Below are positions 1-46,068 of a stretch of 46,068 nucleotides of DNA, piece by piece (the first letter of the stretch is position 1; each line of letters begins with the position of its first letter). Source of the stretch: Armatimonadota bacterium (GTDB lineage: Bacteria > Armatimonadota > UBA5829 > DTLH01); the NCBI GenBank assembly GCA_029551395.1, contig JAKPFN010000010.1, forward strand, positions 1 to 46,068, given 5' to 3'. A program made the translations under genes and the position numbers. The notes beneath the pieces are model-generated. The model was not told the origin of the DNA and made no database searches. It saw only the letters and a program-made list of their open reading frames with translations.

Positions 1-14
1 GGTATCTGGGGAAG

Positions 15-395
15 TTGAAAGACTCGATTTTAGGTAGAAAACAGCCGGAAAGTGCGAAAAAGGCAAAATCAGCTGCACAAAGCAGCCTGGACCTCAAGCA
101 TGGAGATATTGTTGAGGTCAAAAGTAAAAAAGAGATATTTAGCACCTTAAACAGAAGGGCAAGAAACCGTGGCCTTGCGTTTGTAGGGAGTATGATTAGA
201 TACTGTGGAGGCAGGTACTGCGTGCTGGATAATGTCAGGTATCTGATTGACGAAAATACAAACACTTTTCGGGAACTGACTGATGCAGTGATGCTTGAGG
301 ATGTCATTTGCACCGGCGAGTACTACGGAGGATGCCCAAGACGATGCTACTGGTTATGGCGAAGTGACTGGTTAAAGAAGGTTTCCAGCGATTAA
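15..395 (+). CDS. Small conserved protein of polysaccharide clusters, possibly 5'-truncated
   Basis: This 126-residue protein has the pattern VEVKSKKEIFSTL near residue 34, then a cysteine-rich C-terminal half: YCGGRYCV, LEDVICTG and GCPRRCYWLWRSDWLKKV. From memory, this pattern (VEV..KEEI..TLD, then CG, then CxG...C...C...W) occurs in small proteins of unknown function in exopolysaccharide or nonribosomal-peptide clusters. The regularly spaced Cys residues could bind metal, which is inference. The TTG at 15 has a GGGGAAG just upstream, but the frame stays open to the window edge, so the protein may begin outside. The following gene is on the opposite strand. The neighbouring export and nucleotide-sugar genes suggest an envelope role. 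Confidence 0.7.
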   Translation: MKDSILGRKQPESAKKAKSAAQSSLDLKHGDIVEVKSKKEIFSTLNRRARNRGLAFVGSMIRYCGGRYCVLDNVRYLIDENTNTFRELTDAVMLEDVICTGEYYGGCPRRCYWLWRSDWLKKVSSD

Positions 396-401
396 TCTCT
401 A

Positions 402-1277
402 TTATCCGTTTTCATACTCTTGTTCGATTATCCGGACTGCTTTTCTCCAAAAATCAACGCCAGGGTTTCTTTCATGCAGCTTTTTTACTAGTCTAGCGCC
501 GCCTGCAGCAAAGAGAATTCGTACTGCGGGATTGATGACCACTCTGTCACGGAATGGCTTTAGAACATATCCCATACCTTCTTTGTATCTGTTGAGTCCA
601 CTGGTATCTTCTATTGACTTTAACCCTATCGAGACATATCTGACTTCCCTGTGGGCAATAGCCTGCTGGGTTATAGTGAATGTAAGGGCGTTGTTAGGGC
701 AGTAACTCAGGTAGTCAGTTGCAGAGCTTTGTTTTAGTATGTGGTAATAATCTTCAATCAAGGCACAGACTACATAAGCTACCGGAGTTCCATCTACAAA
801 CGCTCCCCATGCCTCAAATCCCTCGATTCTAGATGCAGAATCGCAATAACGCGCCCATTTTTCCTGAGAAAGAGTGTTAGTGTCTCTTTCCTGCCTGATG
901 TAAGTTTCTTTATCTATCTCATATCCCCATTTAGCCAGTTCGCTGAATTCAACTCGTTCCACCTGGCAGAACTTCAGCGCACGTCTGGTACGGTTTCTTG
1001 CTTTCTCTTTAAGAGATGGGAAATCGTAGTTTTTATCATCAACAACGTATAAACCACCGTTGCACTCGCACTCTTCTCCATGGCAAGCGTAGCGAGCCAC
1101 CACAGCAGGCCCATTGATGAATATCCGGGCAAGTTCTTTCCTGTCAGGTGATACTATCCGATGGAATGGCAGGTTAAGATAAACGAAAGGATCTGTGTTA
1201 TACCAGTAACAACTGTTTGTTCTGATAATCTTATATCCCTGCGCTGACCAAAAGTCAGCAAACTGCTCTGCATTCAT
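402..1277 (-). CDS. GNAT/FemAB-like acyl- or aminoacyl-transferase family protein
   Basis: This 291-residue soluble protein has no signal peptide. The central part (residues 90-240: RNRTRRALKFCQVER, then GFEAWGAFVDGTPVAYVV, then YCPNNALTFTITQQAIA) looks like the second half of GNAT-fold proteins of the FemAB/BioF2-like type, in which a bulky substrate is acylated. There are several cysteines in the first third (CHGEECECNGG). The start is supported by an AGGAGG upstream of the ATG on the minus strand. It lies antiparallel between two plus-strand envelope genes, which suggests modification of a surface polymer. The assignment is by overall pattern only, and a general GNAT acetyltransferase is the main alternative. 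Confidence 0.5.
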   Translation of the reverse strand: MNAEQFADFWSAQGYKIIRTNSCYWYNTDPFVYLNLPFHRIVSPDRKELARIFINGPAVVARYACHGEECECNGGLYVVDDKNYDFPSLKEKARNRTRRALKFCQVERVEFSELAKWGYEIDKETYIRQERDTNTLSQEKWARYCDSASRIEGFEAWGAFVDGTPVAYVVCALIEDYYHILKQSSATDYLSYCPNNALTFTITQQAIAHREVRYVSIGLKSIEDTSGLNRYKEGMGYVLKPFRDRVVINPAVRILFAAGGARLVKKLHERNPGVDFWRKAVRIIEQEYENG

Positions 1278-1502
1278 CCGTCCTGCCTCCTGATTTAGCC
1301 ATGCGGTATACTCAAAGCATTGGAGAATTTACCCTTTTGTAAACATCGAATATGATTGCCGGTTGTATCTGTTACGCTTGTTGTGACTCATGTGTGATGT
1401 ATGTTTGATACCTTTAGTCGTTGGGAAGTTAAATGATATCCATTTTATGCTGTTGGCATTACACGGTTATATACCATTTATCAGAACAATGAAAGGTGAT
1501 TT
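1278..1502. other. Divergent intergenic region between the GNAT-like gene and the export gene
   Basis: This gap separates divergent genes, so it should hold promoters in both directions. I see the Shine-Dalgarno sequences of both flanking genes (AGGAGG on the minus strand near 1290; GAAAGGTG at 1491-1498) but no convincing -35/-10 pair and no terminator. Confidence 0.4.
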
Positions 1503-2780
1503 ATGATGCAGTTCTCTACAACTGGTCTGGATTTTCCTCGATTCTGCTCTGCATTGCGGAGCCAGCTAAAGCAAAGAAGAGGCAATAAAGCTGTAGCCAG
1601 AGTTTTGTTATCAAGTTTTGAGCATCGGCTTATTAGATTCACTACAGTCGTAATACTTCTGCTGTGCTGCTCTGGCATTTATGCGGCTGAACCGGAGCTG
1701 GATGCATATAAACTCGGTCCTGAGGATGTGGTGACTGTTGTAGTCTCACGTCATCCTGAGTTTTCGGGAGATTACTACATTCCTTCGGATGGCGTCATTA
1801 ACATAGTCGCTGTAGGTCGCATAAATGTAACAGGAAAGACTCTGGATGAACTTGCAGCGATAATCATAGAAAAATTAAGCGACCGGTTAAGGGAACCTGA
1901 AGTTACTGCCATACTAAAAACACCCCGGATGCAGCGCGTATATGTTCTTGGCTCGGTAGATAGGCCCGGACTTTACGATGTAAAACCAGGATGGCGGGTT
2001 ACTGAAGCGCTAGCTGCTGCAGGCGGATTGATTCCAGGCATTGAGCCTAGTGATTGTACAGCCATCATTACCAAATATGCAACAAATGAACGTAAGACTG
2101 TGAAGTTGACGGATGCACTCAGTGGTGATGTAACAGCAAACCTTCCTCTGGACAGCGGAGACATCCTGACAATAGAAGCGCAGGCAACTTTCCCGGTATA
2201 TGTGATGGGTAAAGTCAGAAATCCTGGGCTTTACAGGATTCGTACTGACAGTGCAGGCCTCATGGAAGCCATAACCCTTGCAGGAGGGGCGCTTGAGGAT
2301 GCATCACTTGAACGTGTGACTGTGACGCATATAGACGGCACATCGGAAGTCTTTAATCTTGTGCCTTGGATGACTAAGGGCGAGCAGGCCAAAAGAATAC
2401 CGATAAGAGCCAGCGACCTCATAACTGTGCCCGAAGAGATTTCTAGGGTTGCAGTGCTTGGTTATGTCAACCAGCCTGGTTTTTACACTCTGAAGTCAGG
2501 TCAGAAGCTTACTCTTGTTGATGTCCTTGGGCTTGCAAAGGGAGTTGATGACAAGAACGCCAAAACAAGTGAAATTGCAGTGATACGCACTAAGGATGGA
2601 AAACAAGAGAGGCTTACATTTGACCTCAAGAAGTTTCTAAAATCGGGCGATTTGGAGCATAATCCTGAGATTCTACCGGGAGATGTTGTTTACGTACCTA
2701 AATCAGGAAGGGCTGATTGGGACCAGATATTCAGGTCACTCAGTTCTGTAGCGTTAATCTTAAATCCATTAGTTAATTAG
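1503..2780 (+). CDS. Polysaccharide export protein, Wza/SLBB family
   Basis: This 425-residue secreted protein probably forms the periplasmic or outer-membrane channel that passes exopolysaccharide out of the cell. A hydrophobic signal segment (FTTVVILLLCCSGIYA) ends near residue 62 after an unusually long N-region, and cleavage after IYA is likely. A Poly_export domain follows (YKLGPEDVVTVVVSRHPEF to about residue 145). Next come at least three SLBB repeats, each opening with V.V.G.V..PG.Y (VYVLGSVDRPGLY, VYVMGKVRNPGLY, VAVLGYVNQPGFY). The ATG at 1503 follows GAAAGGTG at good spacing, so the long N-region seems real. The C-terminus ends in a short hydrophobic stretch. It sits before the dehydratase gene in the same orientation. 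Confidence 0.9.
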   Translation: MMQFSTTGLDFPRFCSALRSQLKQRRGNKAVARVLLSSFEHRLIRFTTVVILLLCCSGIYAAEPELDAYKLGPEDVVTVVVSRHPEFSGDYYIPSDGVINIVAVGRINVTGKTLDELAAIIIEKLSDRLREPEVTAILKTPRMQRVYVLGSVDRPGLYDVKPGWRVTEALAAAGGLIPGIEPSDCTAIITKYATNERKTVKLTDALSGDVTANLPLDSGDILTIEAQATFPVYVMGKVRNPGLYRIRTDSAGLMEAITLAGGALEDASLERVTVTHIDGTSEVFNLVPWMTKGEQAKRIPIRASDLITVPEEISRVAVLGYVNQPGFYTLKSGQKLTLVDVLGLAKGVDDKNAKTSEIAVIRTKDGKQERLTFDLKKFLKSGDLEHNPEILPGDVVYVPKSGRADWDQIFRSLSSVALILNPLVN

Positions 2781-2909
2781 ACCAACGTTCTTCAAGCTAT
2801 GTGAGTAAAATAGAAGAGAACCCAAGAGAAAGTATTAAATATTTTAACATTGCAGAATGAAGGGTAGATACAAGGCAGTTGATTTCGGATGTGAAAAGGG
2901 GCAATAGAA

Positions 2910-4877
2910 TTGGGGCAAAAGTCTACTAAATTCTGCCTAAGACCGCGCAGAATAGTTTTTGCGCTAATACTCATAGACACGTTGATGCTGCTTCTATCCG
3001 TTTTTGCATCGCTGTTTCTACGGTTTGACGGCTTATCCTGGTCGACAATCAGCAGAGATTATGTATACAGTCATCTTGCCAGCCTGCCTTTTATAATCCT
3101 TTTTTACCTCTTAGCGATGAATTACTTCCGGCTGTATAATTGCGCCTGGCGGTTTGCCAGCCTTGATATTTTGTGGAATGTCATAAAGGCAAACACAGTC
3201 GGTCTGTCAGGTCTCGTTATAGTCCAGTCATTGATGGATGGTGTAATCTTCCCTAGGTCTGTGCTGGCAATCACCTTGATTACAAATATCATGCTGACAG
3301 GCGGTGTACGTATCTTACTCCGTGTATTAAGCATATTGCGCGCACACGGATGGTCTATACGGAACATACACAGGATTATGAGCCTGAAGCGGGTTGTGAT
3401 TCTTGGTGCTGATGCAGATGGCGTGCGCGTGTTAAGGGCAATTAATGAAGAACCCCAGTTTCGATACAAGGTTATTGGGTTTCTAGATGATGATCCTGGT
3501 AAAAGAGGGATTTACATTAACAATATCAAGGTTTTAGGGCCTTGCAGTATGTTGAACAGCCTTATTGCGCAGAATAAGGTAGATGAGGTGATTGTTGCGC
3601 TATCGGAAACCAGTACCAGCAAAATTCAAGAATGTCTGGCAGAATGCAGGAAGCAAAAGCTGCCGGTGAAGATGGTTCCGCAGCTTTGCGATGTATTGAC
3701 AGGAAAAACGGCTGTAAAACTTGTTGATTTTCGCACGGAAGATCTGCTTAGCCGTCCTACTTTAGATACCAATGTAGAAAACATTGGCGGTTATCTTTCT
3801 AGAAAAAAAGTGCTGATTACTGGAGCCGGAGGGTCTATTGGCTCTGAGCTTTGCAGGCAGATTATATCTATGAATCCGGCATCTCTTATTCTTTTAGGTC
3901 ATGGAGAGAACTCCATCTACCATATTTATCGCCAACTAATCGCTGATTACCCTTGGTTTACAGACAATATCAAGGTGGTTATTGCGTCCGTTTCGAATCA
4001 GCGGCGTGTTCGCCAGGTTTTTGAGGAGTATCATCCGGATATCGTCTATCATACTGCTGCGCACAAGCACGTTCCAATAATGGAGACAAATGAACAGGAA
4101 GCTGTAAGCAACAATGTGCTGGGTACCAGTTATGTTACCAGGGCATGCGGCGTTTATGGCGCGGAACAGATGATTCTGGTCTCGACTGACAAGGCTGCAA
4201 ATCCCTGTTCAGTCATGGGAGCAACCAAATGGCTTTGTGAAGAGGTGCTTCGTGCTGCTTCTGTCCACTGGCCTGCTACTGATTTCATAACGGTTCGTTT
4301 CGGTAATGTGCTTGGGAGCAGGGGAAGTGTTGTGCCGCTGTTTCGGGAGCAGATAAGTCATGGCGGACCTGTCACAGTCACCCATCCTGAGATGACTCGC
4401 TACTTCACGACTATCCCGGAGGCAGTCCGGCTTGTAATCCAGGCTGGTGCAATGGGGAGTTCAGGCAGGCTTTATCTTTTAGATATGGGAGATCCGGTAA
4501 GAATAGCGGATATTGCAAAGGACATGATTCGGCTGCACGGATTGGACCCAAAATCAGATATTCGGATAGAGTTCACAGGAATCAGACCTGGCGAAAGACT
4601 TCATGAACAACTGGTTGCGGATGATGAGTGTATTAGCAAGACTCCCTGGAATGGGCTTCTGTTGGTCAACAGACCTGACTACTATACACCGGATGAGATA
4701 ACTGAGATTCTGAATCAACTGGAATTTGCAGTCGAACATGAAAGTCCTGCAGCCATCCGAAGAATACTTAAAGAGTTGGTCAAATGCTCTCAATACAGTA
4801 GTGTGTCAGAACTGGTTGACATTAAATATGATACCGACAACATCGAAAGCGCTGGCGTTAGAAAAGTGAAGTGGTAA
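2910..4877 (+). CDS. Membrane nucleotide-sugar 4,6-dehydratase/epimerase, CapD/WbpM type
   Basis: This 655-residue protein is the full-length membrane form. Four hydrophobic segments lie in residues 10-145. A first nucleotide-binding fold follows (VVILGADADGVRVLRAI near 165), then a catalytic SDR domain beginning at VLITGAGGSIGSELCRQI near 310. The SDR has STDKA followed by VMGATK. That is the Ser-Met-Lys arrangement of the WbpM/FlaA1/PglF group, where Met replaces the usual Tyr. Members act on UDP-GlcNAc, making 6-deoxy-4-keto sugars for surface glycans. The TTG start at 2910 follows AAAAGGGG with good spacing. The substrate is inferred from the family, not visible in the sequence. Confidence 0.9.
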   Translation: MGQKSTKFCLRPRRIVFALILIDTLMLLLSVFASLFLRFDGLSWSTISRDYVYSHLASLPFIILFYLLAMNYFRLYNCAWRFASLDILWNVIKANTVGLSGLVIVQSLMDGVIFPRSVLAITLITNIMLTGGVRILLRVLSILRAHGWSIRNIHRIMSLKRVVILGADADGVRVLRAINEEPQFRYKVIGFLDDDPGKRGIYINNIKVLGPCSMLNSLIAQNKVDEVIVALSETSTSKIQECLAECRKQKLPVKMVPQLCDVLTGKTAVKLVDFRTEDLLSRPTLDTNVENIGGYLSRKKVLITGAGGSIGSELCRQIISMNPASLILLGHGENSIYHIYRQLIADYPWFTDNIKVVIASVSNQRRVRQVFEEYHPDIVYHTAAHKHVPIMETNEQEAVSNNVLGTSYVTRACGVYGAEQMILVSTDKAANPCSVMGATKWLCEEVLRAASVHWPATDFITVRFGNVLGSRGSVVPLFREQISHGGPVTVTHPEMTRYFTTIPEAVRLVIQAGAMGSSGRLYLLDMGDPVRIADIAKDMIRLHGLDPKSDIRIEFTGIRPGERLHEQLVADDECISKTPWNGLLLVNRPDYYTPDEITEILNQLEFAVEHESPAAIRRILKELVKCSQYSSVSELVDIKYDTDNIESAGVRKVKW

Positions 4878-4933
4878 GTTCATGATAGATTTATAAAAGG
4901 CCAGATATACGTCTTTGCAGCCAGCATTGCTGC

Positions 4934-4962
4934 TTTACACTAAAAGTCAAGGTTGTTATAAT
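4934..4962 (+). promoter_or_regulatory. Sigma-70-type promoter for galE
   Basis: TTTACA at 4934-4939 and TATAAT at 4957-4962 are separated by 17 bases. The expected start near 4969 would give a leader of about 140 nt before galE, containing the hairpins listed next. Confidence 0.6.
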
Positions 4963-4977
4963 ATTTGTTGACAGGAT

Positions 4978-5071
4978 GGTACTGCTGGCAAAAAAGACGC
5001 CGTAGTACCTTCTAGCAGTAATCGAAAGCCCTCTTTCAAGCTGGTAGAGCAATATGATGCTCTACCAGTTT
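4978..5071 (+). promoter_or_regulatory. Structured 5' leader of galE with competing hairpins
   Basis: GGTACT (4978-4983) can pair with AGTACC (5004-5009). The overlapping TACTGCT (4980-4986) can instead pair with AGCAGTA (5014-5020), so the two stems exclude each other. Downstream, a perfect 11-bp stem (5041-5051 with 5058-5068) extends outward to about 14 bp with an ATATGA loop. A weak T-rich stretch follows it. This could be an attenuator or simply a terminator plus leader. No known riboswitch motif was recognised. Confidence 0.45.
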
Positions 5072-5108
5072 CAAGTTTATTAAGGGCGCAATATTGAGGG
5101 GGAGGCCG

Positions 5109-6098
5109 ATGGCGATTCTTGTTACAGGCGGGCTTGGATATGTTGGCTCGCATGCAGTTAAGCTTCTAGTTGACCGAGGTGAGCAGGTAATAAACCTCGA
5201 CGATTTATCCTATGGCCACGTTGGCGCAGCCAGTGGAAGTGAGGTCGTCATTGGAGATATTGGCGACGCCGGACTGCTTAAGAGTATCTTTTCCAAGTAT
5301 ACTATTGATGCAGTCATGCACTTTGCTGCATTTGCTGCAGTTGGCGAGTCAGTAGAGAATCCCCAGAAGTATTACATCAATAATATCTCGAAAAGTATCG
5401 TACTTTTGCAGGAAATGTTGGCTGCCGGGGTGAAGAAGATGATATTCTCCTCAACGGCTGCTGTGTTTGGTGAGCCGCAGGTGGTGCCGATTCCTGAAGA
5501 TCATCCGAAGGATCCGACCAATCCTTACGGCCGTTCGAAACTGATGCTCGAGGAGATTCTGTCAGAGTACGATCATGCCTATGGACTCAAATGGACTGCC
5601 TTGAGATACTTTAATGCATCCGGGGCTGATCCATCAGGTACTATTGGTGAAGACCATACTCCTGAACATCATCTAATACCTATAGTGTTGGATGTAGCTC
5701 TCGGCAAGCGTGAGAAGGTTTCGATTTTTGGAACAGACTGGCCTACACCTGATGGAACGTGCGTCCGGGATTATGTTCATGTGACCGATCTTGCGAATGC
5801 TCACATACTGGCACTGGAAGCATTGAGGTCTGGCGCATCAAGTAATGTCTATAATATGGGTAATGGCAGCGGATATTCGGTAAAGGAAGTTATCACTGTT
5901 GCCGAAGAAGTAACAGGGAAGAAAATTGCCGCTGTTCCTGCAGAGAGAAGAGCAGGGGATCCGGCAAGACTGGTTGCCAGTTCTGAAAAAATCAAAAAAG
6001 AGCTTGGTTGGAAGCCGCAGTTCGCAGACCTTCCGACAATAATAAGTACAGCCTGGGAATGGCATAAGAACCATCCGAATGGCTTTGGAGATAAGTAG
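5109..6098 (+). CDS. galE: UDP-glucose 4-epimerase
   Basis: This 329-residue cytosolic extended SDR interconverts UDP-glucose and UDP-galactose with bound NAD, supplying galactose for surface glycans. It has the N-terminal GGLGYVGSH nucleotide-binding motif and the catalytic YGRSK (Tyr-x3-Lys) after the SSTAAVFG serine region. It also has the family signatures ALRYFNASGAD and RDYVHVTDLANAH. Length matches the family (about 330). I chose the ATG at 5109, behind a GAGGG at about 8 nt, rather than the in-frame TTG at 5094. It closes the polysaccharide gene group and is followed by a hairpin before thrS. Confidence 0.93.
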   Translation: MAILVTGGLGYVGSHAVKLLVDRGEQVINLDDLSYGHVGAASGSEVVIGDIGDAGLLKSIFSKYTIDAVMHFAAFAAVGESVENPQKYYINNISKSIVLLQEMLAAGVKKMIFSSTAAVFGEPQVVPIPEDHPKDPTNPYGRSKLMLEEILSEYDHAYGLKWTALRYFNASGADPSGTIGEDHTPEHHLIPIVLDVALGKREKVSIFGTDWPTPDGTCVRDYVHVTDLANAHILALEALRSGASSNVYNMGNGSGYSVKEVITVAEEVTGKKIAAVPAERRAGDPARLVASSEKIKKELGWKPQFADLPTIISTAWEWHKNHPNGFGDK

Positions 6099-6108
6099 GA
6101 TTTTTGTT

Positions 6109-6136
6109 CATGAGGCATAATCGATTATGGCTCATG
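6109..6136 (+). terminator. Near-perfect 28-nt palindrome between galE and thrS
   Basis: The two 14-nt halves, 6109-6122 and 6123-6136, are reverse complements with one mismatch, centred on TCGA. No T-tract follows, so it may be a factor-dependent end, a processing site or an operator for the thrS unit rather than an intrinsic terminator. Confidence 0.45.
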
Positions 6137-6165
6137 AGCTAATGCATATAACCTGAGGAAAAGCC

Positions 6166-7887
6166 ATGGACAAAGCAGAAGCCCTGGACATCATAAGGCA
6201 CTCGACGGCGCACGTAATGGCGCATGCAGTTCAAAACCTCTGGCCTGAGGTCAAAATAGGTATCGGTCCAGCTATCGAAGACGGGTTCTACTACGACTTC
6301 GAGAAGGCGGAACCGTTCACTCCTGAAGACCTTGAACGCATAGAAGCCGAGATGACTCGTATCATCAAAGCAGATAAGCCGTTTACACGCCGAGAGGTGT
6401 CAAGAGAAGAAGCAGAGCAGATATTTAAGGATCAGCCTTATAAACTCGAACTCATCAGAGAGCTTCCTGATGAAACTTCGACTGTGTACGAGGAAGATGG
6501 CTTTGTCGATTGGTGCCGTGGTCCGCATGTAGAAAGCACTGGAAAGCTTGGTGTCTTTAAGTTGCTCTCGATTGCTGGGGCGTATTGGCGTGGTGATGAG
6601 CGCAACCCTATGCTCCAGCGTATCTATGGAACAGCTTGGAGCACTAAAGAAGAACTGGACGAGTACCTTCACAAGCTGGAAGAGGCTGAAAAGAGAGACC
6701 ATCGGAAACTCGGTAAGGAACTGGACTTGTTCTCGTTCCAGGAAGAAGCTGGCCCCGGTCTTGTGTTCTGGCATCCGAAAGGTGCGTTGGTACGCAAGGT
6801 TATCGAGGACTACTGGCGGGACGAGCATCTTAAAGGCGGCTATGAGTTGGTCATGACCCCGCATATTGCTCGCCAGGACTTGTGGGTAACAAGCGGCCAC
6901 CTGGACTTCTTCTCGGAGAATATGTACTCTCCTATGGAAGTAGAGGGCAGCCCGTATCTCATCAAGCCGATGAACTGCCCGTTCCATCTTTTAATCTATA
7001 AAGACAAGCTCCGCAGCTACAGGGAGCTTCCGATCAGATGGGCTGAGCTTGGAACGGTTTACAGATATGAGCGTTCAGGCGTTTTGCACGGACTGGCCAG
7101 AGTTAGAGGATTCACGCAGGATGATGCGCATATCATCTGCCGTCCTGACCAGTTGGATGACGAGATCATCCGCGTACTGAACTTTGTAATCAACATTCTG
7201 AGCCGGTTTGGGTTCACGGAGTATGGTGTCTACCTCTCAACAAGGCCGAAGGATAAGTATGTCGGCACGGATGAGAGTTGGGAGAAGGCTACGGAAGCAC
7301 TGCGCAAAGCGCTCGAGTCAAGAGGACTTGATTATAAGGTCGATGAAGGCGGAGGAGCTTTCTATGGACCTAAGATTGATGTTAAAATAAAAGACGCGCT
7401 TGGTAGGGAGCATCAATGCAGCACGATTCAGGTGGACTTTAACGAGCCTGAGAGGTTTGACATCACATATATTGGTGAAGATGGCAAGGCTCATCGACCG
7501 ATAATGATCCATCGTGCGCTTCTTGGTTCCCTGGAGCGGTTCTTTGCAGTCTTGGTAGAGCATTATGCTGGTGCATTCCCTCTGTGGCTGGCTCCGGTGC
7601 AGGTTGTTCTGCTGCCGATTGCAGATAGACATCAGGAATATGCGTATTCGGTAGCTGAGAAGCTGAAATCCCTGGGACTCCGTGTTACGGTCGATGTGCG
7701 GAACGAAAAGACTGGGTATAAGATACGCGAAGCGCAGGTACAGAAGATTCCATATATGCTGGTAGTTGGTGATAGGGAGGTTGAGCAGGGACAGGTTTCC
7801 GTACGCGCAAGGGATCGCGGAGACCTTGGCGCTCGACCAGTAGATGAGTTTCTGTCTGATCTTACGAAGGAGTTGACAGGCTCGTGA
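6166..7887 (+). CDS. thrS: Threonyl-tRNA synthetase lacking the TGS domain
   Basis: This 573-residue class II synthetase charges tRNA-Thr. It begins directly with the editing domain ([11 protein letters not shown], and C-x-GPH in [10 protein letters not shown]). The catalytic core follows, with zinc ligands in [17 protein letters not shown] and [13 protein letters not shown]. The anticodon-binding domain is C-terminal ([11 protein letters not shown] onward). Typical ThrRS is about 640 residues with an N-terminal TGS domain of about 60, which is absent. A TGA stop in frame at 6154-6156, directly upstream of the ATG, rules out a longer N-terminus. TGAGGA precedes the start. It leads an infC-rpmI-rplT-pheS-pheT group. 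Confidence 0.95.
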
Positions 7888-7954
7888 TGGTTCGCTATAC
7901 TATCAGGGAAAATCCGGCCGGAGAGTAATTGGCCGAACTTGAGGTGATAAAGCT

Positions 7955-8479
7955 ATAAAAGGCGATTTCAGGGTCAACGAGAGGATTCGCGCCCGGGAAG
8001 TCAGATTGATTGACGAGAACGGCACGCAGGTCGGGATAGTTCCTGCAAGACAGGCGCTCGACATGGCCCGCGAGAAGGGTCTGGATCTCATTGAGGTTGC
8101 GCCGATGGCGAACCCTCCCGTCTGCCGGATCATGGACTACGGTAAGTGGAAGTATGAACAGGGCAAACGGGAGCGCGAAGCGCATAAAAAACAGCGTTCT
8201 TCGGAAGTAAAAGGCATCCGAATGCGCCCTGGTATTGATGAGCATGATTTTCAGTTCAAGCTCAAAAATGCTCTGAAGTTCCTTAAGGAAGGTGATAAGG
8301 TGAAATTTACTGTCATCTTCCGAAGTCGAGAGATCACCCATCCGGAGTTTGCCCGAAGGTCTCTCCAGAGGATTGCCGAAGCATCGCAGGAGATAGCGGT
8401 TGTCGAAAAGGCGCCGTCTATGGAAGGCAGGACTATGACTATGATTCTAAGTCCTAAAACTTCCACTCCAGTGTCTTAA
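7955..8479 (+). CDS. infC: Translation initiation factor IF-3, probable AUA start
   Basis: IF-3 binds the 30S subunit and checks start codons and initiator tRNA. The conserved N-terminus (RVNERIRAREVRLID) and PPVCRIMDYGKWKYEQ linker region are present, as is the C-terminal domain (IRMRPGIDEHDFQFKLKNA). The frame is open from the TGA at 7940 and contains no ATG, GTG or TTG until a TTG at 8006, inside conserved sequence. ATA at 7955 lies 8 nt after GAGGTG and gives a 174-residue protein, the usual length. Rare AUU/AUC/AUA starts are a known feature of infC and allow self-regulation, because IF-3 rejects non-canonical starts. Confidence 0.9.
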   Translation: MKGDFRVNERIRAREVRLIDENGTQVGIVPARQALDMAREKGLDLIEVAPMANPPVCRIMDYGKWKYEQGKREREAHKKQRSSEVKGIRMRPGIDEHDFQFKLKNALKFLKEGDKVKFTVIFRSREITHPEFARRSLQRIAEASQEIAVVEKAPSMEGRTMTMILSPKTSTPVS

Positions 8480-8559
8480 CATAGACTGTTATTGACCAGC
8501 AGTCAGCTTAGGTGTGATAACTCAACTGAGTCTGATTGCTTTTATTAGTGAGGTATAAA

Positions 8560-8757
8560 GTGCCGAAAATTAAAACAAGAAAAACGGCCGCTAAGCGGTT
8601 CAAGATTACAGGTACTGGCAAGGTTCTACACGGACATGCTAGAATGAACCACCTGATGATGAAGAAATCATCCTCCAGGGAACGCAGGCTCGAGATCGAG
8701 AGCCAGGTTACCGGTGGAGAGTTGAAAAAAATTAAAAAAATGCTGCCAGGCATATAA
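8560..8757 (+). CDS. rpmI: 50S ribosomal protein L35
   Basis: This 65-residue basic protein starts VPKIKTRKTAAKRFKITGTG and ends KKIKKMLPGI, as expected for L35 of the large subunit. I chose the GTG at 8560, behind TGAGGT. The longer frame back to 8536 would add a hydrophobic stub foreign to the family. The infC-rpmI-rplT order is the standard bacterial one, and these genes are often self-controlled by IF-3 or L20. Confidence 0.94.
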   Translation: MPKIKTRKTAAKRFKITGTGKVLHGHARMNHLMMKKSSSRERRLEIESQVTGGELKKIKKMLPGI

Positions 8758-8790
8758 GGCTGGTAGTCGGTAAGTTAGGAGAACACGGAT

Positions 8791-9150
8791 ATGCCACGCG
8801 TAAAACGCGGCACGATGACCCATAAGCGCCATAAAAAGGTGCTGGATAGAGCAAAAGGCTACTGGGGTGGTCGCAGTCGGTTATTTAAGACGGCGAAAGA
8901 AGCCGTTATGCACTCGATGCAGTACGCCTACCGCGACAGGCGAAATAAGAAGCGGGAGTTCCGCAGGCTTTGGATTGCGAGAATCAATGCCGCCTGTCGT
9001 GAGCAGGGAATGACTTATGGCCGGTTTATCGAAGGGCTTTCAAAAGCTGGTGTGCAGCTTGACAGAAAGATGCTCTCCGAGATGGCTATTCATGACGCGC
9101 AGGGATTTGCAAAACTCGTCGAACAGGCGAGAGCACAGGTTTCCGCTTAA
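8791..9150 (+). CDS. rplT: 50S ribosomal protein L20
   Basis: This 119-residue basic protein begins [20 protein letters not shown] and contains [20 protein letters not shown], both hallmark L20 sequences. Length is normal (about 118). TAGGAGA precedes the ATG. L20 binds 23S rRNA early in assembly and often represses its own operon. It is followed by about 200 nt of structured sequence before pheS. Confidence 0.96.
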
Positions 9151-9154
9151 ATGA

Positions 9155-9294
9155 TGGGTTCAGGGGTGCGTCTCCGAGAACCCACGCAGACAATTATCGC
9201 CCAACGTCCAATCGCCAGAGATGCGTGTTGCTTTGAGCATCTTTATTGATGTCAGGCAGCGTCGAAGCTGTGGTAATTGGACGTTGCGCGTTTT
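9155..9294 (+). ncRNA. Structured intergenic RNA candidate between rplT and pheS
   Basis: A hairpin (TGGGTTC 9155-9161 with GAACCCA 9178-9184, plus an inner 4-bp GGGG/CTCC stem) is followed by a larger branched fold. Its closing stem pairs 9198-9212 with 9276-9290, 14 of 15 positions. Inside it are AGATGC/GCATCT (9219-9224 with 9237-9242) and CAGC/GCTG (9257-9260 with 9267-9270), giving a three-way junction. TTTT follows the closing stem at 9291. No T-box sequence is visible. It could be a pheST leader, a terminator-linked fold or a small RNA. Function unknown. Confidence 0.45.
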
Positions 9295-9351
9295 ACAGCC
9301 GAATATTTAGAGTTCGGCACCTGATGGTAAGAATCCACTTGAAGTGTAAGT

Positions 9352-10344
9352 ATGACCGAGTTCGATAGAATAACAGATCTTGAAAAAGAAGCTTCTTCAC
9401 GCATTGCAAGTGCTGGTTCTACTCGTGAACTGGACGAGCTTGAAGTGGAGTACCTTGGACGTAAAGGAAAGGTAACTCAACTACTACGGGCTATTGGTGA
9501 GCTGTCGGCTGAAGACCGTCCTGCTTACGGAGCGCGAGTGAACCAGTCAAAAGGAACCATTGAAGGGCTTATATCAGAACGCCGCGCACAGGTAGTACAG
9601 GAAGAAGCTAAAAAACGCTTCAAAGCAGAAACCCTCGATGTAACCCTGCCAGGACGGTTCTATAATGTAGGCCAACCGCACGTTCTGGTCCAGACGATGG
9701 CTGAAGTCAAACGGATCTTCACCGGCCTTGGTTATCAGTTCGTCGAAAGCCCAGAAGTAGAGCGTTACCGCTACAATTTTGAAGCTTTGAATTACCCGGA
9801 AGAGCATCCTGCTATGGATGAGCAGATGTCGTTTTATGTCACGGATGAATACTTGCTCCGCACGCAGACCACAGCAGTCCAAGCCAGAGTTATGGAGAAG
9901 CAGAAACCGCCTCTCAGGATTTGTACGCTGGGCAAGTGTTATCGCTATGATGCTGTGGACGCGACTCATAGTCATACATTCCATCAGGTGGACTGTTTTG
10001 CAGTAGATGAACACATCACGATGGCAGATTTAAAGGGTACGCTTGTCAAATTCTGCCAGGAAATGTTCGGAGAAGATATCAGGGTAAGGTTCAGGCCAGA
10101 TTTCTTCCCGTTTGTTGAGCCGGGAGCTGAGATAGCAATCAGTATCAGCGGCGGCAGGTGGCTGGAACTGGGTGGAGCCGGTATGATCCACACTAATGTT
10201 CTGAGAAACTGCGGTATTGACCCTGAGAAATATACAGGTTTTGCATTTGGTCTGGGAATCGACCGAATGCCTATGATTAAGCATGGTATAGACAACCTGA
10301 GATTGTTCATGGAAGATGATCTGAGGTTCCTGAGGCAGTTCTAA
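9352..10344 (+). CDS. pheS: Phenylalanyl-tRNA synthetase alpha subunit
   Basis: This 330-residue class II catalytic subunit pairs with PheT in an alpha2-beta2 enzyme. An N-terminal coiled-coil region (residues 1-90) leads into the catalytic fold. Visible signatures are LLRTQTTAVQARVM (motif 1 region), SHTFHQVDCFAVDE and the C-terminal GFAFGLGIDRMPMIKHGIDN (motif 3). Length is typical. The ATG has only a weak ribosome site (GAAGTGTAAGT), so its expression may depend on the structured leader upstream. pheT follows after 95 nt that carry a heptamer repeat. Confidence 0.96.
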   Translation: MTEFDRITDLEKEASSRIASAGSTRELDELEVEYLGRKGKVTQLLRAIGELSAEDRPAYGARVNQSKGTIEGLISERRAQVVQEEAKKRFKAETLDVTLPGRFYNVGQPHVLVQTMAEVKRIFTGLGYQFVESPEVERYRYNFEALNYPEEHPAMDEQMSFYVTDEYLLRTQTTAVQARVMEKQKPPLRICTLGKCYRYDAVDATHSHTFHQVDCFAVDEHITMADLKGTLVKFCQEMFGEDIRVRFRPDFFPFVEPGAEIAISISGGRWLELGGAGMIHTNVLRNCGIDPEKYTGFAFGLGIDRMPMIKHGIDNLRLFMEDDLRFLRQF

Positions 10345-10407
10345 GGAGTTAAGAAAGTTACGTGTAGAGTGCAAGGTCAAGTAATTCCAAATATCTGATT
10401 CTCTTGC

Positions 10408-10435
10408 TTTACACTTTTCACTTTACACTTTTCAC
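10408..10435 (+). repeat. Heptamer tandem repeat directly upstream of pheT
   Basis: Four tandem heptamers alternate TTTACAC and TTTTCAC, ending four bases before the pheT ATG at 10440, where a Shine-Dalgarno would normally lie. The first copy also forms an imperfect inverted repeat (10403-10414) with 10362-10375. The reverse complement of the same repeat type recurs at 44613-44640. Confidence 0.8.
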
Positions 10436-10439
10436 TAAT

Positions 10440-12530
10440 ATGCGAGTTCCTGTTGAGTGGCTAAATGAATATGTAAAGCTGGAAGCGCCTGTGGAAGAGG
10501 TAGCTGATCTTCTGACTATGGCAGGTCTTGAGGTTGAAGAGATCGACCACCTGACTGCTGTAGAGGTAGCGCGCCTTGGTGGTGTTCCAGATGCAAAAGA
10601 TGACCGAATTCTGATGACTAAGGTGACACCTAATCGAGGCGACTGGCTGTCTATGTTAGGTGTTGCTCGTGAGATTTCCGCTGTGACTGGCTGGAAGCTC
10701 AAAACGCCAAAACCGATAGCAAAAGGGACTGCTCCTGCTACTGAATCACTTATAAAAATCAGCATAACCGCACCAGACCTGTGCCCCAGGTATGCAGGCA
10801 TCGTCATCCGCAATGTAGTTATCAAAGAATCCCCTGACTGGCTGAAAAACAGATTGATCCGTGCCGGTATGAGGCCAATCAACAATATCGTTGATATCAC
10901 AAACTACGTTATGCTGGAATACGGCCAGCCGCTGCACGCATTCGATTATGATTTACTAACAGGAAAAGAGATTATCGTTCGGCGGGCGCGGGAAGGCGAG
11001 ACTATTACTACAATCGACGAAATCGAGCGTAAACTGTCTGCTGATACGCTAGTTATAGCCGATAGTAATCGTGCTGTAGCTGTCGCAGGGGTAATGGGTG
11101 GTTCTGAATCAGAAGTAGGACCGAATACGAAAAACATAATGCTGGAGTCTGCGAACTTTAATGCGGTGTCTATTCGAAGGACTTCTAAGCTGCTGTCTCT
11201 TGTTACAGAGTCCAGCTACAGGTTTGAGCGTGGAGTTGATCCCGGGATCACTGATGAAGCAGCAAAACGGGCTGCAGAACTGATGCAGGAACTTGCCGAT
11301 GGTGAAATTTCGCAAGGTATTGTGGATGTATTCCCCGGAAAATCTGAGCCTCGTGTAATTTTCGTTCGTCCTGAGCGTGTAAACTGGCTTCTTGGCACGA
11401 ATCTTGATGTAAAGAAGATGACAGCCTGTTTGGAAGCCCTTCAGTTTTCAACTAAGCTGGCTGGTGGTGGTATCGAGGTTACGGTTCCGACATTTCGGCC
11501 GGATGTCGAACAGGAAGTCGATGTTATCGAAGAGATAGCTCGAATATATGGTTATGAGAACCTTGGTGTAACGCTTCCATCTGCCGCTGTTGAGGGCAAA
11601 GATAGCAGAGAAGGGCTGTTTACTCAAAGGCTAAGGGGCATTTTGATGGCATGTGGAATGCAGGAAGTGCTCACCCACAGTCTGATTGATCCCCAAAGCG
11701 TACAAATTAGCGGGTTGTTAGAAGAATCATTGGCCATAAGGAATCCACTAAGCGAAGATACGTCCAGGCTCCGGACTGCTCTAGCGCCGAACCTCCTGCA
11801 CGTCATCTCTCGCAACAGATCTGTAGGCCAAAAAGATATCAGCATTTTCGAGATTGGTAAAGTCTATCATTGGCTTGAGGTTGGCGCTCCAACTGAGCAT
11901 CGTTCACTGGCTGTGGCAATGACTGGAAGCCAGTGGAGTTGCGCCTGGAATCTCGATAAAGATGCGCTGAATGCTGATTTTTATCTTGCAAAAGGCGCGC
12001 TTGAGCGTATTTTTGATTGTCTGCATGTATCCGGCGTCGTATTTGAGCCAATTCAACATCCGATGCTGCACCCAACACGCGCAGCCAGGATTGTTGTCAA
12101 CGGAACGGAGCTTGGTGTGCTCGGAGAGGTGTCTTCGGAGGTACTGGACAAGCTGGATATCCGAGGCCGTGTATATGTTTTTGAAATCGATGTTGACCGA
12201 CTGATGATTCTAACACCTGAGGCGGTTGGTTATAAGCCGCTGCCGAGATTCCCGGCAGTTTACAGGCATCTGGCTGTTGTAGTAAAGCAGGAAGTGCCTT
12301 ATGCCGAGGTAAAACGCCTGGTCGTGGAGTCCGGTGGAGAGATAATCGAGGATGTAGAGCTTCTTGATGTTTACACCGGGACCCAGATCAAAGAAGATGA
12401 GCGTAACCTGACACTATCGATCATTTTCCGGTCAAGCGAACGCACATTGACCGATGAGGAAGTAGCAGGAGTGCTCGAAGCCATCAAGGCAAGTCTGGTT
12501 AAAGAGTTCGGAGTTACTTTCCGGGGGTAA
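10440..12530 (+). CDS. pheT: Phenylalanyl-tRNA synthetase beta subunit, short form
   Basis: This 696-residue beta subunit carries the B3/B4 editing region (CPRYAGIVIRNVVI to QPLHAFDYDLL), the B5 region, the catalytic-like fold and a C-terminal ferredoxin-fold anticodon-binding domain (VYRHLAVVVKQEVPYAEVKR onward). The usual bacterial PheT is about 800 residues. Here the N-terminal EMAP/Trbp-like OB domain is missing: sequence runs from GLEVEEIDHL almost directly to KVTPNRGDWLSMLGVAREI. I chose the ATG at 10440 (MRVPVEWLNEYVK). The longer frame from 10404 only translates the heptamer repeat. There is no clear Shine-Dalgarno. Confidence 0.95.
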   Translation: MRVPVEWLNEYVKLEAPVEEVADLLTMAGLEVEEIDHLTAVEVARLGGVPDAKDDRILMTKVTPNRGDWLSMLGVAREISAVTGWKLKTPKPIAKGTAPATESLIKISITAPDLCPRYAGIVIRNVVIKESPDWLKNRLIRAGMRPINNIVDITNYVMLEYGQPLHAFDYDLLTGKEIIVRRAREGETITTIDEIERKLSADTLVIADSNRAVAVAGVMGGSESEVGPNTKNIMLESANFNAVSIRRTSKLLSLVTESSYRFERGVDPGITDEAAKRAAELMQELADGEISQGIVDVFPGKSEPRVIFVRPERVNWLLGTNLDVKKMTACLEALQFSTKLAGGGIEVTVPTFRPDVEQEVDVIEEIARIYGYENLGVTLPSAAVEGKDSREGLFTQRLRGILMACGMQEVLTHSLIDPQSVQISGLLEESLAIRNPLSEDTSRLRTALAPNLLHVISRNRSVGQKDISIFEIGKVYHWLEVGAPTEHRSLAVAMTGSQWSCAWNLDKDALNADFYLAKGALERIFDCLHVSGVVFEPIQHPMLHPTRAARIVVNGTELGVLGEVSSEVLDKLDIRGRVYVFEIDVDRLMILTPEAVGYKPLPRFPAVYRHLAVVVKQEVPYAEVKRLVVESGGEIIEDVELLDVYTGTQIKEDERNLTLSIIFRSSERTLTDEEVAGVLEAIKASLVKEFGVTFRG

Positions 12531-12604
12531 CCACGTAAAGCAGGCTCCGATGCAGCGAGATTGCATAAGAGACCGCCATTTAGGGCGGCGAAAGGAGAGA
12601 AGAG

Positions 12605-13249
12605 ATGGCGGTAGAGAGACGTGACAGGCTGAATGATGTAGAATCCGTTATCTGCCACTTACGTGACGTAGTATCAGCACGGGTAGTTGCAGGAGATGAC
12701 GGCGAAATTGCCGAAGTCCATGTTCTGACTGAGTCTACACGGACACCGAAGCAGGTGGTGCGTGATATAGAGTCAGCAGTCATGGCCAAACTTGGCATTC
12801 AGATCGATCATCGCAAAGTAAGCGTGGCACAGATCCAATCCAACGTCAAGAGAGAAACAGGGAGGCTGAAATTCTCCGATGTATCTATCTCCCTGAATGG
12901 CAGTAGGGCTGAAGCTACTGTCCGATTAGCCCGTAATGGTTCATCTTATATGGGTACATCATCAGGATTAAGTTCCAGTAATGGGCAGATGCGATCAATC
13001 GCTACTGCTACACTCCAAGCAATTGAAGATTCCGGCTGCATTGACGGCACGCTGATGATCGAGGACCTTACAACAAACGTCACATTGGCTAATAAGGCGG
13101 TTGTAGTAATCCTCGTGAATCTGGTGACAGATAGAGGTGAAGAATATCTTACAGGTTCTGCTATAGTTAAGCAGGATTTATGGAAAGCTGTGGTGAATGC
13201 ATCTCTAGATGCAGTAAATCGACGAACTACATTGATATGTGATGATTAG
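12605..13249 (+). CDS. Conserved protein of unknown function
   Basis: This 214-residue soluble protein has no signal peptide and a strong AAAGGAGAG ribosome site. The N-terminal 80 residues (ICHLRDVVSARVV, then EVHVLTESTRTPKQVVRDIE, then GIQIDHRKVSVAQI) look like a small alpha/beta domain. I recall this pattern as a conserved hypothetical in Firmicutes. The C-terminal half (RAEATVRLARNGSSYMGTSS, then ATATLQAIED) faintly resembles a small-molecule-binding regulatory fold such as that of LeuA, which is speculative. It lies 125 bases before the 28-codon peptide ORF and the HD-GYP genes, and may work with them. It is not obviously linked to pheT. Confidence 0.75.
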   Translation: MAVERRDRLNDVESVICHLRDVVSARVVAGDDGEIAEVHVLTESTRTPKQVVRDIESAVMAKLGIQIDHRKVSVAQIQSNVKRETGRLKFSDVSISLNGSRAEATVRLARNGSSYMGTSSGLSSSNGQMRSIATATLQAIEDSGCIDGTLMIEDLTTNVTLANKAVVVILVNLVTDRGEEYLTGSAIVKQDLWKAVVNASLDAVNRRTTLICDD

Positions 13250-13256
13250 ATAAGCT

Positions 13257-13541
13257 TTGAGCCAACGGCGCGAGCGGTAATGGCATGAGCGGAAGATTCA
13301 ACCCGAGCGAAGCGATGTATGCACCCCTACGAGCGGTTTAGGGGTAGATCACGCGAAAGGGGTTGACAACCGAAATGAAACGTCTGTTAAAGGTGCTGAT
13401 CGCTCTGGCAACACTGGCTGCTACCTGCGGAGCTAGCTTTAAGAGTTGGCCTCCTCCATAGTCTAGGATGAAGTGGACTGGGTTTGCAGGTTCTCAGATA
13501 ATGCACTAACTGTAAGGTCTCTGCCAGCGCCGTTGGCTCAA
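13257..13541 (+). ncRNA. 285-nt element closed by a perfect 15-bp inverted repeat
   Basis: 13257-13271 and 13527-13541 are exact reverse complements over 15 bases. The left part holds GAGCGG at 13272, 13287 and 13331 and GAGCGA at 13305. A 7-bp stem pairs 13323-13329 with 13339-13345, its loop showing one GAGCGG, and a GGTT/AACC hairpin lies at 13361-13371. The right part encloses the peptide ORF 13375-13461. No transposase and no flanking target duplication are visible, so a structured RNA or leader is favoured over a mobile element. It matches no riboswitch class that I recognise. Confidence 0.5.
13375..13461 (+). CDS. 28-residue secreted micropeptide candidate
   Basis: The ORF encodes a basic start (MKRLLK), a hydrophobic core (VLIALATLAATCGA) and a short tail (SFKSWPPP), a complete miniature signal peptide followed by about eight residues. 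AAAGGGG (13356-13362) lies 12 nt before the ATG, and a GGTTGACAACC hairpin overlaps its last bases, which could control access. The layout recalls AgrD-type cyclic lactone autoinducer precursors, but no acidic C-terminal tail and no AgrB protease are seen here. Alternatives are a leader peptide or a chance ORF. It lies wholly inside the inverted-repeat element and upstream of two HD-GYP genes. Confidence 0.45.
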   Translation: MKRLLKVLIALATLAATCGASFKSWPPP

Positions 13542-13563
13542 TACTATGAGAGAAATAGTATTG
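13539..13563 (+). promoter_or_regulatory. AT-rich hairpin overlapping the 3' arm of the inverted repeat
   Basis: CAATACTAT (13539-13547) pairs with ATAGTATTG (13555-13563) around a 7-nt loop and is followed by ATTTTC. Its first three bases are also the last bases of the long inverted repeat, so the two structures partly compete. This is a layout typical of a switch or weak terminator, but that is inference. Confidence 0.45.
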
Positions 13564-13579
13564 ATTTTCAAGTGTTGAT

Positions 13580-13608
13580 TTGTAACTGAAACTCGGTGTT
13601 TCTACTAT
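13580..13608 (+). promoter_or_regulatory. Weak promoter candidate before the HD-GYP genes
   Basis: TTGTAA (13580-13585) and TACTAT (13603-13608) are 17 bases apart, each matching consensus at four of six positions. The rest of the stretch up to 13715 holds no other clear feature. Confidence 0.3.
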
Positions 13609-13715
13609 AGAGATTTACCGCACATACGGCATAATTATAGATTGAGGTTAAATGATCGCCAGACTACTTTTTCATTGTGCAAGTGGTATCAGGCGAAGTT
13701 CGTTCAGTGTACTAA

Positions 13716-15257
13716 ATGAGCAGCAAAAGGCTGTATTATTACTATTGCCGTGCTTCAATAGCTGCAGCCGTTGTAATGACTGCAACGGTCTACTGCTTAA
13801 TGCCTCCTTCTGCGGATGCATTACAAGGTGCATTCGTTTTTGCAGCTTTAGCATTCATCTCCGAACTCAAACCTGTTAGTGTTCGAACAAATATGTTCGA
13901 GGTTACTATTACTGTTCCCATAGTCTGGGCATCGATGGTGTTATTTGGCCCGTTGAGCGCCATGCTGGTAGCAGGATTAGCGGTCGCAGGCGCAAATGGA
14001 ACAGGATGGATATCCGCACGGGTGATGATATACTTGAGGTCGAAGAACCGAATGCCTCGGCTTCAAAATGCGTTGGCTACAATTGCAGGACCTTGGGAAG
14101 ACAGAGCAGAATATCCTGCACAGTGGGTAATTCAACAGATTCTTTCAAATGCATCACAGGATGCCATTGCTGTCGGCGCTGCTGCCATCATTTATAATGC
14201 CATTGGTGGTAATATTGCCACACACGAAGTGCTGGTTTCTGTGCCTGTTGCAGAAATATTTACTCATTTCATAATTCCATTCTTCATTGCCGTCCTTGCT
14301 TACCTGTTGATTGATGAAGTCCGTCTTATTATGGCTATTATTCTTGGCGAGAATCGGCCAGAAGACACCAGGGACTGGTATAGCTTTTTCCTAAGATGCA
14401 AGATGCTGCTTATTGAATCGCTGCCGGTTGCGGCTGGTCAGTATTTGCTTCTTCCGCCTGTAACGCTGCTTATGCTTTATCTGTATGTGCATGTCGGGCT
14501 AATCAGTGGGCTTGTAGTTGTTGGCCCGTTTCTCGCGCTTCGCTCCGCTGTCCAGAAATCAGTTGAACAACAGCAGCTTTATATGGATACGATAGCTACG
14601 TTGGGTACTTATATGCAGCATTATCATCCGTATACCAGAGGACACCTCAAACGGGTTGCTGATATGTCTGAACGGCTTGCAAGAGAGTTGAGGCTCAATG
14701 CTCAGACTGTTATGCTTATGCCTTATGCTGGTCTGATGCATGACATTGGAAAAGTAGGAGTTTCTGAGGATATCTTAGACAAAGTTGGTAAGCTGACCGA
14801 TGAAGAATGGGCTACAATAAAAGAACATCCGGTCAAAGGTGCTGAGATAGTATCGCACATCGAGTTCCTGGACCAGACTGTTGATTGGATTAAATACCAC
14901 CATAAATGGGCTAATGGTTCTGGTTACCCGGATGACGGAGTCAAAAACGGTAAGGTGCCTATTGAAGCTGCTATCATAGCTGTTGCAGATGCGTTTGATG
15001 CAATGACCGATGACCGGGAGATGTCCATTAGCTGGGAGTGCGATTCCTGCGGCTATAAGCCTGATGATGGACAAAGGCCCGAGTTCTGCCCGGTTTGTAA
15101 TGCTCCTAAACGGAGAACGTATCGTAAGCCGCTGAGCGTGGATGAAGCCATTGATGAGCTTAGACGAGGTGCGGGGACACAGTTCTCTCCTGAGGTTGTC
15201 AAAGCTTTCCTGCAGTTGGTAGATAGAGAGGGAGTCAAAGTTGGTGGAAATGTTTAG
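13716..15257 (+). CDS. Membrane HD-GYP phosphodiesterase with rubredoxin-like zinc-ribbon insert
   Basis: This 513-residue protein has several hydrophobic segments (residues 12-280, a membrane sensor domain) followed by an HD-GYP domain, the family that hydrolyses cyclic di-GMP. Catalytic motifs are intact: GHLKRV, H342-D343 in MHDIGKVGV, and GSGYP at 401-405. Between DAFDAMTDDR and LSVDEAIDELRRGAGTQF lies an extra segment of about 35 residues with CxxCGY (C442, C445) and CPVC (C458, C461), like rubredoxin or a zinc ribbon, suggesting metal or redox control. A TAA directly upstream fixes the ATG at 13716. There is no good Shine-Dalgarno. The next gene overlaps its end by 17 nt. Confidence 0.88.
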   Translation: MSSKRLYYYYCRASIAAAVVMTATVYCLMPPSADALQGAFVFAALAFISELKPVSVRTNMFEVTITVPIVWASMVLFGPLSAMLVAGLAVAGANGTGWISARVMIYLRSKNRMPRLQNALATIAGPWEDRAEYPAQWVIQQILSNASQDAIAVGAAAIIYNAIGGNIATHEVLVSVPVAEIFTHFIIPFFIAVLAYLLIDEVRLIMAIILGENRPEDTRDWYSFFLRCKMLLIESLPVAAGQYLLLPPVTLLMLYLYVHVGLISGLVVVGPFLALRSAVQKSVEQQQLYMDTIATLGTYMQHYHPYTRGHLKRVADMSERLARELRLNAQTVMLMPYAGLMHDIGKVGVSEDILDKVGKLTDEEWATIKEHPVKGAEIVSHIEFLDQTVDWIKYHHKWANGSGYPDDGVKNGKVPIEAAIIAVADAFDAMTDDREMSISWECDSCGYKPDDGQRPEFCPVCNAPKRRTYRKPLSVDEAIDELRRGAGTQFSPEVVKAFLQLVDREGVKVGGNV

Positions 15258-15930
15258 CCAATGGAATACACCTGTTATACTGGCTGTTGGCATTGCTTTA
15301 GTCATAACGCTTGGCAGCACTTACTATTCCACGTTCTATCAGCCTCGTAAAATGGAGCGGGCATATAAACGAGCCTTGTATGCCTTGGCTGCGGCTGTTG
15401 AGACACGGGATTCTGGTACCATTGGTCATGCCCGCAGAGTAGCAGATTATGCAGTTGCAGTAGCTGAAGACTTGGGTATTGATAAAAAGGAGCAGTTAAA
15501 GATTGAATATGCTGCACTTTTGAGAGACATTGGTAAGGTCAATGTTCCTGCTGCACTTCTGAATAAAAGTACCCCGCTTACCGTTGAGGAATGGGAGCAT
15601 GTTAAGACTCACTCGCAGATAGGTGCAGAAATGGTGCAGGCTGTACCATTTCCATTTCTATCATATCTGTCTGACATAATACTGCATCACCACGAGTGTT
15701 GGGATGGTTCTGGTTATCCTGATAATCTTCAAGGGGAGGAAATTCCGCTTGCATCGCGTATTCTAGCTGTAACAACGGATTACGATGCAATAACATCGGA
15801 CCGTCCATATCATGAATCTCAGCCTCATGAGGTTGCAATTGCTCAGATCAAGAGTGGTCGCGGGACCAGATATGATCCTGCAGTAGTCGATGCATTCCTC
15901 AGAGTCATAGAGTCCCTACGTAACAGGTGA
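15241..15930 (+). CDS. HD-GYP protein with one membrane anchor and altered HD pair
   Basis: This 229-residue protein has one N-terminal membrane segment (PVILAVGIALVITLGSTYY) and then an HD-GYP domain. GHARRV, HHHECWDGSGYPDNLQGEEI and DYDAITSDRPY are kept, but the HD pair reads R95-D96 (LLRDIGKVNV): the metal-binding His is replaced by Arg. It may be a regulatory or inactive partner of the intact HD-GYP protein encoded just upstream. It starts inside that gene, at TTG 15241 behind GGGAG (GTG 15244 and ATG 15250 are alternatives), so the two are probably translationally coupled. Confidence 0.88.
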   Translation: MVEMFSQWNTPVILAVGIALVITLGSTYYSTFYQPRKMERAYKRALYALAAAVETRDSGTIGHARRVADYAVAVAEDLGIDKKEQLKIEYAALLRDIGKVNVPAALLNKSTPLTVEEWEHVKTHSQIGAEMVQAVPFPFLSYLSDIILHHHECWDGSGYPDNLQGEEIPLASRILAVTTDYDAITSDRPYHESQPHEVAIAQIKSGRGTRYDPAVVDAFLRVIESLRNR

Positions 15931-15934
15931 AACA

Positions 15935-16501
15935 GTGTTATTTCTTGAGATAGGAGTTTTATCGGTCCTCGTTGCTTTAATAAGGCGGGGACAGATCTTT
16001 CGGCTTGCGGATTTAGAGATCCGGCGGATCTGGCTGGTCACCGTTCCGGTGGCCGTTATTCTTGCATCTATTATATTCCGTCGAACAACACCCCCGGAGA
16101 TTTGGCAGCCTGTTACAGGTGCTCTTCACCTCGTTACCAGCGCTGCACTGTTTGCATTGTTTTGGTCAAACAGAAAACTTCCAGGAATCAAATGGCTTCT
16201 TGCAGGATGGCTGTTGAATTTTGCTCCGATTTTAACTAATGGCGGCCGAATGCCTGTTTCGAAGTGGGCTGTAAAGATAGCTTATGGCAGCGGGCAAGAA
16301 GGCAGAATGCTGCAGCATATATGGATGTCATCGCAGACAAAGTTCAATTTCCTCGGTGATTTCATTCCATTGCCAACTCCTTTAGTTGCCATACCAGAAG
16401 TAGTCAGCCCTGGGGATATACTGATGGCAGTGGGCTTGTTTCTTTTGATTCAATTAACAATGTGCCCCAGAAAGAAAAAAGCATCGGAGAGCAAGGGGTA
16501 G
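15935..16501 (+). CDS. DUF5317 membrane protein
   Basis: This 188-residue protein has about five hydrophobic segments. The family pattern is recognisable: an N-terminal LEIGVLSVLVALIRRGQ, a RLADLEIRRIWLV stretch, the NGGRMPVSKWA motif near residue 105, FLGDFIPLPTPL, and a final SPGDILMAVGLFLLI helix with a basic tail (PRKKKA). Its function is unknown. The GTG at 15935 sits 4 nt after the previous stop, behind AGGTGA. Packing with the HD-GYP genes suggests a joint signalling or envelope role. Confidence 0.8.
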   Translation: MLFLEIGVLSVLVALIRRGQIFRLADLEIRRIWLVTVPVAVILASIIFRRTTPPEIWQPVTGALHLVTSAALFALFWSNRKLPGIKWLLAGWLLNFAPILTNGGRMPVSKWAVKIAYGSGQEGRMLQHIWMSSQTKFNFLGDFIPLPTPLVAIPEVVSPGDILMAVGLFLLIQLTMCPRKKKASESKG

Positions 16502-16504
16502 TCG

Positions 16505-18151
16505 ATGGTGAGCAAGAAGAAACCGGACACTGGACGTCTATGGGTTGCCGTAGTGATAATCCTGCTTACTGCAATTGCGGCAGTCTTACGGTTTTGGGGA
16601 CTTCGCTGGGGACTTCCGGACGAACTTCACAAGTATACTTATCATCCTGATGAGATTTTCCAGATAATTGCCATGCTGCGGCTGAATCCATTCGCGTTTG
16701 AGCTGGACCCTGGCTTTTATAACTATCCATCCGGTTACATGAACTTAGGAGCAATAGCTCTAAGAGTAGCCGATGCTTATGGAGTTGAGATTAACGAGTC
16801 ACTGACTGGAGTCTACCTTGTCGCCAGAGCATTGACAGCCGCGCTTGGTATTACAGTTGTGCCTGTAGTGTATCTTGCTGGTGCAAAGTTATATGGCAAG
16901 GCTGCCGGAATCATTGCAGCTCTTGTTATTGCTATCATGCCGCTGCACATAGTCCATTCTCATTTCGCCACTGTAGACGTTCCAACTGCCACATGGGTTG
17001 CTCTGGCTTTGCTTGGTGCAGCAGCTATTGTTGACCGTCCACGGATAGGAGTATATATCCTCGCCGCAGGAGCCGCAGGGGTTGCAGCAGGGACGAAGTA
17101 TACCGCTCTGCTGGTGCTGATACCTGTCCTGGCAGCGCATTTTCTGCGGGAAGATAAGATAAAATTTGCAAAACGGCTGGTTGATATCAAGCTGTGGGCT
17201 GCTGTAGTCGGATTCATCACCGGATTTCTGATTGCCACACCAGGATGGCTGTTCATGCCGGAGAAATTCTTTGCCGGACTGCTTTATGAGTTGAGACACT
17301 CTCAAACAGGCCACGGTATGGTCTTTGTGGGTAGAGGGCCCGGTTGGTTTGACGTGCTTGCCAATTCTCTTGGATACGGCCTTGGCATTGCGCTGTTGGT
17401 TTTTGGCCTGTTAGCCGTGGCGATGGCTATCAGCAGGCGCAAACGCAGCGATTGGATTCTGCTCTCATTCCTGGTGCCGTATTTTCTGCTCATTTCTTTC
17501 TCAGAAGTAAGGTTTGCTCGTTATGCTATCCCGCTTCTGCCGCCGATTGCTCTTCTGGTTGGCCGGATGATGGCAGAGGTCTACTCTGTAATGAAAGAGA
17601 GCGGCGCAAATTCAGTAATAAGGTGGGCATGGGTCGCGACCTGTGTGTTGATTATCGGTTATACCGGCGCGTATGCAGCGGCGTTTGACGGATTGTTCTC
17701 GTCCAAAGACCCTCGGACGGCAGGCGCGGAATGGTTCTTTGAGAGCGTTGAGTCGGATACCGCCGTTGCTTTTCCGACTGTTCCCTGGTTCTACTCTTTG
17801 CCGCTTGCTCCAGAGATTAATGGTGCAGTCGGTGCAGAGAATAGATACGAATCGATGTCGGATTCCCGATACCGGCTGCTTACCAACCCAGAGAAGCCCT
17901 GGGACCTCACACTGCTTGAGGAAGAAATGCCTGAATATGCCGTGGTGAGCGATTTTGAGAGTGAAGACCTGTTGAGGCTACGAGATCCCTCAGTGCTTAA
18001 GTATTTGGACTATCTCGGGAAGCATTACAGCGAGTATAAGACCTTCAGAAATGATCTCACCGTGCTGGGCATCAGCTTCGGAAAAGCTGAACAGCTTCCG
18101 CATGATCTGAAGTATATGTCCCCAACTATCCACGTGTACCGGAGGAAGTAA
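16505..18151 (+). CDS. Membrane glycosyltransferase, GT39/ArnT-PMT type
   Basis: This 548-residue polytopic protein belongs to the GT-C fold family, which moves sugars from a polyprenyl-phosphate donor to lipid or protein on the outer face of the membrane. An early hydrophobic helix (AVVIILLTAIAAVLRFW) is followed by the extracytoplasmic acidic motif YHPDE. Then come many helices, and from about residue 410 a soluble C-terminal part. The acceptor cannot be told from sequence. It begins 3 nt after DUF5317 and its stop overlaps the xerD ATG by one base, so it is part of the same transcription unit. Confidence 0.85.
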   Translation: MVSKKKPDTGRLWVAVVIILLTAIAAVLRFWGLRWGLPDELHKYTYHPDEIFQIIAMLRLNPFAFELDPGFYNYPSGYMNLGAIALRVADAYGVEINESLTGVYLVARALTAALGITVVPVVYLAGAKLYGKAAGIIAALVIAIMPLHIVHSHFATVDVPTATWVALALLGAAAIVDRPRIGVYILAAGAAGVAAGTKYTALLVLIPVLAAHFLREDKIKFAKRLVDIKLWAAVVGFITGFLIATPGWLFMPEKFFAGLLYELRHSQTGHGMVFVGRGPGWFDVLANSLGYGLGIALLVFGLLAVAMAISRRKRSDWILLSFLVPYFLLISFSEVRFARYAIPLLPPIALLVGRMMAEVYSVMKESGANSVIRWAWVATCVLIIGYTGAYAAAFDGLFSSKDPRTAGAEWFFESVESDTAVAFPTVPWFYSLPLAPEINGAVGAENRYESMSDSRYRLLTNPEKPWDLTLLEEEMPEYAVVSDFESEDLLRLRDPSVLKYLDYLGKHYSEYKTFRNDLTVLGISFGKAEQLPHDLKYMSPTIHVYRRK

Positions 18152-19029
18152 TGGACATCCAGGTTCAGCGGTTTCTTGATTATCTCCTCGTAGAGCGCGG
18201 GCTTTCCGGCAACACGATAGCATCCTATGGACGAGACCTTGCTCAGTTCATCGAGTTTGCGAGAGAAGTCAACGCGGATGATATCACAGAAGAAGTCCTG
18301 ACTCAGTTTCTAGCCCGGCTCAGGCGTGATAAGTATGCCACTACCAGTGTAGCAAGGAAACTCGCAGCGGTCAGATCATTTCTCAAGTTCCTGCGGCGTG
18401 AAGGTGTTTTACGTGGCGATCCAATGGGATTGATGGACAGCCCCAAGCCCGGTAAAATGCTTCCGAAGACTCTTACGGAAGATGAAATAGTCAGGCTTTT
18501 GCAGGCACCTGACCTGTCTGATGACAATGGCCTCAGAGACCGTGCCATGATAGAGACTCTTTATGCAACAGGACTGCGGGTTTCAGAGCTTATCAATCTT
18601 CTTGTAGAGGATGTAAACCTGAATGTTGGTTTTCTCAGGTGCATCGGGAAAGGGTCGAAAGAACGGGTAGTGCCACTTGGCGAGGTTGCTATCGAAATTC
18701 TTACGCTGTATCTGGATAAGGTGCGGCCAGTTTTCACCAAAGGTCAGAGAAGCGAGTTTTTGTTCCTCACGAACCGTGGAAAGCCAATGACCCGCGTTGG
18801 ATTCTGGAAAATAATCAAAAAACACGCCCGCACAGCAGGGATAACCAGGGAAATCACTCCTCACGTGCTCAGGCATTCGTTCGCCACTCATTTGCTGGAG
18901 CATGGGGCTGATATCAGATCGATACAAGAGATGCTGGGCCATGCAAGTGTTGCTACAACCCAGGTTTACACGCATGTGACTCGGGATCACCTTCGGGAAG
19001 TGTATAAGAAATCGCATCCCAGAGCATAA
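18151..19029 (+). CDS. xerD: Tyrosine recombinase XerC/XerD
   Basis: This 292-residue site-specific recombinase resolves chromosome dimers at dif. It has an N-terminal SAM-like core-binding domain (residues 1-85, FLDYLLVERGLSGNTIASYG) and a catalytic domain. Catalytic positions are visible: Arg in ATGLRVSELI, Lys in GKGSKERVVPL, His-x-x-Arg in HVLRHSFATHL, His in MLGHASVATTQ and the Tyr of VYTHVT. Length is typical. The ATG overlaps the previous stop. The xerD-deoB order also occurs in Bacillus-type genomes, arguing for a housekeeping recombinase rather than a phage integrase. XerC is an equal possibility by sequence. Confidence 0.9.
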   Translation: MDIQVQRFLDYLLVERGLSGNTIASYGRDLAQFIEFAREVNADDITEEVLTQFLARLRRDKYATTSVARKLAAVRSFLKFLRREGVLRGDPMGLMDSPKPGKMLPKTLTEDEIVRLLQAPDLSDDNGLRDRAMIETLYATGLRVSELINLLVEDVNLNVGFLRCIGKGSKERVVPLGEVAIEILTLYLDKVRPVFTKGQRSEFLFLTNRGKPMTRVGFWKIIKKHARTAGITREITPHVLRHSFATHLLEHGADIRSIQEMLGHASVATTQVYTHVTRDHLREVYKKSHPRA

Positions 19030-19055
19030 GACAATAAAAACACAGGACAGGTTGA

Positions 19056-20237
19056 ATGGCTGAGGCTATTAAAAGAGCAATTATCATTGTTTTGGATTCT
19101 GTTGGAGTAGGGGAACTGCCCGACGCAGCAGACTACGGCGATGCTGGAAGCAATACGCTTGGCAATACAGCAAATGCAGTTGGTGGTCTTAACCTGCTGA
19201 ACCTTGGAGGTCTGGGACTCGGCAATATAATCCCGATTCTTGGAGTGCCGCCTGATGATCGTCCAAGAGCCTGTTTCGGAAAGATGGCAGAGAAATCCGC
19301 CGGAAAAGACAGCACTACAGGCCATTGGGAGCTAGCCGGGCTGGTCACGAATGAGCCGTTTCCCGTCTATCCAAACGGATTCCCTCCTGAGGTAATTGAA
19401 CCATTTGAAAAAGCGATAGGCCGCGGCATTCTTGCCAACAAACCAGCTTCGGGAACTGAGATTATCAAACAGATGGGCGAAGAACACGTTCTGACAGGCA
19501 AGCCTATCGTCTACACATCGGCAGACAGCGTATTTCAAATCGCAGCACATGAAGAAATTGTGCCAATAGAGCAGCTTTATGATTGGTGCGAGATAGCAAG
19601 AATAATTCTAACTGGGAAACACGCCGTTGCGAGAGTCATTGCCAGGCCGTTTACAGGAAAACCAGGTTCTTTTGAGCGGACACCCAGACGCAAGGACTTC
19701 TCTCTGCCTCCTACTGCCCCGACACTACTCGATGCAGTCTCAGAGGCAGGTAAAGAGGTAATAGCAATCGGAAAAATCGAAGATATCTTCGCCGGACGGG
19801 GAATCACCCGCGCAATCCACCCTGCAGGCAACGTCGAAGTAGCTGAGGAGACAATTCTAGCCGTTGAAAACCGCACAGGAACGCTTATTATGGCTAATTT
19901 GGTCGATTTCGACATGAAATACGGCCACAGAAACGATCCTTGGGGTTATGCAGCAGCGCTGGATACATTCGATCAGCAGGTTCCCAGGTTGTTAGATGCT
20001 CTTCAGCCTGGTGATATGCTCATAATCACCGCAGACCACGGATGTGATCCAACCACAGAAAGCACCGACCACAGCCGGGAGTATGTTCCTTTGCTTGTAA
20101 CCGGGCCAGGTCTGAGAACTGGAGTCAACCTCGGCACTCGCGCGTCATTCAGCGATGTAGCGGCCACCGTAGTTGAAGCATTGGGACTTAAGGCAATTAC
20201 GTGTGGAACAAGTTTCCTCAACCAAATAATCTTTTAA
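19056..20237 (+). CDS. deoB: Phosphopentomutase
   Basis: This 393-residue cytosolic enzyme of the alkaline-phosphatase superfamily interconverts ribose- or deoxyribose-1-phosphate and the 5-phosphates in nucleoside salvage. The N-terminal metal site ([16 protein letters not shown]), the active-site Thr region [11 protein letters not shown] and the C-terminal metal site ([20 protein letters not shown]) are all present. Length is typical (about 390). It lies 26 nt after xerD. deoC, the next enzyme in the salvage route, lies elsewhere in this window at 37.5 kb rather than beside it. Confidence 0.95.
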
Positions 20238-20322
20238 TTTTTAACATCGTTTCCACAGAGCAGGACTAGTCTTAATATTCGTGTAAGAAGTAAGAAAGAA
20301 ACAACTGCTGAGGTGGAAATGC

Positions 20323-23112
20323 ATGAGATTTCTCGTTCTCTTGCTGCTGTTGCCAGTTATGGTATCAGCACAGACAAGGTTTGGGCACGAACCTTATGGC
20401 CCTCCAAGTCCTCTCGATGTCTGCGTAAGCTCTGTCTCTGGACAAATTGCCATCGCTGAGACTGAGAAGAACCAGGTAGTGCTTCTCAATTCTGATTGGC
20501 AGGTCGAGAAGGTGCTTGGAAGCGAGTCCAGGATTGAAAGACCTGTGAGTGTGGACAGGACTCCTCAAGATGAGTTGGTAGTCCTTACCGGTGGTGATAA
20601 GCCTCGGGTAGTAATCTTAGACAGAGATGGACAACTGGTCAATGAGTTTTCTGCTCCCAAAAACCAACCACTCAAAGACCCTGGCGGAGTTGCTGTTGAC
20701 GACAACGGTTATATCTATGTCTTCGACACCGGCAATCATAGAGTAGTAGTTTTTAACCGGGCAGGTAGTTATGTCTTCGATTTCAGCCATTACCTTTGGA
20801 CTCGTGAATTCGAAGGTCAGAGTGAAGTGGTAACTGATCGGCTGGAGACACCTATTAGAGGAGATTTTCTTCCGGATGGCCGTTTGATCATTGCTGATTA
20901 TGATGGCCCGGTTGTAAATCCCAAAACAGGTCAAAGAGGCGGCCGCTACAGCGTTTGGAAAGTCGATGTGTCTGCTAAAACAGCCACATTCATAGAATGG
21001 GCGTTTCCAGAAGTTCCGTATGAAACATCAAAAGCAGGCGATGTATTTGTTGACCGCAAAACTGGAGAAATCTTTTATGCTGAGGCTGACAGTCCACTTA
21101 CAGACCACAGTTGGGTAAAGCGTTCGGCTGGAATCGGTCAGAACACTGACTATGGGTTCAATTTCTACAACTGCACCTCGCTTACTCATCCAAGAGGAGT
21201 GGCAGTTGGGAAAAATGGTGAGATTATTATTGCGGAGGCTGACAAGGGATACACATTCTCAGTGCCTCGGAGTGTATTCACAAAAGACTACAATATAGAT
21301 TGGCCACGCAGGCAAAGGATTGTAAACGCAACCCAGACAAGCGTTACGATTCAGTATGACACAATGGAAGCAGTGCCGACAGTCCTTGAAGTTGCTCCAG
21401 CAGATGATTTTAAGCATCCCAAAATGCCTGCAGGCGCTAAAAAGGTCACTGGAAAAACTTATCGCTCGGATGGCAGTCTTGTTATGGCTTCAGGACAGGA
21501 TGCTGCCCGTGGAGAGCGGCACCGCATTACTTTAACCGGCCTGCAGCCTGGTAAACGCTACGCTTACAGGTTCCTGGTGACCGAACGGGCATACCCGGAG
21601 ATGTATTCTCAGGCTCTCATTGCTGCCACTCGGCCGCCACAAGGTAAAACGCAGTATGCGGCTACACGTATGATCATCCTTCTCTTTTCAAACATCTACC
21701 AACCGGCCGATGGTGTAACTCCGCCTGGTCCGATGACTGCGGAAGAAATTGAAGCACTGAAACAGCGGTTGGAAGTTGCCAGGATGTTCTATTGGGTGAA
21801 CTCCCACTGTAAACTCGACCTTCGTTATGACTGGGTCATTGTCGATAAGGAATACGATAGATTCCCGGTTAGTCGTTATGCTTACTGGCCTGAAGATGAT
21901 CACCGGGAAATAGATAGAATCCTTGCAGAAAAAGGCGTGAAACACGATGACACATCGTCTGTTTTCTGCATCTATGGTCACAGACACTGGGACCCTCAAC
22001 AGAAAAAATGGGTGTTAAGTGGATCTGGCGGCAACACTTGGGGAAGTTCACACGATGGGTCTTCTTTCACTGTTATCAATGCAGGAGGAGATTCAGCCTG
22101 GTTGTTGATACATGAACATGGACATGGCCTGGATATCGGTTACTTCAACTCAGGGCACAAGTTCCACTTCAACCATTTCCATCACAACTACTTCCCTGAG
22201 CGCTACGGGTCTCATTATGACGGATGTGTAGCCATAGCCAGGGCATTTAGCGATGTCGAGTATTGGTCCAGTGTCTACGGTAAGCTGGTAGTGGTAGATG
22301 ACCGCGATGGTGACGGCATTCCTGACAACGATCCGGCTTGTCCGCTGGATGAAAAACGGTTCAAGTCTGATTCCACAAAGCTGGATACGGATGCAGATGG
22401 CTTGACTGATCTGGAAGAGCTTATGGCTTATGATGGTGTTGGTGCCTATCCCGGTTTTAGTATGAGGCCGATTGCGCCATATTACCTCCCAGATCCAAGA
22501 AACAAGGATACGGACAAAGATGGCATTCCAGATGGTCAGGACAGGTATCCTCTGTATGCTATAGACACCAATATTTATAAACTTCCCGTATCTATCGATG
22601 GAAAAATAACTGCTCAGGAGTATTCCAAAGGCTTCAAACGAGTCATGTCTGATCCTGACCTTACCGGCGCGGTACAGATGGCTTATACAGACGATTATCT
22701 GGTGTTTGCAGTCAGACATAAAGCACAGGATTACAGGCTGCCTGCAATGCTCAGGATAGAGATTGATGCCAACAACGATGGAATAACAGTCGGCGCAGAT
22801 AATCTGGAGATTGAAGCCAGACCTCGTGAAGATGGAACCTGTGATGTACGTACGCTTTACAACGATACTATCATCAGACAGAAGCCGACTTGGCGGGAGC
22901 AGGATTACCCGATGCCTCAGGACTGCCTGGCTCGTTGGAGCAAGGTAGGCGACGAATATCATATCGAGTTTGCTGTTCCCCGCACTTCAGAGGCCGGAAT
23001 TCGGTTGAATAAGTGGAAGCAAATGGGGATTCTAATTCAGCTTAGACCAGATGGCAAGCCCATGCACCGTTTATTCCAACTTCAGCAGATGGTTGAGTTA
23101 ACGCTCAGATAA
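20323..23112 (+). CDS. Secreted NHL-propeller protein with metalloprotease-like and CBM9-like domains
   Basis: This 929-residue exported protein has a signal peptide (MRFLVLLLLLPVMVSA). An NHL-type propeller follows (residues 20-330, e.g. DPGGVAVDDNGYIYVFDTGN). A fibronectin-III-like module (about 335-440, ITLTGLQPGKRYAYRFLV) leads to a region around HEHGH at 597-601, an HExxH zinc-protease motif with further His downstream. Then come thrombospondin-3-like calcium repeats (DRDGDGIPDNDPACP, DTDADGLTDLEE, DTDKDGIPDGQD) and a C-terminal DOMON/CBM9-like domain from about 760. GAGGTGG precedes the ATG. The combination suggests an extracellular enzyme acting on protein or glycoprotein. The substrate is unknown. 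Confidence 0.75.
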   Translation: MRFLVLLLLLPVMVSAQTRFGHEPYGPPSPLDVCVSSVSGQIAIAETEKNQVVLLNSDWQVEKVLGSESRIERPVSVDRTPQDELVVLTGGDKPRVVILDRDGQLVNEFSAPKNQPLKDPGGVAVDDNGYIYVFDTGNHRVVVFNRAGSYVFDFSHYLWTREFEGQSEVVTDRLETPIRGDFLPDGRLIIADYDGPVVNPKTGQRGGRYSVWKVDVSAKTATFIEWAFPEVPYETSKAGDVFVDRKTGEIFYAEADSPLTDHSWVKRSAGIGQNTDYGFNFYNCTSLTHPRGVAVGKNGEIIIAEADKGYTFSVPRSVFTKDYNIDWPRRQRIVNATQTSVTIQYDTMEAVPTVLEVAPADDFKHPKMPAGAKKVTGKTYRSDGSLVMASGQDAARGERHRITLTGLQPGKRYAYRFLVTERAYPEMYSQALIAATRPPQGKTQYAATRMIILLFSNIYQPADGVTPPGPMTAEEIEALKQRLEVARMFYWVNSHCKLDLRYDWVIVDKEYDRFPVSRYAYWPEDDHREIDRILAEKGVKHDDTSSVFCIYGHRHWDPQQKKWVLSGSGGNTWGSSHDGSSFTVINAGGDSAWLLIHEHGHGLDIGYFNSGHKFHFNHFHHNYFPERYGSHYDGCVAIARAFSDVEYWSSVYGKLVVVDDRDGDGIPDNDPACPLDEKRFKSDSTKLDTDADGLTDLEELMAYDGVGAYPGFSMRPIAPYYLPDPRNKDTDKDGIPDGQDRYPLYAIDTNIYKLPVSIDGKITAQEYSKGFKRVMSDPDLTGAVQMAYTDDYLVFAVRHKAQDYRLPAMLRIEIDANNDGITVGADNLEIEARPREDGTCDVRTLYNDTIIRQKPTWREQDYPMPQDCLARWSKVGDEYHIEFAVPRTSEAGIRLNKWKQMGILIQLRPDGKPMHRLFQLQQMVELTLR

Positions 23113-23162
23113 TCTGAGTATCAACTGCTCTGTCCGGTTGAAATGGTAAGAGGTATGAGTCA

Positions 23163-23190
23163 ACACAACTCGTACCTCATCACTCGTAAC
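23163..23190 (+). repeat. Degenerate heptamer array before the terminator
   Basis: Four heptads read ACACAAC, TCGTACC, TCATCAC and TCGTAAC. The last two match the array at 44750-44777. An overlapping inverted repeat pairs AGGTATGAGT with ACTCGTACCT, with one mismatch, around 23151-23177. Confidence 0.65.
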
Positions 23191-23191
23191 T

Positions 23192-23225
23192 AAAAAAGGG
23201 CGAAGCGCTGGCTTCGCCCTTTTTT
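23192..23225. terminator. Bidirectional intrinsic terminator
   Basis: A 15-bp perfect stem (23192-23206 with 23211-23225) has a GCTG loop, an A-tract on one side and a T-tract on the other. It ends both convergent genes, the NHL protein on the plus strand and the TolB-like protein on the minus strand. Confidence 0.92.
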
Positions 23226-23234
23226 GTAAGAGCT

Positions 23235-24233
23235 TTATTCTTCAGCTTCGTCAGCTTCTTCTGTTTCTTTTGCTACGACTGGAAAAGTAATCTGTTTTTT
23301 GCCAGTGCCATCGAGTTTGCGGACGAACAGGAACTTGCCTGAACTATTTACACTCCCGCTATAAACAACAGCATTGCCATCAGGAGAGATATCAGGGCTG
23401 CTGATTTTTTCATTGAAAAGGCTGGTTGTCTTTCCTGTTGTCAGGTCACAGACATCGCCGCCATCGACCAGCACCTTTGTTCCATCAAGGAACCAAGCAG
23501 GCCGGGATGCATTCTTGGAAAGCTCACAGAATGTCTTAAGACCTGTTCCGTCGTTCCTTGCAGTCATCAAATACCACTTGCTTTGACGGGTATCCGAGTT
23601 CCATACCTCACCAATGAATGCAATATTTTTAGCATCTCGGGACCAGCGCGGTTTATCATCGCTGCCTTCTCTGACTCGCAGTGTTGCTTTGCCGGATTCC
23701 CTGGTCATAAATGTCTGCGGATTGATAACTGCCAGGTCGTTATCCTGAGGGATGAAACTCTGAAATGAACAAAGGATCTTACTCGGGTCCTTTGGATGCC
23801 AATCTGGAGCCAGCCACGGCTTGTCAGCCTTGGTAAGCTGGGTAAATGAGCCTGTGGCCACATCTACCTGCCATATCTGCTTGTCACATTGAAACGCAAT
23901 TTTCTTACCGTCTGGAGACCATGTGGGAAGCTGGTTGTCGCATCTTTGGGTCAACTGCCGTAGATTTGATCCATCAGCATCCACAATCCACAGATTGGTA
24001 GTTGGGGATACTTCACCAGGTGTATTTGTCCTGTTGGAGATAAACGCAATCTTCTTGCCGTCGGGAGACCAGACCGGTTGGCTGTCTTCAATCAGTGCCG
24101 ATGTCTGAGCCGGACAGTAAGACGCTGAAATACCTGCGATAACAATGACCGTCATTATCACTGCTAAACATGTAAAATTGCTTTTGTACCACATAAGCGG
24201 TTTATTCGTACTCCTTTCTGTGGTGGCCGCCAT
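23235..24233 (-). CDS. Exported TolB-like WD40/PD40 beta-propeller protein
   Basis: This protein has up to 332 residues: a hydrophobic export segment (FTCLAVIMTVIVIAGISA) and then about six PD40 repeats, each carrying WSPDGKKIAF or a variant (PVWSPDGKKIAFISN, PTWSPDGKKIAFQCD, WSRDAKNIAFIGE). These fold as a TolB-type propeller, usually a periplasmic protein-binding platform. The acidic tail EETEEADEAEE is unusual. An internal ATG at 24194 gives a cleaner signal peptide (MWYKSNFTCLAV). Neither start has an ideal Shine-Dalgarno: AAAGGAG lies 16 nt before the inner one. Partner and ligand are unknown. Confidence 0.8.
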   Translation of the reverse strand: MAATTERSTNKPLMWYKSNFTCLAVIMTVIVIAGISASYCPAQTSALIEDSQPVWSPDGKKIAFISNRTNTPGEVSPTTNLWIVDADGSNLRQLTQRCDNQLPTWSPDGKKIAFQCDKQIWQVDVATGSFTQLTKADKPWLAPDWHPKDPSKILCSFQSFIPQDNDLAVINPQTFMTRESGKATLRVREGSDDKPRWSRDAKNIAFIGEVWNSDTRQSKWYLMTARNDGTGLKTFCELSKNASRPAWFLDGTKVLVDGGDVCDLTTGKTTSLFNEKISSPDISPDGNAVVYSGSVNSSGKFLFVRKLDGTGKKQITFPVVAKETEEADEAEE

Positions 24234-24362
24234 GCTTAATGACGTCTATGATTACCATGACGAAATCATACCAGTCATGTAGACCGCTGCGGCCAGCAAT
24301 TTGTTCAGGAACAGGCCAAATGGAGTTATGGCCCATTCCTGCAGCTTCTATTATCGCTTATT

Positions 24363-25307
24363 CTACCCTAAAACCGATTTTACTTTCGGTAAAACGTTTT
24401 CGTCTATGCTTTCATCCGTATCTTCGAAGTGTACTCCATCGAACAGATACCAATCTTCGCGGTGGGAGACGCTTGCGCCTGGTTCGAGAATCACCAGCGG
24501 GCCAAGAGTCTCAGATTCCAGCATGCTTTGGTTGGTGAATGTCTCGAAGTTGCAGCCGTTATCAGGATACAGCTCTTCAGGGTCATAATCGAAGGTCTTG
24601 ACAACAAGATGACCGTTGCGGGCATAGGCAGCCCAGCGCTGTTCGTTGCTTACACCTATCTTCTGCGGCCTGTCTTTGCTCGGATCCTGCTTCAGTATGA
24701 TATATTTCGACGTAAACACGTATCTCGGATCATTGAGCTTAGTATAAGACCAGAGTACCAGGTTGCGGACAGGAAGATAGAAACGCTGGTCTGTAACCTG
24801 GCCTGGATAATCAGGCAGTGAAGGATGCGGAGCATAAGGTTCCTGAGGAATTACCAGCTTTCCGCCGCTTGTCATGACTGAAAGCGCCCACGGAGCCATC
24901 TCGATGTCCCACAGGTTGTGGTTTGTTACAGTGTGAATCACCTCAACATGGTTTTTATCTGAGTCGAGTGTAACCTCTACTTGCTTTTGCATTCCCGTCC
25001 TGGGATCGGTCTTAGTTATAAGGACGAGTGTATCGCCTTCCATTCTGTATTCAACCGGGGAATTATCTGCTTCATAAGTTCTTGGGTTAACTTCAGGTGC
25101 CAGCCAGAACCTGTGTCCGCCGTAAGATTTATACTCATCTCCGCCAGTTTTTCCCAGCAGTTCCTTGTTCTCATAAAACTCGTTATCCTGGCCGATGAAA
25201 CCAAAACGGATGATTCTCGGGCCGACATCTGTTGTGGCAATCAATTCTATTTGATCGTTAGATAACCTGATGCAGTTTGGCCAGCCGCCATAGTTTACTT
25301 TTTCCAC
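24363..25307 (-). CDS. Galactose-mutarotase-fold protein, DUF4380-like
   Basis: This protein of about 314 residues has no signal peptide. It opens with YGGWPNCIRLSNDQIELIAT followed by DVGPRIIRFGF, and has GGHRFWLAPE near residue 85 and MAPWALSVM near 160. This is the aldose-1-epimerase-like beta-sandwich pattern seen in DUF4380 proteins. The sugar substrate is unknown. I prefer the GTG at 25307, five bases after AAAGGAG, over the ATG at 25334, which would place that ribosome site inside the gene. A minus-strand -10 and a 16-bp palindrome lie upstream. Confidence 0.75.
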   Translation of the reverse strand: MEKVNYGGWPNCIRLSNDQIELIATTDVGPRIIRFGFIGQDNEFYENKELLGKTGGDEYKSYGGHRFWLAPEVNPRTYEADNSPVEYRMEGDTLVLITKTDPRTGMQKQVEVTLDSDKNHVEVIHTVTNHNLWDIEMAPWALSVMTSGGKLVIPQEPYAPHPSLPDYPGQVTDQRFYLPVRNLVLWSYTKLNDPRYVFTSKYIILKQDPSKDRPQKIGVSNEQRWAAYARNGHLVVKTFDYDPEELYPDNGCNFETFTNQSMLESETLGPLVILEPGASVSHREDWYLFDGVHFEDTDESIDENVLPKVKSVLG

Positions 25308-25384
25308 TTGAACTCCTTTCCCAACACGCTCCATAGATGATGGCGTATTAAAAGCATTTTTTACTGTTATTTATCAATGGCTCC

Positions 25385-25411
25385 ATTATATCAGTGGAGA
25401 TTATAATCTCC
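25385..25411 (-). promoter_or_regulatory. Promoter -10 with adjacent perfect 16-bp palindrome (operator candidate)
   Basis: On the minus strand TATAAT lies at 25390-25385. Six bases upstream of it is GGAGATTATAATCTCC (25396-25411), an exact palindrome in the spacer/-35 region. The -35 is poor, as in activator-dependent promoters. A regulator of the mutarotase-like gene could bind here. Between 25412 and 25563 I see nothing else. Confidence 0.4.
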
Positions 25412-25563
25412 CGGATAATGAAACACATTAAGGCTGCTTACTTTATATGCCCTTAGGCACGAGATGTCAAGGATAAATCAAAGGCCGGGGGTGAAATAGG
25501 GAATAGGTTTACAGCTTTTTACCAGGATTTACCAGTCTTTTAGCGCCTCAAGTTCTTCCTGAT

Positions 25564-25592
25564 TTGACACCCTTACCCTGTGGGCATATAAT
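25564..25592 (+). promoter_or_regulatory. Consensus sigma-70 promoter for the pyrophosphatase gene
   Basis: TTGACA (25564-25569) and TATAAT (25587-25592) are both exact consensus with a 17-base spacer. The expected leader is about 145 nt, so strong constitutive transcription is likely. Confidence 0.88.
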
Positions 25593-25743
25593 CTTGATGG
25601 GATTATTGAGTCATCAGGAGATTGGAAGCTCGCTGTGCCACCGCAACGTTGCGCTGTGACGCGAAACGGGCGGCGTTTTATTTGCTTAACCAATTCACCT
25701 GTTGGACCGGGCACTATTACTATCTGAAAAAGGAGGTCAGACG

Positions 25744-28212
25744 TTGCACATAGCACGACTGGCGCTCGGCAGGCGGTTGTTTGTTATCGCAGGCTTGAGC
25801 GCGCTGATCCTTGCGGGGTTCCCGGGGATATCGTGGGCTGGGGAAGCCATAGAACTTCCTACCTTCGATAATCTCTACCTAATGTGGCCCGCAATCATAA
25901 TTGTTGCCATAAGTGCCATAATTGCTCTTCTATTCGGCGCAATGTGGTGGGTAGCCATTATGAAGCAGGATCCGGGATCAAAAGGTATGGTCGAGGTATC
26001 TAGAGCCGTTAGAGAAGGCGCTTGGGCTTATCTTATGCGGCAGATGAAGACCATGATCTGGTTTGTCATCATCATATTCATCGGACTTTGGTTCATGTAT
26101 AAAGGAGCCGAGGGCTTCGATGCCATAGGACGATGGGGTATACCTGTTTACCTTGGCGTGGCAATTGCCTTTGTTATGGGTGTTGGTGCGTCATACCTTG
26201 CAGGACTTGTCGGTATGATGATGGCCGTCAACGCAAACGCCAGAGTAGCCAATGCGGCGCTTTCCAGCTTTAAACGAGCCCTTTATGTTGCTTTCCGGGC
26301 AGGTGCTGTTTCCGGAATGGCTACGGTTGGACTTGGTCTTCTGGGTGCATGTATCGTATTCTACATGTTCCAGGAAGAATCAATGAAGGTACTCATCGGG
26401 TTCGGATTTGGCGGATGTCTTGCGGCTCTGTTTATGAGGATCGGTGGTGGTATCTACACTAAGGCTGCTGACGTGGGCGCTGACCTTGTCGGTAAGGTCG
26501 AGCAGGGAATCCCTGAAGACGACCCCAGAAATGCCGCTACGATTGCTGATAACGTCGGAGACAACGTTGGAGACTGTGCCGGAATGGCTGCAGACGTTTT
26601 TGAGTCCTACGAGGTAACTCTGGTAGCTGCAATCATCCTTGGCGCTGCTGCTTCTACAGTTATCGGCGGCGGACCTGCTGTTCTTGCACTGGTTGTTTAC
26701 CCGCTGCTCATCAGAGCGGTCGGTGTGTTTGCATCCATCATCGGTATATATTGCGTTGTCGGTAAAGATGACATGGATATGGACCCGATGAAGCCTATCA
26801 ACACCGGCTATTGGATATCTGCAATCCTCTCTATCGTAGGGTTCTTCGTTGTTTCCTCGATTGTCTTTTCCAGACAGCCGATCATTGTCAATGGCAATGT
26901 AGTCGAATGGTGGAGATTCGCTACTGCGAACGTTATGGGTATCGCGCTTGCGCTTGTGATAGAGCGTCTGACTGAGTACTTCACGTCTACGCATAAGAAA
27001 CCGGTTACTGAGACCGCTAAAGCCGCTAAGTCTGGCCCGGCGACGGTTATTCTGTCCGGTTTTGGTGCAGGGCTTGAGTCCAGCGTATGGAGCGTTGTTG
27101 CGATTGGTGGAGCCATTCTTGGTTCCGTTCTGCTTTTCGGTAATCCGCAGCTTGCTGCTTACGGTATTGCACTCTCAGGCCTTGGTCTTCTGGCTACTAC
27201 CGGCTTTATGCTGGCAATGGACACCTACGGACCGATCTCTGACAACGCAAACGGCGTCTTTGAGATGTCAGGCGCGCTCAAGGAGCCTGGAGTCAATCCC
27301 AACGCTCACAAGATCGTTCACAAGCTCGATGCTGTAGGCAACACTACAAAGGCTCTGACAAAAGGTCTGGCTATCGCTACTGCAGTTATTGCTGCTGTTG
27401 CGCTGTTCAGCTCATTTATGGCGGATGCCGGACTTGAGGCAATCAGTATCAATAAGACCAACGTCTTCTTAGGTCTGCTGATTGGCGGCGCTGTCCCGTT
27501 CCTGTTCAGTTCCTTTGCAATCAACGCGGTAAGCCGTGCTGCATTCCAGTTGGTTGAAGAGGTTCGCAGACAGTTCCGCGAGATCAAGGGAATCATGGAT
27601 TATGATCCCCGCTCCGGTTCTGATAAAGGTAAGCCTGATTACCAGAAGTGCGTTGCTATTTCGACTGCTGCTGCACAGAAAGAGCTTCTCAGCCCGGCTA
27701 TTCTTGCCGTCAGTGCTCCTATTCTGGTTGCTTTTGGTCTTGGACTTGAAGCGCTTGGCGGATTCCTCGGCGGAGTTATTCTGTCGGGGCAGTTGATGGC
27801 AGTGCTTCTCTCCAATTCAGGCGGTCTGTGGGACAATGCAAAGAAGAAGATAGAAGACGGTATGTTCGGCGGTAAAGGCACCGAAGAGCATAAGGCTACG
27901 GTCGTTGGCGATACTGTTGGTGACCCATTCAAGGACACCGCAGGCCCTGCGCTGAACCCGTTGATCAAGGTTATGAACCTGGTAGCTGTTCTGATCATCC
28001 CTGTGATGGTCACAATAGAAGCCGATGGTTCTCTGCATACCAAGATCCAACCGCTCTACGAAAGCATCACTCCTGTTGCTCTGATAGTCACAGCAATTGC
28101 TTTGATAGCGCTTACTGGAGCTACTATGTGGAGCAAGCGTGGTGGTATTGATGTAGATACGAGCGCTGAATCTGCTGCAGTCGCAACAGAAAGAGAGACT
28201 GTGGAGGTCTAA
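25744..28212 (+). CDS. hppA: Membrane proton-pumping pyrophosphatase, K+-independent type
   Basis: This 822-residue, roughly 16-helix enzyme couples pyrophosphate hydrolysis to ion pumping. The substrate loops are intact: DVGADLVGKVEQGIPEDDPR, ADNVGDNVGDCAGMAADVFE and VGDTVGDPFKDTAGPALNPL. The motif GNTTKALTKG has Lys where K+-dependent enzymes have Ala, which marks the K+-independent, H+-pumping class. A hydrophobic, signal-like N-terminus (LFVIAGLSALILAGFPGISW) precedes the first conserved helix. I chose the TTG at 25744, 6 nt after AGGAGGT, over the longer frame from 25702. It stands alone between a consensus promoter and a terminator. Confidence 0.94.
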   Translation: MHIARLALGRRLFVIAGLSALILAGFPGISWAGEAIELPTFDNLYLMWPAIIIVAISAIIALLFGAMWWVAIMKQDPGSKGMVEVSRAVREGAWAYLMRQMKTMIWFVIIIFIGLWFMYKGAEGFDAIGRWGIPVYLGVAIAFVMGVGASYLAGLVGMMMAVNANARVANAALSSFKRALYVAFRAGAVSGMATVGLGLLGACIVFYMFQEESMKVLIGFGFGGCLAALFMRIGGGIYTKAADVGADLVGKVEQGIPEDDPRNAATIADNVGDNVGDCAGMAADVFESYEVTLVAAIILGAAASTVIGGGPAVLALVVYPLLIRAVGVFASIIGIYCVVGKDDMDMDPMKPINTGYWISAILSIVGFFVVSSIVFSRQPIIVNGNVVEWWRFATANVMGIALALVIERLTEYFTSTHKKPVTETAKAAKSGPATVILSGFGAGLESSVWSVVAIGGAILGSVLLFGNPQLAAYGIALSGLGLLATTGFMLAMDTYGPISDNANGVFEMSGALKEPGVNPNAHKIVHKLDAVGNTTKALTKGLAIATAVIAAVALFSSFMADAGLEAISINKTNVFLGLLIGGAVPFLFSSFAINAVSRAAFQLVEEVRRQFREIKGIMDYDPRSGSDKGKPDYQKCVAISTAAAQKELLSPAILAVSAPILVAFGLGLEALGGFLGGVILSGQLMAVLLSNSGGLWDNAKKKIEDGMFGGKGTEEHKATVVGDTVGDPFKDTAGPALNPLIKVMNLVAVLIIPVMVTIEADGSLHTKIQPLYESITPVALIVTAIALIALTGATMWSKRGGIDVDTSAESAAVATERETVEV

Positions 28213-28238
28213 CCTGCTTCCGCATCGATTAGTATAAT

Positions 28239-28273
28239 AAAAGGACGGGGGAACACCACCTCCGTCCTTTTTA
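28239..28273 (+). terminator. Intrinsic terminator after the pyrophosphatase gene
   Basis: A stem pairs 28239-28248 (AAAAGGACGG) with 28262-28271 (CCGTCCTTTT) and continues into a T-tract. It ends the single-gene hppA transcript. Confidence 0.9.
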
Positions 28274-28320
28274 CATACTGTATAGTTCATCTTGTTGATT
28301 GCCTTGCTTGGAGGTTAAGG

Positions 28321-29151
28321 ATGAGAAGCGTGTTTACATCTGAGTTCTGGAGACGCTTTCTGTTCGATGTTGGAGAAAGTGTACTGCGCTCGATATTTGA
28401 GATAGCATTTATTATCGTTCTCTTCCTGATAGCCCGCGTAGTTATCTTCCGGTTGATTGACCGTGCGATGGCTGTTGCAGAACGTCGAGAGGAAGATGGC
28501 AGCAGACCGTCTTCTGCAGCCAGAATACGCACATTAGGAGGCCTCCTGAAGAGCGTTTCAGCTTACGTTATCGGCTTCGTTGCTTTCGTGATGATAATCC
28601 GGGCGTTTGGCGTGAATCCGTGGGCGCTTCTGACTCCTGCAGCAGTGATTGGCCTGGCGGTAGGCTTTGGTGCTCAGAAACTCGTTAAAGATGTAATTAC
28701 TGGCTTCTTCATACTGCTCGAAAACCAGTATATGGTTGGTGAATATGTCACCATCGGCACAGTTACAGGCATAATTGAGGGAATAGAGATGCGGACGACC
28801 AGAATTCGGGACGATATAGGCAGACTGGTCATCATCGCAAACGGAGATATCTCTCAAGTTACCAACCACTCGCGGGGCGCGATCGTTGTTACTATAGATG
28901 TCGCCGTAGATGCTGGTTCAGATGTCGATACAGTGTGCAGGATACTTCGCGAGACAGGCACACAGATGGCTGAAGAACGTGCGGATGTTCTTGAACCTTT
29001 TACGTGTGAAGGTGTGGCTGCTATGGACAACACTAAGATTACCTTAAAGCTTACCGGAAAGGTTCAACCTGGAGCAAGGCAGGATGTAGAAATGAGCCTC
29101 CGCAGACGTGTCCGTGATGCATTGATGCGAAATGAGATAGAGATAGCGTAA
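28321..29151 (+). CDS. Small mechanosensitive channel, MscS family
   Basis: This 276-residue membrane protein opens under membrane tension to release solutes on osmotic downshock. Three hydrophobic segments are visible: residues 20-45, 78-100 and the pore helix region WALLTPAAVIGLAVGFGAQK. The beta domain follows (DVITGFFILLENQYMVGEYV) and ends in the C-terminal alpha/beta domain. This is the minimal MscS architecture. GGAGGTTAAGG directly precedes the ATG. Its own promoter probably lies between the hppA terminator and 28320, but none is clear. Confidence 0.9.
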   Translation: MRSVFTSEFWRRFLFDVGESVLRSIFEIAFIIVLFLIARVVIFRLIDRAMAVAERREEDGSRPSSAARIRTLGGLLKSVSAYVIGFVAFVMIIRAFGVNPWALLTPAAVIGLAVGFGAQKLVKDVITGFFILLENQYMVGEYVTIGTVTGIIEGIEMRTTRIRDDIGRLVIIANGDISQVTNHSRGAIVVTIDVAVDAGSDVDTVCRILRETGTQMAEERADVLEPFTCEGVAAMDNTKITLKLTGKVQPGARQDVEMSLRRRVRDALMRNEIEIA

Positions 29152-29172
29152 ATTGCCTGTGGGTGCTTTGAG

Positions 29173-29592
29173 TTATGGTAATAAATTATGCTCTCGAAGC
29201 CGGTCAATCAGCGAGGAAGTCAGGTTGTAGTTGTGAAGGTCTTCTAAAGGCACCCATCGGCAGTCTACAGCATCCGTGGCAGCTCGTATTTCACCAGCAG
29301 CAAACGTGGCGAAGTAATCTATTAGCACATAATGAAACAGTATAATATCATCGTGCCTGACAATCAGGTCGTAAACTCCGGCAAGTTTTCCTATATTTAT
29401 CTCTATGCCTGTTTCCTCAAGAACCTCTCGCTTTAAGGCTTCTTCGGTTGTTTCACCAGGCTCTATACTGCCGCCGGGAATCGACCAAAGCCCAAGCCCT
29501 GGTTCTGAACCTCGTTTTACAAGAAGGATTTTGCCATCTCTTATGACAATTGCTGCAACTGCCGGTACGGGATGTCTGTGATGAGTATGCAT
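29173..29592 (-). CDS. Nudix hydrolase
   Basis: This 139-residue cytosolic protein has a full Nudix box at about residues 40-62 (GGSIEPGETTEEALKREVLE followed by ETGI), with the REVLEE metal-binding core. Such enzymes cleave nucleoside diphosphates linked to another group. This one is MutT/ADP-ribose-pyrophosphatase-like in length, but the substrate cannot be read from sequence. The His-rich start (MHTHHRHP) is odd and may be trimmed by a later start. It is convergent with mscS, with 21 nt between. Confidence 0.88.
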   Translation of the reverse strand: MHTHHRHPVPAVAAIVIRDGKILLVKRGSEPGLGLWSIPGGSIEPGETTEEALKREVLEETGIEINIGKLAGVYDLIVRHDDIILFHYVLIDYFATFAAGEIRAATDAVDCRWVPLEDLHNYNLTSSLIDRLREHNLLP

Positions 29593-29686
29593 AAATAATC
29601 ATTCTTTATTTGATGTATAATATCCTGCAGCACAGTAGAATACCTGACAATTCTACCTGTTTCGATTTGATTATGCTGCAATGGTA

Positions 29687-29715
29687 TTGACATCTTTGGC
29701 TGTGTTTGTTATATT
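29687..29715 (+). promoter_or_regulatory. Strong sigma-70-type promoter for a structured RNA
   Basis: TTGACA (29687-29692), a 17-base spacer and TATATT (29710-29715) predict a start near 29722. The next credible gene on this strand (trpS) begins 240 nt later, so the transcript opens with a long non-coding part. Confidence 0.75.
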
Positions 29716-29721
29716 TCGATT

Positions 29722-29889
29722 AGGAGATCGTATTAAAATGAGATTTGTCGTGTTAGGGGTAAAGACGAAATGGGTCTGGCGTGGCTCCAGCAATAGTGGG
29801 GTCCGTCCAGTTGAACTTGCCTAACTGCGATAATCGATTTTAGTATTACAGAGCCGTGGACGATCCCACCGGATAGTCCGCGGCTTTTA
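29722..29889 (+). ncRNA. 6S-like RNA candidate or long structured trpS-trp leader
   Basis: A long closing stem with small bulges pairs 29731-29757 with 29820-29845 (for example TATTAAAAT with GTTTTAGTA-like complement, and GTTAGG with CCTAAC). Inside are unpaired strands on both sides (around 29758-29772 and 29810-29819) and an apical hairpin near 29778-29806. A long stem, a central bubble and an apical stem is the 6S RNA plan that mimics an open promoter and traps RNA polymerase. An intrinsic terminator ends it. A leader controlling the trp genes is the main alternative. No T-box sequence is seen. Confidence 0.5.
29852..29889 (+). terminator. Intrinsic terminator ending the structured RNA
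   Basis: AGCCGTGGAC (29852-29861) pairs with GTCCGCGGCT (29876-29885), with one G-U pair, across a 14-nt loop and is followed by TTTAT. It would cap a transcript of about 165 nt from the upstream promoter. Confidence 0.7.
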
Positions 29890-29908
29890 TGGTTTATAAT
29901 ATAAGACG

Positions 29909-29942
29909 AAAGGCCGAGGATGCTCTATATCCCCGGCCTTTT
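29909..29942 (+). terminator. Second terminator-like hairpin just before trpS
   Basis: AAAGGCCG-A-GG pairs with CC-C-CGGCCTTTT around an AT-rich loop and is followed by TTTT, only 20 nt before the trpS start. TATAAT at 29895-29900 has no good -35. It could terminate read-through or act in attenuation of the trp operon. No leader peptide with Trp codons was found. Confidence 0.6.
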
Positions 29943-29963
29943 GCACAAATACAGGAGAGACAG

Positions 29964-30986
29964 ATGGTGAAAAAAAGAATATTGACTGGAGACAGGCCCA
30001 CAGGCAGGCTTCATCTTGGCCATTACATTGGTTCGCTGCAAAACCGAGTGAAAATGCAGAAAGATTATGACACGTTTATCATCATCGCCGATGTGCAGGC
30101 GCTTACAACAAACTGGGACAACCCGGACAAACTTGCTCACGATGTCCGTGAAGTGGCAAAAGATAACCTGGCTGCAGGCATCGATCCTGAGAATGCAACA
30201 CTGTTCGTTCAGTCTATGGTGCCGTCTATAGCTGAATTGACTGTATTCTACTCGATGTTTGTCTCTGTAAATGTTCTGCGGCATAACCCGACAATCAAAA
30301 CTGAGGCAGCACAGCATGGTTTCACGGACATGACCTACGGATTTCTGGGCTACCCGGTGAGTCAGGCAGCGGATATTACATTCTGCAAGGCTCATCTTGT
30401 CCCGATAGGCAAAGATAACGTCCCGCATGTCGAACTGACAAGAAAGATAGTCCGCCGATTCAATCAGCTCTATGGAGAGGTGCTTGTAGAGCCTGAGATG
30501 GCCGTTCAGGAAACGCTGGTAGGCTTGGATGGCAATGCAAAGATGAGTAAAAGTCTGGATAATGCAATTTACCTTACCGATTCGCCGGAAGAAGTGGCAA
30601 GAAAGATCAGAGTTGCTATCACGGACCCTGCGCGCATCTACAAAGACTATCCTGGTCATCCGGAAGTCTGCACTGTCTTTACTTATCATCAACAGTTTAG
30701 CGGAGAGTTCGTCTCAGAACTCGAGCCAGCGTGTAGACGTGGTGTTATCGGGTGCGTAGAGTGCAAAAAACGCCTTACCGATTGCATAAACGCTCTACTG
30801 GACCCAATACGCGAAAGACGGGCGTTTTACGATGCGCATCCTGACATTGTAGACGATATCCTGCAGGCTGGCACAGCAAAGGCTATCGAGGTCGGAGCCG
30901 AAACACTGGCTCAGGTTAAGGATGCAATGAAGATAAGCTACTTCGACAAGCAAGGAGCGCCAAACGTTGAGTGTATATTATCCTGA
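29964..30986 (+). CDS. trpS: Tryptophanyl-tRNA synthetase
   Basis: This 340-residue class I synthetase charges tRNA-Trp. The HIGH-type motif is HLGHY (residues 18-22) and the KMSKS motif is exact (GNAKMSKSLDNAI). QAADITFCKAHLVPIGKDN is the typical substrate region. I chose the ATG at 29964 behind AGGAGAG. The open frame upstream only translates the terminator hairpin. Its 3' end overlaps trpE by 20 nt, so charging and synthesis of tryptophan are in one operon. Confidence 0.95.
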   Translation: MVKKRILTGDRPTGRLHLGHYIGSLQNRVKMQKDYDTFIIIADVQALTTNWDNPDKLAHDVREVAKDNLAAGIDPENATLFVQSMVPSIAELTVFYSMFVSVNVLRHNPTIKTEAAQHGFTDMTYGFLGYPVSQAADITFCKAHLVPIGKDNVPHVELTRKIVRRFNQLYGEVLVEPEMAVQETLVGLDGNAKMSKSLDNAIYLTDSPEEVARKIRVAITDPARIYKDYPGHPEVCTVFTYHQQFSGEFVSELEPACRRGVIGCVECKKRLTDCINALLDPIRERRAFYDAHPDIVDDILQAGTAKAIEVGAETLAQVKDAMKISYFDKQGAPNVECILS

Positions 30987-32469
30987 TAGAGAAGAATTCC
31001 GCTCTCAGGCAAAACCAAACACGCTGATCCCGGTCTACTGTGAGATTATGGCGGATATGGAAACCCCTGTCTCCGCATTCAAGAAGATCGGCGCAGGCAG
31101 CCATTCGTTTCTGCTGGAAAGTGTGGAAGGTGGAGAACGGATAGCCAGGTTTTCATTCCTTGGTAGCAATCCCAGGCTTGTTCTAAGCAGCAGGGGGCGT
31201 ACTGTAGAGATGCTGCATTCCGATGGATCGGTCGAGCATGTCGAATTGGAACCTGACCAGGACCCTTTACACATCCTCGAAAGGGAAATGAACAGGCTGG
31301 AATGGGCTGCCAACTCTGAGTTGCCGAGGTTTTGCGGCGGGGCTGTAGGCTATATGGGCTATGATATGGTCCGCTTTTTTGAAGACCTGCCTGATTCCGC
31401 TGAAGCAGACCTGGGATTGCCTGATTGCATCTTCGCTTTCACGGATACACTGCTCATATTCGACCATCTAAAACACAAAATCCGAGTTCTTGCAAACGCC
31501 CGAGTGGAAGATGATCCCGATAAAGCATACGATGCAGCAATCGAGAAAATAGACAGGTTAGTTAATCAACTGAAAAAGCCTCTTCCTCTTTCTGATGCTG
31601 TTTTTGAAGGTAATAATACGCCTGATTCCCATCCGGTGACCTCGAATTTCACCTGTAAAGAGGACTTTGAACGGGCTGTAGCTGAGTGTAAGGAATATAT
31701 AGCATCTGGAGACGTGATTCAGGTGGTGCTGTCTCAAAGGTTCAGCACATCAGTTAGCGGCGATCCATTTGATGTCTACCGGGCTTTGCGCTCAGTCAAT
31801 CCTTCTCCATATATGTATTACTTATCTTTTGGCGATATTAAGCTGATAGGCTCATCTCCCGAAATACTTGTTACAGCAGAACAAGGCAATGTAGTTACCA
31901 GGCCGATTGCAGGGACAAGGCCGAGAGGACAAACAGAGGAAGAAGATATTTGTCTTGCTGAGGAACTGTTAGCTGATGAGAAAGAACGGGCAGAGCATAT
32001 CATGCTTGTCGACCTTGGGCGAAACGACATCGGCCGCGTATGCGAATACGGCAGCATAAAAGTGGATGAACTGATGCAGATAGAGCGTTATTCTCACGTT
32101 ATGCACATAGTATCGAACGTCCGAGGCAAGCTGCTTGCCGATAAAAACCAGTTTGATGTGCTACGGGCTGCATTTCCTGCGGGAACAGTCTCAGGTGCGC
32201 CGAAAATCCGGGCGATGGAAATCATAGACCAGTTGGAGCCGACTCGCCGAGGTCCATACGCAGGCGCAATAGGCTACTTCAGCTACTCAGGTAATATGGA
32301 TACCTGTATAACTATCAGGACTATACTTATACATAATGATACAGCCTACATTCAGGCTGGAGCTGGTATAGTTGCAGACTCCATTCCAGAAAACGAGTAT
32401 CAGGAGACTGTCAACAAGGCTGCGGCTATGCTTCGCGCACTGGATATGGCCAAAACCGGGCTTCAGTGA
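30967..32469 (+). CDS. trpE: Anthranilate synthase component I
   Basis: This 500-residue enzyme turns chorismate into anthranilate, using ammonia from TrpG. The N-terminal LLES motif (SFLLESVEGGERIARFSF) is the tryptophan feedback site. The catalytic half has RPIAGTRPRGQTEEED, VDLGRNDIGRV and GAPKIRAMEIIDQLEP. The TTG start at 30967 follows AAGGAG inside the end of trpS. Length and motifs fit TrpE better than PabB, as does its place before trpGDCFBA. Confidence 0.95.
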   Translation: MSVYYPDREEFRSQAKPNTLIPVYCEIMADMETPVSAFKKIGAGSHSFLLESVEGGERIARFSFLGSNPRLVLSSRGRTVEMLHSDGSVEHVELEPDQDPLHILEREMNRLEWAANSELPRFCGGAVGYMGYDMVRFFEDLPDSAEADLGLPDCIFAFTDTLLIFDHLKHKIRVLANARVEDDPDKAYDAAIEKIDRLVNQLKKPLPLSDAVFEGNNTPDSHPVTSNFTCKEDFERAVAECKEYIASGDVIQVVLSQRFSTSVSGDPFDVYRALRSVNPSPYMYYLSFGDIKLIGSSPEILVTAEQGNVVTRPIAGTRPRGQTEEEDICLAEELLADEKERAEHIMLVDLGRNDIGRVCEYGSIKVDELMQIERYSHVMHIVSNVRGKLLADKNQFDVLRAAFPAGTVSGAPKIRAMEIIDQLEPTRRGPYAGAIGYFSYSGNMDTCITIRTILIHNDTAYIQAGAGIVADSIPENEYQETVNKAAAMLRALDMAKTGLQ

Positions 32470-32478
32470 GGTAACAGC

Positions 32479-33060
32479 ATGATATTGATGATAGATAACT
32501 ACGACAGCTTTACCTACAACCTTGTCCAATATCTTGGAGAGATGGGCCAGGAGTTAAAGGTGTTCAGGAATGATAAAATCACCATCGAAGATATCGAAAT
32601 GATGGCCCCGGACAGTATTATCATCTCTCCTGGCCCCTGTACTCCAAAGGAAGCAGGTGTCTCGGTAGATGTGATAAAGCACTTTGCTGGCAGAATCCCG
32701 ATTCTTGGCGTGTGCCTCGGGCATCAAAGTATAGGATATGCCTTCGGAGGCGAGGTAGTGCGTGCTGACAGGCTTATGCACGGCAAGACTTCGATGATAC
32801 ACCACGACAATAAAGGTGTATTTGCTGGACTTCCTAACCCGTTTCAGGCTACCAGGTACCATTCCCTCGTCGTTCGCAGAAAGACTATGCCGGAATGCCT
32901 TGAAATAACTGCTGAGACCGATATTGGAGAAGTCATGGGTATCAGGCACAAGGAACTTCCGGTCGAAGGTGTTCAATTTCACCCAGAATCTATCCTTACA
33001 TCGCACGGAAAGGAACTACTGTCTAATTTCGTGAGAGCCAGTAGTAGGAATACGACATGA
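32479..33060 (+). CDS. trpG: Anthranilate synthase component II (glutamine amidotransferase)
   Basis: This 193-residue class I amidotransferase supplies ammonia to TrpE. The nucleophile elbow GVCLGHQ (Cys near 79) and the His-Glu pair in QFHPESILT are intact. The N-terminus [19 protein letters not shown] is typical. It lies 9 nt after trpE and overlaps trpD by 4 nt (ATGA). Its product may also serve folate synthesis if no separate pabA exists, which is inference. Confidence 0.94.
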
Positions 33061-34088
33061 TAAAAGACGCCATACGCGCTGTAGTGGAAGGCAGTTTTCT
33101 AACGGAAGACGAAGCTGCAGCAGCTATGAATGAAATAATGAGTGGTGAGGCTACACCTGCACAGATTGCCTGCCTGATTACTGCTCTCAGGATGCGTGGT
33201 GAGACGGTAGACGAGATAACAGGCTTTGTCCGTGTAATGCGCGAGAAGTCGGTAAAGGTAACAAGTTCCCGCATGCCTCTCATAGACACCTGTGGAACCG
33301 GTGGAGACAGGCTGAAAACGTTCAATATCTCAACTACGGCAGCTTTTGTCGTAGCAGGAGCAGGTGTGGCGGTGGCGAAGCACGGAAACCGGGCAGCATC
33401 CAGTAAGTGTGGCAGTGCCGACGTGCTTGATGCATTGGGTGTCAAGTTCGCAATGCCTGCGGAAGATGTAGGAAAGTGTATCGATGAATGTAGTATAGGG
33501 TTCCTTTTCGCTCCGGCGCTGCATCCCGCGATGAAACACGCAGTAGGTCCAAGAAAAGAGATAGGTATCCGCACGGTGTTCAATATCCTTGGGCCTATGA
33601 CCAATCCTGCTAATGCGAAGTACCAAGTCATCGGAGTGTTTCTGCCGGAGTTTTGCGAGCTTATGGCAAAGGTTCTGGTAAGGTTGGGCACGGAGCGGGC
33701 GATGGTTGTTCACGGTATGGATGGTATAGATGAGTGCTCTACCTTCGGCCCTACGCTTGTTGCTGAGATATCGTCAGGAGAAGTCGCTATCAGTCACAAA
33801 AATCCCGCAGATTTTGGTTGTAACATATCCAGTGTTGATGAGTTGGCAGCAGGAGAATTGCCTGAAGAAAATGCGGAAATGCTGCTTTCTGTATTGAAGG
33901 GCGAAAAAGGGCCTCGGAGAGAGATTGTCCTGGCTAATGCAGGAGCCGCGTTCTATGTAGTAGGAAAAGCAAGAGATTTGAAAGAAGGCGCTGCAATGGC
34001 TGCTGAATCGATAGACTCCGGGGCTGCCCTTAAAGCGTTAGAGAACTTGAAAAAATTCACGGAGGAATACCAGCAGGTTGATTCTTGA
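33057..34088 (+). CDS. trpD: Anthranilate phosphoribosyltransferase
   Basis: This 343-residue enzyme joins anthranilate to PRPP. Signatures are [20 protein letters not shown] (PRPP-binding), [18 protein letters not shown] and [13 protein letters not shown]. Length is typical (about 340). Its ATG overlaps the trpG stop and trpC begins 11 nt before its end, so translational coupling is likely on both sides. Confidence 0.95.
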
Positions 34089-34848
34089 CGATATAGCAAA
34101 TGCAAAACGAGCCGAAGTAGAAGCTCGCAAGATAAAAATTCCCGTTCTATCAATAGATGATGCTGCACCAGTGCGGGACTTTTTTGCAGCAATCGCAGGC
34201 AAAAAAGGCACAATCCCAAAGGTTATCGCTGAAGTCAAAAAAGCGTCGCCATCAAAAGGTGTAATACGCCCGGACTTCGACCCGATCAAGATATCCAGTG
34301 CATACGAGTCAGCCGGAGCAGCAGCAATCAGCGTTCTGACGGATGAGCAGTTCTTTCAGGGGCATTTAAACTACCTTACTCAGTGCAGGAAGAACACCAG
34401 TCTGCCAGTGCTTCGAAAGGATTTCATCATAGACCTTTATCAAATAGATGAGGCACGCGCAGCTTGTGCAGATGCTGTGCTTCTAATAGCAGCGCTGTTA
34501 GATACTGCTCATCTCCGTGCGTTCCGAGAACATGCGGAAGGTCTTGGGATGTCTGCGCTGGTCGAAGTGCATAATGAGCAGGAATTGGATTCGGCTCTTG
34601 AATCCGGTGCTAACATCATAGGAATCAACAACCGGAACCTCTATACCTTTGAAGTAGACATGAAGACAACATTGCGCCTTGTTCCGAAGATTCCTGAAGA
34701 CAAGATAATAGTCAGTGAAAGCGGAATCAGAACAAAAGAAGATCTGGCTCAATTAGCTGACTGTGGAGTTAACGCTGTCTTGATTGGTGAGACGCTGATG
34801 AGGGCTTCGGAACCAGGTGAGAAGCTGCGGGAGTTGATTGGCCAATGA
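34078..34848 (+). CDS. trpC: Indole-3-glycerol phosphate synthase
   Basis: This 256-residue TIM-barrel enzyme closes the indole ring. Visible are KVIAEVKKASPSKGVIRPDF (catalytic Glu and Lys), LPVLRKDFIIDLYQI and IIGINNRNLYTFEVD. The start [18 protein letters not shown] fits the family. It uses TTG at 34078, with GGAGGA 12 nt upstream, slightly long spacing that overlap with trpD translation may offset. Confidence 0.95.
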   Translation: MILDDIANAKRAEVEARKIKIPVLSIDDAAPVRDFFAAIAGKKGTIPKVIAEVKKASPSKGVIRPDFDPIKISSAYESAGAAAISVLTDEQFFQGHLNYLTQCRKNTSLPVLRKDFIIDLYQIDEARAACADAVLLIAALLDTAHLRAFREHAEGLGMSALVEVHNEQELDSALESGANIIGINNRNLYTFEVDMKTTLRLVPKIPEDKIIVSESGIRTKEDLAQLADCGVNAVLIGETLMRASEPGEKLRELIGQ

Positions 34849-35474
34849 GAACACGAGTAAAAATCTGCGGAATTACCAACCTCGAAGATGCTCTCGCTGC
34901 TTGTGAGTTTGGAGCCGATGCCATCGGTTTTGTTTTTGCAAAAAGTCCCAGGCAGATTTCAGCCGAGGCTGCTGGAGATATAGCAGACCACCTTCCGCCA
35001 TTCATAAAAACAGTAGGTGTCTTTACAAACGATGACCAGGAAGTCATCCGTGCTGCTGATTGGGTTCCTCTGGACCTCATTCAACTGCATGGAGAGCAAA
35101 GTGACCATTTTGCCGACCTAATAGGTGCTGGCAGAGTCATCCGTGCTATACGGATACGTGATGAGGAGTCCTTAAAGCAGTTCGAAAGATGGAAATCTGG
35201 TGCAGCATACCTGCTCGATACCTGGGCCAGCGATAAAATGGGTGGAACTGGAGGCACATTTAACTGGGAGATAGCCAAAAAAGCTAAAGATTACGGTAAA
35301 CCCGTTATTCTTGCCGGTGGGCTTACCCCAGAAAATGTAGCTGATGCAATCAGGGCAGTCCGGCCTTATGCAGTTGATGTTTCCTCAGGTGTAGAAATCA
35401 GCCCTGGGAAGAAAGATATCAGGAAGATTAAGGAGTTCATAGACAATGTTAGATCAGCCGACGAAAACGCCTGA
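34845..35474 (+). CDS. trpF: Phosphoribosylanthranilate isomerase
   Basis: This 209-residue TIM-barrel enzyme makes the substrate of TrpC. It starts [20 protein letters not shown], where KICGIT carries the catalytic Cys. It has [17 protein letters not shown], and a [14 protein letters not shown] phosphate site near the end. It overlaps trpC by 4 nt and trpB by 29 nt. It is separate from TrpC, unlike the fused enzyme of enterobacteria. Confidence 0.94.
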
Positions 35475-36651
35475 TGCTTTAGGGCATTTCGGGCCTTATG
35501 GCGGGCGTTATGTGCCTGAAACGCTGATACCCGCGCTCGATGAATTGAGTGCTGAGTATGAAAAGGCCAAATCAGACCCAGCGTTTCTTAAGGATTTAGA
35601 ATACTACTCAAAAGAGTTTATCGGTAGACCGACACCCCTTTACTTTGCAGAAAGGTTAACAGAGGAACTGGGTGGCGCGCGTGTTTATATCAAGCGGGAG
35701 GATCTCTGTCACACAGGAGCGCATAAGCTCAATAACGTGCTCGGGCAGATTCTGCTTGCCAAACGTATGGGGAAACCTCGAATCATTGCAGAAACAGGCG
35801 CAGGTCAGCATGGTGTCGCTACTGCCACGGCTTGTGCCTTGTTTGGTTTCCAGTGCGAGGTCTACATGGGCGAAGAGGACATAAAGCGTCAGGCGCTCAA
35901 TGTGTTCAGAATGAAGCTTCTTGGCGCAAAGGTCCGGCCTGTCACTACCGGCAGTAAGACACTCAAAGACGCAACCAGCGAGGCAATCAGAGACTGGGTC
36001 ACCAATGTCCGCGACACGCACTACATCATAGGATCAGTCGTTGGCCCACATCCTTACCCGATGATGGTAAGAGACTTCCAGTCAGTGATTGGCCATGAGG
36101 CTAAAGCTCAGATTTTAGAGAAGGAAGGACGGCTGCCAGACTATGTAATCGCTTGTGTAGGCGGCGGGTCGAACGCTATGGGTATTTTTTATCCATTCTC
36201 TGATGATCCAGAGGTCAAGCTGATAGGTGTAGAGGCTGCCGGGCATGGAATTGAGACCGGAGTCCACTGCGCGACACTTGGTGTTGGATCGCCGGGAGTG
36301 CTTCATGGGGCTATGAGCTATCTTCTCCAGGACGATTACGGCCAGGTCCTGCCTACCCATTCGATATCCGCAGGTCTTGATTACCCCGGAGTCGGGCCGG
36401 AACACTCTTATTTCAAAGACAAGAACCGCGCTGCCTATGTTGCCGTCACGGATGAAGAAGCGCTGGATGCATTCCGGTTCCTTTCCCAGATAGAAGGTAT
36501 CATCCCCGCACTGGAACCAGCACATGCGGTGGCGTATGCGAGAAAGTTCGTACCTTCATTGGGTAAGAATGAGTTGGTGATCGTTAATCTATCCGGCAGA
36601 GGCGATAAGGACGTCGAGTCGGTTTCGAAAATTATGGAGGTGCCGGAATGA
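35446..36651 (+). CDS. trpB: Tryptophan synthase beta chain
   Basis: This 401-residue PLP enzyme joins indole and serine. The PLP lysine lies in [17 protein letters not shown], the phosphate loop in [12 protein letters not shown], and [10 protein letters not shown]-type sequence reads [12 protein letters not shown] here. [15 protein letters not shown] marks the standard TrpB1 form rather than TrpB2. It starts within trpF, behind AAGGAG, and overlaps trpA by 4 nt. Confidence 0.96.
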
Positions 36652-37445
36652 GCCGGATAGAAAAACGATTTAAGGAACTGAAAGACTGTGGTGAGAAGGC
36701 GCTGGTCTGTTTCCTGACAGCGGGATATCCAGACCTTCAAACCAGTGAGGAGTTGATTTGTGAGGTAATTAGATCAGGTGCGGACATAGTCGAGTTGGGA
36801 GTGCCTTTTTCAGATCCGCTTGCTGACGGTCCAAGTATCCAGGCAGCATCGGATCGAGCGCTTGCAGCCGGTGCGACAATACATAAAGTGATGGACCTGG
36901 TCAAAAATGTGCGGAAAAAGGTTGATTCACCGCTCGTTCTTATGACATACTACAATCCAGTGCAGAAGTTCGGGCTTAATGAGTTTGCCCGGACTGCGGC
37001 TGATGCCGGAGCTGATGGTGTTATTGTGACAGACCTTCCGCCGGAAGAAGCCGGTGAATGGAAGGCGGCTGCACAGGCTGCGGGGCTTGATACGGTCTTT
37101 TTGCTTGCCCCGACTAGCACTGATGAACGGATTCGGCGCGTGGCAGAAATGTCCAGCGGGTTTATCTACTGTGTCTCTCGCACAGGAGTCACAGGGAAGC
37201 GAAGTGATGTGCCTTCTGAGGTTGGCGATTTGATAGAAAGGATCAGATTAGCTACAGACAAACCTGTGGCGGTCGGTTTTGGGGTATCTGCTCCTGACCA
37301 TGTTAGAGCTATATCGAAATGGGCTGATGGAGTTGTCGTTGGAAGCGCTCTTATAGACCTGATCGCTCAGAACAGTGGCAACAATGTCATTTCGGAGGTA
37401 AAATCTTTCGTTTCGGAGTTAAAATCTGCCGCGCGGGAAACATAA
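36648..37445 (+). CDS. trpA: Tryptophan synthase alpha chain
   Basis: This 265-residue TIM-barrel subunit cleaves indole-3-glycerol phosphate and passes indole to TrpB. The catalytic Glu is in [17 protein letters not shown], the Asp in [17 protein letters not shown], and the phosphate site includes [11 protein letters not shown]. It completes the trpEGDCFBA set, so the pathway from chorismate to tryptophan is whole. deoC follows after 50 nt without a visible terminator. Confidence 0.95.
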
Positions 37446-37495
37446 GATATAGTAGTAAAGCGCAGGATGCTGGTATCTTGTGCTTGGGAGAAGCA

Positions 37496-38227
37496 ATGGT
37501 GTTCTCAAAAGAGCAAATGGCAAAAGTTATGGACTACACTCTCCTCAAGCCTACGGCTACAAGAGATGATGTAGTCCGGTATTGCGAGCAAGCCAAGCAG
37601 TATCATTTCGCAACGGTAGTCGTGTTCCCGTTCTGGATTCCGGTTGCTGCCAGAGAGCTTGCCGGTTCGGATGTAAAGACCGCAACGGTCATTGGGTTCC
37701 CTTATGGCACCAATGGCAGGGCTGTTAAACTCTATGAAGCAAGAGCAGCAGTCACAAACGGTGCTCAGGAACTGGACGTTGTGATGAATATATCAGCGCT
37801 TAAATCAGGGGAGATATCAATCGTCGAAAGAGAGATCAAAGAACTGGTAGACACTACCAGGGCACTTGGTATGACTGAAGATGCCAAACGGATGCTGATC
37901 AAGATCATCATTGAGACATACTATCTCACGGATCAGGAAAAGCGCATTGCCTGCCAGATAATAGCCGATGCCGGCGCTGATTTCATTAAAACATCGACCG
38001 GAACCGCTCCAGGTGGAGCTACCATAGAAGATATTCGGCTGATTAGAGATGTCGTAGGCCGCGAGATAGGCGTGAAGGCTGCAGGAGGAATAAGGACTCC
38101 GGCACAGGCGGTGGCAATGCTGGATGCAGGTGCAAACCGCATCGGAACGAGCGCTGCTGTCGAGATTTTCGAAGCCTATCGTCCCGAGGACTTCATGCAG
38201 GCTACAGAACGGCGGCGGAGGCAGTAA
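37496..38227 (+). CDS. deoC: Deoxyribose-phosphate aldolase
   Basis: This enzyme of about 243 residues splits 2-deoxyribose-5-phosphate into acetaldehyde and glyceraldehyde-3-phosphate. The Schiff-base lysine lies in ADFIKTSTGTAPGGAT, and ELDVVMNISALKSG and VKAAGGIRTPAQAVAML are family signatures. I chose the ATG at 37496, behind GGGAG, over the in-frame start at 37478. It follows trpA and precedes recO by 5 nt, so it probably ends up on the trp transcript. This is a functional mismatch that may only reflect packing. Confidence 0.93.
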   Translation: MVFSKEQMAKVMDYTLLKPTATRDDVVRYCEQAKQYHFATVVVFPFWIPVAARELAGSDVKTATVIGFPYGTNGRAVKLYEARAAVTNGAQELDVVMNISALKSGEISIVEREIKELVDTTRALGMTEDAKRMLIKIIIETYYLTDQEKRIACQIIADAGADFIKTSTGTAPGGATIEDIRLIRDVVGREIGVKAAGGIRTPAQAVAMLDAGANRIGTSAAVEIFEAYRPEDFMQATERRRRQ

Positions 38228-38232
38228 TCGGT

Positions 38233-39024
38233 ATGGCTGAAGCGGCGAGAACGTACCGCGCAACTGCGATTGTGCTTCGACGTATCAATATAGGTGAAAC
38301 AGACCGGGTTGTAACGCTGTACACACGCGAGCGGGGCAAGCTTTCAGGTATTGCAAAAGGCGCACGAAAGCACTTGAGCAAACTTGCCGGTGCAACGGAG
38401 TTGTTTACGTACGGAAGATACTTCCTTGGAGTTGGGCGTGAGCTAGATGTCATCACCCAGGCGGAAGTAAAGGAGTCGTTCCCAGGGATTCGGCGTGACC
38501 TCAAGCGCATCGCTCATGCAACCTATATCTCCGAGCTTGTCAATTCAATGGTTGAAGAGCGAGAGGCAAATTATGACCTGTTCGATACGCTGTTATCGTC
38601 GCTCTATATGCTGGAAGGTGGAGTTGATCCGGAAATTGTCGCTCGCCACTTCGAACTGCAGATGATGTCCTTGATGGGTTATCGGCCTGAGTTGGACACC
38701 TGCCTGAGGTGTGATAAACAGCCTTCTGATGAAGAGATTGCTTTCAGCCCATCGCTTGGCGGACGAGTGTGCGGGGAGTGCGGTCCACTGCCTGATGACG
38801 TGATATATCTGAGCAATGACACGCTGGATGTTATGCGTTTCCTGCTATCAGCAGAGCCGCAAGCACTGAAGGACCTGCATCTGCCGCCTGATGTGAAAGA
38901 GGAGTTGTTCCGCGCTATCCGATGGTATGTGCGATATCGGCTGGATAAAGATGTCAAAAGCTCGGAATTCATCCAGGCGCTGGCAGCAGTTGGAACAGGC
39001 GAAGAATTACAGGCAGAAGAGTAG
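38233..39024 (+). CDS. recO: DNA repair protein RecO
   Basis: This 263-residue recombination mediator helps RecR load RecA on single-stranded DNA. An N-terminal OB fold (YRATAIVLRRINIGETDRVV) is followed by a helical domain. A zinc ribbon has both Cys pairs intact (CLRC near 157 and CGEC near 181). Length is typical. It lies 5 nt after deoC and is the last plus-strand gene before a convergent minus-strand group. No terminator is obvious. Confidence 0.92.
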   Translation: MAEAARTYRATAIVLRRINIGETDRVVTLYTRERGKLSGIAKGARKHLSKLAGATELFTYGRYFLGVGRELDVITQAEVKESFPGIRRDLKRIAHATYISELVNSMVEEREANYDLFDTLLSSLYMLEGGVDPEIVARHFELQMMSLMGYRPELDTCLRCDKQPSDEEIAFSPSLGGRVCGECGPLPDDVIYLSNDTLDVMRFLLSAEPQALKDLHLPPDVKEELFRAIRWYVRYRLDKDVKSSEFIQALAAVGTGEELQAEE

Positions 39025-39041
39025 GGGATTGTTTTTAAGAT

Positions 39042-40367
39042 TCAATATAACTTCGTTGCTGACAATGCTGCTTGCCGCTTGATTTCTCCGCTGTCGACTC
39101 TTGAATATTTGCCTGCGCGATAGACTATCTCTCCGTCTATCATCGTCATCAACACATCTGATGCTGAACACCCATAAACAAGAGCGGAATATGGGTCTGT
39201 TGACGGAAATACAGACGGTGACGATAGATCGACAGCTATCATATCTGCCTGTTTTCCAGGTTCAAGGCTGCCAATCTCGAGGTCTAGTCCGAGTACGGCT
39301 GCTCCTCCCATAGTTGCCAACTCAAGAACACGCTGGGCATTCATTGCTTCTACGTTTTCTTTGACAGCTCGCTGTGCAAGAACGGCAAAACGCATTTCCT
39401 CGAACATATCGAGATTATCATCACTGGCTGCGCTGTCTGTCCCAATGCCGGTGATAATCCCACGCTGCACTATTTCAGTAAGAGGGGCCGTACCAACACC
39501 AAGTTTGGCGTTGGATTTAGGACAATGAGCCACCCGAACCTGTTCTTCTGCTAGAATATCGAGGTCAGCTTCAGTTACATGCACGCAGTGGGCAGCAACT
39601 GTTTTAGATGAGGGAAGACCTAACTCATGCAGGTACTCAACTGGGGTCTTGCCTCTTGCTTTAAGGTCAAAGTTGAATGTCTTGTAGTAGTCGGCTATCA
39701 GTCCTTCAGCGCTTTTGATGAATGCTATTTCCTCTTGTGTTTCTGCTACATGCAGAGCAACAGGCAGCCCTTCATCCGTTACAAGGTCAATTACCAGCCT
39801 TAGCAATTTCTCACTTGATGTATAAACGGAATGAGGCGACACTCCGACACTTACCCTGTCTCCCGCATTGGAGTTTAACTCGTGTACCCGTTCAGCGAGT
39901 GCCTCAACCTGTTGCTCATACTCCGCAGAAGGGTCAGATCCGAATGTTTCAAGGTAGATTGTCCCGCACAGACCAGCTTCTTTTGCTGCCTCCACTACAG
40001 CCCCGGAGAATGTAGAGTCGCCAATGCAGGTAACTCCTGAGCGGATGAGTTGGAGCGCTCCCAGCCGTGCCGATGCAAGCCAGTCTTCATAATCCAATCT
40101 CCCTCCAAGCTCGGTCAACCTGCGAATCCATGGGAAAAACGGCTGGTTTTCGACCATGTTGCGCATGATTGTGTAGTCCAGGTGGGTATGGACGTTGATT
40201 AACCCAGGAAGGATTACAGCGTGTCCAAGATCCTCAACAGGCTCATCAGGTAAAGAAGCGGCGAGGTCTAATCCGATGGCTTGGATTTTTCCGTCTCGGA
40301 CCAGCACCTCGCCGCTTTCGATTGGATCGCGAGTTATCGGTAAGACAAAATGCGCTCGGTAGATCAT
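39042..40367 (-). CDS. Amidohydrolase, SAH/MTA deaminase-like
   Basis: This 441-residue metal-dependent hydrolase belongs to the cytosine-deaminase-like branch. Metal ligands are visible in VHTHLD (HxH), ALHVAETQEE, AAHCVH and GIGTDSAASDDNLDMFEEMR. The NLDMFEEMR stretch is typical of 5'-methylthioadenosine/S-adenosylhomocysteine deaminases, and related enzymes act on guanine or triazines. It would deaminate a purine-type substrate in the cytosol. It is the last gene of a minus-strand run with ald, 66 nt after it. Confidence 0.85.
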   Translation of the reverse strand: MIYRAHFVLPITRDPIESGEVLVRDGKIQAIGLDLAASLPDEPVEDLGHAVILPGLINVHTHLDYTIMRNMVENQPFFPWIRRLTELGGRLDYEDWLASARLGALQLIRSGVTCIGDSTFSGAVVEAAKEAGLCGTIYLETFGSDPSAEYEQQVEALAERVHELNSNAGDRVSVGVSPHSVYTSSEKLLRLVIDLVTDEGLPVALHVAETQEEIAFIKSAEGLIADYYKTFNFDLKARGKTPVEYLHELGLPSSKTVAAHCVHVTEADLDILAEEQVRVAHCPKSNAKLGVGTAPLTEIVQRGIITGIGTDSAASDDNLDMFEEMRFAVLAQRAVKENVEAMNAQRVLELATMGGAAVLGLDLEIGSLEPGKQADMIAVDLSSPSVFPSTDPYSALVYGCSASDVLMTMIDGEIVYRAGKYSRVDSGEIKRQAALSATKLY

Positions 40368-40433
40368 ATTTGGAAAAAACAGGATCAGGATTACCTTAAG
40401 CTTATGATTCCTGAATCCCGTCTCCTATCTCGA

Positions 40434-41579
40434 TTAATCCGATAGAGTTGTTTGTGTCCTACCCATATTGAGCACTGATTCTATCGGATAAGTATCATAT
40501 CCGAAAAGATCAGCAATTTCCGGCAGCACGACCTTGCCAAATGCCACATTCAATCCTTTCCGAAGTACAGGATTTTCAGCCAGCGCATCACGCCATCCTT
40601 TGTTAGCCAGTGCAATAATATAAGGCGCTGTCATATTGGTAAGCGCATAAGTGGATGTGCAGGCTACTGCCCCCGGCATATTGGCTACACAGTAGTGGAC
40701 TATGCCTTCTTCAACAAAAGTAGGTTCCAAGTGAGTTGTTGGCCGAGTAGTCTCGAAACATCCTCCCTGATCGACTGCTATATCTACTACAACAGCTCTT
40801 GGTTTCATCTGTTTGAGCATCTCGCGTGTTACCAAAACAGGAGTGCGGGCACCATGTCTGAGGACAGAGCCAACAACCAGATCAGCTTCGCGCAATGCAG
40901 CACGGATATTGTAACTATTCGACATCAGAGTACAGACATTTGCCGGCAAAACATCGTCCAGATATCTAAGTCTGTCTATGTTTATGTCTAAAACTATTAC
41001 ATTAGCACCCATTCCAGCGGCCATCTTAGCTGCATTAGTGCCAGCTATGCCGCCGCCCAGGATTACTACATTTGCTGGTGCTACGCCAGGAACTCCGCCA
41101 AGAAGCACTCCACGGCCACCCATAGGTCGCTCAAGATACTTCGCACCTTCCTGTATAGCCATCCGTCCAGCTACCTCGCTCATAGGGGTGAGAAGAGGCA
41201 GCGAACCATCTGATTCTTCTATTGTTTCATAGGCAATACATACCGCACCACTGTCTACCATTGCCTTTGTCAGAGATTCACTGGCAGCAAAATGGAAATA
41301 CGTAAAGATTACCTGTCCATCTTTAATCAGGGGATACTCTTGCGGCAGAGGTTCCTTTACTTTGACGATCATATCTGCTGCGCCATATACTTCTGCTGCT
41401 GTAGCAGCTATTTTAGCGCCTGCTTCCAGATATTCACCATCACTGATTCCGATACCGCGGCCTGCTGAAGTCTCGACTATTACCTCATGACCAGCCCGGA
41501 CAAGCGATTCAACAATCGCGGGCACTGCGGAAACTCTGTATTCTTCTGTTTTTACTTCTTTCGGGATACCAACTATCAC
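40434..41579 (-). CDS. ald: Alanine dehydrogenase
   Basis: This 381-residue enzyme interconverts L-alanine and pyruvate plus ammonia with NAD. The N-terminal MIVGIPKEVKTEEYRVS holds the catalytic Arg and Lys region. KVKEPLPQEYPLIKDGQVIF and the Rossmann motif VVILGGGIAGTNAAKMA are intact, as is the family C-terminus with LTNMTAPYI. Length is slightly above the usual 370. It lies 59 nt after the transaldolase-like gene in the same orientation. Confidence 0.95.
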   Translation of the reverse strand: MIVGIPKEVKTEEYRVSAVPAIVESLVRAGHEVIVETSAGRGIGISDGEYLEAGAKIAATAAEVYGAADMIVKVKEPLPQEYPLIKDGQVIFTYFHFAASESLTKAMVDSGAVCIAYETIEESDGSLPLLTPMSEVAGRMAIQEGAKYLERPMGGRGVLLGGVPGVAPANVVILGGGIAGTNAAKMAAGMGANVIVLDINIDRLRYLDDVLPANVCTLMSNSYNIRAALREADLVVGSVLRHGARTPVLVTREMLKQMKPRAVVVDIAVDQGGCFETTRPTTHLEPTFVEEGIVHYCVANMPGAVACTSTYALTNMTAPYIIALANKGWRDALAENPVLRKGLNVAFGKVVLPEIADLFGYDTYPIESVLNMGRTQTTLSD

Positions 41580-41638
41580 CTTAATTCACCTTTGAACCAT
41601 AGTTTATTATTTTTGATGTGTACACAGCGGCCTATTGC

Positions 41639-42283
41639 CTATTTTGGAACCTTCTCCCAATCCTTAAGGAACCGTTCTATGCCAATATCCGTCATTGGAT
41701 GCTTGAACATAGAGTCCAGTACTGGAAACGGCACGGTGGCTATATGAGCGCCCATCTGTGCAGATTTAACAACATGCAGTGGGTGACGTACGCTTGCGAC
41801 AATCACCTCACTGTCGAAATCGTAATTATCAATCATCTGAACTGTATCAAAAACAACATCTAGACCATTATGTCCGGCGTCATCGAGTCTTCCAACGAAC
41901 ACACTGATATATGTCGCGCCTGCTTTTGCAGCTATAAGCGCTTGTGAAGCGGAAAATACCAAAGTTACATTAGTCTTGATGCCTTCTTTTGTAAGCCGGC
42001 GGACTGCTGCCATGCCGTCTTTGGTCATGGGGATTTTGATGACGATATTCGGGTGCCAGTCTGATATTTCCAGGGCTTCCTTGACCATTCCTTCAGTGTC
42101 CAGACTTACGACCTCAGCGCTAACCGGCCCGTTGACGATATTGCAGATTTCCAGTATCGTCTCTTTGAAGTCTCGGCCTTCTTTTGCCACCAGAGTCGGG
42201 TTTGTGGTTACTCCATCAACTATGCCCCAGGAGTATGCTTCACGGATGCTTGCGACATTTGCTGTGTCAACGAAAAATTTCAT
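41639..42283 (-). CDS. Transaldolase-like / fructose-6-phosphate aldolase family protein
   Basis: This 214-residue TIM-barrel belongs to the short TalC/FSA subfamily. It begins [20 protein letters not shown] and has [13 protein letters not shown], the Schiff-base lysine in [12 protein letters not shown], and [15 protein letters not shown]. Members are either true transaldolases or F6P aldolases, and sequence alone does not decide. It lies 15 nt after xylB, so it may channel xylulose-5-phosphate carbon through the pentose phosphate pathway. Confidence 0.92.
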
Positions 42284-42298
42284 CGGAACTGGTTTCTC

Positions 42299-43825
42299 CT
42301 ATCCTGAAACATCTTTAAAATCTTGCTTCAATGATTGATAAAGCGATTTGTAAACTTTATAGTAACGTTCGTAAACAGCAGAATCGTCTGGATTGGGTTC
42401 TGTAGCGCTTTTTAATCTGATTGTAGACCTGCAAGCATCCTGCACACTCTTGTACACACCGGTTCCGACACCTGCGAGCAGTGCAGCGCCGTAGGATGGG
42501 CCTTCTCCGACGTTGATTGTCACGTGCTGCATCCCGATAACATCGGCTTGAATCTGCCTCCAGAGATCACTTTTTGCTCCGCCGCCAGTTGCCCTGACTT
42601 GTGTTATCGGGATATTCATTTCCTTGAATATCTCAAAGCTGTCTTTGAGCGCGTATGCGACACCTTCGAGCACTGACCGAGAGAAGTATGGCTTGGTGTG
42701 CCTCAATGTGATGCCGAAGAACACTCCACGGGCATAAGGATCTGCGTGAGGTGTCCGTTCACCGGAAATGTAAGGTAAAAATATTAATCCTTCGCTCCCA
42801 GTAGGAACTGCGGATGCTTCATCGGCGATTATTTCGTAAGGGTCTCGGTTGGTATGTCTGGCGACGGCACATTCAGCATCACCGAATGTATCCCGATACC
42901 ACCTGAGACTTCCTCCAGCAGACAGCACAACGCCCATTACATGCCATTTATCAGGTACAGCATGACAAAACGTATGCACTCTTAGTTTGGGATCAACAAC
43001 AGGTTTATCTGCATAGGCAAAGACAACTCCTGATGTCCCAACTGAAGAAAAAACCAGTCCTGGTTCTACTATTCCGTTACCGACTGCACTTGCTGCGTTA
43101 TCTCCGCCGCCTCCGACTACAGGTGTTCCAGGTGCAAGCCCTGTTAGCGCTGATGCTTCATCAGTAATCCTGCCGGTAATCTCCGGGGACTCGTAGACTC
43201 TCGGCATCCACTCTTTCGGGATATCGATGGCATCCAGCATCTCATCTGCCCATGCGCGTTTTTTTACATTGAACAGAGAAGTGCCAGATGCATCGGATAC
43301 CTCTGTAGCATATTCACCTGTCAACTTCAGCCGGATATAATCCTTGGGCAGCAGTACCTTCTTTACCTTCGCATACAGCTCAGGTTCATTATTTCGAAGC
43401 CAGATTATCTTGCCTGCAGTGAACCCGGTCAACACCGGATTGCTGGTAAGCTCGATAATCCGGTCGAGTCCGACCTTCTGAGTTATCCATTCACATTCTG
43501 CTGCCGTACGCTGGTCGCACCAGAGTATGCTGGGACGAAGCACACGGTCAGATTCATCGAGAAATACGGCTCCGTGCATCTGTCCGCTCAGACCGATGCC
43601 GGATATGTCTTTGCCGGTAATCCCGGCCTGGGAGATTGCCTCTTTGACAGAAGCCACAGTGGCATTCCACCAGTCTTCTGGATTCTGCTCTGCCCACAGT
43701 GGTTTGGGAGTAAAAAGTGGGTAGGTTATTGTGGCAGATCCAACGACGGCTCCATCTTGTGCCGAATCGATGACCAGAGCTTTAGTGCCGCTGGTACCGA
43801 CATCGATGCCCAGAAGATAACTCAC
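42299..43825 (-). CDS. xylB: Xylulokinase
   Basis: This 508-residue FGGY-family kinase phosphorylates D-xylulose. The ATP-binding start LLGIDVGTSGTKALVID, the substrate motif GIGLSGQMHGAVFLD, LWCDQRTAAECEW and the C-terminal ATGGGAKSDLWRQIQADVIG are all typical. The GTG start at 43825 has GGGAGGGG upstream. No xylose isomerase or transporter lies in the window. It is coupled to the transaldolase-like gene downstream. Confidence 0.93.
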   Translation of the reverse strand: MSYLLGIDVGTSGTKALVIDSAQDGAVVGSATITYPLFTPKPLWAEQNPEDWWNATVASVKEAISQAGITGKDISGIGLSGQMHGAVFLDESDRVLRPSILWCDQRTAAECEWITQKVGLDRIIELTSNPVLTGFTAGKIIWLRNNEPELYAKVKKVLLPKDYIRLKLTGEYATEVSDASGTSLFNVKKRAWADEMLDAIDIPKEWMPRVYESPEITGRITDEASALTGLAPGTPVVGGGGDNAASAVGNGIVEPGLVFSSVGTSGVVFAYADKPVVDPKLRVHTFCHAVPDKWHVMGVVLSAGGSLRWYRDTFGDAECAVARHTNRDPYEIIADEASAVPTGSEGLIFLPYISGERTPHADPYARGVFFGITLRHTKPYFSRSVLEGVAYALKDSFEIFKEMNIPITQVRATGGGAKSDLWRQIQADVIGMQHVTINVGEGPSYGAALLAGVGTGVYKSVQDACRSTIRLKSATEPNPDDSAVYERYYKVYKSLYQSLKQDFKDVSG

Positions 43826-43912
43826 GTCTTTTTATTCCCCTCCCAAGGAAGCAGCGATTATTGCTATTTCCTTTCCCGCAAACAAGCACGACTGCGCGTT
43901 TAACTTAAACTC

Positions 43913-44311
43913 TCAGATTATGGACTTTATCCAATCGACTATAGTCTGTGCTGCTCTGAGATGCAAGCGAGCAGATCGGCGGTCATAAAGCTGTGCAGGA
44001 ACGCCTTCTGAGGACTCCGGGTTTCTGCTGGACAGGAATTCCGGATTCAACTCTGCAGCGGCGTTCATGACCTCCAACGGGGCATCCAGATTATTTGCCA
44101 TCTGGATAAGGTTGTGTCCCTTAGGATTTTTTCCTGTCTTCTCGATATTTGCTGCCCTGAGAGCCTTTTCGGCTGCCTGTTGGCTGAAGAAGACACTTGC
44201 ATAATAGACACCGGCATCGAGCAATGTCACCGCTGCTGCGTAGTCTGCTCGAGCCTGCGCCCAATTAGCTTCGGATGATTTCTTTAGACTAATCCATCCT
44301 TCACTTTCCAC
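43913..44311 (-). CDS. HEPN-domain protein
   Basis: This 132-residue all-helical protein has the HEPN core WAQARADYAAAVTLLDAG followed by YYASVFFSQQAAEKALRAA. It then has KGHNLIQMANNL, where the GHNL corresponds to the usual HDL, and an RNPESSEG..AQLYDR segment in place of the common SRYPD. Such proteins often pair with a nucleotidyltransferase as a toxin-antitoxin, but no partner gene lies beside it. The GTG start sits in AAGTGGAAAGTGAAGG, similar to the heptamer repeats nearby, and there is no separate Shine-Dalgarno. Confidence 0.75.
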   Translation of the reverse strand: MESEGWISLKKSSEANWAQARADYAAAVTLLDAGVYYASVFFSQQAAEKALRAANIEKTGKNPKGHNLIQMANNLDAPLEVMNAAAELNPEFLSSRNPESSEGVPAQLYDRRSARLHLRAAQTIVDWIKSII

Positions 44312-44553
44312 TTAAGTGAGCCTTTTCTAAGGGAGCAACGGCTCCCGAGTAGTCAACGTGCCGGCTGGCGCGCTGCCATACAATATATACGAGAATATGA
44401 TGGTATCTGAAACTTCCGCACCGCCTGCTGGATGTTAGAGCGTCATTATATCTTATAATAACACTCGACGCACTTGATTGTTATACCACACATCAGACTG
44501 CTCGGCAAGCACATTGACTGCGGTAGAAATCGCAAGAATGCAGATCTACCAAA

Positions 44554-44640
44554 TGCGGAGTGCGGAATGCGGAATAAGGGAGACGCGGAAAGCCAGAAAG
44601 AGAGAAAAGGGAGTGTAAAGAATAAAGTGGAAAGTGTAAA
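44554..44640 (+). repeat. Two heptamer arrays in a gene-free stretch
   Basis: TGCGGAG, TGCGGAA and TGCGGAA run in tandem at 44554-44574. GTGTAAA, GAATAAA, GTGGAAA and GTGTAAA follow at 44613-44640. The second array is the reverse complement type of the repeat upstream of pheT. The surrounding region 44312-44553 shows no credible gene or promoter. Confidence 0.75.
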
Positions 44641-44647
44641 GTTATAT

Positions 44648-44676
44648 GCGTCGGCGCGGTTTTTTTGCGCCGACGC
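44648..44676. terminator. Perfect 10-bp GC-rich hairpin with T-rich loop
   Basis: GCGTCGGCGC (44648-44657) pairs exactly with GCGCCGACGC (44667-44676) around GGTTTTTTT. There is no T-tract after the stem on either strand, so it may not be an intrinsic terminator. Confidence 0.4.
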
Positions 44677-44704
44677 CCAGTTATGAGTCTTAATTGACAT
44701 TATC

Positions 44705-44733
44705 ACTCGTCCGGAAACAGATCCCGGACGAGT
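44705..44733. terminator. Perfect 10-bp hairpin downstream of DUF1540
   Basis: ACTCGTCCGG (44705-44714) pairs exactly with CCGGACGAGT (44724-44733) with a 9-nt loop. It may end the minus-strand DUF1540 transcript, but no T-tract is present. Confidence 0.4.
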
Positions 44734-44749
44734 AGAGGCACTTACCTCC

Positions 44750-44777
44750 TCATCACTCATCACTCGCAACTCGTCAC
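44750..44777 (+). repeat. Heptamer array abutting the DUF1540 stop codon
   Basis: TCATCAC, TCATCAC, TCGCAAC and TCGTCAC run in tandem, ending on the base before the DUF1540 stop codon. This is the same type as the array at 23163-23190, 21 kb away. Confidence 0.75.
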
Positions 44778-45056
44778 TTATCTAGGCTCATATGTCGCGC
44801 ACAGCGCCTGATTATTCTGCCAGATCACACTTATATCGCTGCAAGCGTGGCAGGACATTTTATAGTTATACTCGCACTGAGTGATGTGACAAGCGCCGAC
44901 CGTGCCTTCTCCTCGGGGAGGGTTTTGAGCCTCTGCCTGAGCAAAAGTTTCGCAGGCAGGAGTGTCACTGCCGACTAATATCGCGTGAGCATAGCACTCA
45001 TTATCCCGATTATAAAAGCACTGTGTAACGGTGCAAGACTTGACTTCAGGAATCAT
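44778..45056 (-). CDS. DUF1540 protein with two cysteine-rich repeats
   Basis: This 92-residue protein is built of two similar units: SCTVTQCFYNRDNECYAHAI...CETF and ACHITQCEYNYKMSCHACSD...CATY. Each has the DUF1540 pattern C.V..C.YN....C.A..I....C.TF with five or so cysteines, probably binding metal. Function is unknown. AAAGGAGGTG precedes the ATG on the minus strand. The protein is soluble and has no signal peptide. Confidence 0.85.
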   Translation of the reverse strand: MIPEVKSCTVTQCFYNRDNECYAHAILVGSDTPACETFAQAEAQNPPRGEGTVGACHITQCEYNYKMSCHACSDISVIWQNNQALCATYEPR

Positions 45057-45911
45057 TTTGCCACCTCCTTTACACGCTAAAATAATCCAACGATAGTTGA
45101 ATAAGTCAGTGATAATTCAGCAAACGTTGCATACCCTCAATACAAAGGTAATAAACAGGAGGAAGAAGCGAGTGATGATTAACAATTAATGAGTCTGAAT
45201 CAAAACGCAGATGCAAACCTTGCGGCTTCTAACTGAAGACAGGGGTAGGGGATCTCAGCATAGCACCCAATATCAAACAAAACACACACGAGAGAATGAT
45301 TACAAAGGATAACACTTCACCCAAAAAGCCTCCCACAATAAGTCTTTCGTACTCTTCGCCTAATTTCGTGCCCTTCGTGTTTCAAATACAGTGGAAAACT
45401 ATACAATCAAACTACCTGAACACCTGTTCGTATAAATATCACGGAAATATACCCGCTTTTTCCATACTTTTTTGCCAAGTTGTTGTCTTATAATTATGGA
45501 CAACAAATATTTTTAGTGGTTAGGGATCTACTCACCGAGTAGCATCTCATAACAGAGTCAGGAAAACCTTGTATACAGCAGTAAACAAAGGGCAACGGTA
45601 GCAAGCAATGCCGAAGGTACTATATCTCACAACAAGATACAGAAAAAGCCGGAACAAACTCAAACAGCCATTTTTGAGCTTAAATTGTGGAGTTCGTTCC
45701 AGAAAACAGCTAAAAAAACAGGCAGGAACAGACTCAGATAAGCCAAAGAGAAGGGAGTGCAATAAAAAATATGCAAAACGAAATAATTTCCACGCTCATA
45801 GGCCACCATTCCAAGCTCAAATCGAGCCTATTTCATACCCATTTCGTTTTGCAAAAACCAGTAAAATACGCTCTATTGTACCTTACAAGAAAGCACTACA
45901 ATCATAGAACT
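45057..45911. other. AT-rich gene-poor region with nested inverted repeats
   Basis: No credible gene was found in this stretch: the open frames have atypical composition and no good ribosome sites. The notable structure is at 45772-45853. TGCAAAACGAAAT (45772-45784) and ATTTCGTTTTGCA (45841-45853) are exact inverted copies, and inside them ATAGGC (45798-45803) is mirrored by GCCTAT (45826-45831). It could be a cruciform, a replication-associated site or a degraded element end. Confidence 0.5.
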
Positions 45912-46068
45912 TTACACTCTACTCTCGCTTCGCGTGGTGACGATGTCGTTAGAGGCAGCCCACTGGTTGATGTCTCGCTTGTTGATCGCTGCTGCCATCA
46001 GGTCAGGGAACAGGTCTGGAGTGCAGGCAAACGCGGGGATGCCGAGTCCGGCCAGTTTTTCGGCTACA
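45912..46068 (-). CDS. C-terminus of a VWA/CoxE-type protein (partial)
   Basis: Only 51 residues and the stop are in the window, and the gene runs on beyond the right edge. The sequence includes LAGLGIPAFACTPDLFPDLM, then AAAINKRDINQWAAS. This is recalled from the C-terminal end of von Willebrand A (CoxE-like) proteins that often partner MoxR ATPases. The stop codon lies in sequence resembling the heptamer repeats (GAGAGTAGAGTGTAAAG on the minus strand), suggesting the repeat abuts or extended the gene end. Confidence 0.55.
   Translation of the reverse strand, partial: VAEKLAGLGIPAFACTPDLFPDLMAAAINKRDINQWAASNDIVTTRSESRV

Follow-up and report, generated by a model that had tools for sequence, protein, structure and literature searches.

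A candidate structured mRNA for a short peptide in Armatimonadota and other bacterial phyla

We identified a structured RNA element that encloses a short peptide gene on the forward strand of a 46,068-nucleotide stretch of Armatimonadota DNA (the window, by which we mean the whole stretch analysed). Alignments of related loci show a conserved fold, consisting of a closing stem (P1), a core of AGCG motifs and a hairpin (P4), around a conserved and selected open reading frame (ORF), present in single copy beside a gene for a protein of 214 amino acids. The interpretation we favour, with a probability of about 0.55, is that of a structured mRNA encoding a short peptide destined for export; the RNA fold would gate its translation, and the peptide may act as a signal to neighbouring proteins. 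No riboswitch motif had been recognised in the initial annotation, in agreement with the Rfam 15 covariance models, which gave nothing relevant down to E values of 1–10 in the window and ten related loci, c-di-GMP riboswitches included. Pfam and NCBIfam hold no credible match for the peptide or for the 214-aa protein. The open-access literature searched contains no description of the element, and the main text of the RNA-discovery papers covered by that search does not mention HD-GYP or HD-domain genes. The element is therefore filed under no known family; in kind it would be a structured small-peptide mRNA.

The arms of P1 occupy positions 13257 to 13271 (TTGAGCCAACGGCGC) and 13527 to 13541 (GCGCCGTTGGCTCAA). 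They are complementary at 15 of 15 positions and separated by 255 nucleotides, so that the perfect 15-bp inverted repeat with an interior of about 255 nucleotides described in the initial annotation is reproduced at its exact positions. The stem was tested with a gapless-helix score in place of duplex folding of the whole flanks, which is uninformative because long loops allow anything to pair. The helix around the ORF scores 41, compared with a maximum of 28 among 60 shuffles, and the best ORF-flanking helix exceeds all 60 shuffles in 40 of 53 genomes; the other 13 (G020, G222, G034 and G040, for example) do not exceed all of them. The antisense strand also folds well, as is expected of any inverted repeat.

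Covariation in P1 is extensive, with compensatory changes among relatives in both arms. A covariance search of related genomes had been suggested as a check on the proposal that this is 'possibly a new RNA element', and in a within-class alignment of 15 sequences (A3) two-sided changes occur in 8 of 12 closing-stem pairs, while 96% of P1 cells are paired (20–42% in slid controls). Between clades the stem consists of unrelated sequence with complementarity kept, as in the clade-specific versions TGAGCCAACGGC, TGGGCCGACGACG, GAGCCTGTTG, GGGCAAGGCAAGC, GCGAGCCGGGGCC, GGGGCCACTGGAAAC, TCCCCCTATCTTCCC and TTTAGCCGGCGGC. Together with a fixed position throughout the phylum and the lack of an Rfam match, this covariation strongly supports the proposal of a new RNA. 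We conclude that the inverted repeat closes an old, single-copy RNA structure of Armatimonadota, which has weaker counterparts in further bacterial phyla.

A nucleotide search found the element in 9 of 61 genomes, counting the genome of origin. Further relatives were collected by searches with the peptide alignment and the 214-aa protein, after which the DNA 3' of the 214-aa gene was read. The same anatomy and position were present in 52 inspected Armatimonadota genomes from 14 families, each of which carries, in order, the 214-aa gene, the 5' arm, AGCG motifs, a short ORF, and the 3' arm; wherever Armatimonadota genomes were traced further downstream, the membrane HD gene comes next. There is one strong element per genome, and across 291 Armatimonadota genomes strong model matches lie essentially only at this locus. 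Transposable elements can carry inverted repeats of this size, which would suit a repeat arising by chance or from a mobile element, with an incidental ORF. However, no transposon signature was seen in these single-copy elements at their fixed syntenic place, and the relatives, with conserved position, covariation, coding selection and a single copy, refute such an origin, to which we give a negligible probability.

The locus is not uniform among the genomes inspected. In five genomes (G066, G075, G391, G388 and G314) an unrelated gene directly follows the 214-aa gene and the element is absent. In two others (G009 and G010, loci L022 and L023) pheT is immediately followed by the membrane HD gene, and both the 214-aa gene and the element are missing, an arrangement that amounts to a natural deletion useful for comparative tests. 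A degenerate element is found in G011 (L138, positions 643 to 1038), in which the AGCG motifs are lost and the leader of the peptide is altered while the tail WGIWPPR is kept; this copy is possibly a decaying or an alternative form.

The interior of the fold is dominated by AGCG motifs. GAGCGG occurs at positions 13272 to 13277, 13287 to 13292 and 13331 to 13336, three copies within the repeat that account for the repeated GAGCGG motifs noticed earlier, and AGCG motifs recur 5' of the ORF in every inspected element. The core motif GAGCGAAGCG (13305 to 13314) is near-invariant in the core alignments, where the near-invariant nucleotides are GAGCGRAGCG and an AGCG loop. This loop belongs to P4 (13323 to 13345), a hairpin of the form ACCCCTA (CGAGCGGTT) TAGGGGT, for which all five counted pairs show two-sided changes and whose stem exceeds shuffles in most elements, although families f32 and f25 have no clear P4. 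A further pairing, P2, involves the strand TCAACCC at 13298 to 13304, an anti-Shine-Dalgarno sequence that can pair with GGGGTTGA (13359 to 13366) and so include the Shine-Dalgarno region GAAAGGGGTTGA (13355 to 13366). The P2 pairing is conserved; the covariation count found no two-sided changes in it, and pairing of the Shine-Dalgarno region is therefore plausible rather than proven.

Following the closing stem is a perfect 9-bp, AT-rich hairpin (13539 to 13547 and 13555 to 13563). It exists as first described and has the three bases CAA in common with P1. However, it was not seen in the sequences of relatives, so the switch-like layout attributed to it is not conserved and we rejected it as part of a switch. 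A search for an intrinsic terminator inside the window element found none.

A near-invariant core combined with a paired Shine-Dalgarno region is typical of aptamer-plus-translation switches. A classical riboswitch or thermosensor is a further explanation: the AGCG core would bind a ligand, for example a cyclic dinucleotide, and control translation of either the peptide or the HD gene. Such a function could coexist with the favoured reading. However, strong matches are confined essentially to this one locus rather than preceding other operons in the 291 genomes, and no Rfam riboswitch matches; we consider this explanation improbable.

The ORF inside the repeat, which the initial annotation had listed as a side detail, spans positions 13375 to 13461 and comprises 28 codons. 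Its translation, MKRLLKVLIALATLAATCGASFKSWPPP, divides into a leader and a tail (MKRLLKVLIALATLAATCGA and SFKSWPPP), and homologs are found in 52 elements. Differences between relatives concentrate at third codon positions, which in nearly every pair change more often than first and second positions together (15 versus 2 in G044/G225, 12 versus 2 in G002/G004). By this comparison the ORF is under coding selection, and the peptide is probably the product of the element. Since the ORF is conserved and selected, the element is better described as a structured mRNA than as a noncoding switch; the earlier interpretation is supported in part.

The conserved ORFs encode 22 to 46 amino acids. Nearly all peptides consist of a 20-residue leader ending in a small residue, Gly or Ser, and Ala, followed by a tail of 5 to 26 residues. 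Lys or Arg lies near the N-terminus in most, the common design continues with a hydrophobic stretch, and the small-small-Ala site at residue 20 is present in almost all peptides, including those from Bacillota. Small residues at positions -3 and -1 are the rule for signal peptidase I, and the end of the leader resembles such a site. Judged by pattern, the features of Sec export (a positive start, a hydrophobic core, and small residues at -3 and -1) are found in most, not all, members; the leader differs in the f25 peptides, which do not fit the common design. Tails are family-specific (SFKSWPPP, FLKYWPPP, RLAWP, SGIFWPK, KRVYYPNRWDDPLERPHQTVQVP and KLEIYPPPKPPPPPSASY). A conserved Cys or Ser suitable for a thiolactone ring was sought in the tails and not found. 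An agr-type system was rejected, the tails having no conserved Cys and AgrB (PF04647) not being found in the genome.

In many tails the stop codon is immediately preceded by Pro or PPP (WPPP-stop here, WP-stop in other families), and a Pro-rich context directly before a stop slows ribosomes. With the element lying in an operon-like row of genes, these endings raise the alternative of a regulatory leader peptide: ribosomes that translate the short ORF, or stall on it, would change the RNA fold and regulate the HD genes further along by TnaC-type attenuation. However, the tails share no single arrest motif, with endings as varied as GGGG, CVR, GGRNDW and ASY, and a sensor based on pulling by the Sec machinery is unlikely because a 28-aa chain is still within the ribosome tunnel. 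In addition, the P1 arms lie outside the ORF and reach up to approximately 94 nucleotides beyond the stop codon, and one relative (G398) has no co-directional gene to control. Attenuation therefore appears unlikely to us, if less so than the other alternatives considered here.

The hydrophobic peptide also invites comparison with type I toxin mRNAs of the hok/aapA kind, in which end-to-end pairing and masking of the Shine-Dalgarno sequence restrain translation and an antisense RNA provides silencing. The aapA3 mRNA has a similar layout, with a short hydrophobic peptide, an upstream anti-Shine-Dalgarno sequence, and long-distance pairing between the two sides of the mRNA (PMC6733600). However, the element occurs strictly once per genome and keeps one locus throughout a phylum, its peptides have a signal-peptidase-like site at residue 20 and lineage-specific tails, and the Shine-Dalgarno region is not the pairing partner of P1. 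With the antisense strand counted as well, promoter-like sites are near chance and in no clear excess (3 found, 1.5 expected, sd 1.2). A toxin mRNA is thus a poor candidate.

The RNA domain lies between the 214-aa gene (12605 to 13249) and the membrane HD-domain gene (13716 to 15257), with pheS and pheT upstream. The 214-aa protein has orthologs in the phylum, and a Foldseek search with its AlphaFold model matched the LeuA regulatory domain (E value 4e-6, probability 1.0), predicting a LeuA-like fold in the C-terminal half and an alpha/beta part at the N-terminus. In three genomes the 214-aa gene instead directly precedes a purM-like gene. The membrane protein matches Pfam HD_5/HD; HD_5 is present in all orthologs scanned and an N-terminal MASE9 match in several. 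After its HD core, at approximately residues 439 to 466, the window protein carries a rubredoxin-like Cys4 insertion (WECDSCGY...CPVCNAPK), which matches Pfam PF21349 at 8.6e-6, just under the cut-off. A second HD_5 protein with the signature HHHECWDGSGYP (15241 to 15930) and a DUF5317 protein (15935 to 16501) follow on the forward strand, the latter in a conserved neighbourhood. The genes that the initial annotation had called HD-GYP-type are therefore HD-domain genes by Pfam, and their association with the element is frequent.

The association is not obligatory, however. G398 has both the element and the 214-aa gene but no co-directional HD gene; beyond the element lie a terminator-like hairpin and a transporter-like gene in convergent orientation. 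In G347 the first long ORF past the element is on the other strand. Since the HD gene is separable from the element, the minimal unit that stays constant is the 214-aa gene together with the RNA and peptide. For the same reason a c-di-GMP riboswitch that controls the HD gene is not our preferred interpretation, and these gene arrangements make a switch acting in cis on the HD-GYP gene unlikely. For divergence of the peptide tails, the partial r is 0.40 against the 214-aa protein and 0.20 against the membrane domain, values that are confounded by phylogeny and affected by some uncertain start codons.

A covariance model (R1) trained on 20 Armatimonadota cores only served as a held-out test of the element beyond the phylum. 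In the window it matches positions 13293 to 13364 with 63 bits, with no other credible match there. On held-out loci it matches at the predicted place in L196 (31 bits), L186 (29.5 bits), L188 (24.3 bits), L155 from Natranaerobius (24.2 bits) and L194 (18.9 bits), the weakest match being L156 from Subdoligranulum (13.7 bits, E value 0.06). Plasmids of two Bacillota, Natranaerobius thermophilus and Subdoligranulum variabile, encode the 214-aa protein, and behind both genes an AGCG core is accompanied by a peptide of the leader type (MNKVVLILVTLLGVVLAGGA with the tail SFTWGGGG and MKKILFALASLCSLVLASGA with the tail FFCVR, respectively). The element also lies beside the 214-aa gene in two more phyla, represented by G355, G400, G398 and G347; the peptides of the first three end in GGRNDW and the ORF of G347 is masked in the sequence. 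P1 is weak outside Armatimonadota, and in Natranaerobius consists of 10 bp, with 16 of 200 shuffles as good. Terminator-like hairpins follow the element in L196 (approximately 1230 to 1180, minus strand) and L194 (approximately 2380 to 2405), and the element therefore seems to end a transcript in the phylum of these loci.

Under the favoured reading of a structured mRNA for an exported peptide, the ribosome-binding site is likely masked in P2 and P4, so that the RNA fold would determine the timing of peptide synthesis. P1 likely isolates the domain in the operon transcript and may permit its excision or stabilisation. A leader of about 20 residues would then take the peptide to the membrane, where, to judge from the -3/-1 pattern, it is fairly likely to be cut after the conserved Ala and to set free a short lineage-specific tail, here SFKSWPPP. 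The neighbouring proteins, one with MASE9 and HD domains and one with a LeuA-regulatory-like fold, are of signalling type. Our leading guess, a tentative one, is that the tail is a signal sensed by the 214-aa protein or by the MASE9/HD-GYP membrane protein and that it feeds into cyclic-dinucleotide turnover. A wider generalisation, which we consider less likely than not, is that the whole forms an RNA-gated cell-cell signalling module, with an exported peptide and a LeuA-like and/or MASE9-HD-GYP sensor setting cyclic-dinucleotide levels, and that this module is shared by Armatimonadota, Bacillota and two or more further phyla.

The element would represent a new family of structured RNAs in which a peptide gene under selection is embedded; it extends phylum-wide and beyond and is absent from the family libraries searched. 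Should the peptide prove to be exported, Armatimonadota would have a candidate peptide signal with a physical link to HD-GYP second-messenger enzymes, and what MASE9-type sensors detect could be tested directly. To our knowledge no peptide signal is known in Armatimonadota. The dual constraint of fold and peptide also marks a kind of element that can escape a search limited to noncoding RNAs or one limited to proteins.

Among known systems, hok and aapA3 type I toxin mRNAs are alike in their small hydrophobic peptide, upstream anti-Shine-Dalgarno sequence and long-distance pairing. In contrast, the element described here occupies a fixed single-copy locus across a phylum, encodes by pattern an export-type cleavage site and a variable tail, possesses the AGCG core and hairpin, and holds its closing stem away from the Shine-Dalgarno region. 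TnaC-type attenuators similarly place a short ORF with a Pro-rich end inside a structured RNA, whereas the element has no common arrest motif and in one relative no co-directional downstream gene. Riboswitches for c-di-GMP and other ligands share the conserved core, the paired Shine-Dalgarno region and the HD-GYP neighbourhood; however, the element has no Rfam match, is restricted to one locus, and encloses a peptide ORF. The SHP/Rgg and agr AgrD pheromones are also short precursors with a hydrophobic leader, a lineage-specific C-terminal tail, and candidate sensor genes adjoining. Unlike these, the element comes without AgrB in the genome or a conserved Cys, its ORF is surrounded by a conserved RNA fold, and its candidate sensors are LeuA-like and MASE9-HD proteins.
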